From assembly GCF_000190735.1 (NCBI RefSeq), contig NC_015177.1:3596001-3660000 (forward strand): a DNA stretch of 64,000 nucleotides. Direction: 5' to 3'. Both the position numbers and the translations under genes were made by a program. The notes beneath the pieces are model-generated. The model had not been told where the DNA came from. It saw nothing but the letters and a program-made list of their open reading frames with translations, and did not search any database. The stretch's first letter is position 1. Every line of letters begins with the position of its first letter. This DNA comes from Pseudopedobacter saltans DSM 12145 (GTDB lineage: Bacteria; Bacteroidota; Bacteroidia; Sphingobacteriales; Sphingobacteriaceae). Positions 1 to 64,000 of the stretch are shown here, piece after piece.

Positions 1-524
1 TTAAGATATTTTCCTTCTAGTTTATCTCCATTATTATAAGTCATTTTCACAGGCCCAGAACCATCTTTATCAAGAAAATTTGTTCCAGTCGAGTCTAAGA
101 ATTGTTTTACTATAAATTTAGGAAATTCAAAGCTCTCCGGTCGGTTTAAAACACAAGGCTCTTGAAACTCGCCTATTAATTTTAGATTTCCATTTTCATA
201 GAATGACGAATACTCCCCTACAGCAGTATTTTTAGGGGTATTAAAATGTATACTTTTTATCTGCCCATTTTTATAGAAAAGAGTTTCCTTTCCTGTTTTT
301 GTAAAAGGTTCATATGATGAAGCATAACCTCGGCTTTTCATCCGGCCGTCACTATATTTTTCAATAAATTCATAAATTCCTTTAGTATTCGTCGATATAA
401 TAGTTCTGGAATATGGTAATTCCTGTGGCGAAACAGATTTATGCTGCGTTACTTTAATTGTGTCTTGAGAAAAAGATTTCGTTGTAAATAGGACAGACAA
501 TACCCAGAGGACTTTAATTTTCAT
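1..524 (-). CDS. YwqK/MORN-variant secreted protein, 3' end missing
   Basis: The minus strand is open from an ATG at 522-524 to the left window edge (174 full codons, no stop), so the C-terminus is missing. Residues 1-20 form a signal peptide ending SFSQ. The rest has three degenerate repeats of the form G-x-x-x-x-(F/T)Y-x-N-G-x-x-K, for example LFYKNGQIKS, SFYENGNLKL and MTYNNGDKLE. This is the pattern of the toxin-antitoxin YwqK / MORN-variant family common in Bacteroidota. Most such proteins have no proven function, and the antitoxin label comes from one Bacillus protein and should not be carried over. It is divergent from the antiporter at 616. The repeat call is firm and the function unknown. 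Confidence 0.7.
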   Translation of the reverse strand, partial: MKIKVLWVLSVLFTTKSFSQDTIKVTQHKSVSPQELPYSRTIISTNTKGIYEFIEKYSDGRMKSRGYASSYEPFTKTGKETLFYKNGQIKSIHFNTPKNTAVGEYSSFYENGNLKLIGEFQEPCVLNRPESFEFPKFIVKQFLDSTGTNFLDKDGSGPVKMTYNNGDKLEGKYL

Positions 525-615
525 AACTATTTAAATAAATTAAACAAAACTAATGTAATAGTTGATAAAACAAAACGCAAAAAGTTACATTATTTAATTA
601 TTCATAATATTTTTT

Positions 616-1866
616 ATGGAATTATATTATTCATTTTCGGTACTCATAGTTCTCGCTTCGATATTTTCATATCTAAACATTAGATATTTAAAACTGCCAT
701 CAACAATAGGAGTGATGTTAATTGCCATGTTTGTGTCCACTGCTTTGGTAATTTTAGGTAACATCTATCCTGCATTACTTCGCGATTTTTCCGAAATACT
801 AAAAGATGTAAACTTTACCGAAGTAGTGATGGGAGCCATGCTTAATTTTTTGCTTTTTGCAGGAGCAATTCATGTCAACCTCGGCGACCTGCGGGAACAA
901 AAACTACCGGTTATTATTTTCTCATCTGTTAGTGTTGTGATTTCTACTTTTGCAATAGGCAGTATTTTCTTTTACGTATTGCCTTATCTGTCTATCAATT
1001 TACCTTTAATTTACTGTCTCCTTTTTGGAGCTCTTATTTCTCCAACAGATCCTATTGCTGTATTAGGGATATTAAAGGATGCAAAAGTTCCGAAATCTTT
1101 AGAAACTAAAGTGGCGGGAGAGTCTTTGTTTAATGATGGTGTTGCGGTAGTTGTTTTCGCCGTTATTTTAAAGCTTACGCAGGGTGCTGATATTGATATA
1201 ACATTTCAATATGTAGCTTGGTTATTCATTAAAGAAGCTTTTGGGGGCTTGCTTTTAGGAGCATTTCTGGGAGTAAGCGCTGCTAAATTTATGCGTAAAG
1301 TTGATGATTATAAAGTTTCGGTTTTAATTACTCTATCGGTAGTAATGGGCGGTTACCTGGTTGCCCGGGGACTGCATATCTCGGGACCGCTAACTATGGT
1401 TTCTGCTGGACTAGTATTGGGTAATTATGGCGACCGTATCCACGCCATGACGCCTACAACATCGGATTATCTGAATAAATTTTGGGAACTAATTGATGAA
1501 ATTCTTAATGCGATATTGTTCCTATTTATCGGATTCGAATTGCTATTGATTCCAAAAGTGATAGATTATTGGGCAGTAGGAGTGGTTGCAATCATGGTAG
1601 TATTGATGGGTAGGTTTCTATCTATTTTTATTCCTGCTAAGATGATCCCTTTCAACGAAAAATTTGATATGCCAACAATAAGAATCCTTGTTTGGGGAGG
1701 GTTAAGAGGAGGAGTTTCTATCGCTCTGGCTTTATCTATCGGAGGCGGGCCTTATAAAGAGTTAATTATAGCCATAACCTATTTCGTTGTTGTTTTCTCT
1801 ATAGTAGTACAGGGCTTAACGATTGGGAATTTAGCAAACAGGACGTTACCAAAAGAAATGCAGTAG
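616..1866 (+). CDS. CPA1-family Na+/H+ antiporter (NhaP-type)
   Basis: A 416-residue inner-membrane protein with about 12 hydrophobic segments, matching the sodium/proton exchanger fold (Pfam Na_H_Exchanger). Family signatures seen are SPTDPIAVLGILKD around residue 142, the ion-site motif GESLFNDGVAVVVF around residue 168 (Asn-Asp pair of CPA1 electroneutral exchangers) and GGLRGGVSIALALS near residue 365. It should exchange cytoplasmic sodium (or potassium) for protons for pH and salt homeostasis. It has no C-terminal TrkA or cNMP domain, so it is the short form. It stands alone, divergent from the YwqK-like gene. The exact ion cannot be read from sequence. Confidence 0.9.
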   Translation: MELYYSFSVLIVLASIFSYLNIRYLKLPSTIGVMLIAMFVSTALVILGNIYPALLRDFSEILKDVNFTEVVMGAMLNFLLFAGAIHVNLGDLREQKLPVIIFSSVSVVISTFAIGSIFFYVLPYLSINLPLIYCLLFGALISPTDPIAVLGILKDAKVPKSLETKVAGESLFNDGVAVVVFAVILKLTQGADIDITFQYVAWLFIKEAFGGLLLGAFLGVSAAKFMRKVDDYKVSVLITLSVVMGGYLVARGLHISGPLTMVSAGLVLGNYGDRIHAMTPTTSDYLNKFWELIDEILNAILFLFIGFELLLIPKVIDYWAVGVVAIMVVLMGRFLSIFIPAKMIPFNEKFDMPTIRILVWGGLRGGVSIALALSIGGGPYKELIIAITYFVVVFSIVVQGLTIGNLANRTLPKEMQ

Positions 1867-1965
1867 AATGTATCAATTATGTTAAAGTGTATCACAAAGC
1901 GAGTTTAAGAGGTAAAGGGATAACAGTAACGTCGGACAAGGTGTCTGGCACATTATATAACAAAA

Positions 1966-2481
1966 ATGAATTTTCTTATGAGAAATCAAACTTTTAAAAA
2001 ACTAACATTAGTATTGTCTTTGGTTGGTTTAACAACGGCAATTATGGCACAAAATACCATTCTTAAACAAGATTTGTCAATTTATCCCAAACCAGAAAAA
2101 GGATACAAACAAATGGTGATTGAGGTTCCATATTCAAAAGCTGATAACAATAAGCGAATAGAGTTTACCATAGGAAAATGGATGGAAGTAGACGGCTGTA
2201 ATAGTTTTGGCTTACAGGGAGAATTGGAAAAGAAAGATTTACAAGGATGGGGATACAACTACTATGTATTCAAAACCAAGGGAAATGTTATCTCTACACA
2301 AATGGCATGTCCAGGCCAACCGAGAAGACATTTATTTGTTTCTGGTCAGCGCGAATTCGTAAACTATAATGGGCAACTTCCTATTGTAATTTATGTTCCG
2401 GAAGAATACGAAGTTCAATTCAAAATATTTAAAGCCGAAGAAGACATTTATCAGGCGGCAGAGGTGAGACAGAAAAAATAA
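1966..2481 (+). CDS. eco: Ecotin, periplasmic serine-protease inhibitor
   Basis: 171 residues with a signal peptide ending IMAQ near residue 29. The mature part follows E. coli ecotin closely: the YPKPEKGYKQ start, LEKKDLQGWGYNYYVF, LPIVIYVPEEYEV and KAEEDIYQAAEVR at the C-terminus. Cys78 and Cys115 match the conserved disulfide. Ecotin is a dimeric periplasmic inhibitor of trypsin-fold proteases. The reactive loop reads STQMAC here instead of STMMAC, so the residue aligned with the P1 Met84 of E. coli is Gln112. That could change the target protease. A second in-frame ATG at 1978 gives a more usual signal peptide start. Neighbours give no functional link. Confidence 0.93.
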   Translation: MNFLMRNQTFKKLTLVLSLVGLTTAIMAQNTILKQDLSIYPKPEKGYKQMVIEVPYSKADNNKRIEFTIGKWMEVDGCNSFGLQGELEKKDLQGWGYNYYVFKTKGNVISTQMACPGQPRRHLFVSGQREFVNYNGQLPIVIYVPEEYEVQFKIFKAEEDIYQAAEVRQKK

Positions 2482-2835
2482 GTTTCGTAAGCTTTATTGG
2501 CAAGGGTATCAAAGAGTTTAGTTCTCGTCCTATCGGCTTTTTGGAGTTAGCTAGAAACGAAAAAGAGCCTTTCTATACCCTTCTTTTTAACGCCACCTTA
2601 AAACAATTTACCAGAATCAAGTAATAACCCGGTGTCCAAAAAGGGATGTTAGCGTTATTCCATACTTGATAAATTATCCGTAACATCTCGCTAACTGGCC
2701 CTTCTTCTAACAAATTTTTATATGGTCTTATCATGCATAATATATGGAAAATAGAGAATCAATAACGGCGCTGGCTAGGAGAAAAATTAGGTAATACTTG
2801 CTAGAGGATATTATATACTCAAAATGAGTTAATTT
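2482..2835. other. Intergenic stretch between convergent genes, nothing recognised
   Basis: About 354 bases lie between the ecotin stop and the aat stop. I find no convincing coding frame, strong hairpin with a T run, or RNA gene. Both flanking genes end here, so the stretch could hold weak terminators or decayed sequence. Confidence 0.5.
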
Positions 2836-3465
2836 TTACGCTTTTAGATATTTTAAATATTCTTCCATGCTTATCATTTCTGCACCCATACTTTCCAGGT
2901 GATTGGTGTGTACCTGGCAATCGATAAGTTTTAAGTCGATATTTTCAGCTAGCCAAATCAAAGCCAGTTTAGAGCTGTTACTTGTTTTGGAAAACATAGA
3001 TTCCCCGCAGAAAATCTTATTGATAAGTACTCCGTAAAGCCCGCCAACTAGGCTTCCTTCCTCCCAAACCTCTACAGAATGTGCAAAGCCCAGGCGGAAC
3101 AGCTTAATATAAGCTTTTTGCATATCGTTTGTTATCCAGGTTCCGTCCTGGTCTTTTCTTGTTATTTTGGCGCAGGTTTTTATTACCTCGGGAAAGGCTT
3201 CGTCAATGGTGACTTCGAATTTCCCAGATCTTATAACCTGTTTCATGCTTTTGCTGATCTTTAGTTTTTCTGGGAAAAGCACAAAACGCTCGTGAGGTGC
3301 ATACCATAAAATTGGCGTGTCATCGCTATACCATGGAAAAATTCCATTGGTGTAAGCCAGTAAAAGTCTTTCGGGGGATAAATCTCCTCCAACAGCGAGC
3401 AGACCGTCTTCTTCTGCTAAATGGCATGGAGGAAAAATGAGTTCTTCTTCTAATTTAAAAATCAC
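2836..3465 (-). CDS. aat: Leucyl/phenylalanyl-tRNA--protein transferase
   Basis: 209 residues, a little shorter than E. coli Aat (234). It transfers Leu or Phe from aminoacyl-tRNA to proteins with N-terminal Arg or Lys, making them N-degrons for ClpS/ClpAP. Family blocks visible are GLLAVGGDLSPERLLLAY, GIFPWYSDDTPILWYAPHER, HSVEVWEEGSLVGGLYGV, FCGESMFS and LIDCQVHTNHLESMGA. These cover the GNAT-like core and the tRNA-binding surface. The short N-terminus begins directly before the FPP motif, as in other Bacteroidota Aat proteins. It is a single gene, divergent from the DUF1800 gene. Confidence 0.95.
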   Translation of the reverse strand: MIFKLEEELIFPPCHLAEEDGLLAVGGDLSPERLLLAYTNGIFPWYSDDTPILWYAPHERFVLFPEKLKISKSMKQVIRSGKFEVTIDEAFPEVIKTCAKITRKDQDGTWITNDMQKAYIKLFRLGFAHSVEVWEEGSLVGGLYGVLINKIFCGESMFSKTSNSSKLALIWLAENIDLKLIDCQVHTNHLESMGAEMISMEEYLKYLKA

Positions 3466-3571
3466 ATTTGCTTAATAAGATGGTTAAAAATAAAAAGAAA
3501 ATTGCATTTAAATTTTTAATGATTAAACCTTAAATTTATATATACGTCTAACGTCGTAGCAACACACCGTT

Positions 3572-4954
3572 ATGAATCAACAAGATAAAGTAAAGCATCT
3601 CTATTCCAGAGCGGGATTTGGGATCCATTATTCTGAATATCAAAAGCTGAAAAATCAGCGGATAGAGAAACTTGTAGACAGAATGTTTTCTGAATCTGCA
3701 AAGTATCGGCCATTATCAGTCGTTGAGGAACCAAAGCAGGATGTTCCTTACGGGACGTTAACAGCGGAGGAAAGACGACAGCGGCAAAGAGAGTATTCCG
3801 AACAGACCAGAACGCTGAATGTCGCGTTTTTAGATAAGTTGGCCTCGGATGATGCTTTTTTACGTGAAAAAATGACTTTGTTTTTTCATGGCCATTTTGC
3901 CTGTAGACAACAAAATGCGCCTTTTTATATTCAGGAGCTTAATAACATCCACCGCGATTATGCCTTAGGGAACTTTAAAGCGCTAACTGTAGCTGTCTCT
4001 CAATCCCGGGCAATGCTTTCTTTCTTAAATAATCAACAAAATAGAAAAGGAAAACCAAACGAGAATTTCGCCCGCGAACTTATGGAGCTTTTTACGCTTG
4101 GGGTTGGGCATTATACGGAAGATGATATTAAAGCATCTGCCAGAGCTTTCACAGGCTGGCGCTATAACAAAAACAGCAAATTCGAATTCGCGGAAAAACT
4201 GCATGATGATGGGGTAAAAACTTTCTTTGGCAAGAAGGGGAGATTTAATGGGCAGGATATCATAGATATGATATTCGAAAAGAAGCAAACAGCATATTAT
4301 ATTTCTGGGAAGCTATATAGGTTTTTTGTTAACGAAACGCCGAATGAAGCTCATATTAAAGAATTGGGAGACTATTTTTATAGTAAAAACTACGAATTGA
4401 AACCTGTACTTAAAAAAATGTTTACTGCCGATTGGTTTTATGATGATGTGAATGTAGGAAACAAAATAAAAACGCCTATAGAATTTATTGCCGGCCTTAA
4501 CAGGCAGTTTTATATTGATTACGAAAATAAAGGTGTTTTATTGAGATTTCAACAGGCTTTAGGTCAAACATTATTTTATCCGCCTAATGTATCGGGATGG
4601 CCTTTGGGTAAAGATTTTATCGACAGTTCTTCTTTGATGCTGAGGCTAAAGATGCCATCTACTATTCTTAATAATGGGATATTAGAGGTTGAAGGCAAAG
4701 CCGACCCGGATGACGAGGCAATTCTTGCCTTTGCCAGAAGAGAGAGCAAAAAGGTGGCTCAACGAATAAAGGCATCTGCAGATTGGGACAAATTCTCTAA
4801 GAACTTACCAGAAAAACTGGACAAGAAAGATTTAGCCGCTTTTTTACTAAGAGCGCCAATAAGCCCGGCTTTACTTAGTAACGTATCTGAAAGTACTGAC
4901 TTGAAAACAAAAGTTGTACAATTATTGAGTACTCCGGAATATCAAATGTGTTAA
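3572..4954 (+). CDS. DUF1800 family protein
   Basis: 460 residues. Signatures of the DUF1800 family are KMTLFFHGHFAC near residue 105, NENFARELMELFTLGVGHYT around residue 163, ARAFTGW, and GQTLFYPPNVSGWPLG around residue 335. There is no clear signal peptide at the N-terminus. The biochemical role of the family is not established. It is almost always encoded next to a DUF1501 protein, as here: the DUF1501 start follows 19 bases after this stop, so the two are surely one transcription unit. Divergent from aat. Confidence 0.9.
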   Translation: MNQQDKVKHLYSRAGFGIHYSEYQKLKNQRIEKLVDRMFSESAKYRPLSVVEEPKQDVPYGTLTAEERRQRQREYSEQTRTLNVAFLDKLASDDAFLREKMTLFFHGHFACRQQNAPFYIQELNNIHRDYALGNFKALTVAVSQSRAMLSFLNNQQNRKGKPNENFARELMELFTLGVGHYTEDDIKASARAFTGWRYNKNSKFEFAEKLHDDGVKTFFGKKGRFNGQDIIDMIFEKKQTAYYISGKLYRFFVNETPNEAHIKELGDYFYSKNYELKPVLKKMFTADWFYDDVNVGNKIKTPIEFIAGLNRQFYIDYENKGVLLRFQQALGQTLFYPPNVSGWPLGKDFIDSSSLMLRLKMPSTILNNGILEVEGKADPDDEAILAFARRESKKVAQRIKASADWDKFSKNLPEKLDKKDLAAFLLRAPISPALLSNVSESTDLKTKVVQLLSTPEYQMC

Positions 4955-4973
4955 CTCCCAAAAACTAAATAAA

Positions 4974-6170
4974 ATGAAAAGAAGAGATTTTTTAAAACAA
5001 TCAGGTTTAGCAACGGGAGCTTTTCTGATTCCGTCATTTTTGAAACCACTAGAAGCCATGGCTTCGGGCAATTTTGCGGGACATAAAAATTTAGTGATAG
5101 TTCAGTTGTCCGGAGGAAATGATGGATTAAATACGGTTGTGCCTTTTGGTATGGATGAATACTACCAGGGAAGAAAAACAATAGCGATTGAGGCCAATAA
5201 GGTTATTAAACTGAACGATTTGCAAGGGCTTAATCCGAATATGCAGGCTTTAAGAGAATTGTACGATCAGGGTGAGATGAGCATAATCAACAGTGTGGGC
5301 TATCCAAATCCCGATCGATCTCATTTCAGGTCCATGGATATCTGGCAAACTGCAAGTGATTCCAATCAATATCTTTCTACTGGTTGGATTGGCAGGTATT
5401 TGGATTCTAATTGCAAGGAGTGCAGTTTCCCTTATGCTGCAATAGAGGTGGATGATACCTTATCTCTGGCTATGAAAGGGGGGACTCTGAAAGGGATTGC
5501 GGTAAAAGATCCGCAACAGCTATATCGGAATACAAGAGAGCCTTTCTTTAAAGAAGTTGTAAACGAGGGCAAAGAAATGCTTGATGAGGATAATCTTGGT
5601 TACCTGTATAAAACCATGATAGAGACCTCTTCATCGGCAAAATATATTCTGGATACCACGAAAACGTATAACTCTTTATCCAGTTATCCAAACAATGCTT
5701 TTGGCAATCAATTGAAAACAATTGCTAAATTTATAAATTCGGGTTTGACAACTCGGGTTTATTATGTTTCTTTGAGTGGATTTGATACGCATACGAATCA
5801 GGTAAACCAGCAGGGCCGTCTTTTGCAACAATATAGTGAAGCAATTAATGCTTTTTCGAATGATCTGAAAAAGGCAGGTACATTTAAGGATACGCTGGTA
5901 ATGACTTTTTCAGAGTTTGGTAGAAGGGTCCAACAGAATGCCAGTGATGGAACAGACCACGGAACAGCGAATAACATTTTCCTGTTTGGTGGAAATTTAA
6001 AGGAAAAGGGAATAATTAACGGAGCGCCGAATTTAAAAGATTTAGATAGCGGCGATTTAAAATATGAAGTCGATTTCAGACAGGTTTATGCAACGGTGTT
6101 GGATAAATGGCTGGCTGTTGATGATTCAAAAATCTTGAACAGGAAATTTTCTTCTTTAAACTTTGTTTAA
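4974..6170 (+). CDS. DUF1501 family protein with Tat-type signal
   Basis: 398 residues. The N-terminus MKRRDFLKQSG followed by a hydrophobic stretch is a twin-arginine signal, so the protein should be exported folded and may hold a cofactor or metal. Family features are NLVIVQLSGGNDGLNTVVP (about residues 38-57), NSVGYPNPDRSHFRSMD, LSGFDTHTNQ near residue 270, and FSEFGRRVQQNASDGTDHGTA around residue 320. The Asp/His-rich motifs resemble those of alkaline phosphatase-superfamily enzymes such as sulfatases, but activity is unproven. Second gene of the DUF1800/DUF1501 pair, ended by a strong terminator at 6207-6233. Confidence 0.9.
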   Translation: MKRRDFLKQSGLATGAFLIPSFLKPLEAMASGNFAGHKNLVIVQLSGGNDGLNTVVPFGMDEYYQGRKTIAIEANKVIKLNDLQGLNPNMQALRELYDQGEMSIINSVGYPNPDRSHFRSMDIWQTASDSNQYLSTGWIGRYLDSNCKECSFPYAAIEVDDTLSLAMKGGTLKGIAVKDPQQLYRNTREPFFKEVVNEGKEMLDEDNLGYLYKTMIETSSSAKYILDTTKTYNSLSSYPNNAFGNQLKTIAKFINSGLTTRVYYVSLSGFDTHTNQVNQQGRLLQQYSEAINAFSNDLKKAGTFKDTLVMTFSEFGRRVQQNASDGTDHGTANNIFLFGGNLKEKGIINGAPNLKDLDSGDLKYEVDFRQVYATVLDKWLAVDDSKILNRKFSSLNFV

Positions 6171-6206
6171 AAAGGATTAATCTTGTTTTGCTTGTTGAGT
6201 AAAAAT

Positions 6207-6233
6207 GCCCAATAGAAATATTGGGCGTTTTTT
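6207..6233. terminator. Bidirectional rho-independent terminator
   Basis: An 8-bp perfect stem, GCCCAATA / TATTGGGC at 6207-6214 and 6219-6226, with a GAAA tetraloop. It is followed by GTTTTTTTA on the plus strand and preceded by AAAAAT, giving a T run on the minus strand. It sits between the convergent DUF1501 and LOG genes and can stop both. Confidence 0.85.
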
Positions 6234-6978
6234 ATGCTCTTTTCAGTTTCTTTTCACCCAATAGCCAGTTCTCTTTCTTTGGAATACTTAATTTTCTTAC
6301 TCCTGTTTGAGTTTTGGAGAAGGTTGTTATATGTTGCACGGCTTCATCTATAGAATCTGTAAATAAGATCAGATGCAGGTCCTCTTCACTGATTGTTTTC
6401 TGTTCGGCCATTAAATTAATATGTTCTTCTACATGCCGATGAAACTCGCGTCCCATAACAACAATAGGAAAACGTTCTATTTTTCCTGTCTGAATTAAAG
6501 TTACTGTTTCGAAAAACTCATCCAGGGTTCCAAAACCACCGGGACAGATAACGAAGGCAAAAGAATATTTTCTTAAAAGCTCTTTCCGAACAAAGAAATA
6601 TCCAAGGGTAACAAAACGGTCCATGTAAGGGTTGTGGTTTTGTTCATGCGGAAGCACAATGTTACAGCCCAGAGAAAGTCCGTTTGCATCTTTTGCACCG
6701 CGGTTAGCTGCTTCCATAATGCCGGGGCCCCCACCAGTCATAATTGCAAAATCCCTTTCGGCAAGTTGCCTGGAAACTTCACGGGCCATTTTATAGTATT
6801 GATGATTTTCGTCAAATCGGGCAGATCCGAAAACGGTAACACAAGGGCCAATAAAATGTAACGCTCTGAAACCCTTTAAAAATTGCATGAATACGCCTGC
6901 AACGTATTTTAACTCTTTCCATCTGGCTCTTGGCCCTTCTAAAAAACTTTGCTCTTCCTTGAAAAAAATATTGCTCAT
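6232..6978 (-). CDS. LOG family protein (Rossmann-fold nucleotide hydrolase)
   Basis: 248 residues. It carries VTVFGSARF at residue 47, MTGGGPGIMEAANRGA at residue 80 and the family signature PGGFGTLDE at 146-154. The LOG (lysine-decarboxylase-like, TIGR00730) family cleaves the N-glycosidic bond of nucleoside 5'-monophosphates; plant LOG activates cytokinins, while bacterial members act on AMP or cytokinin nucleotides. The Arg and Glu residues of the active site are present. The substrate is not readable from sequence. The N-terminal 40 residues are an extension relative to the shortest LOGs. Monocistronic; the stop lies within the terminator at 6207-6233. Confidence 0.88.
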   Translation of the reverse strand: MSNIFFKEEQSFLEGPRARWKELKYVAGVFMQFLKGFRALHFIGPCVTVFGSARFDENHQYYKMAREVSRQLAERDFAIMTGGGPGIMEAANRGAKDANGLSLGCNIVLPHEQNHNPYMDRFVTLGYFFVRKELLRKYSFAFVICPGGFGTLDEFFETVTLIQTGKIERFPIVVMGREFHRHVEEHINLMAEQKTISEEDLHLILFTDSIDEAVQHITTFSKTQTGVRKLSIPKKENWLLGEKKLKRA

Positions 6979-7071
6979 ACTATTTAGTTTGCTCGTTCAT
7001 TAGTCATTAGTTTATTAGGTGTTTATCATATACATTTTACCTATAGACGTTAGACTTTGTAATTCCTCTTT

Positions 7072-7461
7072 TCAAAAATATTTTTGCAGGGTTTTATAAG
7101 AAATGAAAATTCTTACAAACTCACCAAAAATGGCAATAGGTATCAATAAATTATTTACAGATTGCCAATTCGTAAAATAGGTAATTAGGGAAAGAAACCC
7201 AAAGGAAAACATGAAATAGATAAATCTGACGGGTAGTTGACAGAAATAAACTATTATTCCTGACTTTCTGGGAATCAGTAAAAGTATAAAAGAAATGAAA
7301 ATAGATAACCAGCCTAAAGAAAATAAGAGCCGGGAAAAAAGCTGAACGGCAGTTAATGTCTCGTTTTTAAAGAAAGAGATGATTTGCGCATATGCCTGAT
7401 CAGCCAATAGGCAAAAACAAATAAAATCTAGCAGCGCAAAAAGTCGAAGGATTAGCTTCAT
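7072..7461 (-). CDS. Small hypothetical membrane protein, four predicted helices
   Basis: 129 residues, not recognised. Four hydrophobic segments are visible at about 1-24, 45-65, 75-98 and 105-122, separated by short loops with Arg/Lys at cytoplasmic positions (LLIPRKSG). No catalytic motif is seen. It lies upstream of the LOG gene on the same strand with a 93-base gap, so co-transcription is possible. Length, composition and a normal ATG support a real gene. Confidence 0.6.
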   Translation of the reverse strand: MKLILRLFALLDFICFCLLADQAYAQIISFFKNETLTAVQLFSRLLFSLGWLSIFISFILLLIPRKSGIIVYFCQLPVRFIYFMFSFGFLSLITYFTNWQSVNNLLIPIAIFGEFVRIFISYKTLQKYF

Positions 7462-7848
7462 TATATTGTCTTTAAATCGCGAAGATACGCTAATTACAGT
7501 ATTCTTCTATAAGTGTTTATAGAGTGTATTATTGCAGGGCCTACCTATGCAGTGATTTATAGGTTAATAGTAGTTTTAGCGAGTATTGTATACCTCTTCG
7601 TTAAAGACGGATATATAGGTAAAATAGACCTACAGAGGATATACTTTTATAGAGCCGGAAACACTAAACGATATTAATAATTTATTTCCGTTTATCTGAA
7701 TATTACATACCTTGGCTCTTCTTAATCTGGGGTAAAGTAAGCTTAAATATATTAGATCAGTTTTTAAAGGTTAACTTGATAAGGGCAGAAATAGCTGAAT
7801 CTAAAGATTGAGGAATACATCAAACGCAAAACGAATAAGGTGGTTTTT
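7462..7848. other. Divergent intergenic region, nothing recognised
   Basis: About 387 bases separate two divergent genes. It must contain promoters for both, but I see no full TTTG/TAnnTTTG pair (closest is TACCTTGG near 7708), no hairpin with T run, and no coding frame worth calling. Confidence 0.45.
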
Positions 7849-8547
7849 ATGAAAACACTAGGTAAAGAATATTTAGATTTTTTAAGCGATTTAAGCCAAA
7901 ACAATAATAAGATATGGTTCGCAGAGAATAAATTGCGGTTCGACAGCGTTTTTGCTGAGGTTAAATCCTTTTTTAAAGAGATATATGATGTTATGCAACA
8001 GCATGATCATATTTCTTTGTTCCATACTCACCGTATTTACAGAGATGTTAGGTTTTCCAAAGATAAAACACCCTATAAAAATTATTTTGGATTGCATTTA
8101 GGACGGGCAAAACCTTTGTTAAGAGGCGGATATTATCTAAGTCTGGAGCCTGGGAAAAGCTTTGTAGGAGGAGGCTTTTGGGAACCAAACAATATAGATT
8201 TGCTTAGAATAAGAAAGGAAATAGAGATGGATGATAGGGAATTGAGAGATATAATTAGTGAGGATAGGTTTAAGCAGTACTTTGACGAACTGAAAGGAGA
8301 GGAGTTGAAAACAGCTCCTAAAGGATTCGATAAAGGACATCCGTCAATTGATCTGCTTCGAAAAAAACAGTTTTTGGTTATGCGTTCTTTTACAGACAAA
8401 GAGGTAATGAAAGCCAACTTTTTAGACGAAGTGATTGCTACTTTTATCGCCATGCGTCCTTTTTTCGACTATATGTCTGCAGTATTGACTACAGACGTAA
8501 ACGGTGTCAGCTTGTTTGACTCGGAAACAGCAAAAGATAGAAGATAG
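7849..8547 (+). CDS. DUF2461 family protein
   Basis: 232 residues from ATG 7849; an in-frame GTG lies 9 bases upstream at 7840, but AAGG just before the ATG favours the ATG. It matches the DUF2461 (TIGR02453) pattern: YLDFLSDLSQNNNKIWFAEN at the N-terminus, HRIYRDVRFSKDKTPYKNYFGLH in the middle, GGYYLSLEPGKSFVGGGFWEP, and FDKGHPSIDLLRKKQFLVMR. The family is cytoplasmic and widespread; function is unknown. No operon partner. Confidence 0.88.
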   Translation: MKTLGKEYLDFLSDLSQNNNKIWFAENKLRFDSVFAEVKSFFKEIYDVMQQHDHISLFHTHRIYRDVRFSKDKTPYKNYFGLHLGRAKPLLRGGYYLSLEPGKSFVGGGFWEPNNIDLLRIRKEIEMDDRELRDIISEDRFKQYFDELKGEELKTAPKGFDKGHPSIDLLRKKQFLVMRSFTDKEVMKANFLDEVIATFIAMRPFFDYMSAVLTTDVNGVSLFDSETAKDRR

Positions 8548-8667
8548 CACACACGATATCTGGCTGATTATTGCCTCCTAAAAATGTATTTAAACAAGCT
8601 GTCTTGAAAATCCAGAATAATATAAGTTTTGCAAACTTTATTTTATTTAGCTAAGATGGCTTATCAA

Positions 8668-9330
8668 TTATTTACAGAATTCTTCAATTAGTTTATCAGC
8701 GGCGTCAGACCCAATATTTTTAATTATTAATAGGGTTTTGCATGTGTTTTCTGTATCGTTTTGTTTTATCATTTTTCTGGCTTCGGCTAATTTCGTTTCT
8801 ATAAATTCATCATCAAAGCCCAACTCTTGTTTTAGTTTAATGATATGAGGTTCGTCTTTTGGGTTATTTTCTCCTTTTGCTTTCTTTTTATAGTATTCGA
8901 AAACTGTATTTTGCAACTGCTCCTGGATTTGGTAGTAGGCAATGGCGTTGTTTGTTTCTGCCTTATTTCTATCCTGACATCTGGGTTCTTCAAGAGCGAA
9001 TTTTATGGGAAGTGTTATTTGCCAGATTTTGTATCGTGTGTTTTTCACCTGCCATTTTCCATCGGTTAATTTGATGACCCGAATGGCCTCTTCGTCCAGG
9101 TCTATTCCCGGGCCGTCACTTACATACACTCTGCTAACTTTTCCCTCGCTGTTTACATTGAAGGTAACTGAAATTGTAGCTTGTATGCAGTTTGCTTTGG
9201 AATAGTTTGGGTAAATAATGTGCTGATTAACGAACTCCTGGAGCGTTTGCTTACCGTTATAGAATGTTGGCGATTCCTGGAAAGGAATTGTCCAAAATAT
9301 TAAAGCCCAAAGGTAATTGGAGAAAGCCAT
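8668..9330 (-). CDS. TonB C-terminal-domain protein with helical tail
   Basis: 220 residues. The N-terminus has a hydrophobic, signal-like stretch (about 1-18), followed directly by a TonB C-terminal domain at residues 28-115: LQEFVNQHIIYPNYSKA, ISVTFNVNSEGKVSRVYVSDG, DEEAIRVIKLTDGKWQV and ITLPIKF. The rest (about 125-220) is charged and probably helical. The usual layout (membrane anchor, proline-rich linker, TonB domain last) is not kept. It is therefore probably a periplasmic or envelope protein using the fold for binding, not a classical ExbB/ExbD-coupled energy transducer. Single gene. Confidence 0.75.
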   Translation of the reverse strand: MAFSNYLWALIFWTIPFQESPTFYNGKQTLQEFVNQHIIYPNYSKANCIQATISVTFNVNSEGKVSRVYVSDGPGIDLDEEAIRVIKLTDGKWQVKNTRYKIWQITLPIKFALEEPRCQDRNKAETNNAIAYYQIQEQLQNTVFEYYKKKAKGENNPKDEPHIIKLKQELGFDDEFIETKLAEARKMIKQNDTENTCKTLLIIKNIGSDAADKLIEEFCK

Positions 9331-9381
9331 GGTATTTTAGTATTACCTTAAATAGGTAACGCTAAAATACCCTATATAGTT

Positions 9382-9741
9382 TTACTCCTGGTCTTTGTTG
9401 TTGATTTCACCAAACAGCTTATCCATTTTATCTACATATTCGTTAGTATCGTCTACAAAGAATTCGAGCTGCGGTACGCTTTTTACCTGATCTTTGATTT
9501 TCTTACCTAGCAGATATCTGATTTCCGACGCTCTGGCTTTTATTGATTTTATCGCTTCGGCAGTATTTGGTACATTGAAAAAGCTCAAAAATACTCTTAC
9601 CATTCCTAAATCGGGAGTTGCTCTTACTTTAGTAACGGTAATCATAGAATTAGGGATCAAATGATTTGCCTCTCTTTGAAAATACTCGCCTAAATCTTTT
9701 TGTATAACGCGGGCAAATTTTTGTTGTCTTTTAGATTCCAT
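9382..9741 (-). CDS. rbfA: Ribosome-binding factor A
   Basis: 119 residues from the ATG at 9739-9741, giving the family-typical start MESKRQQKFARVIQKDLGEY. An upstream in-frame ATG (9777) would add a non-family, AT-rich dozen residues. The KH-like fold of RbfA is recognisable in ITVTKVRATPDLGMVRVFLSF and IRYLLGKKIKDQVKSVPQLEFFVDDT. It binds the 30S subunit near the 5' helix of 16S rRNA during late maturation and cold adaptation. It lies downstream of hflX on the same strand (97-base gap), so the two may be co-transcribed. Confidence 0.93.
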   Translation of the reverse strand: MESKRQQKFARVIQKDLGEYFQREANHLIPNSMITVTKVRATPDLGMVRVFLSFFNVPNTAEAIKSIKARASEIRYLLGKKIKDQVKSVPQLEFFVDDTNEYVDKMDKLFGEINNKDQE

Positions 9742-9838
9742 CTTTTTAAGTATTAAGATTTTAGTATCAAGTATCAAGACTTTGGACTGGTTCTTAAAGA
9801 TTGAATACTTTAAGTATCAGTAAATATCTGTTTTTTGA

Positions 9839-11071
9839 TTAATATAAAAAATTGTTGAAAGGATATATCTTCTCGTTTACAGCCTTCACTCTTTCGTATA
9901 TAACGTCTTTTAATTCGTCGGTATTTTCTTTTTCGGTAGCAGAGATGAATACAGCAGGAGATGCATTTTTAGCCATCCAGCTTTTCTTAAAATCCTCTAA
10001 AGTCATTTTAGGGGCTTCTTCATTATCTACCATCCATTCCTGTTCCGCTTCAACTCCCTGATAAGCGTCAATTTTATTGAAAACCGTAATGGTCTCTTTG
10101 TCTATCACACCCAAATCCTTTAATGTTTCATTAACTGTTCTGATATGATCTTCGAAATTCGGATGTGATATATCGACAACATGTATAAGAATATCTGCTT
10201 CTCTGGTTTCGTCTAGCGTAGATTTAAAACATTCTACCAAATGGTGAGGCAATTTTCTGATAAAGCCAACCGTGTCTGAAAGCAGGAATGGGACATTTTC
10301 GATAACGACCTTTCTGACAGTTGTGTCTAAGGTTGCGAAAAGCTTGTTTTCGGCAAAAACTTCTGATTTGGAAAGCATATTCATAATGGTAGATTTACCA
10401 ACGTTGGTATAACCAACCAAAGCAACCCGAACCATTTCTTTCCTGTTTTTCCTTTGTGTTAGATTTTGCTTGTCGATAGTCTTGAGCTTTTCTTTTAGGA
10501 GAGCGACCTTGTTATTGATCATCCTTCTATCGCTTTCTATTTGTGATTCTCCGGGACCACGCATACCGATACCGCCTTTTTGACGCTCCAAGTGTGTCCA
10601 CATTCGTGTAAGGCGAGGTAATAGATACTGTAGCTGAGCCAGCTCGACCTGTGTTTTGGCCTGGGCCGTTTGTGCTCTGCTTGCAAAAATATCCAGAATT
10701 AAATTGCTTCGGTCAAGAACCTTTACTGTTAGCTCTTCTTTTACCTTCAGCTCATTTTCGATATTTCTTACCTGCATTGGAGAAAGCTCATCATCAAAAA
10801 CGACCATGTCAATTTCCTCTGCAATAACATATTCTTTAATCTCTTCTAACTTACCGCTCCCAACAAAAGTTGCCCTGTCGGGTTTTTGAAGTTTCTGTGT
10901 AAAAACGTGTTTGGTTTCACCGCCGGCGGTGTCCACTAAGAATGCCAACTCCTCAAGGTATTCTTTTTCTCTCACTTCGGATGTTTCTGGAGTTATCAGA
11001 CCAATTAAAACAGCCGTTTCTTTCTTTGGAGCGGTGTCGTGGAGTTTTTTTAATAATGATTTTCTCGCCAT
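9839..11071 (-). CDS. hflX: GTPase HflX, ribosome-associated
   Basis: 410 residues. The N-terminal HflX domain ends with the linker signature RGPGESQIESDRR (about 171-183) and a coiled-coil. The Era-like G domain follows: G1 GYTNVGKS at 220-227, G3 DTVGF, G4 NKID. HflX binds the 50S subunit and splits stalled or heat-damaged 70S ribosomes using GTP. Length agrees with the family (E. coli 426). A possible Bacteroidota -7 element lies 13 bases before the start (11084-11091). Confidence 0.95.
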   Translation of the reverse strand: MARKSLLKKLHDTAPKKETAVLIGLITPETSEVREKEYLEELAFLVDTAGGETKHVFTQKLQKPDRATFVGSGKLEEIKEYVIAEEIDMVVFDDELSPMQVRNIENELKVKEELTVKVLDRSNLILDIFASRAQTAQAKTQVELAQLQYLLPRLTRMWTHLERQKGGIGMRGPGESQIESDRRMINNKVALLKEKLKTIDKQNLTQRKNRKEMVRVALVGYTNVGKSTIMNMLSKSEVFAENKLFATLDTTVRKVVIENVPFLLSDTVGFIRKLPHHLVECFKSTLDETREADILIHVVDISHPNFEDHIRTVNETLKDLGVIDKETITVFNKIDAYQGVEAEQEWMVDNEEAPKMTLEDFKKSWMAKNASPAVFISATEKENTDELKDVIYERVKAVNEKIYPFNNFLY

Positions 11072-11083
11072 ATATTACATTTA

Positions 11084-11091
11084 CAAAGATA
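11084..11091 (-). promoter_or_regulatory. Possible -7 element of the hflX promoter
   Basis: The minus strand reads TATCTTTG, a match to the Bacteroidota -7 consensus TAnnTTTG, just upstream of the hflX start. I could not find a good TTG at the expected -33 distance, so this stays tentative. Confidence 0.3.
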
Positions 11092-11341
11092 CAATAAGCT
11101 GGCCACTTTTTATATTTCGTTAAATGTTTGAGCTATTGCTTTTGTTCGGTAATAATTTTAGCTTTATAACCAGAGCTTGGTTGACAGACACATTTCTTAC
11201 GTTGCTATTCATTTGGGTAAAAAACCGTATGATGTGGTGCTCTAAAAACGCTATCCAGACAAAGTTAAAATCCATTGAAAGGGATATGCTTTTTATCGAA
11301 AAGACCAATATATTGTAAACCTAATTAGTTTTAAGAAAACT

Positions 11342-12040
11342 ATGAAAAAATTATTGCCCTTAATTTTCATTTTCTTTTTGCCCTTTTGTTTATTGGGTCA
11401 AAACAAAGTGCCCAAAGTAAATGAGGAGTCAATTATTATAGACGAATTGGGAAACCAATATAGTTATACACAATGGAGGAATATTTTAATGAGGCAAGAG
11501 CATTACTTGCAATTTAGAAGTAGAGAAAATGATAAAGATATTTTTGTTATAAGGAAATATACCGAAGAACAAAAAGAGAAGAGAATGGCCGCCGCTCCAA
11601 AGCCAAAGTCAAGTCCGTCATTTACAGAGGGTTACGCTTTTAAATATTTTAATATGAGAACTTTAGACGGTCAGAAAATAAAAGCAAAAGATCTGTCTGG
11701 AAAAGTGTTAGTTTTCAATTTCTGGTTTATAAATTGCCCTCCTTGCAGAGCCGAGATTCCGGAGCTTAATCGTTTGGTAGATCGGTATAAAAATGATAAA
11801 GATGTTATGTTTTTAGGCGTGGCATTGGACGAAAAGGCTGATTTGGAAGAATTTTTTAAAAAGAACCCTTTTAATTATATTCAATTGAGATGGGGACGAG
11901 ATATTTCTTCTAGCCAGGGTGTAAAATCTTACCCTACTCATCTTGTTGTAGATAAAGAAGGTAAAATACAATTTAGTGGACAAGGTTTATCCGTAAATAC
12001 AGTCTATTGGATAGACAAAACTATAAAAGAGGTGCTGTAA
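11342..12040 (+). CDS. TlpA/ResA-like periplasmic thiol-disulfide oxidoreductase
   Basis: 232 residues with a signal peptide (1-20, ending LLGQ). A charged region of unknown role covers residues 25-95, then a thioredoxin-fold domain runs from about 98 to the end. The active site is C132-P-P-C135 within FWFINCPPCRAEIPELN, followed by VMFLGVALDEK and the cis-Pro region SYPTHLVVD. Such proteins reduce or oxidise thiols in the periplasm, for example in cytochrome c maturation; the partner here is unknown. It stands alone. Confidence 0.85.
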   Translation: MKKLLPLIFIFFLPFCLLGQNKVPKVNEESIIIDELGNQYSYTQWRNILMRQEHYLQFRSRENDKDIFVIRKYTEEQKEKRMAAAPKPKSSPSFTEGYAFKYFNMRTLDGQKIKAKDLSGKVLVFNFWFINCPPCRAEIPELNRLVDRYKNDKDVMFLGVALDEKADLEEFFKKNPFNYIQLRWGRDISSSQGVKSYPTHLVVDKEGKIQFSGQGLSVNTVYWIDKTIKEVL

Positions 12041-12109
12041 GTCGTATCTTTTTGATTTTCAAATTATTGGCTTGAAGTTTGAGGGGGATTCTTTCCTAAT
12101 TCTCTATCT

Positions 12110-12418
12110 ATGTTTGAAAAAAATTATCATTATGACATCGTTTCACCAGCTGTGGAGCGATTTAAAGATCAGGGTTATACCCTTGATTTTGATGTTGAAG
12201 GAGATTTTCTGGTCTCCTCAGGAGAAAAAGTCCCTTTTAAAGATGTTGAGTTAACAGATGTTTTCCATTTTGAAAACCAAGAAGATCTTTCAGATGATTC
12301 GGTTGTTTATGCTGTATCAACCAAAAATGGATTGAAAGGAGTCTTGGTTACCGGGCTGGGAATGTGTGCAGAAGAGTTAAAAACGAACTTAAATAAATTA
12401 TTGGTCAATCGTGTTTAG
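12110..12418 (+). CDS. Small conserved Bacteroidota protein of unknown function
   Basis: 102 residues, cytoplasmic, acidic. The pattern (KDQGYTLDFDVEGDF near the N-terminus, VFHFENQEDLSDDSVVYAVS, then GLKGVLVTGLGMCAE) fits a small Bacteroidota family that, from memory, is often labelled phosphoribosylpyrophosphate synthetase in databases. It has none of the PRPP synthetase motifs and is about a third of that enzyme's length, so the label is not justified. It ends overlapping the convergent P-loop gene by 21 bases (12398-12418). Confidence 0.7.
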   Translation: MFEKNYHYDIVSPAVERFKDQGYTLDFDVEGDFLVSSGEKVPFKDVELTDVFHFENQEDLSDDSVVYAVSTKNGLKGVLVTGLGMCAEELKTNLNKLLVNRV

Positions 12419-12955
12419 GAATGCATTCACGGCGTTGATCGCATTTTCCAATCTGTCTTCTATTCCTCCTACTTCTAAATATTTTGCATTTATGTTTTCA
12501 AGTTCTTTTTTCCAGATATCGAAGAAATGATCTCCCATTCCTTTGAAATTGCGGAGTGGATCATCTTCCCAAGGGAGATCATTTTTTAATAAAATATAGA
12601 AATCGTATAATCTTTTAGGCATCTCCTTCGAGACAACATCAGGGCATAGGCCAAATTGATGTTCGCACCAAACTTTAACGGTCATAAAAGTCGTATCGCA
12701 AAAAAGCAAGCCACTCTTTGCAACGGAGGATATGGCATCTTCTAAAGCAATTTGCCCAAAAAACATATTCTCTTCGTCTTGTATTGTACACTCCCCGTTC
12801 ATATTTGCACAATAGAACCGCGAATATTCAGGGACCCACAAACTATTAAAATGCTCGGCAAGTCCTTGTGTAATGGTGCTCTTTCCTGACGATTCAGGAC
12901 CGACAATCGCTATTTTAATAGGTCTTACCCCCAAGTCATTAAGATTATTAGTCAT
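12398..12955 (-). CDS. NadR-like P-loop ATPase/kinase
   Basis: 185 residues. A Walker A motif, GPESSGKST, lies at about residues 19-27, followed by WVPEYSRFYC, as in the ribosylnicotinamide kinase domain of NadR and the AAA_28 group. LLFCDTTFMTVKVW supplies the acidic Walker B-like strand. The nicotinamide-nucleotide adenylyltransferase domain of full NadR is absent, so only a small-molecule kinase role is suggested. In many Bacteroidota a similar stand-alone ATP-binding protein lies near PnuC or thiamine transport genes; neither is seen here. The 3' end overlaps the convergent gene. Confidence 0.75.
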   Translation of the reverse strand: MTNNLNDLGVRPIKIAIVGPESSGKSTITQGLAEHFNSLWVPEYSRFYCANMNGECTIQDEENMFFGQIALEDAISSVAKSGLLFCDTTFMTVKVWCEHQFGLCPDVVSKEMPKRLYDFYILLKNDLPWEDDPLRNFKGMGDHFFDIWKKELENINAKYLEVGGIEDRLENAINAVNAFLNTIDQ

Positions 12956-13052
12956 TGATTGAAATAGTTTATTAGTCGTTTCTCTTCTGTTTTTATGTTT
13001 GCTTATTTCAAAGATGCGCTTGTCTCAATATTCAAGTCTCATATCTCCATAT

Positions 13053-15947
13053 CTAACCTAATATCTCTTTAATGTCTTCTTCGGATAATGATTTTATAAA
13101 GCTTTCCTCTGTTGTAATTAACGATTTCGCTACCGTCAGTTTCCTGTTTTGTAAAGCCAGAATCTTTTCTTCCACGGTATCTTTGGTGATAAATTTATAG
13201 ATAAATACATTTTTAGTTTGTCCGATTCTATGGCTTCTGTCAATTGCCTGTTGTTCAATAGCGGGGTTCCACCACGGGTCAAGTATAAAGACATAATCTG
13301 CTTCCGTAAGGTTTAATCCTACACCGCCCGCTTTTATCGATATTAAAAAAACCTGAATGTTTTTATCATTTTTAAATTCTTCCACAACTTTCCCTCTTTG
13401 TTGTGTCGAACCGTCAAGATAAGAATAAGCGATATGGTTTTTATCAAAGTAATTTCTATAAAGATCCAGCTGTTTAACAAATTGTGAGAAGACGAGCACT
13501 TTATGTCCGGCTTCGATAACACTTTGAAGCTTGTAAATCACATCGGTAAATTTACTGGATTCACCTTCATATTCGTGGTTTATTAAAACCGGATGATTTG
13601 CAATCTGTCTTAACTTGGTTAAACCCTGGAGCATTTGTACGGGAGACTTCGAGAATTCGCCGTTTTCGATGGATTTTAGCAGTTCATTTCTGTATTCAGA
13701 TTTCGTTTTTTCATAAAAGTCAGCCTGATCTTCAGTCATTTCACTGAAGAAGATATTTTCGGTTTTTGGAGGTAATTCAGAAGCAACCTGCTCCTTTGTT
13801 CTTCGCATAACAAAAGGCTTGATGAGAGCCTGCAATTTGTGCGCTTTCTCTTCGTCTTTCTTTTTTTCGATAGGCTGAACAAATTCTGATTGAAAAAATG
13901 ACTGCGAACCCAATAATCCGGGGTTAATAAATGACATTTGCGTCCATAAATCGTTAACCGTATTTTCTACCGGAGTTCCTGATAAAATCAGTTTATATCT
14001 TGAATTTAGCTGTTTTATAGCTTTAAAAGCCTTCGAAGTTGGGTTTTTGATGTTCTGACTTTCGTCCAGAATAATGTAGTTAAAATACATCTCTTTTAGA
14101 AGGTCTATATCAATTCTACTGATTCCGTAAGTGGTTATTACTACGTCAAATTGACTTAAATGATCTATGTTTTTTTCTCGACCGGAGCCGGTATGTGTAT
14201 AAATCTTTAGTTGTGGAGTGAACTTTTTAGCCTCGTTTATCCAATTGTAAATTAAAGACGTAGGCATCACGATCAGGGATGTTGTGTGAATCCTCTGCTC
14301 TTCTTGTATTTCTTTGCTTTTTTGTAGTAAAGCCAGGGTCTGGATTGTTTTTCCTAATCCCATATCGTCTGCCAGGCATCCCCCAAAATTATATTTCTGC
14401 AAAAAGTGAAACCAGTTATATCCCGCATGCTGGTATGGCCTTAAATTACCATGGAAACCTATTGGTCCCTCAACCTCTTCAATATGTTCGAAATCTGTCA
14501 GACGTTGCAGTTTTCTGTCCATAGTTACGCTGGCCAATTCGCTACTTGCAAAGTCATGAACGAGGCCCACGTGAAGCTTTTTCAGTTGGAGATGATCAGT
14601 CCCCTCTGAAAAAGAGAGTAGATTGCCATATTGAGAGAACCATTTTTCGGGAATAATAGCTATTTCCCCATTGGGCAGGGTAAATTCTCTCTTTTTGTTT
14701 AGAATATGATTTTTAAGTTGGATAAATGGGATTTTATAAATGCCAAAGTGTACAATCGCATTAATGTCGAACCAGTCATTGTTTTCCTGAATTTCCAGAT
14801 CTATTTTGTTGGTTCCTATGATATATTTCTGAGCGCTTGTATCGGCTTCGAATACATAGCCTTTTTCTATCAATCGATCGTGATTCTCGCTTATCCAATC
14901 AAAAACGCTGAAAGATTTGTCTATGTTTTCCTCATTTTGATCTACTTCGAAATGGATAAATAAGTTTGAGTTTTTTTTCAGTCCAAGAGAAGTAAGTTCT
15001 TCAATTCTATCTTTTTCCCATTTTAAAGACCTTTTTATGCGATGAAATAGGTAGTCGTCTCCATGTCTTTCCATTTTTACGCTCACTTCTGTATTGTTCC
15101 CTGCCGGAAAAACATAATTGGCATATCGGAAATAGAGCTGAAGTTCGGAAATACCTTCAGGAACGTATACCACTTTCAGAACAGGGACAGCCTGATATTT
15201 TTCTGTGTTTATCGTAAAACCTTCGGCATAAACATGATGCTTTTCTATTAATGGCGAAACAAACTTTTCAAAGTAAGTTTGCTCTGAAGATTTTGGAATA
15301 GAAATATATCTCTTGTTTAAAAAAGGTTGTAGTTTTTTACCTTCCAGATTTTGGTCGAAATAGTAGAGAGAATTCTCTACAAGTAGTAAAGCAGGATTGT
15401 TTGATACGATTTGGGCATCTTTAAACATAAATTCTACCCTTAAACCTTGATATTTGATGGTTGGAAAATATCTTGTTTCTATTTCATTTCTTCTAAAATG
15501 AAACAGAATGGTAGCGGGCTCTTCCGTAATTTCCACTTTTCTTTCTACCGGCCAACCTTCTTTACTCATTAAGAATACCTGCTTATCTTTTAACAAAGGG
15601 ATTGCTTCTGCAATTTTCTTCTCCAGTTTCGGCCTGATTGTATCATAGGATTTGTCGTCCCAATGCTTTGTGAAGAACTCCAGAGGTCGAATGTTTTTCT
15701 TATAGATCTTTTTTATGATAGCTCCTTGTTCTAAACCATCTAATATTTTTATGATTTTGAAATCTTCTTCTGTAATGTGCTTTTTAAATTCCTCAGCAGT
15801 ATTTGAAAAAATTCTTTGATGAGTAAGGGAAAAACTACCATTCGGATTCAACTGTACGATATGCGGCTCTATTAAATAGCCCAGAAAATCATGTTTGGCT
15901 AATGAATAAACTAACTGGCAGGGCTTATGGCTATCTACTCTCAACAT
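13053..15947 (-). CDS. SNF2-family DNA-dependent ATPase/helicase
   Basis: 964 residues. The ATPase core is in the C-terminal half: motif I DDMGLGKTIQTLALL (about 527-541), motif II DESQNIKNP in place of DEAH, motif III LSGTPVENTVNDLW, then helicase C with VFSQFVKQLDLY, ISIKAGGVGLNLTEADYVF and the SNF2 motif VI signature DRSHRIGQT (about 905). The N-terminal 480 residues are poorly conserved and have no SWIM zinc finger that I can see. Bacterial SNF2 proteins translocate on double-stranded DNA and displace bound proteins such as RNA polymerase. Single gene upstream of the carbohydrate island, on the opposite strand to susC. Confidence 0.92.
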   Translation of the reverse strand: MLRVDSHKPCQLVYSLAKHDFLGYLIEPHIVQLNPNGSFSLTHQRIFSNTAEEFKKHITEEDFKIIKILDGLEQGAIIKKIYKKNIRPLEFFTKHWDDKSYDTIRPKLEKKIAEAIPLLKDKQVFLMSKEGWPVERKVEITEEPATILFHFRRNEIETRYFPTIKYQGLRVEFMFKDAQIVSNNPALLLVENSLYYFDQNLEGKKLQPFLNKRYISIPKSSEQTYFEKFVSPLIEKHHVYAEGFTINTEKYQAVPVLKVVYVPEGISELQLYFRYANYVFPAGNNTEVSVKMERHGDDYLFHRIKRSLKWEKDRIEELTSLGLKKNSNLFIHFEVDQNEENIDKSFSVFDWISENHDRLIEKGYVFEADTSAQKYIIGTNKIDLEIQENNDWFDINAIVHFGIYKIPFIQLKNHILNKKREFTLPNGEIAIIPEKWFSQYGNLLSFSEGTDHLQLKKLHVGLVHDFASSELASVTMDRKLQRLTDFEHIEEVEGPIGFHGNLRPYQHAGYNWFHFLQKYNFGGCLADDMGLGKTIQTLALLQKSKEIQEEQRIHTTSLIVMPTSLIYNWINEAKKFTPQLKIYTHTGSGREKNIDHLSQFDVVITTYGISRIDIDLLKEMYFNYIILDESQNIKNPTSKAFKAIKQLNSRYKLILSGTPVENTVNDLWTQMSFINPGLLGSQSFFQSEFVQPIEKKKDEEKAHKLQALIKPFVMRRTKEQVASELPPKTENIFFSEMTEDQADFYEKTKSEYRNELLKSIENGEFSKSPVQMLQGLTKLRQIANHPVLINHEYEGESSKFTDVIYKLQSVIEAGHKVLVFSQFVKQLDLYRNYFDKNHIAYSYLDGSTQQRGKVVEEFKNDKNIQVFLISIKAGGVGLNLTEADYVFILDPWWNPAIEQQAIDRSHRIGQTKNVFIYKFITKDTVEEKILALQNRKLTVAKSLITTEESFIKSLSEEDIKEILG

Positions 15948-16362
15948 CTAAAACAAAAATTTTTAGAAGTTAAAAGCTTAAAAAGGGCTAAAGTAGGAAT
16001 AATAAATTAATAAATGGCAACTTGATTTAGTTGGTAATATATTGCTCCTTCCCCCGAAACTGTAACCTCTATTTAGTGAAATAACTTAAATAAATAGGAG
16101 TAAAATCTTAAAAACAAAATTTTTGGTTTTTTATAAAAGAGGGATAGAAGAGATTTCAGTGGTCTTTTCTTTAAAATGAAATCTTTTTTAATGTTGTATG
16201 TATTCCAGTTTGGTTGATAAAAATGCCAATTAGACATAATTTAGCTATTGTTGAAAAGCTCTAAAGCTTTTGTTTGCCAATTAAAAAGAATTAGACACTA
16301 ACTCAGAGATCATTTTTAATTAAAGGATCTCAATTAATAACCACATAACCAATAAAATAATT
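15948..16362. other. Divergent intergenic region upstream of susC
   Basis: About 415 bases between the helicase and susC starts. It should hold both promoters. A weak inverted repeat, GAGATC (16306-16311) and GATCTC (16326-16331), lies 32 bases before the susC start. I see no perfect TAnnTTTG element, no sigma/anti-sigma pair and no small gene. Confidence 0.4.
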
Positions 16363-19300
16363 ATGAACAGAATGATTTATTCCTGGCGCTATTTCCCGTT
16401 TGGGAAAATGTTAGAGAAAAGCAATAGCTGCAAAAGTATTTTTAGATGCTTTTTTATTATAGCAGCTTTTTTGATTACTCAAGCCTCTTTTGCGCAAGAC
16501 AAAATCCAGGTTAAGGGAAAAGTCCTCTTATCTGATGGAACACCAGGCATCGGAGTTGTCGTCGGCATTAAAGGATCTGTAATAGGAACTACCACAGATC
16601 CAAATGGAAACTTTTCCTTGACCGCCAATAACAACGATATTCTAGTATTTAGTCAAATAGGGTTACAAAAATTGGAAGTCCCGGTGAAGGGACAAAAACA
16701 AATTAATGTAACTATGAAAGACGATGTTTCTGAGCTCAGCGAAGTTGTAGTTGTGGGGTATGGTACTCAAAAGAAAGCTAACCTTAGTGGAGCCGTTACT
16801 GCAATTGGGGCAGATGAGATCGCTAATAGACCGACGACTAACTTAACCTCATCGTTGCAGGGAATTGCTCCAGGTGTGACTATAACACGTTCAAGTGGTA
16901 AGCCAGGAGGCGAAGGAGCTTCCATTAAGATTAGGGGAGAAACCTCGGCGAATAAAACAGATGTACTGGTTTTGGTAGATGGTATACAAATGGATATGAA
17001 CTTGGTAAATCCAGATGATGTAGAAAGTATTTCTGTGCTGAAAGATGCTTCGGCTGCGGCGATTTATGGGGCGAGAGCAGCGGGAGGTGTTGTCCTTGTT
17101 ACAACAAAAAAAGGGTCTGGAGGAAAGACAAGGATCAACCTTAATTCATACTATGGAATAAATAAAACAGCCAGACAGCCACAGAGATTATCGTCTTGGG
17201 ATGAACAAGTATTAATTGATGAAGCCAGGTTTAATGCTACAGGAGCCAGGGAATATACCCCGGAAATGATGGAATGGATTAGAAACCCAAACTTTCAATA
17301 TCGTGAAAATCCCACTGCTGATAGATGGGAGTATTTTGGAAGTACGGATTGGGTTAAGGAAGGGATGAATAAATATAGCGATATGCAAAACCACGGACTG
17401 TCGATATCTGGTGGAGATCAAAAATTAAATTATATGGTTTCGGGGGGATATTATCAGAGAAATGGAGTGTTGAGATATGGGCCAGATGATAACTCGAGGA
17501 CAAATTTTAAGCTCAACTTAAATGGTGAGCTCAATAAATATTTAAGTATTGGCATTGTAGGAGGATATATTGGATCATTTATAAATGAGAATGCAAACGG
17601 GACGAACAATATTATTGCCAACCTTTATCGCAGCAGAAATAGACAACTAGTGTATACGCCAATAGAGGATACAACAGGTCAGCCATTTAATGGCGATTTG
17701 CAGGTAAATGCTATCGATATTCAAAAGAATGGAGGAAAGGAAATCCGTAATACCGAAACTTATCAGGGTAAGTTTAATTTAACAGTTAAGAATCTTGTAA
17801 AAGGACTTACCGCAGACTTTACTGCGTGGCGAAATCAGGACAACTATTTGATGCAAGCGAATAGAAGGACCTTAAGGTGGTACGGTAGAACTACCAGTAC
17901 GTTAAGGAATTCCGTTCAAGATCCAAACGAGGTTATAGAGGAGAAGAGTAGAGCTTCCCATGATAATTTACAGGGCGTTTTAAATTATACAGCCAGAATA
18001 GATAAACACAATTTCAAATTGCTGGCTGGTTCTTCGTTTGAAGAATATAGGATGGAGCAAACTCGAGCTTCTGCAAAAAGCATGGTAAACAATGACTTCT
18101 TTAGTTTAAATTTTGCAGATCCATCTACAAAACAAGCAACTGATACCGTAGCAACTTGGGCTATGGGGTCGTTTTTTGGACGATTTAATTATGATTATGC
18201 GGAGAAATATCTATTCGAAGCGTCTTTTAGATATGACGGCAGTTCTAGGCTATCTCCGGAAAATAGATGGCAGCTTTTTCCATCTTTTTCTGCAGCGTGG
18301 AGGATTTCTTCGGAAGATTTCATGAAGGAAAACCTTCCTGTTGTATCGAATCTTAAGTTAAGAGCTTCTTGGGGTCAATTAGGTAATGGAGCGGTACTTG
18401 GGCTGTATGATTACATAACTTTGTTAAGTGGTGGTTTACAGAAAACAAATAGAAATATTTATCCAAACTTAATTTTAAATGGAGCACAAACCCAATATGT
18501 ATTCCAAGAAGAGCTTCCTTCGCCAACTAAAACCTGGGAAACCGTTCAACAAGCAAATATTGGGGTAGATTTAGGCCTATTTCAGGAAAGGTTAACTTTA
18601 ACAGCAGATATTTTTGAAAAGAGAAACAAGGATATGCTGGCGATAATAAAAGTTCCCAATATTATTGGAGTAAAAACAGGATCTACAAATATAGGTGAGC
18701 TAAAAAGTTACGGTTGGGAGGCGGCACTTAGATGGCGAGATAAGTTTGGAAGTGTTAGGTATAATGTTGGATTCAACTTCTCCGATAATCAAAATAAATT
18801 AGTTCATTATAAAGGAAATAATTCGATTGGAGCGGGTGGTATAGTAGAGCTTCTTGAGGGATATCCTCTTAATAGTGTTTGGGGATATAAAACAGACGGC
18901 TACTTTCAAACTATTGAAGAAGCTAATGCCTACAAGGCAAAAGTATCTTATCCATTTGCGCCAGCAAATGCATTTCAGCCGGGTGACGTAAAATATCTTG
19001 ATTTAGATGGGAACGGTGTCATTTCTGCAGGAGGGGGAACCCCAGACAAACCAGGGGATTTGGTTTATTTAGGAACTACATCGGCAAGATATACTTATGG
19101 ATTTGATTTTGGTGTAAATTGGAACAGGTTCGATTTTTCGGCAATGTTTCAGGGAGTTGGAAAGAGAGCTTTCAAAATTAATGATAATGCATTTGTCCCT
19201 TTCATACAAACAGCGTTTATGCCTTGGACAATCCATATGGATAGGTGGACACCAGAGAATCCAAATGCGTTGTTTCCAAGAATGTATCAAACGAATAATT

Positions 19301-19551
19301 ATAACTATCAAAGTTCTGACAGATCCATTCAAAACGGAGCATATTTAAGGTTGAAAAATGTACAATTAGGTTATACAGTTCCTGCTAGTAAAAAATACGT
19401 TCAGTCTCTTAGAGTTTACATTGCTGGACAAGACTTATGGGAATCTACAGATGTTTTGAAAGTGTTTGATCCGGAAGTAAATAACAATGTAGATACCGGG
19501 ATATATCCATTTTTTCGCACAGTGTCGTTTGGTTTAAATGTTACATTCTAA
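16363..19551 (+). CDS. SusC-like TonB-dependent outer-membrane transporter
   Basis: 1062 residues. An unusually long N-region precedes the signal peptide core (about 28-45, ending ASFAQ); an internal Met at residue 16 is an alternative start. Then follow a carboxypeptidase regulatory-like domain (about 47-128), the TonB-interacting segment SEVVVVGYGTQKKANLSGAV, a plug domain with IKIRGETSANKTDVLVLVDG and the SusC hallmark LKDASAAAIYGARAAGGVV, and a 22-strand barrel to the C-terminal Phe. No STN domain is present, so it is not an anti-sigma-linked type. It takes up oligosaccharides with the SusD partner encoded 11 bases downstream. Substrate unknown. Confidence 0.95.
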   Translation: MNRMIYSWRYFPFGKMLEKSNSCKSIFRCFFIIAAFLITQASFAQDKIQVKGKVLLSDGTPGIGVVVGIKGSVIGTTTDPNGNFSLTANNNDILVFSQIGLQKLEVPVKGQKQINVTMKDDVSELSEVVVVGYGTQKKANLSGAVTAIGADEIANRPTTNLTSSLQGIAPGVTITRSSGKPGGEGASIKIRGETSANKTDVLVLVDGIQMDMNLVNPDDVESISVLKDASAAAIYGARAAGGVVLVTTKKGSGGKTRINLNSYYGINKTARQPQRLSSWDEQVLIDEARFNATGAREYTPEMMEWIRNPNFQYRENPTADRWEYFGSTDWVKEGMNKYSDMQNHGLSISGGDQKLNYMVSGGYYQRNGVLRYGPDDNSRTNFKLNLNGELNKYLSIGIVGGYIGSFINENANGTNNIIANLYRSRNRQLVYTPIEDTTGQPFNGDLQVNAIDIQKNGGKEIRNTETYQGKFNLTVKNLVKGLTADFTAWRNQDNYLMQANRRTLRWYGRTTSTLRNSVQDPNEVIEEKSRASHDNLQGVLNYTARIDKHNFKLLAGSSFEEYRMEQTRASAKSMVNNDFFSLNFADPSTKQATDTVATWAMGSFFGRFNYDYAEKYLFEASFRYDGSSRLSPENRWQLFPSFSAAWRISSEDFMKENLPVVSNLKLRASWGQLGNGAVLGLYDYITLLSGGLQKTNRNIYPNLILNGAQTQYVFQEELPSPTKTWETVQQANIGVDLGLFQERLTLTADIFEKRNKDMLAIIKVPNIIGVKTGSTNIGELKSYGWEAALRWRDKFGSVRYNVGFNFSDNQNKLVHYKGNNSIGAGGIVELLEGYPLNSVWGYKTDGYFQTIEEANAYKAKVSYPFAPANAFQPGDVKYLDLDGNGVISAGGGTPDKPGDLVYLGTTSARYTYGFDFGVNWNRFDFSAMFQGVGKRAFKINDNAFVPFIQTAFMPWTIHMDRWTPENPNALFPRMYQTNNYNYQSSDRSIQNGAYLRLKNVQLGYTVPASKKYVQSLRVYIAGQDLWESTDVLKVFDPEVNNNVDTGIYPFFRTVSFGLNVTF

Positions 19552-19562
19552 TTCCGAAAGAG

Positions 19563-21218
19563 ATGAGAACTATAAATAAAAAACTTATTATACTTTTTGT
19601 TACAGCATTTTATTTTACAGGCTGTAGCTTAGACAGATTTCCAGAGACTCAGCTTTCTAACAAAGACTTCTGGAATTCAGAAAATGATCTGATAAATGCA
19701 TGCAACAGGTTGTATCAGCAATTGCCAGGGTTCAGTCCGGATAACAGGTCTACGGATAATATGGGGCAAGGGACAAATCAAATCAGCGCAGGAAGTAGAG
19801 CTATTCCTAATGAAGATGCTAATTGGACAGATGCATATCAGCGTATTTTTACTGCGAATAATATTTTGGAGCAGGGAATAAAAGCTCAGGTTTCGGATCC
19901 CATAAAGAATCGATATCTCGCTGAGGCGCGTTTCTTTAGGGCATATAATTATTTTGATCTGATAAAAAAATATGGCGACGTACCTTTGTTATTAAAAACA
20001 CTGTCTTTAGGCTCTCCTGAGTTATTAATGCCCAGAACTCCGAGAACTACTGTTGTAGCTCAGATTTACGAGGATCTGGACTTTGCTGCAACCTGGCTTC
20101 CCACAAGAGCGGCTTTACCGGCAGCACAATTTGGAAGGGCAACTAAGAGCGCGGCATGGGCACTAAAAGCCAGAGTTGGATTATATGAAGGGACCAGAGC
20201 TAAGTTTCATGGACAGGGCGATTGGCAGTCTCATTTAACAGCGGCTGTGAATGCAGCCACTTTGGTGATGGGTGAAGGGCATACACTTTACGCTGACTAT
20301 CAGAAACTTTTCTTGCATGAGGCTGAAGGCCCAACGAATACAGAGAATATTCTAGTAAAAATATATGGTCCGAGCAATACCAATGTCTTATTAGGGCATA
20401 ATAATTCGAGGGATTTAGAAAATGGAAGAATTGCACCAACGCGTAACTTATTAAGAAGCTATTTGTATGCGGATGGTTTGCCTGCATGGAAATTAGATAA
20501 TTCTCCAAGCGCTAAGAAATCTAATTTTTTTATACAAGAGGCAAATGAAACATCGTATAATGACGTTTTTTCAAACAGGGATCCCAGAGTTGGAATGACA
20601 TTCTATAAAATGGGAGAAGAAGCGTATCAGCGTCCTTGGGTACCAACAACTTCTTTAGGTTCTCGTACTGCATTTGCAGGTAAAAAAGGGTTTAGTAAGC
20701 TGGATAATGCAATTAATAACCAGGCAACAGTTGATAAAATGTTAATCCGTTATGGAGAAGTGCTGGTGACATTAGCAGAAGCTAAATACGAACTGAATGG
20801 ATCTATTTCGGATGCTGATCTAGAGTTGACCATCAACAGACTTAGAAGTCGGGTTGGATTTAATATAAAGCTTACAAATGCTTTTGTAGTCAATAATAAT
20901 TTGGATATGAGGGAAGAGATTAGAAGGGAAAGAATTGTTGAGCTGGCTTTAGAAGGGTTTCATTATGATGATATGATACGCTGGAAGTTGGCCGAGGTTG
21001 TTATGCCTCAAAGTTTGTTAGGTGCAAAATATACTAACGCTAATGAATGGGTAGGTACAAATTCGTCTTCTTTAAACCTTAATAATGAAAATATAGTTAT
21101 AGCTGAACCTGCTTCGGCGAGATCGTTTAAGGTTAACAGAGACTATTTATATCCTATTCCTTTCAATGAGATCAACTTAAGTGATAATAACGTAGTACAG
21201 AATCCAAATTGGCAGTAA
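19563..21218 (+). CDS. SusD-like (RagB) surface glycan-binding lipoprotein
   Basis: 551 residues. Signal peptide II with lipobox ending FTGC at about residue 20. The SusD N-domain (FPETQLSNKDFWNSENDL, YQRIFTANNILEQG, YLAEARFFRAYNYFDLIKKYGDVPLL) and the C-terminal RagB block (LRSRVGFNI, IRRERIVELALEGFHYDDMIRWK, YLYPIPFNEINLSDN) are complete. It is a helical TPR-rich lid on the SusC barrel that captures the glycan at the cell surface. Second gene of a susC-susD-lipoprotein unit. Confidence 0.95.
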   Translation: MRTINKKLIILFVTAFYFTGCSLDRFPETQLSNKDFWNSENDLINACNRLYQQLPGFSPDNRSTDNMGQGTNQISAGSRAIPNEDANWTDAYQRIFTANNILEQGIKAQVSDPIKNRYLAEARFFRAYNYFDLIKKYGDVPLLLKTLSLGSPELLMPRTPRTTVVAQIYEDLDFAATWLPTRAALPAAQFGRATKSAAWALKARVGLYEGTRAKFHGQGDWQSHLTAAVNAATLVMGEGHTLYADYQKLFLHEAEGPTNTENILVKIYGPSNTNVLLGHNNSRDLENGRIAPTRNLLRSYLYADGLPAWKLDNSPSAKKSNFFIQEANETSYNDVFSNRDPRVGMTFYKMGEEAYQRPWVPTTSLGSRTAFAGKKGFSKLDNAINNQATVDKMLIRYGEVLVTLAEAKYELNGSISDADLELTINRLRSRVGFNIKLTNAFVVNNNLDMREEIRRERIVELALEGFHYDDMIRWKLAEVVMPQSLLGAKYTNANEWVGTNSSSLNLNNENIVIAEPASARSFKVNRDYLYPIPFNEINLSDNNVVQNPNWQ

Positions 21219-21235
21219 ATTTAATTCAGGAAATT

Positions 21236-21757
21236 ATGAAATCTAAAATATTAATAGGACTAACTTTGGTCATCAGTAGCCTGATCTTTTCCTGCAAAGA
21301 AGACAGAGATTATCTTTTGGGCTTACCCGAGTTAGATCATCATTATTATATAGCTTATGTTCCTTATAATAATGCTCAGATTACAGTAAATCGAAATCAA
21401 TCATCATTATTGAAATTACCGGTTTCATTTAATTCTTCATTTACAAGAGGTTACGATGCTGTTGCACATTACAGGATAACCAAAGGAACGGCGGCAAATA
21501 CGACATCTGCAACATTGGGAGTAGATTTTCAAATTGTAAATAAAGAAGGCGCAGCTATACAACCATCTGCAGACGGAAAGTATGCTATTGTTTTCCCTCA
21601 AGCCAAAAAAGCGAGAGATACAATTTACGTAAAGCTTTTGAATAACCCTGCTCCAGGCGACAAATCAATTAACATTGATCTAATACGTAATACTACAAAT
21701 GAATTTATTGTAGACACCATGTCGGTAGCATATAGAAGACCGATATTAATAAAATAG
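21236..21757 (+). CDS. PUL-associated small lipoprotein (DUF1735/DUF4843-like)
   Basis: 173 residues from ATG 21236; upstream in-frame starts lie within susD and are less likely. The lipobox is IFSC near residue 19. The mature part is beta-rich, with FNSSFTRGYDAVAHYRITKG, GVDFQIVNKEG and a late AKKARDTIYVKLLN strand. That resembles the Calx-beta-like or DUF1735/DUF4843 domains of small lipoproteins that follow susD in many loci. A glycan-binding or SusE-like surface role is inferred from position. It begins 17 bases after the susD stop and ends at the terminator at 21769-21827. Confidence 0.65.
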   Translation: MKSKILIGLTLVISSLIFSCKEDRDYLLGLPELDHHYYIAYVPYNNAQITVNRNQSSLLKLPVSFNSSFTRGYDAVAHYRITKGTAANTTSATLGVDFQIVNKEGAAIQPSADGKYAIVFPQAKKARDTIYVKLLNNPAPGDKSINIDLIRNTTNEFIVDTMSVAYRRPILIK

Positions 21758-21768
21758 TAGTATAAGGT

Positions 21769-21827
21769 CAAAACATTGCTGTCATCTTTCAGGTTCTCTC
21801 GGAATGACAGCAATGTTTTGTTTTTTT
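21769..21827 (+). terminator. Strong hairpin terminator with REP-like motif
   Basis: A perfect 17-bp inverted repeat (21769-21785 and 21804-21820) with an 18-base loop, followed by a run of seven or more T on the plus strand. It ends the susC-susD-lipoprotein unit and separates it from the convergent GH2 gene. The minus strand of the hairpin contains GTCATTCCGA, shared with the palindrome at 30491-30580. Confidence 0.85.
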
Positions 21828-21845
21828 AGATATCAAATTTAAGAA

Positions 21846-23672
21846 CTAATCTAGAATAGAGCAGATTTCCCTGTTTACCTTCCGAACTCTTGGCTCGTCC
21901 ATTTTAATAACTTTCCGGTCATAAGTAATCAGTCCGTTAACTTCTCCCTCAACATCTGTAGTTTGAGTATAAACAGCAGCAGAAAAGCCAGATTTAATCA
22001 TCTTTTTCAGCATTTCGGCATACTTTACATATTCATCGGTAACTTCCTTTGAATTCTTAAACTGAATATAACCCCAGTTTTTTTCAGGTTGCCAAAGATG
22101 ATTCTGTAATGCAAGGCCAATACCGCCATATTCGCCCAAAACAGTTGCTCTTTCTGCATCATAAAGGTACATTTCCGGGCCGGGATAATTGTGCAGATCC
22201 AGCATATCCCCAACACGGTAATGATTTCCTCCGCTTGCGGGATTAACCAGTCGGGATGGATCGTAGTTTTTTGTCCACTCTGTAATTTCCTGGGTTTTAA
22301 ACTGTCCCCAGGCTTCATTAAAAGGCACCCAGGTCACTATAGAAGGATGTGAATATAAATAATCCATAATATCTTTCCACTCTTTGCGATAATTGGCCTC
22401 AGATTCGCCGCTTCTAATCAGCTCGCTGCCATTAAAATATTGCCTGTTTTGCCATTGCGGAGATTTATCGCCGTTTGGCATATCCTGCCAAACTAAAATA
22501 CCCATTCTGTCGCAATGAGTATACCAGCGGGCAGGCTCAACTTTTACGTGTTTACGAATCATATTGAACCCGAAATCTTTCGTTTTCTGAATATCGTAAA
22601 CCAAAGCCTCGTCTGTAGGTGCTGTATATAAACCATCGGGCCACCAGCCCTGGTCTAACGGGCCAAATTGGAAATAATCTTGGTTATTCAGTTGAAGCCT
22701 TACTATACCGTTTTCATCTCTTTTGGTAGAGACTTTTCGCATAGCGGCGTAACTGCTTATTCTGTCTATGACTTTTCCGTCTTTAAGCAAAGCTACTTCT
22801 ACATCATATAAGAAAGGGTTTTCCGGGCTCCACAACTTTGCTGTTTCAACAGGTATTTCAATTTGCTGTCCTGTTTTGGCTTTATAAGCGCTTATGGTTT
22901 TTCCACTGTCTTTTACTTTTACCTCAATAATATTGGCAGAGTTTGTTCCAGTGGTTTGTATATCAAAAATTAACTTTTTCTTATCGATATCCGATGAGCT
23001 TTTTACCTGTACGATGTGTTGTGAATTTACAGGCTCTAACCAAACGGTTTGCCAGATTCCGGATACTGGAGTGTACCAGATTCCCTCTGGTTTTTTACGC
23101 TGTTTGCCTACAGGCTGATACCCGTCTGTTGTTGGGTCCCAAACCTTTACAACCAGCTTTTGGTTTCCTTTGGCAAGAAATGGAGTAATGTCGAATGAGA
23201 AAGGCGTGTATCCGCCGGTATGTGAACCAATCTTAATATCATTTATAAAAACTTCTGTTTTCCAGTCAACAGCGCCAAAATGAAGCAGGATATTTTTGCC
23301 TTTCCAGGCGGAAGGAATATCGAAAGATCGCTTATACCAAAGCTCGTTATTGCCACCAAGTTCTTTTTGAACTCCCGACAGGCTGGATTCTACGGCAAAC
23401 GGAACTAATATTTTTCCGTCAAACTGTTTAGGTTCTGCTTTGCCGACAGGCAAGATGGCGTATTCCCAAAGCCCGTTTAAGTTGCGCCAATCTGCTCTTT
23501 CCATAATTGGCCTTGGATATTCGGGAAGTACGCTATTTACATTTATCTGCTCTGCCCACTGTGTTTTTATCTTGTCTCCTGCAGGTTTCCATTGAGCGTT
23601 TGCACTAAAAATATTTAGTGTAAATGCTGTTGCGGAAATTATTTGGAGTGTTTTTTTTCTGAAATGTCTCAT
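21846..23672 (-). CDS. GH2-family glycoside hydrolase, secreted
   Basis: 608 residues with a signal peptide ending NIFSANAQ. The jelly-roll sugar-binding domain holds the sequences NELWYKRSFDIP, FGAVDWKTEVFIND and GGYTPFSFDIT; an Ig-like domain follows, then a TIM barrel. The acid/base Glu is in FNEAWGQ (about residue 452) and the nucleophile in VLGEYGG (about 513), both GH2-like. The compact size and the FGPLDQGWWPDGLYTAPTDE block mark a short Bacteroidota GH2 subgroup. Whether it cleaves beta-galactosyl, arabinosyl or another bond is not clear. It is the last gene of the minus-strand operon, following galM by 10 bases. Confidence 0.88.
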   Translation of the reverse strand: MRHFRKKTLQIISATAFTLNIFSANAQWKPAGDKIKTQWAEQINVNSVLPEYPRPIMERADWRNLNGLWEYAILPVGKAEPKQFDGKILVPFAVESSLSGVQKELGGNNELWYKRSFDIPSAWKGKNILLHFGAVDWKTEVFINDIKIGSHTGGYTPFSFDITPFLAKGNQKLVVKVWDPTTDGYQPVGKQRKKPEGIWYTPVSGIWQTVWLEPVNSQHIVQVKSSSDIDKKKLIFDIQTTGTNSANIIEVKVKDSGKTISAYKAKTGQQIEIPVETAKLWSPENPFLYDVEVALLKDGKVIDRISSYAAMRKVSTKRDENGIVRLQLNNQDYFQFGPLDQGWWPDGLYTAPTDEALVYDIQKTKDFGFNMIRKHVKVEPARWYTHCDRMGILVWQDMPNGDKSPQWQNRQYFNGSELIRSGESEANYRKEWKDIMDYLYSHPSIVTWVPFNEAWGQFKTQEITEWTKNYDPSRLVNPASGGNHYRVGDMLDLHNYPGPEMYLYDAERATVLGEYGGIGLALQNHLWQPEKNWGYIQFKNSKEVTDEYVKYAEMLKKMIKSGFSAAVYTQTTDVEGEVNGLITYDRKVIKMDEPRVRKVNREICSILD

Positions 23673-23682
23673 ATGAACGGGA

Positions 23683-24813
23683 TTATTTTCTGATAGAGAA
23701 TTTATAGATACAAGTTTGAGTATAGGTTTGTCCGGGATCTAACCTTGTAGAAGGGAAATTAGGTTGATTAGGACTGTCTGGAAACTTTTGAGTTTCTAAA
23801 GCCAAAGCTTCACGGAATTTTATAGGTTTTCCAAATTTCCCATTGGTTTTTCCGTCAAAAAAGTTTCCGCTGTAAAACTGCAATCCTGGTTGGTCTGTAT
23901 AAACCTGCAGTAATCTTTTGCTTTCAGGTTCAAAAAGTTCTGCAGCAAGTTCAACTTCATTAGCCGATTTTCTGTCTAACACCCAATTATGGTCGTAACC
24001 TTTCCCGTTTTTAAGCTGTGGATTATTTTCTTCTATTCTTTCGCCTATAGTTTTTGGCTTTCTAAAATCAAATGGCGTATTTTCAACAGAGGCGATTTCT
24101 CCGGTAGGAATAAGAACACTGTCTATTGGAGTGGTGTGGCTGGCATAAATTGTCAGTTCATTATCTGTTATAGTTCCGTTGCTTTCTCCTTTCAAGTTGA
24201 AAAATGTGTGATTGGATAAATTGACAACGGTAGGCTTGTCTGTAGTTGCTTTATACATGATTTTAAATTCATTATCATCTGTTAAGCTGTATTCTACATT
24301 TATTTTTAAATTTCCCGGAAATCCATCTTGTCCATCTGGAGCCAGATAAGAGAAACGGATTAGGTTTTTAGCTACACTATCGACGTCCCAAACAACCATA
24401 TCCAAACCTTTAATGCCTCCATGCAATGTTTGCCCGTTGTTGTTAATAGGTAAGTTGTATGTTTTTCCGTCTAAAGTAAATTGCCCTTTAGCAATTCTAT
24501 TAGCATAACGGCCAACAACTGGTCCTAAAAAGCGTTCTCCGGTATTGTTAATGTACCGGTCTATATTTTCATAACCAACCGCAACGTCATCGTATTTCCC
24601 ATTTTTATCTTGTACCCATAGGGAAACCACTCGCAGTCCGAAATTGGTTACTTGCAAAATCAATCCGTTTTTAGATTCAAGGGTATAAAGCGAGACTTTT
24701 TTACCATCTATTTCCTTAGAAAATGCCTGAGCGTCCAACAATGCTGGTGCCTTTTTGCTTTCTGAACAGGAAAACAGAAAGATTAACAGTATAAAAGAAA
24801 TAATCTTGTTCAT
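23683..24813 (-). CDS. galM: Aldose 1-epimerase (mutarotase), lipoprotein
   Basis: 376 residues with lipobox FLFSC at about residue 16, so it is exported and membrane-anchored, unlike cytoplasmic GalM. Family motifs include GRYANRIAKGQFTLDGKTY, the binding His in NNGQTLHGG, the catalytic His in NLSNHTFFNL and the catalytic base Glu in ALETQKFPDSPNQPNFPS. It interconverts alpha and beta anomers of free sugars. In this operon it would speed turnover of sugars freed in the periplasm by the GH43 and GH2 enzymes before uptake. Confidence 0.93.
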   Translation of the reverse strand: MNKIISFILLIFLFSCSESKKAPALLDAQAFSKEIDGKKVSLYTLESKNGLILQVTNFGLRVVSLWVQDKNGKYDDVAVGYENIDRYINNTGERFLGPVVGRYANRIAKGQFTLDGKTYNLPINNNGQTLHGGIKGLDMVVWDVDSVAKNLIRFSYLAPDGQDGFPGNLKINVEYSLTDDNEFKIMYKATTDKPTVVNLSNHTFFNLKGESNGTITDNELTIYASHTTPIDSVLIPTGEIASVENTPFDFRKPKTIGERIEENNPQLKNGKGYDHNWVLDRKSANEVELAAELFEPESKRLLQVYTDQPGLQFYSGNFFDGKTNGKFGKPIKFREALALETQKFPDSPNQPNFPSTRLDPGQTYTQTCIYKFSIRK

Positions 24814-24825
24814 GGTTATAATATT

Positions 24826-25845
24826 CTAGTTAAAATTAGGTTTGACAGATTTTAAAGACGGAGAACCTCCTTCTACATAAGGCCAGTTTTCATTATCCCA
24901 TTTTACCTGATCTGATAAAAGCACACGCGCTTTTGGATTGTTAACATCTACACCGTGATAAAAAATCCAGTCGGCTCCATTTTTGTCCTGAACAATTTCA
25001 GAACAATGTCCGTTTCCTACAAAACGGCTATTAGAGCTGATTACAATGTTATATCCGTTGTCCATCATGTTTTTCCCTGTTTTATCTACATAAGGTCCCA
25101 TCAATGATTTTGATCGGCCAACAACCAGTTTATAAGTGCTGTTTACTCCTTCGCAGCAGGAGCCAATTGAAGCAAAGAGATAATAGAAATCACCTTTTTT
25201 ATGAATATAGGTTCCTTCAAATGCAGTACCTGCTATTTGTTGCTTTTGCGCACCTGGTTTAACGGATAAACCGTCATCGGCAATTTCTATCGCATATATG
25301 CCTCTAAAGCTTCCCCAAAACAGATATTTCTTTCCATTTTCTTCTATATAAAAAGGATCTATTGAGTTTTGCACATCAATTTCATTGCTCCTGAAAAGTT
25401 TCCCCTTATCTGTAAACGGGCCTTCGGGCTTGTCAGATACTGCTGCTCCAATTCCACAAGTCCACTCGCCACCCCAAACCGACATGGAATAATACAGCAC
25501 ATATTTTCCATTTATATAATTGATATCCGGGGCCCATATTCCTCCGTTCGGTTCAAAGTTTGGCCTGGTATTATCTGTAAAGGCTGTTCCCTGAAACTTC
25601 CAGTCAATCAGATTTGAAGATTTATAAATTGGGACATTTCTGGTGTCTTCTGTTGCGTATAGATAAAAACTGCCATCATTACTTTTAATAATGGTTGGGT
25701 CTGGCAAGCTTATACTAAGAACAGGATTAAAATACTCGTTGGTTTTGGGTACTTCAAAAGAAGATTTATTGTTCTTTTTACAGCCATAACAAGAGGACAT
25801 AACTAAAAGCTGCAGAAACATTATCTTAAAAAAATACGCTCTCAT
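24826..25845 (-). CDS. GH43 lipoprotein, endo-1,5-alpha-L-arabinanase-like
   Basis: 339 residues; a Cys-containing N-terminus (MSSCYGCKK) suggests a lipoprotein. Five-bladed propeller GH43 catalytic triad: base Asp49 (LPDPT), pKa-tuning Asp163 (SIDPFYI) and acid Glu210 (AFEGTYI). The block GSCCEGVNSTYKLVVGRSKS followed by GPYVDKTGKNM is typical of arabinan endo-1,5-alpha-L-arabinanases (GH43 subfamilies 4-6). It would cut the alpha-1,5-arabinan backbone of pectin. It sits 12 bases upstream of galM in the same operon. Confidence 0.88.
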   Translation of the reverse strand: MRAYFFKIMFLQLLVMSSCYGCKKNNKSSFEVPKTNEYFNPVLSISLPDPTIIKSNDGSFYLYATEDTRNVPIYKSSNLIDWKFQGTAFTDNTRPNFEPNGGIWAPDINYINGKYVLYYSMSVWGGEWTCGIGAAVSDKPEGPFTDKGKLFRSNEIDVQNSIDPFYIEENGKKYLFWGSFRGIYAIEIADDGLSVKPGAQKQQIAGTAFEGTYIHKKGDFYYLFASIGSCCEGVNSTYKLVVGRSKSLMGPYVDKTGKNMMDNGYNIVISSNSRFVGNGHCSEIVQDKNGADWIFYHGVDVNNPKARVLLSDQVKWDNENWPYVEGGSPSLKSVKPNFN

Positions 25846-25850
25846 AGGAT

Positions 25851-27875
25851 TTATTTTTTGGTGGGTTTAAAAAAGTCTTCTACTCTTGTTGGGCTTAACA
25901 TTTGCCATAAGGAAGCCACTGTCCAGCCCGGAGCAAAGATATCGTTATAAAAACCTTTTCCATTCTTTCCGTAGTCCCAATTGGTATGCTGTACAACTTC
26001 CGGATAATAGCCCACTTTCGCAATATTGAACATGTGATCTTTTACCGGCATTAATTGTAACATAGAACTTTTAATTACTGAAGAGAATTTGGAAAATCTG
26101 TCTTCTTTTCTCTGCAGTGCCAGCCAGTCTAAGACTGTTGCAAACTCGAAAATGAAAACATCTATATGGTTATTTTCAACCGAGACATTTCCCCAGCCGC
26201 GTGACTGAAAGCCAACGTCGCCCAGCATTTGCCCCTGAGCGAAAGGGACATCCCAGGTATAGTACCATGTTAGACAGAAATAGGCTGCCTTTGAACATAA
26301 GTCGGTATAATGCTGACGCTCTTTCCCGGAAGAGACCATAGCCAGATAATACATTGCCGTAGAAGCGTATAAAGAGGCTTCTTTGTCTTCGCAGTTTGCG
26401 TCTAATGTAGACGAGAAATAATCAGATTTTGATATGATTTCTTTTTTCAGGTAAACAGCAGTCCGTTTTGCCTGTTCAAGGTATTTCTTGTCTTTAAAGT
26501 ATGCATAAGCCATTGTTAAAGGTAGCGTGGCAGAAGGAGTACTACCTCCGCTGGCATCTTTTATCTGTAAATCGTTATCGAATTTTCTGGGAAAACTTCC
26601 GTCTGGCTTCTGAAGCTTTGCAAAGTTTGATAATAATGTTTTAACCCTGTTTTCCCATTCGGGATGTTTTCTTCCTTTTTTCTTTTCGTAGTTTAAATAG
26701 TTTAGAATGGCAAATGCTCCTTCAGATTGCCTGCGGATACTGTAAATGTGTTCTTCTTTGTTTCTGACAAAGTCTACCACTTCTCTGAAAAAACCAGCAG
26801 AAGTAAATCCATGCGTAAGGTAACTGTCAAAAATAGCTTTTGCATTGCTAACCAATTGCTGGTCATTGTTCTGTTCGCCATATTCTAAAGCGTTATAGGC
26901 ATTTAACAGTACTCTTCCCACAAAACCAACTTCTGCAATTCCGGTACTTTTACAATCGTCTGTACGCAGTTCTACTCCAGAATAATACTTTAAATCATAT
27001 TGGTCTACATAGCTTTCTTTAAAGAAGTTAGTTAAAATCCTTTTTGCCTCTACAGTTGTGTATGCATTATTAACCGGCTGCGGTTTTTTAGTGTCGAAGG
27101 AGTATGCCCATGCTTTAGCAATAAAATCGGCATAGTCTTTTGCTTTTCCTTTTCTGATTTCCCATGTTAATTTTCTGCTTCCGCCTTTTTCCAGTTTTTC
27201 AAAGGCTTTAACCGCAGGTATCAGCGTTAATTTCCTGATATAGGTCTTTGGTGCTTCGTTATAAGGGAATCCAAAAACCAGAGCCGAAGAGCCATTGATA
27301 TTTCTAAATCCGGTAAATCCCAAATCTGTTTTACCATTGAGGATAACTTCTCCGGTATTATGGGTGGTTAAGCTTTCATTGTTAAGCTGATCTAATCTGA
27401 TGACGGTATAAAAGTCTCCATTTTTCTCATTAAAAATACCGGTAAGCGGAGTGCTTAATCTGTCTTCGCGAACCTGCCAGCTATCGCTTGTGGCAAATGA
27501 AGGTGCTTCTTTTGGAGAGCGGAGGTTCTTATGATACCAAAAGCCCGGCATAAAGAACTGACAGTCTTGATGTTCAAAAGAAGCTATATTAAAAACTTCT
27601 TCGAAACTGTAGTAGACTTCTTCTCTGGCATTTATATTTACTTCTATTCGTGTTGTTTCTCCGTTACTGGTAATCTGTTGTCTTATTTCAACAGGTATAT
27701 TTTCCTGTGCTGTAAGCGTTCCGTTACTGTTATTTTGCAGATTATAGGTTTTTGCCTCATTTCCGGGAGTTTTTAGGGAAATGCTATATTGTACCTTCGT
27801 TTCTTGTGCTTTAGAAACAAGATGACCACATGCGAGCATAAAGGCTAAAAGCAATTTTGTTTTCATTTCAATCAT
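25851..27875 (-). CDS. Unrecognised large secreted protein, helical-toroid-like
   Basis: 674 residues with a signal peptide ending VSKAQ; the ATG at 27866 gives a neater signal than 27875. The first 270 residues are beta-rich (sugar-binding-like). Residues 280-660 are helical, with repeated aromatic and small residues: AYNALEYGEQNN, LQKPDGSFPRKFDND, ASLYASTAMYYLAMVSS and FQSRGWGNVSVENNHIDVF. That pattern resembles an (alpha/alpha) toroid as in many glycosidases and lyases. I cannot place it in a family. Position inside an operon with endo-arabinanase and sialidase-fold genes suggests a glycan-active enzyme. It starts 3 bases after the gene at 27879-29495. Confidence 0.6.
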   Translation of the reverse strand: MIEMKTKLLLAFMLACGHLVSKAQETKVQYSISLKTPGNEAKTYNLQNNSNGTLTAQENIPVEIRQQITSNGETTRIEVNINAREEVYYSFEEVFNIASFEHQDCQFFMPGFWYHKNLRSPKEAPSFATSDSWQVREDRLSTPLTGIFNEKNGDFYTVIRLDQLNNESLTTHNTGEVILNGKTDLGFTGFRNINGSSALVFGFPYNEAPKTYIRKLTLIPAVKAFEKLEKGGSRKLTWEIRKGKAKDYADFIAKAWAYSFDTKKPQPVNNAYTTVEAKRILTNFFKESYVDQYDLKYYSGVELRTDDCKSTGIAEVGFVGRVLLNAYNALEYGEQNNDQQLVSNAKAIFDSYLTHGFTSAGFFREVVDFVRNKEEHIYSIRRQSEGAFAILNYLNYEKKKGRKHPEWENRVKTLLSNFAKLQKPDGSFPRKFDNDLQIKDASGGSTPSATLPLTMAYAYFKDKKYLEQAKRTAVYLKKEIISKSDYFSSTLDANCEDKEASLYASTAMYYLAMVSSGKERQHYTDLCSKAAYFCLTWYYTWDVPFAQGQMLGDVGFQSRGWGNVSVENNHIDVFIFEFATVLDWLALQRKEDRFSKFSSVIKSSMLQLMPVKDHMFNIAKVGYYPEVVQHTNWDYGKNGKGFYNDIFAPGWTVASLWQMLSPTRVEDFFKPTKK

Positions 27876-27878
27876 AAT

Positions 27879-29495
27879 TTATAGTACAACTTTAATCCAG
27901 GAGTCGGCATTACTTTCATTCATATTGGTAAGGTATTCGGTATAAAAACTGCCATTATTGTCATAAGAAGATAACGCTAGTCCTATTTGTAAACTTTTTG
28001 ATTGCTTCTTGTAAGGGATGGTATAATAAACACGATATCCATTGTCATTTATTTCGGTATTTGTTTTAACAAAATTGGAAACCGGCTTCCATTGTCCGTT
28101 TTTTTCGATATAGAGTTGGTTTGTTCCATTTTTGGAAGACCATATTTTGTGTTTTTTTCCATCTAAAATAAAGAACAGATGCAGCCCTGTTTTTCCGGAT
28201 TGAGACGTCTCTTTTTCAGAGATATTGCATTTTACGTTGATCTCCTGATTTTTCCTGGCTATTCCAGCTCTTAGATTGCTATTGGATTTGGATCCTATAA
28301 AAAGCGGAAACTCCTCTATGGCAGAGCTTGCTTTCATCACGTCAGGAATAATGTATCCCTTAATTAGCCAGGGAGCAACGTTTTTAGATTTGAAATTTGT
28401 GGAAGCTAAAGCGACAACCGTTTGGTCATCCCATATAGCTATTGAATTCCACTTTGCCTCTTTATCCTGAGGGACGTTAAATGGACGGGTTCGTTTTCCG
28501 AAATTTCTGGCCTCTTTATCGCCAATTGCGACTTCCATTGTAGAAAGTTCCCAGTCGTGAGCCCTGTTTTCATTAGTCTGATAAGATAATAGTGTTTGGC
28601 CATTGGGGAGTTTTAAAAGGTAAGGAGCGCCCATATAAACAGAATCAGGGATATGGGTATCCAATGCATAATCTCTGTTTCCAGACTCGGACAATACCGG
28701 CTGGCTCCAGTTATCAGAAATTTTTGTTCTGACGGTATAAGGCTTAAAGCGATCGGTTTTATTATCTTCTATCGCTACTACAATTTCATTGTTTATTAAA
28801 ATTGGAACGGGCATTCCGTCTCTTCGTTCTTTTCGGAATGAAACTGTAGTGGCTTTTTCGGTCCATGTTTTACCGTTGTCAAATGATTTTACCATTGAAA
28901 TTTCCTGTTCGTCAGATTGACGGTATGGGTTTTCGTTAGCGAAATAAACTTGTAATTCTCCGCCGGGTAACTGTAAAAAGGAAGGTTCCCAGCAGCCATC
29001 GCCAAAACGCGGCGCCGCCACATAAAGCCTTTGTGGCGGCAACCACGTCCGACCATTGTCTAAGCTTCTCCTTATCACGATAGAGTAGGGTGCAATCTCT
29101 TCTTGTCTTGGCCGGTAATTGCAGGCGACAATAATATCGCCGTTTTGTAATTGTTTGACTTCAGGATTTGCAATATTCACGACGGTAGTTTTTCCGTCTG
29201 GTGATGAATAAGCGAATTTGGAGAAAATAGCTGTCGGATTGCTCCAGGTTTTCCCGTTGTCCCAGCTTCTTTTAAAGTGAATATCGCCGGTTCGGGTTTC
29301 ATAAATTACAAATACCGAGGAATCTTTTAATCTTGCTAGTCTTGGATATCCCCCCATTTCTGCAATTTGCTGCATAGAAGCGTAATCCCAGGCGATACGA
29401 ACACCAGAGCTTACTTTTTCTGACTGAGCAAAAGTGCTTTCTTGCGGAAGAAGCAATAAAATGAGCAATATAAAATTACCTGACAGCTTTTTCAT
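27879..29495 (-). CDS. Asp-box six-bladed propeller hydrolase (GH33/GH93-like)
   Basis: 538 residues with a signal peptide (about 1-23, ending STFAQ). Three Asp-box motifs are visible (SWDNGKTW, SLDNGRTW, SFDNGKTW), giving a sialidase-type propeller up to about residue 380. A beta-sandwich-like C-terminal part follows. Automated tools would call it sialidase. The neighbours (endo-arabinanase-like GH43, second GH43) and absence of any sialic-acid genes favour GH93 exo-1,5-alpha-L-arabinanase, which uses the same fold. This is an inference, since the GH93 active site was not matched residue by residue. Confidence 0.65.
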   Translation of the reverse strand: MKKLSGNFILLILLLLPQESTFAQSEKVSSGVRIAWDYASMQQIAEMGGYPRLARLKDSSVFVIYETRTGDIHFKRSWDNGKTWSNPTAIFSKFAYSSPDGKTTVVNIANPEVKQLQNGDIIVACNYRPRQEEIAPYSIVIRRSLDNGRTWLPPQRLYVAAPRFGDGCWEPSFLQLPGGELQVYFANENPYRQSDEQEISMVKSFDNGKTWTEKATTVSFRKERRDGMPVPILINNEIVVAIEDNKTDRFKPYTVRTKISDNWSQPVLSESGNRDYALDTHIPDSVYMGAPYLLKLPNGQTLLSYQTNENRAHDWELSTMEVAIGDKEARNFGKRTRPFNVPQDKEAKWNSIAIWDDQTVVALASTNFKSKNVAPWLIKGYIIPDVMKASSAIEEFPLFIGSKSNSNLRAGIARKNQEINVKCNISEKETSQSGKTGLHLFFILDGKKHKIWSSKNGTNQLYIEKNGQWKPVSNFVKTNTEINDNGYRVYYTIPYKKQSKSLQIGLALSSYDNNGSFYTEYLTNMNESNADSWIKVVL

Positions 29496-29507
29496 GTAGC
29501 AGCAATC

Positions 29508-30455
29508 CTATCTTTTTAATTTTGGTCTAAGGATATCATTAGAGATTTTCATCACGGGGATGTTATCATCTGTAAATGTGACATCAGCAATATACATTGC
29601 TCTTGGGTGTATGCTGGTTGCGCTATGATGCGCATGAAAAACAATCCGTAACTTACCGGATTTATCTTTAAACATAGCACTGTGCCCGATACCCACCAGA
29701 TCCTGTGGTTTCTGTAATATTGGATTTGATGCATATTTTGTCCATGGTCCCTCAGGAGACGAGGCTGTTGCAAAGCCAATTCCATAGAACGGACTTTCAT
29801 AGCTATTAGCCGAATAGGTCATGTAGTAAAGCCCTTTGTGCTTCATTACGAAAGCACCTTCGTTTACTCTCGGCCAAATTTCTTCCCAGGCCTGAGAAAC
29901 ATTGATGCATTTTTTTAAGGTAGCGGTTTTTATTGTCTGGAGATCGTTTTCCAGTTCGGCAACCCAAATATTCAATCCATCATTAAATCTGTCAAAATAC
30001 AAATATGGCTTACCGTTGTCATCTATAAATAAACTATTGTCTATAGATTTTTCTCCATCCAGCATGGGAACTTTGGCTTCCTGTTTAAATGGTCCCAGCG
30101 GAGAATTGGATGTTGCAACGCAAATATGCTCGTTGACAGTATAGTACATAAAGAATTTATTTTTTTCCTGGATGTAATATACTTCCGGAGCCCAGAACCA
30201 TCGTCCACCCCAGGAATCTTCGCTTTTAAGAGCCAGTTCGGACTCTTTTTTCCAATAGACTAAATCGTCCGAGGTATAAACTTCTATTCCATTTTCAGCA
30301 TTGGTACCATAGGCATAGTAGGTATTTCCGTTTAACATGATAAAAGGGTCGCCTAAAGGAACCGGAGGTTCGAATACAAAATTGTTCTTTTCTTTTTTTG
30401 CGCATGCAGTTAACGATGTACTAAATAGTAGTAAAAGATAGATTAACTTTTTCAT
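29508..30455 (-). CDS. GH43 lipoprotein, arabinosidase/xylosidase-like
   Basis: 315 residues with lipobox LTAC at about residue 18. GH43 catalytic residues are Asp36 (PLGDPFI), Asp139 (SIDNSLFI) and Glu199 (VNEGAFVM). WGGRWFWAPEVYY and FYGIGFATASSPEGPWT match the propeller blades. It differs from the GH43 at 24826 and lacks the arabinanase SCC motif, so an exo-acting alpha-L-arabinofuranosidase or related activity is likely. It is the first enzyme gene after the susD of this operon, separated by the palindrome at 30491-30580. Confidence 0.85.
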   Translation of the reverse strand: MKKLIYLLLLFSTSLTACAKKEKNNFVFEPPVPLGDPFIMLNGNTYYAYGTNAENGIEVYTSDDLVYWKKESELALKSEDSWGGRWFWAPEVYYIQEKNKFFMYYTVNEHICVATSNSPLGPFKQEAKVPMLDGEKSIDNSLFIDDNGKPYLYFDRFNDGLNIWVAELENDLQTIKTATLKKCINVSQAWEEIWPRVNEGAFVMKHKGLYYMTYSANSYESPFYGIGFATASSPEGPWTKYASNPILQKPQDLVGIGHSAMFKDKSGKLRIVFHAHHSATSIHPRAMYIADVTFTDDNIPVMKISNDILRPKLKR

Positions 30456-30490
30456 TCATATTGATTTTAAAGAGGCCTAAAAAGTTTATT

Positions 30491-30580
30491 GTCATTCCGA
30501 TTGCAAGGAGAGGATCTCATTCATTTGGGAGGAGATTTACGCCTGTTGGCGAATTCTCCTCCTAAAAGTAGTTGAATGAC
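30491..30580 (-). repeat. Nested palindrome between susD and first GH gene
   Basis: The outer arms are GTCATTC (30491-30497) and GAATGAC (30574-30580). The inner stem pairs 30528-30543 with 30548-30562 (GGAGGAGA...CGCC against GGCG...TCTCCTCC) with a 4-base loop. It shares GTCATTCCGA with the terminator hairpin at 21769. Lying inside the operon after susD, it may act as a partial terminator or RNA stabiliser that sets susCD above the enzymes; this is inference. Confidence 0.65.
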
Positions 30581-30611
30581 GATGCTTTCAATTTTTTAGA
30601 CTCGTTTTTTA

Positions 30612-32177
30612 TTAGTAATTCGGATTCTGATCAGCATTTGGATTGTTTTTATCTTCATCTGAAGGAATCGGCAAACGGCTATGCTTTCCTATAGTAAAAT
30701 TGTTAAAGTCTGCGTCTCTTGCCTTTACTTCGTTGAGCCCTGTAACGTTATCTAACAATCCCCATCTTTTGAGGTCTGCCCATCTATGTCCTTCTGTCGC
30801 TAATTCTAAAACTCTTTCCATCTGCAATCTTTTTAAGAAAGTAGGCTTGTCTGTGGCTGCAGTTGGATTATTGACGGCCAGATTCGGCATATTTACTCGA
30901 GCTCGTACTCGATTAACCTGTTGTACTGCGGTAGCTAAAGGATCATTTGATTGTGCAATACATTCTGCATACATTAATAAAACATCTGCAAATCTGATTA
31001 AACGCACATTGGTAGGATTGTGGTAGTCATCGAAGTCTCTGTAGTAATCTGAACCATATTTGCGAAAGAAAACTCGACCTGTCCAGTCACTTTTTGACCA
31101 TTGTTCATTATTACTTGTGAATCTATATATTCTTGTGTTATTTGGAAAATCGTTTTCCATTCCTTGATAGAATGCTGTATATCTTAAACGGATATCGAAG
31201 TTGTTGTTTAAATCTTTTTCTTTCTTGAACTCCGTAACTATCCAGGGGCGTAGCTCGCCATCTGTCCAGCCTATTCCGGGAGGCGCAAAAAATTGACCTC
31301 TGTTAAGACCTAGGTTTGGATCTACATCGAAGTCTCCGTCGCCTGCAGGTGCTTTATGAATATCCGAATATTGAATTTCGAAAACAGACTCGATGTTATT
31401 CTCGGTGTCTTTGTTGAAATTATCAAAATAGTTTGCTGTTAGGTTATAATATTGTTTACCTGCACCATCAACTAGCCATGATAAATCTGTTTTGGCTTCT
31501 ACCCATTTATGAAGCTGCATGTAACACTTCGCTCTAAAAGCCAAAGCAGCGCCTTTTGTTGCTCTTCCTTTATTGGGAGCATCCCATGCAGGGGGTAAGA
31601 GTTTTTCTGCCTCTGTAAAATCGCTGATGGCCTGATTATAAACTTCCGTTTCGGTGTGACCTTCAGGCCTCATATCAGGAGTAGAAGGTTCCAGAACGAT
31701 AGGCAAACTTTTATTCTCACCTCCCCAAAGAAGAGCCAAATTGTAATAATACAGACCTCTTAGAAAATATGCTTGTCCAATAAGCTGATCTTTTTTTGTC
31801 TGATCTGTAAACGCTATAGCTGGAACATTGTGTAACACCTGGTTGGCCCTGAAAATTGCTTCATAACAATCTCTGAAAGTCCACGCATTACCTTCCCAAA
31901 AATTGTAATTGTTATATTTAAATTGTGTCCATTCTTTTAGTTCTGCCCATGGACTTTGGCTAAAGCCTTCGTCAGAAGTTAAGTCTAAGCGAAACCATAT
32001 CCACCTGCTATAAGTTCCTGGTTTATAGAACATATTATATATGGCGTTTACGCCATATTCTGCGTCTCTTTCCGTTTTCCAAAACGTTCCTGTGGTTATG
32101 GTATTCGGGTTCTGTACATCAACCTTACAAGCATTCACCAGAAATGTTGCAAGAAATATATATAAGTACTTTTTCAT
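30612..32177 (-). CDS. SusD-like surface glycan-binding lipoprotein
   Basis: 521 residues; lipobox VNAC near residue 17. N-terminal SusD pattern TITTGTFWKTERDAEYGVNAIYNM, TPR-like helices around YEAIFRANQVLHN and AYFLRGLYYYNLALLWGG. The C-terminal RagB block has LIRFADVLLMYAECIA, VNRVRARVNMP, LQMERVLELATEGHRWADLKRWG and RLPIPSDEDKNNPN. It binds the substrate at the cell surface with the SusC encoded just upstream (19-base gap). Tryptophan-rich segments (YSRWIWFRLD, SPWAELKEWTQF) may line the sugar site. Confidence 0.95.
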   Translation of the reverse strand: MKKYLYIFLATFLVNACKVDVQNPNTITTGTFWKTERDAEYGVNAIYNMFYKPGTYSRWIWFRLDLTSDEGFSQSPWAELKEWTQFKYNNYNFWEGNAWTFRDCYEAIFRANQVLHNVPAIAFTDQTKKDQLIGQAYFLRGLYYYNLALLWGGENKSLPIVLEPSTPDMRPEGHTETEVYNQAISDFTEAEKLLPPAWDAPNKGRATKGAALAFRAKCYMQLHKWVEAKTDLSWLVDGAGKQYYNLTANYFDNFNKDTENNIESVFEIQYSDIHKAPAGDGDFDVDPNLGLNRGQFFAPPGIGWTDGELRPWIVTEFKKEKDLNNNFDIRLRYTAFYQGMENDFPNNTRIYRFTSNNEQWSKSDWTGRVFFRKYGSDYYRDFDDYHNPTNVRLIRFADVLLMYAECIAQSNDPLATAVQQVNRVRARVNMPNLAVNNPTAATDKPTFLKRLQMERVLELATEGHRWADLKRWGLLDNVTGLNEVKARDADFNNFTIGKHSRLPIPSDEDKNNPNADQNPNY

Positions 32178-32196
32178 TGCTCTTTAATTTTTAGGG

Positions 32197-35187
32197 TTAG
32201 AATGTTATTTGTGTGCCAAAAGTGATACCTCTGGGATTTGGAAAAGCACCACCATCATAGCTTCTGTCCCAAATGTTTGTGTTCAAAAACTCTGGATCTA
32301 AACCTTTATAAGATGTGAAAGTAACCAGGTTCTGTGCATTGACATATAGTCGAACCTGACTGAATGTAGTTCCTAAAGCTTTTTTCGGCAAGCTGTAACC
32401 CAGGGCAATTTGTTTTATTCTTAAATAGCCTCCGTTTTCTAACCATCTGTCCTGATTGCCAACTACATTACGAGAATCTCCGGATATAGGTCTTGGGTCT
32501 TTCGCATTTGGATTATCCGGTGTCCAGGGATCGTAATCTGCTCTGTAGTTGGAGTTGTCATCAAATCTGTCGTAACCACTTCTTGGGCCGTTAAAAGATT
32601 TAAAGCCAAAAGATCCTGAGAATTGTAATTGAAGGTCGAACCCTTTGTAATCAAATCCGAAGTTCATTCCTAATTGGTACTTTGGAATGGTAGAACCGCA
32701 ATGCTGCCTGTCCGCATCGGTAATCCGACCGTCGTCATTATAGTCGACAAATTTTACATCTCCGGGTTGTGCATTGGGTTGAATTAAAGTACCATTACTA
32801 CTTCTATGGGCCTGAACTTCTTCTACTGATTTGAAAAGACCATCGGTTTTAATCAAATACCATTCGCCAATAGGATGTCCTACAATAGACTTGGTATCCC
32901 ATTGCGTAAATTCGTCCCTGCCGTAGCCCAGTTTTACGATTTTATTTTTTAAGTAAGAAGCGTTAAGCCCCAGGCTATAGCCAAATTCTCCAATTCTGTC
33001 TCTCCATGTTGTAGTCAATTCTACCCCTGTGTTTTTTAATGTTGCAGCATTAACTACAGGGTTCCCTCCGTTGTTCCCTGTAACCATCTGGATTTGCATT
33101 GCTGTTAAGACATCTTTGGTTTCTTTAATAAAGAAGTCGGTAGAAATCTGTAATCTGTTATTTAGTATTGTTGCATCAAAGCCGCCGTTAAATTGAGCCA
33201 TTTTCTCCCATTTTAGATCAGCATTAGCCAGTCTGATTTGGGTCATACCAGTAACAATATTTTGATCTACACCGAATATGGCTTGGGGAAAAACTGTAAT
33301 AAATGAGTTCCAATCCCATGGACCAATATTAGATGTTCCCAGTATCCCATAGTTAGCTCTTAGCTTTAAATCATTTATCCACGGAACATTAAAGAAACTT
33401 TCCTTGCTGATTCTCCATCCAGCAGAAACTGAAGGAAAATAACCTACACTATAAACAGGATTAAATTTTGACGATTCGTCTCTACGCATAGTAAAACTGA
33501 AGAGGTACTTTTCATCATAAGTATAATTTAAACGACCAAACACAGAAAACAACTTCTCGTTATCCTGATAGCTTCCTGTTTTTGGATTGCTTAATGCCGC
33601 ATCTAACTGCGTAAAGTAGCCGTTTACCGATACCAAAACGTCATTTTTTGTCCCCCAAATCTGCTCGTAATTAGAGGTCTGATAACTGGTTCCTATTACA
33701 GCAGAAATATCATGTTTCCCAAGTTTCTTTATGTAATCTATAGTATTGTCAAATACAAGACCTCTGTATTGTGCCTGGTTTTTATTTAATGAAGACGGAT
33801 CGGTAGGTTGGTTATACGCCCAATAGCCTACTTTTCTTAAATATTCATGCTTATCGTTACTTAAATCAAAACCAAAATTGGTTCTGAATTTTAAAGATTT
33901 AAAAAATTCAAGCTCGCCAAAAACGTTTCCTCTTGTTCTCAGATTTCCATTTTTTGTGTTTTCGAAATCTTCTCTGGCAAAAGGATTAGTCCCAAAAGTA
34001 ACGTCTCTGGAACCATCTCCATAACCATAGCCACCTCGTGCCGCATTATTAGGGTCGTAAATAGGAATGGTAGGCAACATGCGGTAAACGTCAATAATAG
34101 GATTGGTATTTAATTCGTTAACTGAATAATTACTGAGTACTATATTTTCTCCAATATTTAGTTTTAAATTTTCACCAAAACTTCTTGAAGTAGACATATT
34201 GGAACGTAATGTAAAACGTTCACTATTGGAACCAATAGTTGTTCCCGAGTTTGTTTGGTAGTTTCCGGAAATAAAATATCTGCTTTCTTTGGATCCTCCA
34301 GAAAATGAAATGTTATGGTCCTGAAGCCAGCCTGTTTTAAAAACTTCTTCCTGCCAGTCTGTATTACCATCGAAGTGATTTGCAGGTTGTTTATTGGCAT
34401 TACTGAAAGCCAGATCGTTCAGGTTAATCCATTGCTCGCGATTGGTGAGATTATATCTGGGCAGCCACTGTGCAGTTCCTCTCGAAGATAGGTCTATCTT
34501 CATTTTTCCTTCCTTCCCTTGCTTGGTTGTTATAATAATAACACCATTACCGGCTCTGGAACCATAAATTGCAGCCGCAGAAGCGTCTTTTAATACCTGA
34601 ATGCTTTCTATATCATTGAAGTTAAAGTCTCTGTTTGCGCCAGAAACTATTCCGTCTACAACATATAGCGGATTACTTGGTCCTAAAGTTCCCGTTCCCC
34701 TGATTTCTACTTTACCTTCTGAACCTGGAGATCCTGCTGTTCTAACCATTAAGCCGGGCAAAGTTCCCAGCGCATCTCCTACAGTACCGGAAACGGTAGT
34801 GTTTTTCATTTCACTCGGGTTAAATACAGAAACAGCACCCGTAAGATCTGATTTTTTAATTGTCTGATAACCGATAACAACAACTTCTTCCAGTGCTTTT
34901 TTGTCTGTAAGAAGTGTAATGTCTAATGTTGTCTGGTTATTGTACACAATAGTTTGGGGAAGCATTCCCAGCATAGAAAAAACTATTTCCTGACCTTTTG
35001 TTGCACTAATGGAATAGTTCCCATTCAGGTCTGTCATAGTGCCCCGGGCTGTACCTTTAACGGTAATCGCGACCCCAGGTAAGGGAATGCCCGATTCATC
35101 AAACACCCTACCTTTCATGTTGTTATCCTGTGCATAGGCCACTGTAGATAAAACATAGAAAAACAAGAATAAAGTTTTCTTTAACAT
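32197..35187 (-). CDS. SusC-like TonB-dependent outer-membrane transporter
   Basis: 996 residues with signal peptide ending TVAYAQ. A carboxypeptidase regulatory-like domain (about 22-105), TonB-box-like EEVVVIGYQTIKKSDLTGAV, plug domain with VEIRGTGTLGPSNPLYVVDG and IQVLKDASAAAIYGSRAGNG, then a barrel ending ITFGTQITF. No STN domain. It forms the TonB-driven import channel of the arabinan-type locus. First gene of the minus-strand operon; the divergent hybrid sensor begins about 300 bases away, a layout typical of HTCS-controlled loci. Confidence 0.96.
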   Translation of the reverse strand: MLKKTLFLFFYVLSTVAYAQDNNMKGRVFDESGIPLPGVAITVKGTARGTMTDLNGNYSISATKGQEIVFSMLGMLPQTIVYNNQTTLDITLLTDKKALEEVVVIGYQTIKKSDLTGAVSVFNPSEMKNTTVSGTVGDALGTLPGLMVRTAGSPGSEGKVEIRGTGTLGPSNPLYVVDGIVSGANRDFNFNDIESIQVLKDASAAAIYGSRAGNGVIIITTKQGKEGKMKIDLSSRGTAQWLPRYNLTNREQWINLNDLAFSNANKQPANHFDGNTDWQEEVFKTGWLQDHNISFSGGSKESRYFISGNYQTNSGTTIGSNSERFTLRSNMSTSRSFGENLKLNIGENIVLSNYSVNELNTNPIIDVYRMLPTIPIYDPNNAARGGYGYGDGSRDVTFGTNPFAREDFENTKNGNLRTRGNVFGELEFFKSLKFRTNFGFDLSNDKHEYLRKVGYWAYNQPTDPSSLNKNQAQYRGLVFDNTIDYIKKLGKHDISAVIGTSYQTSNYEQIWGTKNDVLVSVNGYFTQLDAALSNPKTGSYQDNEKLFSVFGRLNYTYDEKYLFSFTMRRDESSKFNPVYSVGYFPSVSAGWRISKESFFNVPWINDLKLRANYGILGTSNIGPWDWNSFITVFPQAIFGVDQNIVTGMTQIRLANADLKWEKMAQFNGGFDATILNNRLQISTDFFIKETKDVLTAMQIQMVTGNNGGNPVVNAATLKNTGVELTTTWRDRIGEFGYSLGLNASYLKNKIVKLGYGRDEFTQWDTKSIVGHPIGEWYLIKTDGLFKSVEEVQAHRSSNGTLIQPNAQPGDVKFVDYNDDGRITDADRQHCGSTIPKYQLGMNFGFDYKGFDLQLQFSGSFGFKSFNGPRSGYDRFDDNSNYRADYDPWTPDNPNAKDPRPISGDSRNVVGNQDRWLENGGYLRIKQIALGYSLPKKALGTTFSQVRLYVNAQNLVTFTSYKGLDPEFLNTNIWDRSYDGGAFPNPRGITFGTQITF

Positions 35188-35370
35188 GTAATTTAATTTT
35201 TGGGTTTATAATTTAAACTCTAATTGGTCTCTAAATTCCGACTGTAGCAAAACACAAAAGCAATTGCTTTGATTTGAACTTTTGTATTATGTAAACTTTG
35301 GTGTATTTAGATGTGAAGTAAAGTTATGTATAAGGATAGGAGTGGTTATAACACTTTCTAATCAAAAAAT

Positions 35371-35421
35371 GGTAAAAATGGGTAAATAAAGCTAAAATGT
35401 TAGTTTTTACCATTTTTTACC
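35371..35421. promoter_or_regulatory. Candidate HTCS operator (repeated GGTAAA motif)
   Basis: Between the divergent susC and hybrid-sensor genes, GGTAAAAATGGGTAAAT (35371-35387) holds two direct copies of GGTAAA about 10 bases apart. TTTTTACCATTTTTTACC (35404-35421) has the same two copies inverted. Ten-base spacing of direct half-sites fits AraC-type domains. Binding by the neighbouring HTCS is an inference. Confidence 0.45.
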
Positions 35422-35488
35422 GGTTTTTGCTATAAATGGAAATGCAAATAGTTCTTTGCTAAATGTTATTCTCATAAATTTATGTATT

Positions 35489-38400
35489 GTGAAGATTAAG
35501 CTTTTTTATATCGTTTCATTGTATTTTCTCCTTAATCCCGGATTTGTTTTGGGGCAGGAGAATCCAAACTTTCATTTTAAGAAACTACAGGTTACTGATG
35601 GGCTTTCGGAGAATGCGGTCTATTGTATTTTACAGGATACAGATGGATTTATGTGGTTTGGTACTAAAGATGGGTTAAATCGTTTCGATGGCAGTTCATT
35701 TAGAGTCTATCAGCATCAGTTTGGAAAAAAGCAATCTATCGGAAATAACTTTATAAGAAGTATCGCCCAAAAAAATAAAAGTCAATTGTATATAGGAACA
35801 GATGTAGGCCTTTATATAATGGACAAAATAAAAGAGACATTTTCAAAGCTAAACATCAAAGCTAGTGATAACTCAATTATCTCTTCTGCAATAAACTCTT
35901 TGTTGGTTGACAAAGATGGAAATTTGTGGATAGCGACTATGGCTCAAGGTATTTATGTTTATGAAAGTAAAAGTGGCAGGCTAAATAAAGTAGTTATTGA
36001 AAATGTGGATCTGGGATTGAATGCTTCCTGGTCTATCATACAAGATAAATCTGGGACAATTTGGGCAGGTACCAGATTGGGACTGCTCAGATATAACGCG
36101 GTCTCATCAAAATTTGAAATTGTTCCTTCTTTATTTAGCAAAGCTGAGAATTCTGACAACGAAGTGTTATCAATACTTGAGGACAACAAGGGGAATCTAT
36201 GGCTGGGAACTTGGTCTAATGGGGTGAGATACTACAACAAACAGTCAGAAGAATATACGTCTTTTCTTAATAATAAGCCGGGAGCCAGTTATATAACTCA
36301 TATCCGAGCAATTTTTCAATACACAGAAAAATCTCTGCTTATAGGATCTGATGATGGCTTGTATCTTTTCAACCTGGAAAGTAATGTTCCCAAAAGACTG
36401 GATATCCCACAATTTAAATACAGTCTAAGCGATCAGAATGTATATTCTATAGCAAAAGATAAAGAAGGTGGAGTTTGGATTGGAACTTACTTTGGAGGGG
36501 TAAACTATCTAAATCCCGCTTTGCTAACAATAGAAACTTATTATCCTGATTTATTACACGGGTTTCTTTCTGGAAAGGCAGTTAGTCAGTTTTGTGAAGA
36601 TCCTAGAGGAAATATATGGATAGCGACAGAAGATGGAGGCTTAAACTATTTTGACGTAAAAACAAAGCTCGTTACTCAGCCTGTAAAGACTAGTTATCAT
36701 AACACACACGCATTACTTTTAGATGGAGAAAATCTGTGGATAGGAACCTTTTCACGCGGGATCGACATTTATAATACAAAAACCGGAAAGTTGGTTAATT
36801 ACAGATTTAAATCAAATGATCAAAATACCATCAACGACGACTGTATTTTTTCGATTTATAAAACGAAGGCTGGAGAGATTTATGTAGGAACGCCGGTTGG
36901 CTTGAATAAGTTCAATAGAGTAAGCCGGACGTTTGAAAGGATAAAGGAGATAAACAGCTTTATTTATGATATAAAAGAAGACGATGCAGGAGATTTATGG
37001 TTGGCAAGTTATGGCCACGGTGCAATTAAGTTGGACAATAAGCAAAATAGATGGGTTTTTTATGATAAGATAAAAAAGAATGATCCGATAGTAGGGGCTA
37101 AATTAACGAGTATTTATATAGATAGTCAACGCCGGCTTATTTTTTCCAGCGAAGGAAGGGGAATTTTTATTTACAATAGAAAGAATGACGGTTTCAGAAA
37201 CATTTCAGAAGCCAACGGACTTCCCAACAGCGTTATATATGGAGTTTTAGACGATCCAAATGGAAATTTATGGTTAAGTAGTAATAAAGGGCTTATTTGT
37301 TTAAATACAGATTCTCCGAATAAATTCAAGCTTTATGATATCGAAAATGGATTGCAAAGTAACCAGTTCAATTATAAATCTACTTATAAATCAAGATCGG
37401 GGAAATTTTATTTTGGCGGAATCAATGGTTTTAGCTCTTTCTATCCGCAAGATATAGATCAGATAAAAAATCCGATATCGCCAGCTGTTGCAATAACCAG
37501 AATAAGTTTGTTAGGGAATTCCGACCCAGAATTGGAAAAAGAAATACAGACTAAGCTGAATAAAAAAGAAACGGTGAAGTTAAAATTTAATACATCTTCG
37601 TTTACGGTGTCTTTTGTAAGTTTAAGTTTTATTTCTCAATCAAAAAATCAATACGCGTATAAATTAGAAGGAGCGGACGCCGGATGGACATACACCGGGA
37701 ATAGCAAAAATGTAACCTACGTAAATTTATCTCCTGGCAAATACACTTTTAAAGTTAAAGCCTCAAACAATGATGGTTTGTGGAATGAAGAGGGGAGTGA
37801 AATTTCCATTGAAATATTACCCCCTTTCTGGTTGTCTTTACCGGCAAAGATATTTTATACGCTACTTGTAGCTTCATTGCTTTATTTGCTGATTCGCTTT
37901 TATATAAACCGAAATAAAGTGAGACAGCTCCGACAGCTGGAAACTTTTAAAGCAGAGCAGGAAACAAAATCCTTTAAATCAAAAATAGAATTCTTTACAA
38001 CGATAGCACATGAAATTCGTACGCCCCTAAGTTTGATTAATGCGCCATTGGAAGAAATCATTTCCAAACAGGAAGGCAGTGAACAAACAAAACAGAACTT
38101 ATCTGTTATAGAGAGAAATTGTGACAGGTTAAGCGTCCTGATCAATCAATTATTGGATTTTAGAAAAATGGATTCGACGGAATATAAGCTGAATCCGGAG
38201 CGCATAGATATTAGAGAATTTATTACCGAGATGCATGAACGATTTAGAAAATCAGCGCAAAGCAAAAAGCTTTTACTGGATCTGAAATTGCCGAAAGAAA
38301 AAAAGCTATTTGTCGTTTCTGATTTAGATGCGCTAACTAAAATAGTAGGCAATTTATTGACAAATGCATTGAAGTTTGCCAATAATCGGGTAATTCTAAA

Positions 38401-39502
38401 ATTAACCCATAAACAAGATAAATCGTATGTGGTTAGTGTAGAGGATGATGGGCAGGGAATACCAGACGAATATAAAAACCTTGTATTTGATCCATTTTAT
38501 CAGGTACAATCGGGAAAAGATAACGTTGGCACCGGAATAGGGCTTTCTTTGGTTAAACACTTGTCGACTCTTTTGAAAGGTAAAGTCGAGCTAATGGACG
38601 CGAATAAAGGAGGAACGATATTTCATGTCTCTTTCTCAGATTTAGAGCCTATTAAGGAAGAACCGGAAAAAGCTGTTAAAGAAGCCGATTCAATAGATCT
38701 GGCTATTTCTTCTCCTGATGTAATAGAAGAAAGAATACTGGTTGTTGATGACAATCCGGATATGACAAGCTTTATCAGCAGCTGCTTATCTAACGACTAT
38801 ATTGTAGAGACTGCAGAAGATGCTCAAAGTGCACTTTCTTTACTTGAGGAAAAGCATTTTAATTTGATTATATCCGATATCATGATGCCCGGAGTTGATG
38901 GTATTTCCTTCGTCAAAAAGCTAAAATCAGATGTTAGCTATTCGCATATTCCGGTTATACTGTTATCTGCAAAAATTGAAAACTCTACCAAAGCAGAAGG
39001 CTTAATGTCTGGTGCAGATGCATTTATTGAAAAGCCTTTCTCGACAATATACCTGAAAGCGCAGATTGCCAGTTTACTAAAAAACAGGAGAGCAATTTTA
39101 GATCTTTTCAATAGATCTCCTTTAGCATCGTATTCTTCTTTAGCCACAAATAAAAGCGACGAATATTTTCTAAATAAACTTAATGAAGAAATAGAACTTC
39201 ATATTGCGGATGAAAGTTTTTCTGTAGAATCGTTAACGGATATTTTAGGAATAAGCCGTTCGAATTTGCAACGTAAGCTAAAATCCATTAGCGGTTATTC
39301 TCCGGGAGATTATCTTCGAAATTACCGGTTGAAGAAAGCATGCCTACTTCTTTTAGAGTCGGACAGTAGAATAAATGAAGTAGCTTTTAGGGTCGGTTTT
39401 AATTCGGCCTCTTATTTTACCAAAGCATTTTATAAGTGTTACAATATGTCTCCGAAAGAATTTATCAACCATCATCTAAAAACATCGAAGAAGACAGGGT
39501 AA
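35489..39502 (+). CDS. Hybrid two-component sensor/regulator (HTCS)
   Basis: 1337 residues from GTG 35489, which gives a good signal peptide (MKIKLFYIVSLYF... ending VLGQ); a TTG at 35456 is also in frame and no ATG fits. Order: signal, about 14 periplasmic propeller repeats (GNLWIATM, GTIWAGTRLG, GNLWLGTW), Y_Y_Y domain, membrane helix (near 37860), HisKA with phospho-acceptor His in AHEIRTP (codon 38009), HATPase with DDGQGIPDEY and GTGIGLSLV, receiver with Asp in ISDIMMPG (codon 38876) and Lys in EKPF, and AraC HTH with ISRSNLQRKL and INEVAFRVGF. All catalytic residues are present. It should sense an oligosaccharide and activate the divergent susC operon. Confidence 0.95.
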   Translation: MKIKLFYIVSLYFLLNPGFVLGQENPNFHFKKLQVTDGLSENAVYCILQDTDGFMWFGTKDGLNRFDGSSFRVYQHQFGKKQSIGNNFIRSIAQKNKSQLYIGTDVGLYIMDKIKETFSKLNIKASDNSIISSAINSLLVDKDGNLWIATMAQGIYVYESKSGRLNKVVIENVDLGLNASWSIIQDKSGTIWAGTRLGLLRYNAVSSKFEIVPSLFSKAENSDNEVLSILEDNKGNLWLGTWSNGVRYYNKQSEEYTSFLNNKPGASYITHIRAIFQYTEKSLLIGSDDGLYLFNLESNVPKRLDIPQFKYSLSDQNVYSIAKDKEGGVWIGTYFGGVNYLNPALLTIETYYPDLLHGFLSGKAVSQFCEDPRGNIWIATEDGGLNYFDVKTKLVTQPVKTSYHNTHALLLDGENLWIGTFSRGIDIYNTKTGKLVNYRFKSNDQNTINDDCIFSIYKTKAGEIYVGTPVGLNKFNRVSRTFERIKEINSFIYDIKEDDAGDLWLASYGHGAIKLDNKQNRWVFYDKIKKNDPIVGAKLTSIYIDSQRRLIFSSEGRGIFIYNRKNDGFRNISEANGLPNSVIYGVLDDPNGNLWLSSNKGLICLNTDSPNKFKLYDIENGLQSNQFNYKSTYKSRSGKFYFGGINGFSSFYPQDIDQIKNPISPAVAITRISLLGNSDPELEKEIQTKLNKKETVKLKFNTSSFTVSFVSLSFISQSKNQYAYKLEGADAGWTYTGNSKNVTYVNLSPGKYTFKVKASNNDGLWNEEGSEISIEILPPFWLSLPAKIFYTLLVASLLYLLIRFYINRNKVRQLRQLETFKAEQETKSFKSKIEFFTTIAHEIRTPLSLINAPLEEIISKQEGSEQTKQNLSVIERNCDRLSVLINQLLDFRKMDSTEYKLNPERIDIREFITEMHERFRKSAQSKKLLLDLKLPKEKKLFVVSDLDALTKIVGNLLTNALKFANNRVILKLTHKQDKSYVVSVEDDGQGIPDEYKNLVFDPFYQVQSGKDNVGTGIGLSLVKHLSTLLKGKVELMDANKGGTIFHVSFSDLEPIKEEPEKAVKEADSIDLAISSPDVIEERILVVDDNPDMTSFISSCLSNDYIVETAEDAQSALSLLEEKHFNLIISDIMMPGVDGISFVKKLKSDVSYSHIPVILLSAKIENSTKAEGLMSGADAFIEKPFSTIYLKAQIASLLKNRRAILDLFNRSPLASYSSLATNKSDEYFLNKLNEEIELHIADESFSVESLTDILGISRSNLQRKLKSISGYSPGDYLRNYRLKKACLLLLESDSRINEVAFRVGFNSASYFTKAFYKCYNMSPKEFINHHLKTSKKTG

Positions 39503-39547
39503 GCATTTCCGAGTTTTTTCCTAAATTCGGAATTGTTATAAACTATA

Positions 39548-40414
39548 ATGATGAAAAGGTATTTGTTTATTGTTGCATTGCTAATGCCATTATTTCTGTT
39601 CGCTCAGGACCGTCCCGAAATTATATTGAAAAGAAACACTAAAGGGCTTGTTACATTTAAGGTGTCTTTAGTAAACAAAGGACCTTTGGAAATTGATTGG
39701 GGGAATGGAGAGAAAAAATCATATGATGTTAATGATGAATCTAAAATTAACGACGCAACGGTTATTAGCGAAGAGGTTAAAAAGAGTACGACAATAAAGA
39801 TCTATGCAAAGGGAATCAAGGTTTTTTCTTGTTTTGATCAATTTCTTACTTTTTTAGATGTGAGTGCAGCGCCAGATTTAGTTACTTTGGATTGCGGGAA
39901 AAACATTTTAAGAAATATTAACGTAAGTGCGAATAAGAATTTAAGAAGCCTGATGGCGAGCGATGTTAGACTTAGCGTATTAGATGTATCTGCAAATAAA
40001 AGATTGACTTATCTAAATTGTTCTTACAATTATTTAAAAACAATAAACCTTACAAATAATATCAATCTTTCTAACCTCAACATTTCAGATAATTTATTAG
40101 ATCAACTTGATTTAAGTAAACAAAAATCGCTTCGAACTTTAAACTTAAGCGGAAATAGATTTAGACAATTAGAAGTTAAAGGGTTTACTGAAATAAAATT
40201 TTTGGATGTAACCTATAATAAACTTGATGCTTGTGCATTAAACGAGCTTTATGCGCATTTACCAAACAATGTTGTTGAAGAACAAGCACCGGAGAAAAAG
40301 ATAAATCTGTTGATCGCTAATAACAGAGGACTTGTTTCGAGTGAAACAAGTATCGCTGTTCAGAAAGGGTGGAATGTGGACGTCGAAGGAAAAGGATCAG
40401 GTAATTGTTTGTAA
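39548..40414 (+). CDS. Secreted leucine-rich-repeat protein
   Basis: 288 residues (an in-frame second ATG follows at once). Signal peptide ending LFLFAQ. Residues 25-105 are beta-rich, with an IDWGNGEKKSYDV stretch like the internalin/PKD-like Bacteroidota N-domains. Residues 110-230 hold about six leucine-rich repeats of 21-23 residues with the pattern L-x-x-L-D-V-S-x-N-x-x-L, for example LSVLDVSANKRLTYLNCS. The tail has a lone Cys pair. LRR proteins bind proteins or glycans. It lies 45 bases after the HTCS and 8 bases before the 7TM receptor gene, so joint expression is likely; a sensory partner role is speculation. Confidence 0.7.
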   Translation: MMKRYLFIVALLMPLFLFAQDRPEIILKRNTKGLVTFKVSLVNKGPLEIDWGNGEKKSYDVNDESKINDATVISEEVKKSTTIKIYAKGIKVFSCFDQFLTFLDVSAAPDLVTLDCGKNILRNINVSANKNLRSLMASDVRLSVLDVSANKRLTYLNCSYNYLKTINLTNNINLSNLNISDNLLDQLDLSKQKSLRTLNLSGNRFRQLEVKGFTEIKFLDVTYNKLDACALNELYAHLPNNVVEEQAPEKKINLLIANNRGLVSSETSIAVQKGWNVDVEGKGSGNCL

Positions 40415-40422
40415 ATCATAAT

Positions 40423-42345
40423 ATGTTTCAGAATAAAAGAGCAATTTTTGCGCTTTTTGTATTTGTTTCAGTTTTGTTTTCAAGAGCCTTTGCCCAGCAG
40501 GACTTTAAAGTCAATTCTGGGTTTGAAGAACATGTGTTTGTTAAAGACGAACTTTTTATATATGAAGACAAAACAGGTAAGCTTGGAATAAATGATATCC
40601 TTTCTGAAACGGGTGATACATTATTTAAAGCAAATAGAGATCATTATCCAAGAAACCGAAATAAAGAGTCTTATTATTGGGTTAGAGTAAATATAAACGT
40701 ACTTAAAAATTTAAATGGTAAATATGTCTTTGAGTTCTACGATCAGACAACAGAATTCATTGAAGCATATATTCCAAATGAAAAAGGCAATTATGTAAAA
40801 CGAGTAGCAGGAGCTCAACGCCCTTTTAACGAACGCCTTTTAGGGCACAAAAACTATCATTTCAATTTATTAAATCTAAAATCTGGAGAACAAACTTGCT
40901 ATTTCCGAGTAAAATCCAGCGCATATATAAACATCATTATAGTTCTTCGTTCGATTGAACGGGTACTTAACTATGCAATTTCGGAATATTTCATGTTTGG
41001 TTTGTTTTATGGAATGCTTTTGATTTTTTGTTTGCACAATATGCTGATGTACATCGCCATAAAGCGAAAGGAATATTTGATATATGTAGTTTATCTGGTT
41101 TTTGTTGCTCTTTTCGAAATGTCATCTGATGGTGTTGCTTTTCAATTTATATGGCCAAACTTGCCCAGCTTAAATCCATATGCTACAGGAATTTCCTTAT
41201 ACTGTATGGGGATTTCGGCTTTGGTTTTCATGCTTCATCTTTTACATGTGAAAGTGAAAGCTCCGGGGTTTTATAAGCTAACAATTTTTGTTATTGCATT
41301 TCGTACAATATTTTTTCTGATTTGTCTCTTCATCAAACCGGAATGGTTTATTTATAAATTTATCGAATTTATTCCACTTAGTTTATGCTTTATAATAGGG
41401 ATAAATATTCTTGTAAAGGGATATAAGCCTGCAAGGTTTTTTGTTCTCGCATACTCGATATTAATGGCGGGATTTGCCGTTCGAGTTTTAATGGTTTTGG
41501 GGATTGCTCGCTTTCTGCCCGGTTATGTTACTTACTACAGTTTGAGTGTGTGCTTTATTTTGGAGATGGTCTTTCTTTCATTTTCTATTGGTGATCAGGT
41601 GCGGATTTTAAAGAAAAGAAAGGTAAGGGCGCAGGATAAGGTAATTCAGCAAATGAAAATTAATACAAGTTTAAAAGATAAGGTTAATAGGGAGCTTGAA
41701 GAAAAAGTTGCGGACCGAACTCTGTTATTGAAGGAACAGAAAGAAGAATTACTTAAACACAAGGCAATTATTGAAGCACAAAATGAGACGTTGTTAGCAG
41801 TTAATCAGCAACTGGAAGCACAAAAGGAAGAAATAGCTAATATGAATGCTTTGTTAGAGAAAGATAACGAAGTATTAAAAATCAATATAGAAGAAGTTAC
41901 AGATGCAAGGATTCATTCCAGGGACATCGGTTTTAATGAATTTGTTGTAAAATATCCTGATAAGGAATCCTGTTATAAATTTCTATCAGAAATAAAATGG
42001 AGGGATAAGGAATATCTTTGTAAGCGCTGCGATAATGATGCTTTTTATCCCGGGAAATCTCCGTTTGGGAGACGATGCAGCAAATGCAATTATGATGAAT
42101 CTGTTTTAAGCGGAACAATATTCCAAAATAGTCGGATCCCTATCAACAAAGCTTTTTACATTCTGTTATTGATTCATAAAAATAAAGGAGAAATATCATC
42201 TTATCAATTATCCAAAAAAACGGGAATTAGACAAAGTACTTGTTGGCAGTATGCAAGTAACTATAAAGACATAATTGCCCAAAGGAACGCTGTGTTAAAA
42301 AAGACAGAGCAATCCGATTGGATGGCCTACGTATTGGTAGAATAG
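40423..42345 (+). CDS. 7TM-DISM receptor fused to transposase-type zinc ribbon and HTH
   Basis: 640 residues from ATG 40423; an in-frame TTG at 40405 overlaps the LRR gene and is less likely. Order: signal peptide 1-25; 7TMR-DISMED2-like extracellular domain 30-170 (SYYWVRVNINVL, FEFYDQTTEFIEAYIP); seven membrane helices 185-392; coiled coil about 400-495; zinc ribbon with Cys533, Cys536, Cys552 and Cys555; then SVLSGTIFQ-like text and a helix-turn-helix 571-620 (SSYQLSKKTGIRQSTCWQY). The last part matches the Zn_Tnp_IS1595 module and its HTH. The DDE nuclease domain is absent and no kinase or cyclase is present. I infer a membrane-tethered DNA-binding regulator sensing a sugar. A strong terminator follows. 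Confidence 0.85.
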   Translation: MFQNKRAIFALFVFVSVLFSRAFAQQDFKVNSGFEEHVFVKDELFIYEDKTGKLGINDILSETGDTLFKANRDHYPRNRNKESYYWVRVNINVLKNLNGKYVFEFYDQTTEFIEAYIPNEKGNYVKRVAGAQRPFNERLLGHKNYHFNLLNLKSGEQTCYFRVKSSAYINIIIVLRSIERVLNYAISEYFMFGLFYGMLLIFCLHNMLMYIAIKRKEYLIYVVYLVFVALFEMSSDGVAFQFIWPNLPSLNPYATGISLYCMGISALVFMLHLLHVKVKAPGFYKLTIFVIAFRTIFFLICLFIKPEWFIYKFIEFIPLSLCFIIGINILVKGYKPARFFVLAYSILMAGFAVRVLMVLGIARFLPGYVTYYSLSVCFILEMVFLSFSIGDQVRILKKRKVRAQDKVIQQMKINTSLKDKVNRELEEKVADRTLLLKEQKEELLKHKAIIEAQNETLLAVNQQLEAQKEEIANMNALLEKDNEVLKINIEEVTDARIHSRDIGFNEFVVKYPDKESCYKFLSEIKWRDKEYLCKRCDNDAFYPGKSPFGRRCSKCNYDESVLSGTIFQNSRIPINKAFYILLLIHKNKGEISSYQLSKKTGIRQSTCWQYASNYKDIIAQRNAVLKKTEQSDWMAYVLVE

Positions 42346-42372
42346 ATTAAAAAAGAGGAGTAAAAAACTAAC

Positions 42373-42417
42373 AAAATGCGAAGTCTTTAACGTATCATAA
42401 GACTTCGCATTTTTTGT
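42373..42417 (+). terminator. Strong intrinsic terminator after the sensor block
   Basis: A perfect 15-bp stem, 42373-42387 with 42399-42413, with an 11-base loop, followed by TT after a T-rich stem end. It closes the HTCS-LRR-7TM block and isolates it from the GH2-GH88 genes. Confidence 0.85.
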
Positions 42418-42525
42418 TTGGTAAATGCGTAACCCGCAGATACAGAGTATTAAAAAAAGGATCCTTTCGGGATTAAAGCGTATTGATCTTGTTTTTTAAT
42501 GTGTTGATATATAGTGTTTTATGTT

Positions 42526-42553
42526 TTGTTGTTTCTGTTTTTCGTTAACTTTG
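42526..42553 (+). promoter_or_regulatory. Bacteroidota-type promoter for GH2-GH88
   Basis: TTG at 42526-42528 (within TTTTG), a 17-base spacer, and TAACTTTG at 42546-42553 match the primary sigma consensus TTG-N17-23-TAnnTTTG. It is about 60 bases upstream of the GH2 start. Confidence 0.5.
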
Positions 42554-42614
42554 GCTTAAGTTAAGACTTTTCTTAAACTAAATTTTACGATTACAGATAT
42601 TTTAATAAAGACTC

Positions 42615-45287
42615 ATGACTGGCAAAAAATATAAAAGCTTTGTCTTTTTACTCGCTTGTTTTCTTTTGTGCTTAAATGTGTTTTCACAAAACAGAAAAGT
42701 AATACCATATAATAGCGGATGGTCGTTCGTTAAAGATTCATCAAATAATTTAAGTTCAATCGTTAATCTCAACAAGCCGTGGCAAAAAGTACGTATTCCG
42801 CATACGTGGAATGCGTACGATGTCATGGATGATACGCCCGGTTATTACAGAGGGACAGGGGTTTATAAAAATACAATTCATCTGAATGATTTAAGTGTTG
42901 GAAAACGAATTTTTCTGCAATTTGAAGCAGCAGGACAAGAGGCGCAACTCCTTATCAACAGGCAACAGATAAAAGATCATAAGGGAGGATATACTCAATT
43001 TATTGCGGAAATAGGCCCGTTTTTACAGAAAGGAAAGGACAACGAAGTAATTCTGATTGTTACAAATAAATTCAATGAAAATCTTCCGCCTTTATCAGCA
43101 GACTTTACATTTTTTGGAGGCTTGTATAGAAAAATCGCTATTATAGAAACAAGCGAAACTTACTTTGAAGATCATAATTTTGGAGCAAATGGAATATATA
43201 TTACTACCCCAAAAGTCGATTCCTCGCAAGCAAAAGTTAATGTTGTTGCTCAAATAAAGAACAGTTCGAACCAACAAAAAGAGCTTAAGCTTAGAAATGC
43301 CATTTATTCGAGAGAAGGGATAGAAATTTCTTTTTCAGAAACCAGGATTCTATTAAAGCAAAATGAAACGAAGCGTTTTGAACAGGCATTGGAAGTCAAA
43401 AATCCGCGACTTTGGAGTCCGCAAAGTCCCAATTTATATCGCCTAAAAACTCAACTAATAGATTCCGATGGAAATGTTTTGGATGAGATTAACAATCCTC
43501 TCGCTTTCAGATGGTATTTTTTTAACGAGGATAAGGTCTTTCTGTTAAACGGAAAGCCCTTAAAACTTATTGGGGCAAGCAGGCATCAGGATTTTAAGAA
43601 TATGGGAAATGCTGTTCCAGACGATTTGCAAATTGAAGATGTAAGTTTACTGAAAGAAATGGGAGGGAATTTTCTTCGTGTTGCGCATTATCCACAGACA
43701 AAATCTGTTTTAGAAGCTTGTGATTCTTTGGGAATAATTACTTCCATTGAAATTCCAATTGTTAATGAAATAACGGAATCGGAAGAATTTACTCAAAATA
43801 GCCTTCATATGCAGCAAGAGATGATCAGGCAATATTACAATCATCCAAGCGTGGTTATTTGGGGGTATATGAATGAAGTTTTACTAAGACCTAAGTTCAA
43901 TAACAATAAAGAACGCCAAAAGATATATTTTGAAAATATTCGGATTCTTGCGCAGAAATTAGAAAACCTGACAAAGAAAGAAGACCCATCGCGTTTTACG
44001 ATGATTGCCCATCATGGTAATTTCAATTTATACAATCAGGTCGGACTGAACCATATTTCTGATATCGTTGGATGGAATCTTTACCCTGGCTGGTATGGTG
44101 GGAAAATAGAAGATTTTGGACGTCAACTGGATCAGATACATAAAGATCTGAAAGAGAAGCCTTTACTGGTTACCGAATATGGAGCGGATGTTGATCCGCG
44201 AATTAATGTTGCAAATCCTATCCGTTTCGATAAAAGTATAGAGTATGGGATTGCATACCACCAGGGCTATATTAAAGACATTTTAAGCCGGCCTTTTGTT
44301 GCAGGGGCAATGGCTTGGAATCTCGCTGATTTTTCTTCGGAAACCAGGGAAGAAACCATGCCGCATATCAATAATAAAGGCTTGCTTACTTTAGACAGAC
44401 AAGCCAAAGATACTTATTGGCTTTATCGGACAAGATTTAATGACAAGCCTATTGTTAAAATTTCCAATTGGATCAACAGAGCCACGGTTTCTGATACAAA
44501 TTTTTCAGTTCAGAGCATTAACGTATATTCCAATTTAAATAAACTAGAACTTTTTGTTAACGATAAAACGGTTGAAGCGGCGACTGTAAATGACAATATT
44601 GCAAACTGGAAAACGACTTTGCTTAATGGCAAAAACAAAGTGTTGGTACGAGGATATTCAAACGGAGGGCAATTATTTGCAGATAGCACAACAATCGTTT
44701 TAAATCTGCTTCCGGCTTCTTTAAAGTCATATGATTTTAGAAAACCGCTATTAATGTCTTTTGGAGATACCAGAAGCTACACCGATACATTAGGTTATGT
44801 TTGGTTGCCCGAAAAGGAGTTTGCCTTTGGTTCGTGGGGATACGTTGGAGGCAAGGCATTATTTCGTGAAAATGCACCCAGACAAAAATACGGAGTAGAT
44901 AAAAATATCATCGGAACCGAAGAAGATCCACTTTACCAAACTCAGCGTATGGGGTTAAACAAATTGATATTTGATGTTCCTCGTGGAACATATCATATAG
45001 AATTTCTTTTTGCAGAATTCAATGACGAACAAACCAAATTACTTTATAACCTAACGGGAAATGAAAATCAGGATGAAAAATGGAATTTATCAGAAAACCT
45101 TTTTGATATCAAGATAAACGGCAAAAGGGTTATTAGAGACCTAAATGTTGCCAAAGAAAGCGGCTATTTTACTGCTTTGCAAAAAAGCATTACTGCTAAA
45201 TCAAAAGCAAAGGGTCTTATAATAGAATTTGATGCCCAAAAAGGAGAACCGCTAATTAATGCAATAAAAATTTCAAAAATCAAATAA
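42615..45287 (+). CDS. GH2-family hydrolase with C-terminal malectin-like domain
   Basis: 890 residues; signal peptide ending NVFSQ. Jelly-roll GH2 N-domain (VRIPHTWNAYDV, YYRGTGVYKN), Ig-like domain and TIM barrel. The acid/base Glu421 is in WGYMNEV and the nucleophile Glu521 in VTEYGAD. After a further Ig-like part, residues 735-890 read as a malectin-like domain (FDIKINGKRVIRDLNVAKESG). Beta-galactosidase or beta-glucuronidase activity is likely. The next gene (GH88) starts at the same base as this stop ends (TAATG), which indicates translational coupling and a shared substrate with a uronic acid. Confidence 0.9.
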   Translation: MTGKKYKSFVFLLACFLLCLNVFSQNRKVIPYNSGWSFVKDSSNNLSSIVNLNKPWQKVRIPHTWNAYDVMDDTPGYYRGTGVYKNTIHLNDLSVGKRIFLQFEAAGQEAQLLINRQQIKDHKGGYTQFIAEIGPFLQKGKDNEVILIVTNKFNENLPPLSADFTFFGGLYRKIAIIETSETYFEDHNFGANGIYITTPKVDSSQAKVNVVAQIKNSSNQQKELKLRNAIYSREGIEISFSETRILLKQNETKRFEQALEVKNPRLWSPQSPNLYRLKTQLIDSDGNVLDEINNPLAFRWYFFNEDKVFLLNGKPLKLIGASRHQDFKNMGNAVPDDLQIEDVSLLKEMGGNFLRVAHYPQTKSVLEACDSLGIITSIEIPIVNEITESEEFTQNSLHMQQEMIRQYYNHPSVVIWGYMNEVLLRPKFNNNKERQKIYFENIRILAQKLENLTKKEDPSRFTMIAHHGNFNLYNQVGLNHISDIVGWNLYPGWYGGKIEDFGRQLDQIHKDLKEKPLLVTEYGADVDPRINVANPIRFDKSIEYGIAYHQGYIKDILSRPFVAGAMAWNLADFSSETREETMPHINNKGLLTLDRQAKDTYWLYRTRFNDKPIVKISNWINRATVSDTNFSVQSINVYSNLNKLELFVNDKTVEAATVNDNIANWKTTLLNGKNKVLVRGYSNGGQLFADSTTIVLNLLPASLKSYDFRKPLLMSFGDTRSYTDTLGYVWLPEKEFAFGSWGYVGGKALFRENAPRQKYGVDKNIIGTEEDPLYQTQRMGLNKLIFDVPRGTYHIEFLFAEFNDEQTKLLYNLTGNENQDEKWNLSENLFDIKINGKRVIRDLNVAKESGYFTALQKSITAKSKAKGLIIEFDAQKGEPLINAIKISKIK

Positions 45288-46468
45288 TGCTAAATCGAGT
45301 TTTTTACAAAGCTTTTTTTTCTATTTGTTTAATAGGGACAATAAGTGGCTGTAGCCAGAAAGTAAATATCCAAAAGGAATTTACTGTTATAAAAAGTCAA
45401 ATTCAATTGATATCAGATAGTACGGATCTGCAGATAGGAAAACAGCAATTTCCAAGAACGCTACAAAACGGAAAATTAAAGTTTGTGGGTTCAGGTGATT
45501 GGACAAGTGGTTTTTATCCTGGATTACTTTGGTATTTGTACGAATACACAGAAGAGCAACATTGGAAAGATCAGGCGATTAAATACACTGAAAGTTTGAA
45601 GAAAGAACAATTTAATACCTCTACACATGATTTAGGTTTTATGATGTATTGCAGTTACGGAAATGGCTATAGGTTGACTAATAATCCAGAATACAAAAAT
45701 ATTATCATTCAGTCCGCAAAGTCGTTAACCAAGAGATATAATCCAAAAACAAAGACAATCAGATCATGGGATTTTTCTGGACCAGATAAATCTTGGAAAT
45801 TTCCGGTTATCATTGATAACATGATGAATTTGGAATTGCTTTTTGAAGCTACTAAACTGAGCGGCGATTCTACTTTCTATAATATTGCGATTACTCATGC
45901 TAATACAACACTCAAAAATCATTTTAGGGACGATTTTAGCTCGTACCATGTTGTCGATTATGATCCTGAAACTGGCGAAGTAAGACATAAACACACTTTA
46001 CAGGGGTATAGCCACGCATCAGCATGGGCAAGAGGACAGGCATGGGGTTTTTATGGCTTTTTACATTGTTATAAGCAAACAGGAAATAGCGAGTATTTAA
46101 AAGCAGCTAACTCTATATACAAATACATTTTTGAGAATCCTCAATTACCTAGGGACTTGGTTCCGTACTGGGACTACAATGATCCGAATATTCCTAATGC
46201 GCCGAAGGATGCATCTGCAGCTGCTATTACTGCCTCCGCATTGTATGATATGTCTGATCTGACCAGGGATATGAAATATAAAAAGTTGGCTGATAAGATT
46301 GTAAGCAATCTGACAAAACATTACAGATCTCCGATTGGAAAAAATTCTGGTTTTATTTTGCTGCATAGCACAGGGCATTTACCCGGAAAAAGTGAAATAG
46401 ATGTCCCGTTAAACTATGCTGATTATTACTATGTTGAAGCTTTATTAAAAAGTAAAAAGACCTCTTAA
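45287..46468 (+). CDS. GH88 unsaturated glucuronyl hydrolase, lipoprotein
   Basis: 393 residues with lipobox ISGC at about residue 21. The (alpha/alpha)6 barrel of GH88 is recognisable: GDWTSGFYPGLLWYLYE, Asp115 in THDLGFMMY (equivalent to Asp88 of Bacillus UGL) and Asp177 in IIDNMMNLELLFE (equivalent to Asp149), and YSHASAWARGQAWG. It hydrates the 4,5-double bond of delta-4,5-uronic acids left at the non-reducing end by polysaccharide lyases. No lyase gene is in the window, so the lyase is encoded elsewhere or supplied by others. Coupled to the GH2 gene. Confidence 0.92.
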   Translation: MLNRVFYKAFFSICLIGTISGCSQKVNIQKEFTVIKSQIQLISDSTDLQIGKQQFPRTLQNGKLKFVGSGDWTSGFYPGLLWYLYEYTEEQHWKDQAIKYTESLKKEQFNTSTHDLGFMMYCSYGNGYRLTNNPEYKNIIIQSAKSLTKRYNPKTKTIRSWDFSGPDKSWKFPVIIDNMMNLELLFEATKLSGDSTFYNIAITHANTTLKNHFRDDFSSYHVVDYDPETGEVRHKHTLQGYSHASAWARGQAWGFYGFLHCYKQTGNSEYLKAANSIYKYIFENPQLPRDLVPYWDYNDPNIPNAPKDASAAAITASALYDMSDLTRDMKYKKLADKIVSNLTKHYRSPIGKNSGFILLHSTGHLPGKSEIDVPLNYADYYYVEALLKSKKTS

Positions 46469-46554
46469 CTAACAAGTACAGCATGAAGGGATACAAGTTT
46501 TTGTTTTTTGTAGATAATATCTGATAAATTAGCATTTTGTATTCCTAAATCTAT

Positions 46555-49407
46555 ATGCTGACAATAAATCCGAAGAAAGCTCTAATTTTAATCGTGTTGG
46601 TGATTAGTTATGCTTCTGTTTTAGCTATTAAACCATTAATATCACCACAGATAATAAATTACAGCAGCGAGGCTTATCGTGGAGGGACCCAAAACTGGGG
46701 CATTGATCAGGATAAACAGGGTATAATTTATATTGCCAATAATGATGGATTATTGGCTTTTAACGGACATTATTGGCATATCTATAAAACGCCAAATTTA
46801 ACCTCTGTGCGTTCGGTTAAAGTACAGGAAAACAAGATTTTCGTAGGTGCACAAGATGAGTTCGGGTACTTTGAACCAAACACGAGCGGAACACTTGAAT
46901 ATCATTCTCTTGTACATTTGGTGCCTAAGGAAAATAAAAGATTTGCAGATATATGGAGTATCTCGTTTTACGAAGGCGGCGTACTTTTCAGAGCAAAAGA
47001 GGTAATCTTTTATTATAATAAAAAGTCCATTAAAGTGTTCAAGCCTGCTTTCGAATGGGAATACATGGATCAGGTAAAAAACAGAGTTTTGGCACATTCC
47101 AAAAAAATAGGTCTGGTTTATTTTGATGGGAATAAATGGGAGCAGTTTGGAAAAGAACCTATATTGGCAGAAAGTGTAATTAGTTCCGTAATACACTTAG
47201 GTAATGAAGAATATCTTATTTCAACATTAAAAGACGGCTTTTTTTCTTTGAATGCCGGGAAGCTAAGTCCAAAATTTACCGAAATAAATACTGCTGAAAA
47301 TCGGGTATATACAGGAACGCGAATAGGAGATAATCGTTTTGCTTATGGAACAACATCCGGCGGAGTGTATGTAATTGACATCAATGGAGAAATTTTAAAT
47401 CATTATTCTTATAGCGGAGGCTTGCAGGCAAATAGTAACCGGGCCTTGTTTTTGGATCAGGGGAAAAATCTTTGGATGGCGCAAAACGACGGAATAGATT
47501 ATCTGGCGATTAACAGTTCTGTCAAACCGATTTATTTAGATCAATCTAAAAGAGTAACGAGTTATGCCATTCGTTATTTCAATGGAAATTTATTTGTTGG
47601 TACTTCAAACGGGATTTATGCAACAGCTTTAGACACTAAAGGGCAGGAAGATTTAAGTTTGGCTTATGGTGATTTTCAATATATAAAAAGTTCCGAAGGA
47701 CAGGTTTGGAGTCTTTCACAGTTTTCCAATAAATTATTGGTAGGTCATGAAGATGGCAGTTTTTACTTCGATAATAATAATCTGGCACCCATTTATTCCG
47801 GAATAGGAACCTGGAATTTGAATTCTTCTCTTAAAATTGATGATATCGTTGTCGGAACTTATTTCGGTTTGCGAAGAATAGGTTCGCATGACGGTAAATT
47901 TTTTGATAAAGGGATTATACCAGGACTTGAAGAGTCTTTACGTTTCATCGTTCTGGATAAAAGAAGTATTTGGGGATCGCACCCCTACAGAGGAATTTAT
48001 AGAGTCTTTGTAGATTATGAAAAGAATGCCGTCAAAAACTATAAGATTTACAATAAGAATTCCGGTTTACCCTCAAATCTGTATAATTACGTTTATGAGG
48101 TAGATGATAAACCTGTTATTGCTACCGAAAAAGGAATTTATCAATACAACGAAGTCAAGGATGCGTTCGAGCCTTATACCAAGCTGGCTTTGCTTAGTAA
48201 GATGTCCATCCAATATCTGAAACAAGATACCGAAGGTAATATCTGGTTTGTAACCAATAGAAAAGTTGGAGTGGTTGATTTTTCATCCGTCCCAAAGATT
48301 TATTACTTCCCACAATTGGATGGTAAAACAGTCGGCGGATTTGAACATATCTATGCGTTAAACAAAGACAACATATTTATAGCCGGAAATAAGGGGATTT
48401 ACCACATCAATTATCAAAAATATAGACAAAGTATACAGAAACCGAATGTTTTAATTAGTCAAATCCGGGTGCCGTCCAGTAAGGATACCGTAATTTATGG
48501 AGGATATCAGAACGGCGAACAAATTTCCCATACATTGAGGAATAGTTTTAACTCACTCCATTTTGAATTTTCATCAACCTTGTTTGATTATAAGGAAAGT
48601 ATAGAGTACAGTTACTTGTTGGAAGGATTAGACAAAGATTGGTCTAATTGGAGTAATAAAACAGAAAAGGATTATACTAATCTTTCACCGGGGAAATATG
48701 TGTTTAAAATAAAATCCAGAAATGGAATAGATAACGAATCAGACCTTGTTTCCTATAAATTTACTATCCTTCCAAAATGGTATCAGACGAAATTTATGTA
48801 TGCAGCATACCTGTTTTTGTTGGTAGCAATAATTTACATTGGTTACAAGTGGCAGGAAAGAAATCATAAAAAAGCTCGTGAAAAGCTTCGCTATTTACAT
48901 CAATTGGAATTAGACCGAAACGAGAAGGAAATCGTGAGGTTGAAAAATGAAAAATTAGAATCGGAGATAGATTTTAAAAATAGGGAGCTCTCTTCTATGA
49001 CCATGAATTTAGTACAAAGGGGGAAGGTGCTAACGAAGATCAAAGACGTAATATCCACTTTAGCACAAAGCGAACGGATCGAAGAAAACTCCACTAATTT
49101 AAGGCATTTGGTAAGGCTTATAAAAGAAGTTGAAAAAGGGAATCAGGATTGGGATAACTTTACAGCGCATTTTAACAATGTTAATTCTGATTTTTTTAAC
49201 AAGTTAAAAGAAAAATTTCCGGATTTAACACCTAATGAGCTTAAGCTTTGTGCTTTCATAAAAATGAATTTGAGTTCGAAAGAGATTGCCCAATTGATGA
49301 ATATAACCATAAAAGCCGTAGAAGTTGGTAGATATCGACTAAGGAAAAAACTGCAAATTTCTTCGGAAACAAATTTGTATGACTTCCTGATTCAGATAAC
49401 CAAATAG
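46555..49407 (+). CDS. Propeller/Y_Y_Y membrane regulator with LuxR-type HTH
   Basis: 950 residues. N-terminal signal/anchor, a periplasmic propeller (about 35-630) with blades such as NWGIDQDKQGIIYIANNDG and GNIWFVTNRK, a Y_Y_Y domain (about 660-740, YSYLLEGLDKDWSNWS, LSPGKYVFKIKSRNG), a membrane helix around 745-766, a coiled coil, and a LuxR-type HTH at about 890-945 (LTPNELKLCAFIKMNLSSKEIAQLM, split by IT). There is no kinase or receiver domain, so it looks like a one-component membrane-bound transcription factor. It may control GH2-GH88 upstream or the glucan enzymes downstream. Confidence 0.88.
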   Translation: MLTINPKKALILIVLVISYASVLAIKPLISPQIINYSSEAYRGGTQNWGIDQDKQGIIYIANNDGLLAFNGHYWHIYKTPNLTSVRSVKVQENKIFVGAQDEFGYFEPNTSGTLEYHSLVHLVPKENKRFADIWSISFYEGGVLFRAKEVIFYYNKKSIKVFKPAFEWEYMDQVKNRVLAHSKKIGLVYFDGNKWEQFGKEPILAESVISSVIHLGNEEYLISTLKDGFFSLNAGKLSPKFTEINTAENRVYTGTRIGDNRFAYGTTSGGVYVIDINGEILNHYSYSGGLQANSNRALFLDQGKNLWMAQNDGIDYLAINSSVKPIYLDQSKRVTSYAIRYFNGNLFVGTSNGIYATALDTKGQEDLSLAYGDFQYIKSSEGQVWSLSQFSNKLLVGHEDGSFYFDNNNLAPIYSGIGTWNLNSSLKIDDIVVGTYFGLRRIGSHDGKFFDKGIIPGLEESLRFIVLDKRSIWGSHPYRGIYRVFVDYEKNAVKNYKIYNKNSGLPSNLYNYVYEVDDKPVIATEKGIYQYNEVKDAFEPYTKLALLSKMSIQYLKQDTEGNIWFVTNRKVGVVDFSSVPKIYYFPQLDGKTVGGFEHIYALNKDNIFIAGNKGIYHINYQKYRQSIQKPNVLISQIRVPSSKDTVIYGGYQNGEQISHTLRNSFNSLHFEFSSTLFDYKESIEYSYLLEGLDKDWSNWSNKTEKDYTNLSPGKYVFKIKSRNGIDNESDLVSYKFTILPKWYQTKFMYAAYLFLLVAIIYIGYKWQERNHKKAREKLRYLHQLELDRNEKEIVRLKNEKLESEIDFKNRELSSMTMNLVQRGKVLTKIKDVISTLAQSERIEENSTNLRHLVRLIKEVEKGNQDWDNFTAHFNNVNSDFFNKLKEKFPDLTPNELKLCAFIKMNLSSKEIAQLMNITIKAVEVGRYRLRKKLQISSETNLYDFLIQITK

Positions 49408-49435
49408 AGATAAAGTAGCATCTAATGTTAATAGC

Positions 49436-50338
49436 ATGAAGAAAGCTTTTAAAGCAGTCTTTTTAAGTTTAGTTTTTACTCTTTATTTCTCAGGTAGCGA
49501 GGCACAAGAAGTAGCAAAGTTCTCTGTTAAAGTTTCTGAAGGGTTACATTTACAAGATTTAGACTGGTCTATTGCAGGTAATTTGAACGGAAACAGCCCC
49601 AATATATATTCTGAATTGATTTGGGAGAAAATGAAAGGAAATTCGACGGAGATACAAGTTGGATATAGGTTTCTAAAGAACTTAACCTATAAAATAAATG
49701 CCGAAAAAACATTTGTTTTATCAGGAAATGTATCTGACCGTGATTATTCCGAAGATGACAGACAAAATGAAATATTTTCTGCTGTTTTGGAAACTAATAA
49801 AGGGTATTCCTGGGGACTGGAAAACAGTTTAGCCTACTCTTTTTATGCTACAAAGAAATTAGCTCTTCTAGCCGAACTTGGCTATACCATTTCAAGACAA
49901 TCATTATACCTTACGGACGATGGTTTTTCTGTAGGGCAGGAAACTCTGAACAGCAATTATAAAACCAAATGGCAAGGAGCGGTTTTAGCTTTAGAAGGCA
50001 TTTATTTTACGGATAAAAAATTGAGCATAGCAGCAATAGCTAATTTTCAGAAATTGGATTACTCTGCGATTGGGAATTGGAATCTTGTTGAAGAATTTGC
50101 TCATCCAAAAAGCTTCACTCATCGGGCAAATGCTCTTGGATACGGTTTTAGTATAGGTCCTAAATACCAGTTAAGCAAAAAGCTATCATTGGAAATGGAA
50201 TACAATTTCCAGAAATATGTATCCAAAAAAGGAATAGACCGACTTTTTTTTACTTCTGGAACCCAAACCACTACACGATTAAATGGCGTAAATGGACTTT
50301 CTAATAAAATAGCTTTAGGGATTTGCTTTTATCTGTAA
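49436..50338 (+). CDS. Predicted outer-membrane beta-barrel protein, function unknown
   Basis: 300 residues with signal peptide ending GSEAQ. Alternating hydrophobic/polar strands and aromatic girdles (IQVGYRFLKNL, LALLAELGYTIS, ALGYGFSIGPKYQL, IALGICFYL at the end) fit a small barrel of 10-12 strands. Not assigned to a family. It follows the LuxR-type regulator by 28 bases on the same strand, so the two may be co-transcribed. Confidence applies to gene and location, not to function. Confidence 0.65.
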   Translation: MKKAFKAVFLSLVFTLYFSGSEAQEVAKFSVKVSEGLHLQDLDWSIAGNLNGNSPNIYSELIWEKMKGNSTEIQVGYRFLKNLTYKINAEKTFVLSGNVSDRDYSEDDRQNEIFSAVLETNKGYSWGLENSLAYSFYATKKLALLAELGYTISRQSLYLTDDGFSVGQETLNSNYKTKWQGAVLALEGIYFTDKKLSIAAIANFQKLDYSAIGNWNLVEEFAHPKSFTHRANALGYGFSIGPKYQLSKKLSLEMEYNFQKYVSKKGIDRLFFTSGTQTTTRLNGVNGLSNKIALGICFYL

Positions 50339-50504
50339 ATGTTTGTTATAAAGGTGTTTGTGGCTATTTTGTAGTGCCTTTGTAGTATCGTTTTAATTCG
50401 TTTTTTTAAATATTCTGTTTATTGTATGGTTTGAGTAGGGGACTTAAAAAGGAGTTTCTGAACCGAAACAATTAGTTTTGAGAAAGACTAATAAGAATAC
50501 CTAA

Positions 50505-52751
50505 ATGACGAGTAACAATTTCAGAAAACTTTCTTTTGTTTTAATGTTAAGCTCTTCTCTGTGCAACAACGTTTTTGCTCAAGGGAAGAAAGGGGATCCC
50601 ATAGAACAACGCGTAAATGATTTAATGTCTAAAATGACCTTACAGGAAAAAATAGGTCAGCTTAATCAATTTACAAGTGATAGGACATCAACAGGCCCAA
50701 TCAGTGCCAATAGTAATAAGTTAAAAGATATCGAAGCAGGAAAAGTGGGCTCGATGTTAAATGTTAGAGGCTCGAAAGATACCAGAATGGTTCAGGAGGC
50801 CGCAATGCGTTCCAGATTGAAAATTCCTTTACTTTTTGGTTTGGATGTGATACACGGTTATCGGGTAACTTTTCCTATTCCATTAGCTGAAGCTGCAAGT
50901 TGGGATTTAGATGCAATAGAGTTCGCGTCAAGAGTTGCCGGACGTGAAGCGGCTGCGGCAGGTATTCACTGGACTTTCGCACCAATGGTTGACATCAGTC
51001 GAGACGCCCGTTGGGGACGCGTAATGGAAGGTGCGGGGGAAGATACTTACCTGGGATCAATGATTGCCAAAGCCAGAGTGAGAGGGTTTCAGGGAAAAGG
51101 ATTGGGAGAGCTGGATGCCGTAATGGCTTGTGTAAAACACTTTGCCGCTTATGGAGCCGCAGTGGCTGGTAGAGATTATAATACGGTTGACATGAGTGAG
51201 AGACATTTGTGGGAAGTTTATCTGCCACCTTTCAAAGCGGCTTTAGATGCGGGAGCAGCAACTTTTATGAATTCATTCAATGATTTAAACGGAATACCAG
51301 CAACAGCAAATACCTATTTGCAAAGAGATATCCTGAAAGGAAAATGGGGGTTTAAAGGATTTGTGGTTTCAGATTGGGGCTCGGTAAGAGAAATGGTTCC
51401 TCATGGTTTTGCCAAAGATAACGAAGAAGCGGCTAAATATGCTATCAAGGGCGGTTCGGATATGGATATGGAAAGCTATGCTTATGTGAACTTTCTGGAG
51501 AAACTGGTGAAAAATAAAGAAGTTTCCGAAGATTTAATTAATGATGCCGTTCGCAGGATTTTAACTAAAAAGTTTGAAATGGGGCTTTTTGATGATCCTT
51601 ACCGTTTCTCTGATGAAAAAAGAGAAAAGAAAGAACTTAACTCTGCCGCAAATAAAAAAGTGGCTTTAGAAGTTGCTCAAAAAAGTATCGTCCTGTTAAA
51701 AAATCAAAATCAGGTATTGCCATTAAGCAAAGACGTTAAATCTATTGCTTTGGTTGGTCCTTTAGCTAAGTCAGCAGAAGATATGAAAGGTTTCTGGTCT
51801 GTGGTTTGGGACAACGATCACTTGGTTTCGCTTCATGAAGGCTTAGAGACCAAGCAAGGAAAGAAAACACAGATCAACTATGCCAAAGGTTGCAATATCA
51901 ATGATGATGATAAATCTGGCTTTGCAGACGCTGTAGAAGTTGCAAGGAAATCTGATGTGGTAGTTGTAGCAGTAGGAGAAGCTTTTGATATGAGCGGAGA
52001 AGCTAAAAGCAGGGCAAATATTCATTTACCGGGAGTTCAGGAAGAGCTGATAAAAGAATTGAAAAAATCAGGAAAACCTGTTGTTGTATTGATCATGGCG
52101 GGCCGGCCTTTGATTTTTAACTGGACGGCTGATAATGCTGATGCTATTATGTACACCTGGTGGTTAGGAAGCGAAGCGGGACATGCTATGGCTAATGTAT
52201 TGTTTGGAGATTATAATCCGTCAGGGAAACTGCCAATGACTTTCCCGAGATCAGAAGGTCAACTTCCGATTTATTACAACTATAACAATACTGGAAGACC
52301 AGTAATTAACGAAAATAACATTCACTACAGATCTGCTTATATCGATTCTCCGAATAGTCCGAAATATGCTTTTGGATATGGATTAAGCTATACCAACTTT
52401 GCTTATAGTAATTTGACATTAAGCTCGAAGTCATTAAATCAAGACGGGTCAATTACTGTAAAATTCACATTGAAAAACGATGGAAAATATGCAGGTGAAG
52501 AGGTTGTCCAGCTGTATTTGAGAGATAAAGTAGCCAGTTTAGTTAGGCCTGTAAAAGAACTAAAAGATTTTACCAAAATCTTACTTAAACCTGGAGAAAG
52601 TAAGGAAGTCACTTTTGTTATCAATAAAGAAAAACTTTCATTCTATAATAAAAATCTGGATTGGGTAGCAGAACCGGGGGATTTTGATTTGATGATAGGT
52701 ACTTCTTCTGACAATATTAAACTGAAGGATACATTCCAATTATTAGACTAG
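50505..52751 (+). CDS. bglX: GH3 beta-glucosidase (BglX-type), secreted
   Basis: 748 residues; signal peptide ending NVFAQ. GH3 N- and C-domains plus a fibronectin III-like C-terminus, the BglX layout. The nucleophile is Asp290 in VVSDWGS. KHFAAYGAAVAGRDYNTVDM, FNDLNGIPATANTYL and GLFDDPYRF resemble E. coli BglX closely, and FGYGLSYTNFAYS precedes the Fn3-like part. It releases terminal beta-linked glucose from oligosaccharides. It begins an operon with three GH30 and one GH5 genes: the next start is 3 bases after this stop. Likely endpoint enzyme for beta-1,6/1,3-gluco-oligosaccharides. Confidence 0.93.
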   Translation: MTSNNFRKLSFVLMLSSSLCNNVFAQGKKGDPIEQRVNDLMSKMTLQEKIGQLNQFTSDRTSTGPISANSNKLKDIEAGKVGSMLNVRGSKDTRMVQEAAMRSRLKIPLLFGLDVIHGYRVTFPIPLAEAASWDLDAIEFASRVAGREAAAAGIHWTFAPMVDISRDARWGRVMEGAGEDTYLGSMIAKARVRGFQGKGLGELDAVMACVKHFAAYGAAVAGRDYNTVDMSERHLWEVYLPPFKAALDAGAATFMNSFNDLNGIPATANTYLQRDILKGKWGFKGFVVSDWGSVREMVPHGFAKDNEEAAKYAIKGGSDMDMESYAYVNFLEKLVKNKEVSEDLINDAVRRILTKKFEMGLFDDPYRFSDEKREKKELNSAANKKVALEVAQKSIVLLKNQNQVLPLSKDVKSIALVGPLAKSAEDMKGFWSVVWDNDHLVSLHEGLETKQGKKTQINYAKGCNINDDDKSGFADAVEVARKSDVVVVAVGEAFDMSGEAKSRANIHLPGVQEELIKELKKSGKPVVVLIMAGRPLIFNWTADNADAIMYTWWLGSEAGHAMANVLFGDYNPSGKLPMTFPRSEGQLPIYYNYNNTGRPVINENNIHYRSAYIDSPNSPKYAFGYGLSYTNFAYSNLTLSSKSLNQDGSITVKFTLKNDGKYAGEEVVQLYLRDKVASLVRPVKELKDFTKILLKPGESKEVTFVINKEKLSFYNKNLDWVAEPGDFDLMIGTSSDNIKLKDTFQLLD

Positions 52752-52754
52752 AAT

Positions 52755-54200
52755 ATGGTAACAACAGTTCTAAAAACTTGTTTACTTTCTGCCGTAGCGC
52801 TCTTTGCATGTAAAAGCAACCATGCTGATGATGAGAAGAAGGGCATTATTCAACCTCCAAAAACCGAAACAAAAAGTGATGTAGATTTTTGGTTGACAAA
52901 TACAGACCAGTCGAGTTTATTTAAAAAACAGAATGTGAGTTTGCTGTTCGGTCCAGCGGCAAACACAGGAAGTACAATTGAGATAGATGACAGCAAGCAG
53001 TTTCAAGAGATTGATGGATTTGGTTACACTTTAACCGGTGGTAGCGCCACGCTCATTAATTCTCTAAATGAATCATCTAAAGCAGCCTTATTGAAAGAGC
53101 TTTTTCAGCATGATGGAAATAATATCGGCGTAAGCTATTTAAGAATAAGCTTGGGAGCATCAGATTTAAGCGAATCAGTTTTTACTTATAATGATTTACC
53201 GGTGGGAGAAATAGATTTGGAGCTTAAAAAATTCACACTGGAAAAAGAAAAGAAAGATTTGATCCCTGTTCTAAAACAGATTATATCGATTTTTCCTCAG
53301 ATCAAAATTATGGCTTCGCCATGGACTCCTCCGCTTTGGATGAAAACAAATAATAATTCTGTTGGAGGAAGTTTAAGGCCGGAGTATTATGATGTTTATG
53401 CCCGGTATCTGGCAAAATACATCCAGGAAATGGCAAAAGAAGGAATCATTATTGATGCTTTAACGGTACAAAACGAGCCACTTCATCCGGGGAATAATCC
53501 AAGTTTATTGATGCTTGCTGCGGATCAGAAAAATTTTGTAAAAAATAACTTAGGCCCGGTATTCAAGGCAGAGAATATAAAGACAAAGATTGTTGTTTAC
53601 GATCATAACGCAGATAAACCGGAATATCCCATAGAGATTTTAAACGATCCGGACGCGAAAAAATATGTAGACGGCTCGGCTTTTCACTTGTATGCGGGTT
53701 CTATAAGTGCCTTATCTACCGTTCACAATGCGCATCCTGACAAGAATATCTACTTTACCGAACAATGGGTAGGTGCGCCAAGTAATTTTTCGGGAGATTT
53801 TAAATGGCATGTAGAAAACGTAATTATTGGGTCCATGAACAACTGGAGCAAAGTCGCCTTAGAATGGAATTTAGCTGCTGACGCTTTGCAAAAGCCGCAC
53901 ACGCAAGGAGGCTGTACCCAATGTTTGGGCGCTTTAACAATCGACGGGCCTTCAATTTCCCGCAATGTCGCTTATTATATCATTGCACATGCTTCGAAGT
54001 TTGTACGGCCTGGATCTAAGAGGATTTTTTCATCAGCTGCGACCAATCTCCAAAATGTAGCTTTTAAAACTCCGGAAGGAAAAATTGCGCTTATTGTGCT
54101 TAATAAGAGCGGAGCGACACAATCATTTAATGTGAAATACAACGGAAAACAGGTCTCTTCAACACTGAATGCAGGCTCTGTTGGAACATATGTTTGGTAA
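52755..54200 (+). CDS. GH30 glucanase-like lipoprotein (copy 1)
   Basis: 481 residues with lipobox LFAC at about residue 20. GH30 TIM barrel plus beta-sandwich: start QFQEIDGFGYTLTGGSA, acid/base Glu241 in TVQNEPLHP and nucleophile Glu336 in YFTEQWVGAP. The GGCTQCLGALTIDG segment has a Cys pair also present in the copy at 55750, likely a disulfide. The subfamily is probably GH30_3 or near, whose known members cut beta-1,6-glucan; glucocerebrosidase-like activity is less likely. Being a lipoprotein it may act at the surface or periplasm. Confidence 0.9.
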   Translation: MVTTVLKTCLLSAVALFACKSNHADDEKKGIIQPPKTETKSDVDFWLTNTDQSSLFKKQNVSLLFGPAANTGSTIEIDDSKQFQEIDGFGYTLTGGSATLINSLNESSKAALLKELFQHDGNNIGVSYLRISLGASDLSESVFTYNDLPVGEIDLELKKFTLEKEKKDLIPVLKQIISIFPQIKIMASPWTPPLWMKTNNNSVGGSLRPEYYDVYARYLAKYIQEMAKEGIIIDALTVQNEPLHPGNNPSLLMLAADQKNFVKNNLGPVFKAENIKTKIVVYDHNADKPEYPIEILNDPDAKKYVDGSAFHLYAGSISALSTVHNAHPDKNIYFTEQWVGAPSNFSGDFKWHVENVIIGSMNNWSKVALEWNLAADALQKPHTQGGCTQCLGALTIDGPSISRNVAYYIIAHASKFVRPGSKRIFSSAATNLQNVAFKTPEGKIALIVLNKSGATQSFNVKYNGKQVSSTLNAGSVGTYVW

Positions 54201-54219
54201 TAAATTATTTAAAACAGAA

Positions 54220-55659
54220 ATGAATAGAAAATTAGGTTTTTTTCTTGGCGTTGCATTGGTTGCGGCAAACGTTGGTTTTGCCCAAAATGTAGCTTCAAAG
54301 AAAGTTAAAGTTTTTACGACAGCGAAAGATACAAAATTGCGTATCAGCGAAAACGGGACATTAAGTTTTTCTCCAAATGCACAACCTTTTGAAACAGAGG
54401 CGACAGTTTTTATAGATGCAGACAGGACCTTTCAGACGATGATAGGGATTGGAGGAGCTATTACAGATGCGTCTGCAGAAACTTATGCTAAGCTTCCAAA
54501 AGCATTACAACAAGAGTTTTTAAAAGCGTATTACAGCAAAACAGAAGGTATTGGCTATAATTTAGCGAGAACGAACATCAATAGCTGCGATTTTTCCTCC
54601 TACAGCTATACTTATGTAAAAGATAATGATAAGGAGCTGAAAACATTCAACATTGCGCCCGAAGAAAAATACAGACTGCCTTTGATTAAAGCGGCGACAG
54701 CAATGGCCGGCGGAACTTTACCTTTGTATGTAAGTCCATGGACTCCACCAGCCTGGATGAAAGATAACAATAACATGTTGCAGGGCGGTAAATTGCTTCC
54801 CGAATATCGTCAGGCTTGGGCAAATTACTATATCAGGTATATTCAGGAATATGAAAAAAGAGGACTACCCATTTGGGGCTTAACAGTGCAGAACGAACCA
54901 ATGGCGAAACAAAGATGGGAGTCTTGCATTTTTACAGCGGAGGAAGAAAGAGATTTTATTAAAGAATATTTAGGCCCTACTTTACATAAAGCCGGAATGG
55001 CGAATAAAAAATTAATCGCCTGGGATCACAATCGCGATCAGGTTTATCAAAGAGCAAGTACCATTCTTGGAGATAAAGAAGCCGCTAAATATGTTTGGGG
55101 AATTGGTTTCCATTGGTACGAAACATGGACAAAAAGCGATATGCAGTTCTATAACCTTAGAAATGTTAAAGAGGCGTTTCCAGAGAAAGAATTGATATTT
55201 ACCGAAGGATGTAAAGAAAAGTTCGATATGGACAGCATTTACAACTGGTCCTTAGGCGAAAGGTATGGATATTCTATGATTAACGACTTTAACGCAGGTA
55301 CAGCCGCTTGGACAGACTGGAACATTTTATTGGATGAAACGGGTGGACCAAATCATGTTAAAAACCTTTGTTTCGCTCCGATACATGCAGATACCAAGAA
55401 TAAAAAATTGATCTATACCAATGCGTATTATTATTTAGGTCACTTCTCAAAATTCATTCAGCCAGGAGCAAAGAGAATAATTACCTCGCCATCCAGAGAT
55501 GTTTTAGAAACTACGGGATTTGTTAATCCGGACGGAAAAATAGTTGTTGTAGTGATGAATAAAACGTCCAACGATATGCCTTACCAATTGTGGTTAAAAG
55601 GATACGCGGCTAAAACGACAAGTAAAGCGCATTCAATAAGTACTTATATCATTGATTAA
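54220..55659 (+). CDS. GH30 hydrolase (divergent copy 2), secreted
   Basis: 479 residues from ATG 54220; earlier in-frame starts lie within the preceding gene. Signal peptide MNRKLGFFLGVALVAANVGFAQ. GH30 motifs: MIGIGGAITDASAETYAKLP, the SPWTPPAWMKDNNNM block, acid/base Glu226 in TVQNEPMAKQRWES and nucleophile Glu329 in IFTEGCKEK. It differs clearly from its neighbours: no Cys-pair segment, a Trp-rich pocket (GIGFHWYETW, WTDWNILLDETGGPNH). It resembles GH30_1-type beta-glucosidase/beta-1,6-glucanases. Starts 19 bases after copy 1. Confidence 0.9.
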   Translation: MNRKLGFFLGVALVAANVGFAQNVASKKVKVFTTAKDTKLRISENGTLSFSPNAQPFETEATVFIDADRTFQTMIGIGGAITDASAETYAKLPKALQQEFLKAYYSKTEGIGYNLARTNINSCDFSSYSYTYVKDNDKELKTFNIAPEEKYRLPLIKAATAMAGGTLPLYVSPWTPPAWMKDNNNMLQGGKLLPEYRQAWANYYIRYIQEYEKRGLPIWGLTVQNEPMAKQRWESCIFTAEEERDFIKEYLGPTLHKAGMANKKLIAWDHNRDQVYQRASTILGDKEAAKYVWGIGFHWYETWTKSDMQFYNLRNVKEAFPEKELIFTEGCKEKFDMDSIYNWSLGERYGYSMINDFNAGTAAWTDWNILLDETGGPNHVKNLCFAPIHADTKNKKLIYTNAYYYLGHFSKFIQPGAKRIITSPSRDVLETTGFVNPDGKIVVVVMNKTSNDMPYQLWLKGYAAKTTSKAHSISTYIID

Positions 55660-55661
55660 TA

Positions 55662-55724
55662 AAAATAGATGTCATGTCTCCAACCGACCTGGTGGTTAGT
55701 TTTCGGAGGCATGGCATCTATTTT
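55662..55724 (+). other. Long stem-loop between GH30 copies 2 and 3
   Basis: 55662-55681 pairs with 55705-55724 over 20 bp with two G-U pairs; the inner AACC/GGTT extends it. It starts right after a stop codon and lacks a proper T run, so RNA processing or stability is more likely than full termination. Confidence 0.65.
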
Positions 55725-55749
55725 ACCAATTATATTCAACTAAATTCTT

Positions 55750-57162
55750 ATGACAGATATTTTATTAAAGCGTCTGAAGAAGACTCTCTTTCTGGGATTG
55801 TCATTTTTTTCCGTAAGTGTTTTCGCTCAAAAAGGAAAAATGGCGGAAGCCTGGTTGACGGATCCTAAGGCCGAGGTTTTATTCAAAAAACAAGCGTCGG
55901 TTTTAGCTTCACAACATGCAAGCGCAGCTAATATAATCGAAATCAATCCCAATAAACGATATCAGACTATCGATGGTTTCGGATATACATTGACAGGCGG
56001 CAGTGCTGGACATTTGCTAAAAATGAGTCCACAAGCAAGGAAAAAATTATTAGAAGAGCTATTTGCATTTGATAAGGAAAATATAGGAACAAGTTATTTG
56101 CGCTTAAGCGTAGGAGCATCGGATTTAAATGATTTTGTTTTTTCTTATGATGATCTTCCGGACGGAGAAACGGACGTAGAGATGAAGAAGTTCGATTTGG
56201 GGCAGGACAAGAAAGATGTCATTCCGGTTTTAAAGGAAATTCTCACAATTAATCCTAAAATAAAATTGATGGGCTCTCCCTGGTCTCCACCAAAATGGAT
56301 GAAAACCAACAACGACACCCGTGGGGGAAGTTTGAAGCCGGAATTTTATGATGCTTACGCGTTGTACCTGGTAAAATATATTCAGGAAATGGCCAAGGAA
56401 GGGGTTATTATAGACGCTTTAACCGTACAAAATGAACCTTTGCATCCAGGCAACAATCCAAGTTTATTGATGCTGGCTAAAGATCAGGCGGAGTTTGTGA
56501 AGAATCATTTAGGTCCGGCATTTCAAAAACATAAGGTCAAAACAAAAGTTATTATTTATGACCATAATGCCGATAAACCAGAATATCCTATCGAAATTTT
56601 AAATGATCCTAATGCTAAAAAGTATATTGATGGTTCGGCATTTCACTTGTATGGAGGAACGATTGATGCCTTATCAAAAGTAAAAGAAGCACATCCTGAT
56701 AAAAACCTTTATTTTACTGAACAATGGTTTGGTGCGCCTGGAAATCTTCACCGAGATTTTGTCAATCATATTCAAAACTTAACTATTGGTGCAACTAGAA
56801 ACTGGAGTAAAACGGTTTTGGAATGGAATATCACATCTAATAGCGAGTTAACACCTTTTACAGATCGTGGTGGATGCAGTAAATGTCTTGGAGCGGTTAC
56901 TGTAGACGGTGATGTAGTTAAAAGAAACCCAGCATATTATACGGTTGCTCAGGCAGCGAAATTTGTAAGACCCGGCTCCGTTAGAATCGAGTCAAATTTG
57001 ATTGATGGTTTACCGAACGTTGCTTTCAAAACGCCATCGGGGAAAATAGTAATCATTGTGCTCAATAATAGTAAAGAGAAAAGAGACTTCAGTGTAAAAA
57101 ATAAAAATGCAGTTTATAACTCCAGTTTAAACGCAGGAGCGGCTGTCTCCTTAATTTTTTAA
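55750..57162 (+). CDS. GH30 glucanase-like (copy 3, paralogue of copy 1)
   Basis: 470 residues; signal peptide ending SVFAQ, so it is soluble where copy 1 is a lipoprotein. The same motifs occur: RYQTIDGFGYTLTGGSA, acid/base Glu229 in TVQNEPLHPGNNPS, nucleophile Glu324 in YFTEQWFGAP, and GGCSKCLGAVTVDG. Long blocks match copy 1 nearly word for word (for example DHNADKPEYPIEILNDP), showing tandem duplication. The two copies probably divide labour by location. Followed by GH5 after 3 bases. Confidence 0.9.
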   Translation: MTDILLKRLKKTLFLGLSFFSVSVFAQKGKMAEAWLTDPKAEVLFKKQASVLASQHASAANIIEINPNKRYQTIDGFGYTLTGGSAGHLLKMSPQARKKLLEELFAFDKENIGTSYLRLSVGASDLNDFVFSYDDLPDGETDVEMKKFDLGQDKKDVIPVLKEILTINPKIKLMGSPWSPPKWMKTNNDTRGGSLKPEFYDAYALYLVKYIQEMAKEGVIIDALTVQNEPLHPGNNPSLLMLAKDQAEFVKNHLGPAFQKHKVKTKVIIYDHNADKPEYPIEILNDPNAKKYIDGSAFHLYGGTIDALSKVKEAHPDKNLYFTEQWFGAPGNLHRDFVNHIQNLTIGATRNWSKTVLEWNITSNSELTPFTDRGGCSKCLGAVTVDGDVVKRNPAYYTVAQAAKFVRPGSVRIESNLIDGLPNVAFKTPSGKIVIIVLNNSKEKRDFSVKNKNAVYNSSLNAGAAVSLIF

Positions 57163-57165
57163 GTC

Positions 57166-58905
57166 ATGAAATTTAGAAAGCTATTTAGATTAATTTTTAC
57201 TTTATGTATTGCGACAACAGTAAATCAGGCAAATGCGCAGGGTTTTCTTAAAGCTAAAGGACATCTTATTGTCAATGAAAAAGGCGAAAAAGTAATTCTT
57301 CGGGGAATGGGTTTGGGCGGCTGGATGTTGCAGGAAGGATATATGTTCAGGGTTTCAAATTTAGGGCAACAGTACCGAATTAAAGAGGCTATTTCTGGAG
57401 TTGTTGGTCCACAAAAAGCGGATGAGTTTTATGAAAAGTGGTTAAAATATCACACAACGAAAGCCGATATAGATTCTTTGGCTTCTTGGGGTTTCAATTC
57501 TATAAGGTTGCCTTTTCACTATAATCTTTATACTTTACCCGTAGATCGGGAACCTGTTGCCGGACAGAATACCTGGTTAGAAAAGGGGTTCGCTTTGACA
57601 GACAGCTTACTGAGCTGGTGTAAAGCAAATAAAATGTATTTGATTTTAGATTTACACGCTGCGCCGGGCGGACAGGGAAATGATCTGGCAATTTCAGATC
57701 GTGATCCGTCAAAACCATCTCTTTGGGAAAGTGAAGCGAATCAACAGAAAACGGTGGCTTTGTGGAAAAAATTAGCCGATCGTTATAAGGACGAAAAATG
57801 GATTGGCGGTTATGATTTGTTAAACGAGACCAATTGGGGTTTTGAAGGTCCAAAAGATACTCGCGGAACGGCAGAAAACAAAAATGCACCATTACGTAAG
57901 CTGTTGATTGAAATAACAGAAGCTATCCGTTCAGTGGATAAAAATCATATTATTATTATTGAAGGTAATGGTTTTGGAAATAACTACAGAGGCATTTTCC
58001 CGCTTTGGGACAGTAACATAGTAGTCAGTTTCCATAAATACGGCAATTTTAATAATGAAGGAGCTATCCAATCATTCCTGGATATCCAGAAAAATTACAA
58101 TGTACCGGTTTGGTTAGGAGAATCGGGCGAAAATTCCAATACATGGTTTACAGAAGCTATAACACTGGTTGAAAAACATGACATCGGATGGGCGTGGTGG
58201 CAACATAAGAAAATTGGTATTAATAATCCTTTGGAAATAAAGTTGACCAAAAATTATCAGGACTTAGTGAATTATTGGGCTGGAAAAGGCGAGAAGCCAG
58301 ATGAAGAGAAAGCCTGGAAAACTTTGAACGAATTTTTAGAAAACACCAAAATACAGAATAATGTCTTCCATAAAGATGTAATTGATGCTATGTTTAGGCA
58401 AGTGCAAACTAAAGAAACCAAACCTTTTAAGATTCATCTCTTAAAAAATGCGCTGACTATAAATGCGGTAGATTACGACTTAGGAAGACAGGGTTCTGCG
58501 TATTTTGATAAAGACACGGCAAGCTATCATTTTACGCCGGGTGTGAATACGCAGGGCAACAGAGGCAGAATGTGTAGAAATGATGGCGTGGATATTTATC
58601 AAGCTAAAACTGGGGACTATTATATCGGGCATATTGAAGATGGCGAATGGTTGCAATACACCATTAATGTAGCGAAAGCAGGAACCTATAAATTAAATGT
58701 TAAAGCATCAAGCAAAGATAATACGGGAGAGATTTCTTTAAATATAAACGGAACGAACTTGTCTAACAGTCTGAGCAATCCAATAAAAGGTGAGGAATTG
58801 AAGTTGTACAGTTTAGGAAATGTTAAACTGAAACAGGGAGAGAATAAGATTCGGGTTGTTGCGAGAAAAGGAGGATTTGATTTAAAGGAGATCCAATTGA
58901 ATTAG
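57166..58905 (+). CDS. GH5 glucanase with C-terminal CBM6-like domain
   Basis: 579 residues; signal peptide ending QANAQ. GH5 TIM barrel at about 25-400: VILRGMGLGGWMLQEGY, WGFNSIRLPFHYN, LILDLHAAPGGQGND, acid/base Glu221 in LLNETNWG and nucleophile Glu319 in WLGESGENS. The GGWM start resembles exo-beta-1,3-glucanase-type GH5. Residues 445-579 (YYIGHIEDGEWLQYTINVAKAG ... GGFDLKEIQLN) form a CBM6-type sandwich. The final gene of the GH3-GH30-GH30-GH30-GH5 operon, ended by the terminator at 58941. Confidence 0.9.
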   Translation: MKFRKLFRLIFTLCIATTVNQANAQGFLKAKGHLIVNEKGEKVILRGMGLGGWMLQEGYMFRVSNLGQQYRIKEAISGVVGPQKADEFYEKWLKYHTTKADIDSLASWGFNSIRLPFHYNLYTLPVDREPVAGQNTWLEKGFALTDSLLSWCKANKMYLILDLHAAPGGQGNDLAISDRDPSKPSLWESEANQQKTVALWKKLADRYKDEKWIGGYDLLNETNWGFEGPKDTRGTAENKNAPLRKLLIEITEAIRSVDKNHIIIIEGNGFGNNYRGIFPLWDSNIVVSFHKYGNFNNEGAIQSFLDIQKNYNVPVWLGESGENSNTWFTEAITLVEKHDIGWAWWQHKKIGINNPLEIKLTKNYQDLVNYWAGKGEKPDEEKAWKTLNEFLENTKIQNNVFHKDVIDAMFRQVQTKETKPFKIHLLKNALTINAVDYDLGRQGSAYFDKDTASYHFTPGVNTQGNRGRMCRNDGVDIYQAKTGDYYIGHIEDGEWLQYTINVAKAGTYKLNVKASSKDNTGEISLNINGTNLSNSLSNPIKGEELKLYSLGNVKLKQGENKIRVVARKGGFDLKEIQLN

Positions 58906-58940
58906 TCGTTATTTTTTGTTATTAAAACGTGTGTTATTAG

Positions 58941-58966
58941 GAGCTTCTGAAAAGAAGCTCTTTTTT
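58941..58966 (+). terminator. Rho-independent terminator of the glucan operon
   Basis: GAGCTTCT / AGAAGCTC (58941-58948, 58953-58960), GAAA loop, then TTTTTT. Placed 36 bases after the GH5 stop. Confidence 0.9.
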
Positions 58967-59067
58967 ATTGTCGACACTTTTGTTACAATCGCATTGGCTG
59001 TTTGGGTTAAACTATCCTACAGGAGAACCGTCATATCAATAAGTTTTACAAATTAAAGTATACGGTT

Positions 59068-59532
59068 ATGAGAAGGTTCTTTTTAATGTCTGTTTTCGTT
59101 GCAAGTGTTTTTACGTTCAAAACCGCAGACGCTCAGGTAAGGTTAAATGTAAATGTTAATTTAGGATCTCAACCGTTATGGGGTCCAGCAGGATATAACT
59201 ATGTAGAGTATTATTACGTCCCCGATATCGATGTATACTATCATGTAAATTCAAGAAAGTATACTTATTACAACGGAAAAAAATGGTTAACAGTAGGTAA
59301 TTTACCTAAGAAGTATCGGAATTATAACTTTTATAACGGATATAAAGTTGTCGTAAATAAGCCAAGGCCATGGGAATCTCATAGTTACTACGCTGCAAAC
59401 TATGGAAAATACAGAGGTTATGTAGGGCAGCCAACAATAAGAGGATATGAAAAAAAACATGATTATAAAAAGCTTCATAATCAAAAAAGAAACAGGGATG
59501 AGGGACATCGACATCACTCGTCTCGTAGGTAG
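59068..59532 (+). CDS. Small secreted tyrosine-rich basic protein
   Basis: 154 residues; signal peptide ending KTADAQ. The mature part is rich in Tyr and Lys/Arg/His: YNYVEYYYVPDIDVYYHVNSRKY, then a basic tail KHDYKKLHNQKRNRDEGHRHHS. Proteins of this layout (YYYxPDxxxYY, YYNGxxW, PKxYRNYNFYNGYKV) are common in Bacteroidota, often called hypothetical; function is not known. Its own unit, with a terminator at 59540-59562 shared with the convergent gene. Confidence 0.75.
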   Translation: MRRFFLMSVFVASVFTFKTADAQVRLNVNVNLGSQPLWGPAGYNYVEYYYVPDIDVYYHVNSRKYTYYNGKKWLTVGNLPKKYRNYNFYNGYKVVVNKPRPWESHSYYAANYGKYRGYVGQPTIRGYEKKHDYKKLHNQKRNRDEGHRHHSSRR

Positions 59533-59539
59533 ATAGAGT

Positions 59540-59566
59540 AAAAGGGCCTTAACGGCCCTTTTTATT
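59540..59566. terminator. Bidirectional terminator between convergent genes
   Basis: A 9-bp stem (59540-59548 and 59554-59562) AAAAGGGCC / GGCCCTTTT with loop TTAAC, followed by T on the plus strand and preceded by A on it. Overlaps the stop of the minus-strand gene. Confidence 0.85.
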
Positions 59567-62500
59567 TGATAATGATATTTTGGCTCGATGTATAGGCTCC
59601 AAATTCCGGAGCATATAAGCTTTCTGCTTTGCTAATTCCAGAAGAAAATTTCCCGCTTTGTGCACAGTACAAATCATAATCTATGATGTACTGTCCTTTT
59701 GGAAGATGATTTATAAATATATCCGTACTGGTATCTTTAGGTGTCAGATAATAAAACAAATTTTCCAAATAATAATATTTCGATATAACAGAAGTCGGTT
59801 CGGTTCCCGAAGGTCGTTCGTCTCTCAATTTAATATATTCCAATGCTCTATCTGCAACAAGATAAAGTCTTACGGTAATCTTATCCCCAACGTGTAATTC
59901 ATTATTGTTATTAATCTCTTTTAAGTTGCCGTTACGATCCTTTTTGAAATATTTTTTTGTAATAATAAGGCCATTATTATGAGATTTTACGTCTTTCAGG
60001 TTTTGATTAAAAGTTTGGCTGAATGAGGCGATCATAAAATTTTTACCTGGATTGTAGATTTCATAAATAGGAAAGTCAGGTTTATCGTTAACTAAAGGAA
60101 CCGTATACGTGAACTTTCCTGCATTCATTATCTGAAGTTCGGGTTCCAACTTCCTTTTTGTGGAGTACCTTATAGTGTTTTTTTCCGGTTCGTAACTTCC
60201 GTTGCTTAGTAGTGCAAAACAGGCAGACATAGTCGCATTAGATGTTTGCCAATTATTAGCCTGCTTATTTAACAATAGCCATTTTTTTAATTGCAGTACA
60301 AAGTTAGCCTCACTCTCTTGCTTTCCGAATAATTCTATCATCAAGGAATGCTTTTCTATCTCAGCTCTATTCCACAGAAAGAAAGACTGCTCTCGAGGCC
60401 AGTAAGCACCAATCACGTCAGAGAAAATGGCCTTTTCTTTAAGCGATTTAAGAATAGGTTGGGCTAAATCATTGCGATCCAGATTGATGAATGTATATGC
60501 GATGAGTCCTTTTTCGTAATCTGTAAATTTTTGCCAGTTTTTATGGGCGTAGTCCAGATATTTTGTTTGGCAAGAATCGAACCCAATAAGGGCAGAAGAA
60601 TCCTTATAAAAACTTCTGGCATACCATCCTTGTATGTCTAAAGATGTTAGTGAATTGATGTTTTTAATAAGCTCATTGTCTACATAAGAAAGTGCTTTTT
60701 TTGCTATTCTTCCTTTTTGTTTATCAAAAAAAGAAGAGGTTGATATTGCACTGGATTTTCCTAGACTGGCAACAATATTTTGGGTGATATAACGATCCTC
60801 GTAAATGCAACTTTCAAACCACGGGAAGCTACCGTTTGACTTTTGCATTTTTTCTAGTTTATTCAATGCCATCGCCTGTTCTGTATATGCATTAGTCCCT
60901 TTAAATAAATGAATCAATGTTTTTTGCTGTTCCAATACTTGCGACGGATTAAACCAGGGAGAGTTCTTCAGGTTTTTTAACTTTGAAAGACTACTGTCTG
61001 GAAAGATGGTTGCATATCTATAGTTTTTTCTGACATAGAGTGCCATCTGACCAGTCATAAAATTCCCTAATAGCGAATTTGAACTTAAATACTCAGAGTT
61101 TTCTTTTTGCAAATAGGGTAGAGCAAACACAATATCCAAAATGGGATTGTTTTGTGTGGAAAATGTCAGAGACTTTAGCTCACGCTTATCACTGCTCAGA
61201 AAATCTTCTATTTTAATTTTCCGGCTCTCTCCAGGGTTTAAAATAAATGATTTTGACTCCGAAAGTGTAAGCATTTTGGATAAAACAGGTACAGACTTTT
61301 CTTCTCCATCATAATAAAAATCCGAATAAGCAGAAATCCGATAGGTTAAGCTATCTATTGATTTTGGAATCTTGATGGGATATTTGCTGGCTTCTGATTG
61401 ATGGGCGTCTATTTTAAAAGTTCTAGACCCGGATTCTTTATCATTAAAAAAATCTAAAATGTTTTTATTTGTTTCGTTAACAAACGACAAAAGTGATTTT
61501 CCTGAAATATTATTCTCACTGGTGTTTACCGTTTTTGCTATAACATCGATTTCATCGCCTTCTCTAAAAAAGCGTGGCATATTGGCGGAAATCATTAGTG
61601 GTTTTTGTGAAATAATGTATTTGTCGGTATATCCGGTTCTTAAGTCTTTGGTATGCGCAAAAAGTCTGAATTTCCAGGTGGTTAAAGATTCTGGGAAAGT
61701 AAATTGAAATTCAGCTTCGCCTTTTTCGTCAGTAACAATATGAGGATAGAAAAAAGCAGTTTCCGAAAAATTTTTCCGAAAACTATTAGTATTATCAACA
61801 TTTGTAAATACGTCACTACCGTCTCCTTTTTCTGTTACACCAGCGACTGCTCCTGTAATATCCGATCTTGTTGCTTCTCCATAACCAACCACGGTAACTT
61901 CGTTAAGAGCGTTAACAGGGCCCTCACCATATACAAGACTTGTTGTGCCACGTATATTAATAGCTTTGTTTTGGGGTGTATTCCCAATAATCTTATTTAG
62001 CTGTCCAGAATAATTATAATCCAGATATTTTAATTTACTATATGTTTTATCAATATAATGATAGCTATAAGTTAGTCTGTTTGTTGGGCTTCCTGTACTC
62101 ATGGGAGACCAAATAGGTATCCAGGATAATACGTATGCAGAATTAGCATAGGGATAATTCAGAGACCATTTTGAGTTCGCTTTGCTGATTTCATCTAAGG
62201 AAGCATCGTATAGCGCAACTAGCACTTCTGCTTTTGCGGGAAGATTGTCTTTATCAGTAACTTTTAATTTCCATTTATCCCGCTCTCCTGGTTGTACTTT
62301 TTCTCTAAAAGAAGTTATCTGTACATTTAGATTATTATTGCTTTTAGCGGATTTGATTGTTTCGGTTGAAGTATAAAATCGTCCGTTAAACATTGTAGAA
62401 AAAACCACTTTTAAGTCGGGTTCGCCATTGTATGGAATCTCTGTTTTTTCGTAACTATTACCAGATGTTTCTATCCATTTGAAATATTTTAAAACATCAC

Positions 62501-64000
62501 TTTCGTACACTTCCATTAAAATAGTGTTAGCCTTATTAAAGCCGGTATAAAAAATGGCGTTTTCGCCTTTGTTTACGTATTCCGTTTCAGGAAATACCCA
62601 GTCGGTTCGTGAAGAAGGCGTACCTATTTTTTTTGTTATCAATTTGGACATCCTATACAGGCGGATACTGTCTCCTAAATTATTGTAGGCCGTAAGCTCA
62701 ATATTATATGTGCCGCAAGACAGATTTTGCAGGCCTGGAATATTTATATGTGTTTGGTCTTTATCCTTTATTACGATGTCTTTTTCTAATAAGAGTTCGG
62801 TCTTTTTAGCATAAGGAGCGTCTATGTCAGGAAAATATCTGGTATATTCTTCCTCTGTTAATGAAGGAACAAAGGGATAGTTAGGATACCTGTACGAAGT
62901 ATAGTCTGATTTACGATTTTCTTTAAAAATGCGGATTTTTATTCTCCCAGTTATGTTATTTCCATTTAAATCAGTTAGCGAAAAAGGTGTTTTTAAGGTG
63001 TCAGTAATAAAGTTTTTATTGGGAATGACTGCGGAAAATCTTAGTGAGGGTTTGCCAAAGGTAACAGATGTTTGGTTTTCCCGTGTCTCCCCATCGATGT
63101 CTGTAACTTTTACAACAATGTTATAGGTATATATTTTGTCCGTAGTTTCCGGAATAAAATCAATGAGAAATTTTCCTTGCTTATCTGTTTTTGCACTATC
63201 TGTGATTAAAGCTTCATTTGTACCTCTAAAAAATCCTGGGTTTTTATAAATCGTATAAGAAACCCTGGTTTCCTGTAAGGGATATCCGGCAAAGTTTTCT
63301 ACAAAGCCGGTAATCTTTACCGGTTCTTTTGCGATTGATTTCACCGGCGAGAATTTGATAAAGAAAGTAGGCTTTTTATATTCCTCAATTTTAATTGATT
63401 TCGTGTAATCGCCTGCTTTGATCTGAAAGGAGCCGCTTAATGCATTTTGTGGGATTTCGAAAGAAGAACTGAATGTCCCGAATTCATTAGTTCTTAATTT
63501 TACTTTTTGAAGAGTGAGCCGATTGCCGGAAAATATAACTTCGATGTCGTTATTAGCACAAACCTGGCTTTCTTTCTCCGAGTTTATGTACTTGATTCCT
63601 TTAAATTGAATAGTTTGTCCGGGACGATAAATTTCCCTATCGGTAAATATCGAAACTGCATCTTCTTCTCCCTCAATTTGGATTTGAGTTTTCCTATCAG
63701 GCAATGTATAAACGGAACTATGCCAAATATCATTCTTTAAACGAAGTGAATAGCTGTTGTATTTGTCTTTTTGTGTAATAAAGAAGCCATTAGCATCGGT
63801 TTTGCCTTTAGATGATACCTCTCTGGTCTTAATATTATGTGTAAATGTCGAGTGTTTATAAACAGATACCAAAACATGTTTCAATGGCATACCTGTAGCT
63901 CTGTCTGCAACACGTATTTTTTGTTTTCCGTTTTTAATATCAATTAAGCAAACCATATTGGTAACGTTGAAATGTGTAAACTTAATGTTTTCCGGTTCAA
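59562..64000 (-). CDS. Alpha-2-macroglobulin-like envelope protein, 5' end missing
   Basis: Frame is open from the right window edge (an internal Met codon lies at 63954-63956, with 14 open codons beyond it), so the N-terminus is missing; at least 1479 codons. MG2 hallmark VSIFTDREIYRPGQTIQFKG near residue 105 of the visible part, MG-like domains, A2M domain at about 735-810 (FYPHIVTDEKGEAEFQF, LTTWKFRLFAHT), then an alpha/alpha toroid. The thioester motif CxEQ is not present where expected (YLQKENSEYLSS). At about residue 690 the text ALNEVTVVGYGEATRSDITG, as in SusC plugs, is embedded. It may bind or trap proteases or help envelope assembly; unproven. Confidence 0.85.
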   Translation of the reverse strand, partial: EPENIKFTHFNVTNMVCLIDIKNGKQKIRVADRATGMPLKHVLVSVYKHSTFTHNIKTREVSSKGKTDANGFFITQKDKYNSYSLRLKNDIWHSSVYTLPDRKTQIQIEGEEDAVSIFTDREIYRPGQTIQFKGIKYINSEKESQVCANNDIEVIFSGNRLTLQKVKLRTNEFGTFSSSFEIPQNALSGSFQIKAGDYTKSIKIEEYKKPTFFIKFSPVKSIAKEPVKITGFVENFAGYPLQETRVSYTIYKNPGFFRGTNEALITDSAKTDKQGKFLIDFIPETTDKIYTYNIVVKVTDIDGETRENQTSVTFGKPSLRFSAVIPNKNFITDTLKTPFSLTDLNGNNITGRIKIRIFKENRKSDYTSYRYPNYPFVPSLTEEEYTRYFPDIDAPYAKKTELLLEKDIVIKDKDQTHINIPGLQNLSCGTYNIELTAYNNLGDSIRLYRMSKLITKKIGTPSSRTDWVFPETEYVNKGENAIFYTGFNKANTILMEVYESDVLKYFKWIETSGNSYEKTEIPYNGEPDLKVVFSTMFNGRFYTSTETIKSAKSNNNLNVQITSFREKVQPGERDKWKLKVTDKDNLPAKAEVLVALYDASLDEISKANSKWSLNYPYANSAYVLSWIPIWSPMSTGSPTNRLTYSYHYIDKTYSKLKYLDYNYSGQLNKIIGNTPQNKAINIRGTTSLVYGEGPVNALNEVTVVGYGEATRSDITGAVAGVTEKGDGSDVFTNVDNTNSFRKNFSETAFFYPHIVTDEKGEAEFQFTFPESLTTWKFRLFAHTKDLRTGYTDKYIISQKPLMISANMPRFFREGDEIDVIAKTVNTSENNISGKSLLSFVNETNKNILDFFNDKESGSRTFKIDAHQSEASKYPIKIPKSIDSLTYRISAYSDFYYDGEEKSVPVLSKMLTLSESKSFILNPGESRKIKIEDFLSSDKRELKSLTFSTQNNPILDIVFALPYLQKENSEYLSSNSLLGNFMTGQMALYVRKNYRYATIFPDSSLSKLKNLKNSPWFNPSQVLEQQKTLIHLFKGTNAYTEQAMALNKLEKMQKSNGSFPWFESCIYEDRYITQNIVASLGKSSAISTSSFFDKQKGRIAKKALSYVDNELIKNINSLTSLDIQGWYARSFYKDSSALIGFDSCQTKYLDYAHKNWQKFTDYEKGLIAYTFINLDRNDLAQPILKSLKEKAIFSDVIGAYWPREQSFFLWNRAEIEKHSLMIELFGKQESEANFVLQLKKWLLLNKQANNWQTSNATMSACFALLSNGSYEPEKNTIRYSTKRKLEPELQIMNAGKFTYTVPLVNDKPDFPIYEIYNPGKNFMIASFSQTFNQNLKDVKSHNNGLIITKKYFKKDRNGNLKEINNNNELHVGDKITVRLYLVADRALEYIKLRDERPSGTEPTSVISKYYYLENLFYYLTPKDTSTDIFINHLPKGQYIIDYDLYCAQSGKFSSGISKAESLYAPEFGAYTSSQNIIIK

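Follow-up and report, generated by a model that had tools for sequence, protein, structure and literature searches.

Described members of the 7TMR-DISM receptors usually, if not obligatorily, end in signalling enzymes. The polysaccharide loci of Bacteroidota are known for hybrid two-component systems and SusR-type regulators, which have a membrane sensor and a DNA-binding end and lie beside SusC/SusD; to our knowledge, the regulators of such loci in environmental Bacteroidota are mostly uncharacterised. Fusion of a 7TMR-DISM receptor to a C-terminal DNA-binding domain is in print for the ChiS family (a passage of PMC8092284), and signalling helices are described as occasionally linking sensory and HTH domains (a passage of PMC1592074).

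The window, by which we mean the whole stretch of 64,000 nucleotides of Pseudopedobacter saltans DSM 12145 that was analysed, contains a receptor gene with the following parts.

40423 to 42345, + strand: receptor-regulator gene, 640 aa, in the order DISMED2, 7TM-DISM, coiled coil, zinc ribbon, HTH (Pfam, alignment, AlphaFold).
40549 to 40947, + strand: 7TMR-DISMED2 extracellular sensor, residues 43-175 (Pfam E 2e-25, 89.7 bits, cut-off 22).
40984 to 41595, + strand: 7TMR-DISM_7TM seven-helix membrane domain, residues 188-391 (Pfam E 1.4e-36, 126.8 bits, cut-off 29).
41596 to 41910, + strand: long helix and hinge, residues 392-496 (AlphaFold model, invariant residues; coiled coil by reading).
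41959 to 42093, + strand: IS1595-type zinc ribbon, residues 513-557 (Pfam Zn_ribbon_IS1595; C533, C536, C552 and C555 invariant in 57/57).
42142 to 42297, + strand: HTH, residues 574-625 (alignment, model).
42232 to 42234, + strand: CAA codon for Q604, the residue that in family f44 covaries with one base of the operator (alignment, gap comparison).

The frame at 40423-42345 (+) is an uninterrupted open reading frame of 640 aa, and its earlier description, the sequence-only reading, as one continuous frame with a DISMED2 sensor and seven helices was borne out by Pfam. The same reading had seen an IS1595-like zinc ribbon and HTH at the C-terminus and had proposed a domain search of this part. 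The domain reading was right overall, and the ribbon match was weak: Zn_ribbon_IS1595 matched the whole window protein at E 7e-4 (20.0 bits) and the C-terminal piece alone at E 5e-5 (23.5 bits), both below the Pfam cut-off of 25.4, and reached E ≤ 0.01 in 49 of 57 aligned fusions. The NCBIfam IS1595 transposase model gave a weak match at the HTH (E 0.03 for the whole protein, 0.0033 for the C-terminal piece). The CxxC-15-CxxC spacing that had been noted is present as C533xxC536-15-C552xxC555 and invariant in 57/57 fusions. Likewise confirmed was the absence of enzymatic domains, as no kinase, cyclase, phosphatase or DDE family matched the window protein in Pfam or NCBIfam. HisKA, HATPase, receiver and AraC-type HTH domains were not found in the receptor gene by Pfam; all are present in the gene at 35456-39502.

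An AlphaFold model computed from 57 sequences (mean pLDDT 85; C-terminal module mostly >80) places the sensor first, followed by seven helices that continue into a long helix (367-471), a hinge and the zinc-ribbon/HTH unit. The reading frame stops 15 residues past the last helix of this unit (604-625), and the C-terminal module modelled alone also had a mean pLDDT of 85. The hinge, residues 467-501, is of low confidence (pLDDT<50), and several residues within it are invariant in the 57-row alignment. In a Foldseek search the full-length model resembled the RetS periplasmic domain (3jyb, E 1e-6) and, more weakly, carbohydrate-binding modules; two human proteins, Wntless and TMEM87A, were matched as well, at E of about 2e-4 to 1e-3 and with low TM-scores. 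The full-length profile found 3jyb, the RetS sensor protein (E 0.007), and 9jpe, a histidine kinase (E 0.008), among PDB sequences. For the module alone, Foldseek returned nothing significant among PDB folds (best E 0.46, with Lrp/AsnC-type regulators and NudC among the top matches), and its profile found nothing meaningful among PDB sequences (best E 0.62).

Relatives were sought by a contig scan with the C-terminal 161 residues, and the best 80 of 194 confirmed relatives formed the discovery set. The fusion alignment comprised the window protein and 56 of 69 frames of 600-680 aa, with 13 frames left out. All 57 aligned fusions contain both DISM domains, the seven-helix one at E ≤ 0.01, and the four cysteines, R603, Q604, T606, C607, W608 and W633 are invariant across them. 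Besides the four cysteines, Cys 517 and Cys 607 and the C-terminal Trp 633 are fixed in every aligned fusion. A second full-length copy, 43% identical, is encoded in the window's own genome. When a set of 100 genomes that includes the window's was searched, 13 of the other 99 matched the window protein to residue 618 or beyond. At E≤1e-25 the module was found in 113 of the 301 genomes that represent the window's family, probably Sphingobacteriaceae, in 30 of 80 genomes of family f44 and in 51 of 98 of family f15; a few transposases may be among these matches. Across a sample of the whole phylum, 28 of 395 genomes matched at 1e-15, a count that does include transposases. By these comparisons the predicted receptor is a Bacteroidota family encoded beside polysaccharide-utilization genes.

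The weak Pfam score of the window copy could suggest a chance fusion, a pseudogene or an assembly error that joined a receptor to a transposase remnant. This we regard as practically out of the question: both parts and the invariant cysteines are found in 57/57 aligned full-length fusions, and open frames measure 622-698 aa in all but one case (1101 aa) among the matches listed in the 301-genome scan. The specific concern that a sequencing or assembly error had joined two genes is ruled out by the paralog in the same genome together with the 57/57 intact fusions. The search for the fusion in relatives had been suggested from the sequence alone; with the same architecture in 56 full-length frames of other genomes, the fusion is not an error.

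The gene that follows the receptor gene is co-directional in 64 of 77 loci and encodes a TonB-plug (SusC-type) protein in 49 of the 77; other next genes in these 77 loci encode GH2 enzymes (at least 5) and alginate lyases (4), and the GH2 and malectin families were each matched by 5 of 38 next-gene proteins. In the window, the gene that follows is the proposed target:

42615 to 45287, + strand: GH2 enzyme with a malectin domain (Pfam, ORF).

Beyond it lie a GH88-type gene and, further on, GH3, GH30 and GH5-type genes. A leucine-rich-repeat gene (39548-40414) ends 8 bases before the receptor ATG, and the two possibly share one transcript. Within this sugar region the receptor gene is flanked by two regulators of familiar types, a hybrid two-component system (35456-39502) and a propeller protein with a LuxR-type HTH (46555-49407).

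The gaps after the receptor genes share a candidate operator core, GCGTATYR. Of 61 such gaps, 50 contain it (79 matches, 3.46 per kb). Gaps on the upstream side of the receptor gene have it less often (9 of 73, 0.64 per kb), as do the remaining gaps of these loci (11 of 423, 0.18 per kb), and its density in coding sequence is 0.097 per kb; gaps <40 bp were excluded from the gap counts (16 loci). Dinucleotide shuffling of the 61 gaps (200 runs) gave a mean of 2.17 and a maximum of 6. Clustering at 70% protein identity reduced the loci to 20 clusters; a usable gap was available for 17 of these, and 14 contain GCGTATYR. When the 350 bp preceding genes of 880 aa or more were compared, it was present for 42 of 53 genes directly after the receptor and for 5 of 42 elsewhere, three of these five being divergent neighbours of the receptor. 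With both flanks counted, an intergenic site adjoins the receptor gene in 58 of 80 loci. In the held-out test, 38 of 46 loci were recognised and 8 missed; over 600 bp each, loci <95% identical to the discovery set contained the core in 14 of 20 cases, or in 12 of 18 after removal of one duplicate and the window, counts in which a few matches may fall in the next gene. The exact core is absent from 11 of the 61 gaps, and five Sphingobacterium loci (L034-L038) showed no exact intergenic site in the DNA examined. Gaps after receptor genes, for example at L039, L048, L117 and L220, also hold another repeated word, GCAAACG, frequently in the form GCAAACGTTTGC or GCAAACGATTGC; it was counted in 13 of 29 f44 gaps and 6 of 29 f15 gaps and looks like the operator of another regulator.

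The anatomy of the site was derived from 28 proximal sites, that of the window included, whose distance to the following gene is 115-150 bp. Box A has a G at -9 and AAAGCGTATCAAAA, giving the pattern G.....y.AAGCGTATYR, and is followed by a middle TTATAA and by box B, with TATCAG at +29 and TTATG at +39 (pattern TATCAG...TTATG). A promoter-like TTG-N17-22-TAnnTTT follows 25 of the 28 sites (base-composition shuffles: mean 1.2, max 7), and the stricter TTTG form follows 7 of them (mean 0.5, max 4). More than one direct copy of the operator is present at 23 loci, where 21 of 24 spacings are 77-93 bp. Because the promoter elements come after both boxes and do not overlap them, the putative operator would lie upstream of its promoter, as for an activator. 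The same receptor might instead take another last step, either repressing its targets and releasing the DNA on signal or being cut so that the module works in soluble form. The location of the sites is by itself no proof of activation, residues of low pLDDT (467-501) separate the long helix from the module, and a stand-alone module of 137 aa (L122) exists; against this, the hinge stretch holds several invariant residues, and promoter elements that follow both boxes in the proximal sites are what is expected of an activator. We therefore judge repression or cleavage unlikely, and prefer a receptor that most likely activates its targets and would bind DNA while it stays in the membrane.

The corresponding elements of the window itself are listed here.

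42390 to 42397, + strand: possible degenerate upstream copy of the core (ACGTATCA), 88 bp before box A, found by eye.
42469 to 42489, + strand: candidate operator box A (GGGATTAAAGCGTATTGATCT) with core GCGTATTG at 42478-42485.
42508 to 42523, + strand: weak resemblance to box B (TATATAGTGTTTTATG), at a distance from box A that exceeds the one in relatives by 2 bp.
42525 to 42553, + strand: Bacteroidota-type promoter match TTTG-N17-TAACTTTG, the sole match in the window.

The promoter match is weak by itself, as 0.72 matches are expected in the window by chance. A full position weight matrix of the operator reached a score of 8 nowhere in the window; at the window site a poor box B, displaced by 2 bp, leaves it silent. 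The gap of the paralog in the same genome contains ACGTATTA with a good box B and scores 22.8. Over the whole genome of the window there is no surplus of box A (5 sites compared with 6 in the reversed control). The window site is thus imperfect, and the case for the window gene therefore rests on its family. A terminator-like hairpin (42375-42411) follows the receptor gene, and its loop holds ACGTATCA, the degenerate operator core.

Within that family, site and module go together at the level of whole genomes. The two-part operator WAGCGTATYR-N21-TATCAG was found in 38 of 301 family genomes, at 40 sites in total, and the reversed pattern in 0 of 301. It is present in 37 of 113 module-bearing genomes versus 1 of 188 module-less ones (Fisher p 6e-17, calculated over related genomes that are not independent); the operator and module scans covered the same genomes. 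Among the matches listed, 29 of the 40 sites lie ≤3 kb from a module. Eight of the 11 remaining sites are intergenic and directly before SusC (4) or GH30 (4) genes; another precedes a GH92 gene, and the last two fall within coding sequence, one of them belonging to the sole module-less genome with a site. The distant sites speak against the word being simply part of an inherited block.

Further evidence comes from one base of the operator and residue 604 of the HTH in families f44 (29 loci, L240 not included) and f15 (29 of 32 loci, with L242, L243 and L259 missing). The unchanged core AAGCGTAT occurs in 7 of 29 f44 gaps (base-composition shuffles: mean 0.35, max 2), and TGTG-N-AAGYGTATA, a pattern made after some of these gaps had been viewed, in 12 of 29 (mean 0.05, max 1). 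When the f44 loci are sorted by residue 604, WAGYGTA is followed by T in 14 of 17 occurrences for Gln, by C in 7/7 for Arg and by A in 2/2 for Pro; with a looser pattern, A is found in 6/6 Pro loci. By sequence comparison, one base of the candidate operator is thus shown to change with HTH residue 604 in f44 (Gln-T, Arg-C, Pro-A). Gln-adenine and Arg-guanine, read on the facing strand, are textbook contacts. In the discovery set, where 79 of 80 proteins have Gln, T follows WAGYGTA in 74 of 85 occurrences in gaps after the receptor versus 51 of 96 in other gaps, and AAGYGTAT in the f44 and f15 gaps marks 13 of 17 Gln loci versus 1 of 41 others (p 1e-8). The Arg proteins of f44 are 70-95% identical to one another, and the Arg and the Pro loci may each represent one inherited change within a clade. 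An exception is the Gln locus L230 of f44, which has C. In f15, no C follows WAGYGTA at 15 loci with R604, so the rule is not universal; a motif was sought in the f15 gaps and not found, and the exact core is present in only 2 of 29, at L241 and, on the opposite strand, at L246. Window-type modules are found in both families, at L214 in an f44 genome (E 9e-71) and at L241 in an f15 genome (E 9e-62). L214 carries the window family's type of site, and L241 the exact core and a variant, CCGTATCA, with TATCAG.

These comparisons also bear on whether GCGTATYR belongs to another regulator of the sugar loci, with the zinc-ribbon/HTH part of the receptor serving in protein interaction or as a structural element. 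The hybrid two-component system (35456-39502) and the LuxR-type protein (46555-49407) are close by, the residue 604 rule fails in f15, and the link to the operator is drawn from sequence. Yet the presence of the site tracks the module across 301 genomes, it accompanies the module on another sensor (L076) and window-type modules in two other families (L214, L241), and its base changes with residue 604 in f44, which makes this alternative very improbable.

Taken together, the data favour, with a probability of about 85%, a window receptor that would act as a one-component membrane transcription factor binding box A and box B before polysaccharide-utilization promoters. The DNA-binding output regulating sugar-use genes that had been proposed from the sequence alone is thus supported, at the level of comparative sequence analysis, by the operator, the co-occurrence of site and module, the distant sites and the covariation in f44. 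The periplasmic DISMED2 domain and the seven helices would sense a signal, probably a sugar, and the long helix would pass the state of the dimer to the cytoplasmic module. This module, akin to that of IS1595 elements, would then bind both boxes just upstream of the promoter. The usual target would be the gene adjoining the receptor, joined in some relatives by distant SusC or GH30 genes.

Where the module came from was addressed with a midpoint-rooted tree of 47 modules. Receptor modules, the stand-alone protein L122 (1197-1607, 137 aa, Zn_ribbon_IS1595 over the cut-off) and a module on a propeller sensor form one group (93/97), nested among modules of IS1595-like transposases. With support slightly short of the star threshold and a root placed at the midpoint, the tree makes a single origin of the receptor modules likely and no more. 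The propeller sensor, L076 of Desertivirga arenae (Reg_prop E 1e-65, Y_Y_Y 1e-16, Zn_ribbon_IS1595 2e-5), lies a few kilobases from a 7TM fusion of the same genome, and the two modules are close in the tree; its locus carries the GCGTATYR site too, and it is the only such case among the matches listed in the 301-genome scan. The C-terminal Trp tail of L122 resembles that of the receptors. One genome, G252, encodes about ten diverged transposase-like proteins of ~310 aa (L150, L151, L163-L167) whose module closely resembles that of the receptor; DDE_Tnp_IS1595 is matched by L150, and because its usual second catalytic Asp reads Asn by eye, some of these proteins may have been tamed. As a source of the operator we considered the inverted repeats that flank a related element, of which G195 has two copies, and rejected them, their GAGGTCAGTA core being unlike box A; TCAGT is common to these repeats and box B, possibly by chance.

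The wider picture, which we hold somewhat less firmly than the reading of the window receptor itself and still favour, is that the module with which a transposase recognises its ends was domesticated, perhaps in a single event, and turned into an exchangeable output domain of membrane sensors, namely 7TM-DISM receptors and, in one genome, a Reg_prop/Y_Y_Y propeller sensor. It would read a AAGCGTAT-type operator from the membrane, control sugar loci in cis and, in some genomes, in trans and follow a residue 604 code (Gln-T, Arg-C, Pro-A) in at least one family. If this is true, the receptors, their operator and some of the genes under their control would become known together for the polysaccharide loci of environmental Bacteroidota, a transposase-type DNA reader would form the output end of a seven-helix receptor, and a correspondence between one residue and one base would be open to direct testing by gel shift.

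Several known systems share parts of this design. The sequence-only reading knew of no such design; this stood for the zinc-ribbon fusion, of which no description was found in open-licence PMC (mostly best-ranked matches), and did not stand for the general arrangement, since a 7TMR-DISM receptor with another DNA-binding domain is in print in the ChiS family (a passage of PMC8092284). The zinc-ribbon fusion itself is widespread. The window receptor likewise joins 7TMR-DISM to a C-terminal DNA-binding domain. Compared by description, the ChiS domain is a helix-sheet-helix fold and that of the window a C4 zinc ribbon with HTH; the ChiS-family fusion is from another phylum, and section 10 of PMC8092284 gives no operator for it. 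Relative to 7TMR-DISM receptors at large (PF07695 with PF07696), the window protein shares both the sensor and the seven-helix domain, arranged alike, and ends in the zinc-ribbon/HTH module in place of a cytoplasmic signalling enzyme (Pfam, NCBIfam), whereas two other DISM proteins of its genome end in HisKA and HATPase_c and are ordinary histidine kinases. Like IS1595-family transposases, which have an N-terminal zinc ribbon and HTH, it has a zinc ribbon and an HTH, but it lacks the DDE nuclease and is fused to a receptor. As in hybrid two-component and SusR-type regulators, a membrane sensor with a predicted DNA-binding end is encoded beside sugar genes; in contrast to them, the window protein has no phosphotransfer domains, and its DNA-binding domain and sensor are different. 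The receptor fusion is therefore real and conserved and, because a 7TMR-DISM receptor with another DNA-binding domain is described in the cited passage on ChiS, it is a variation on membrane one-component regulators rather than a new category.
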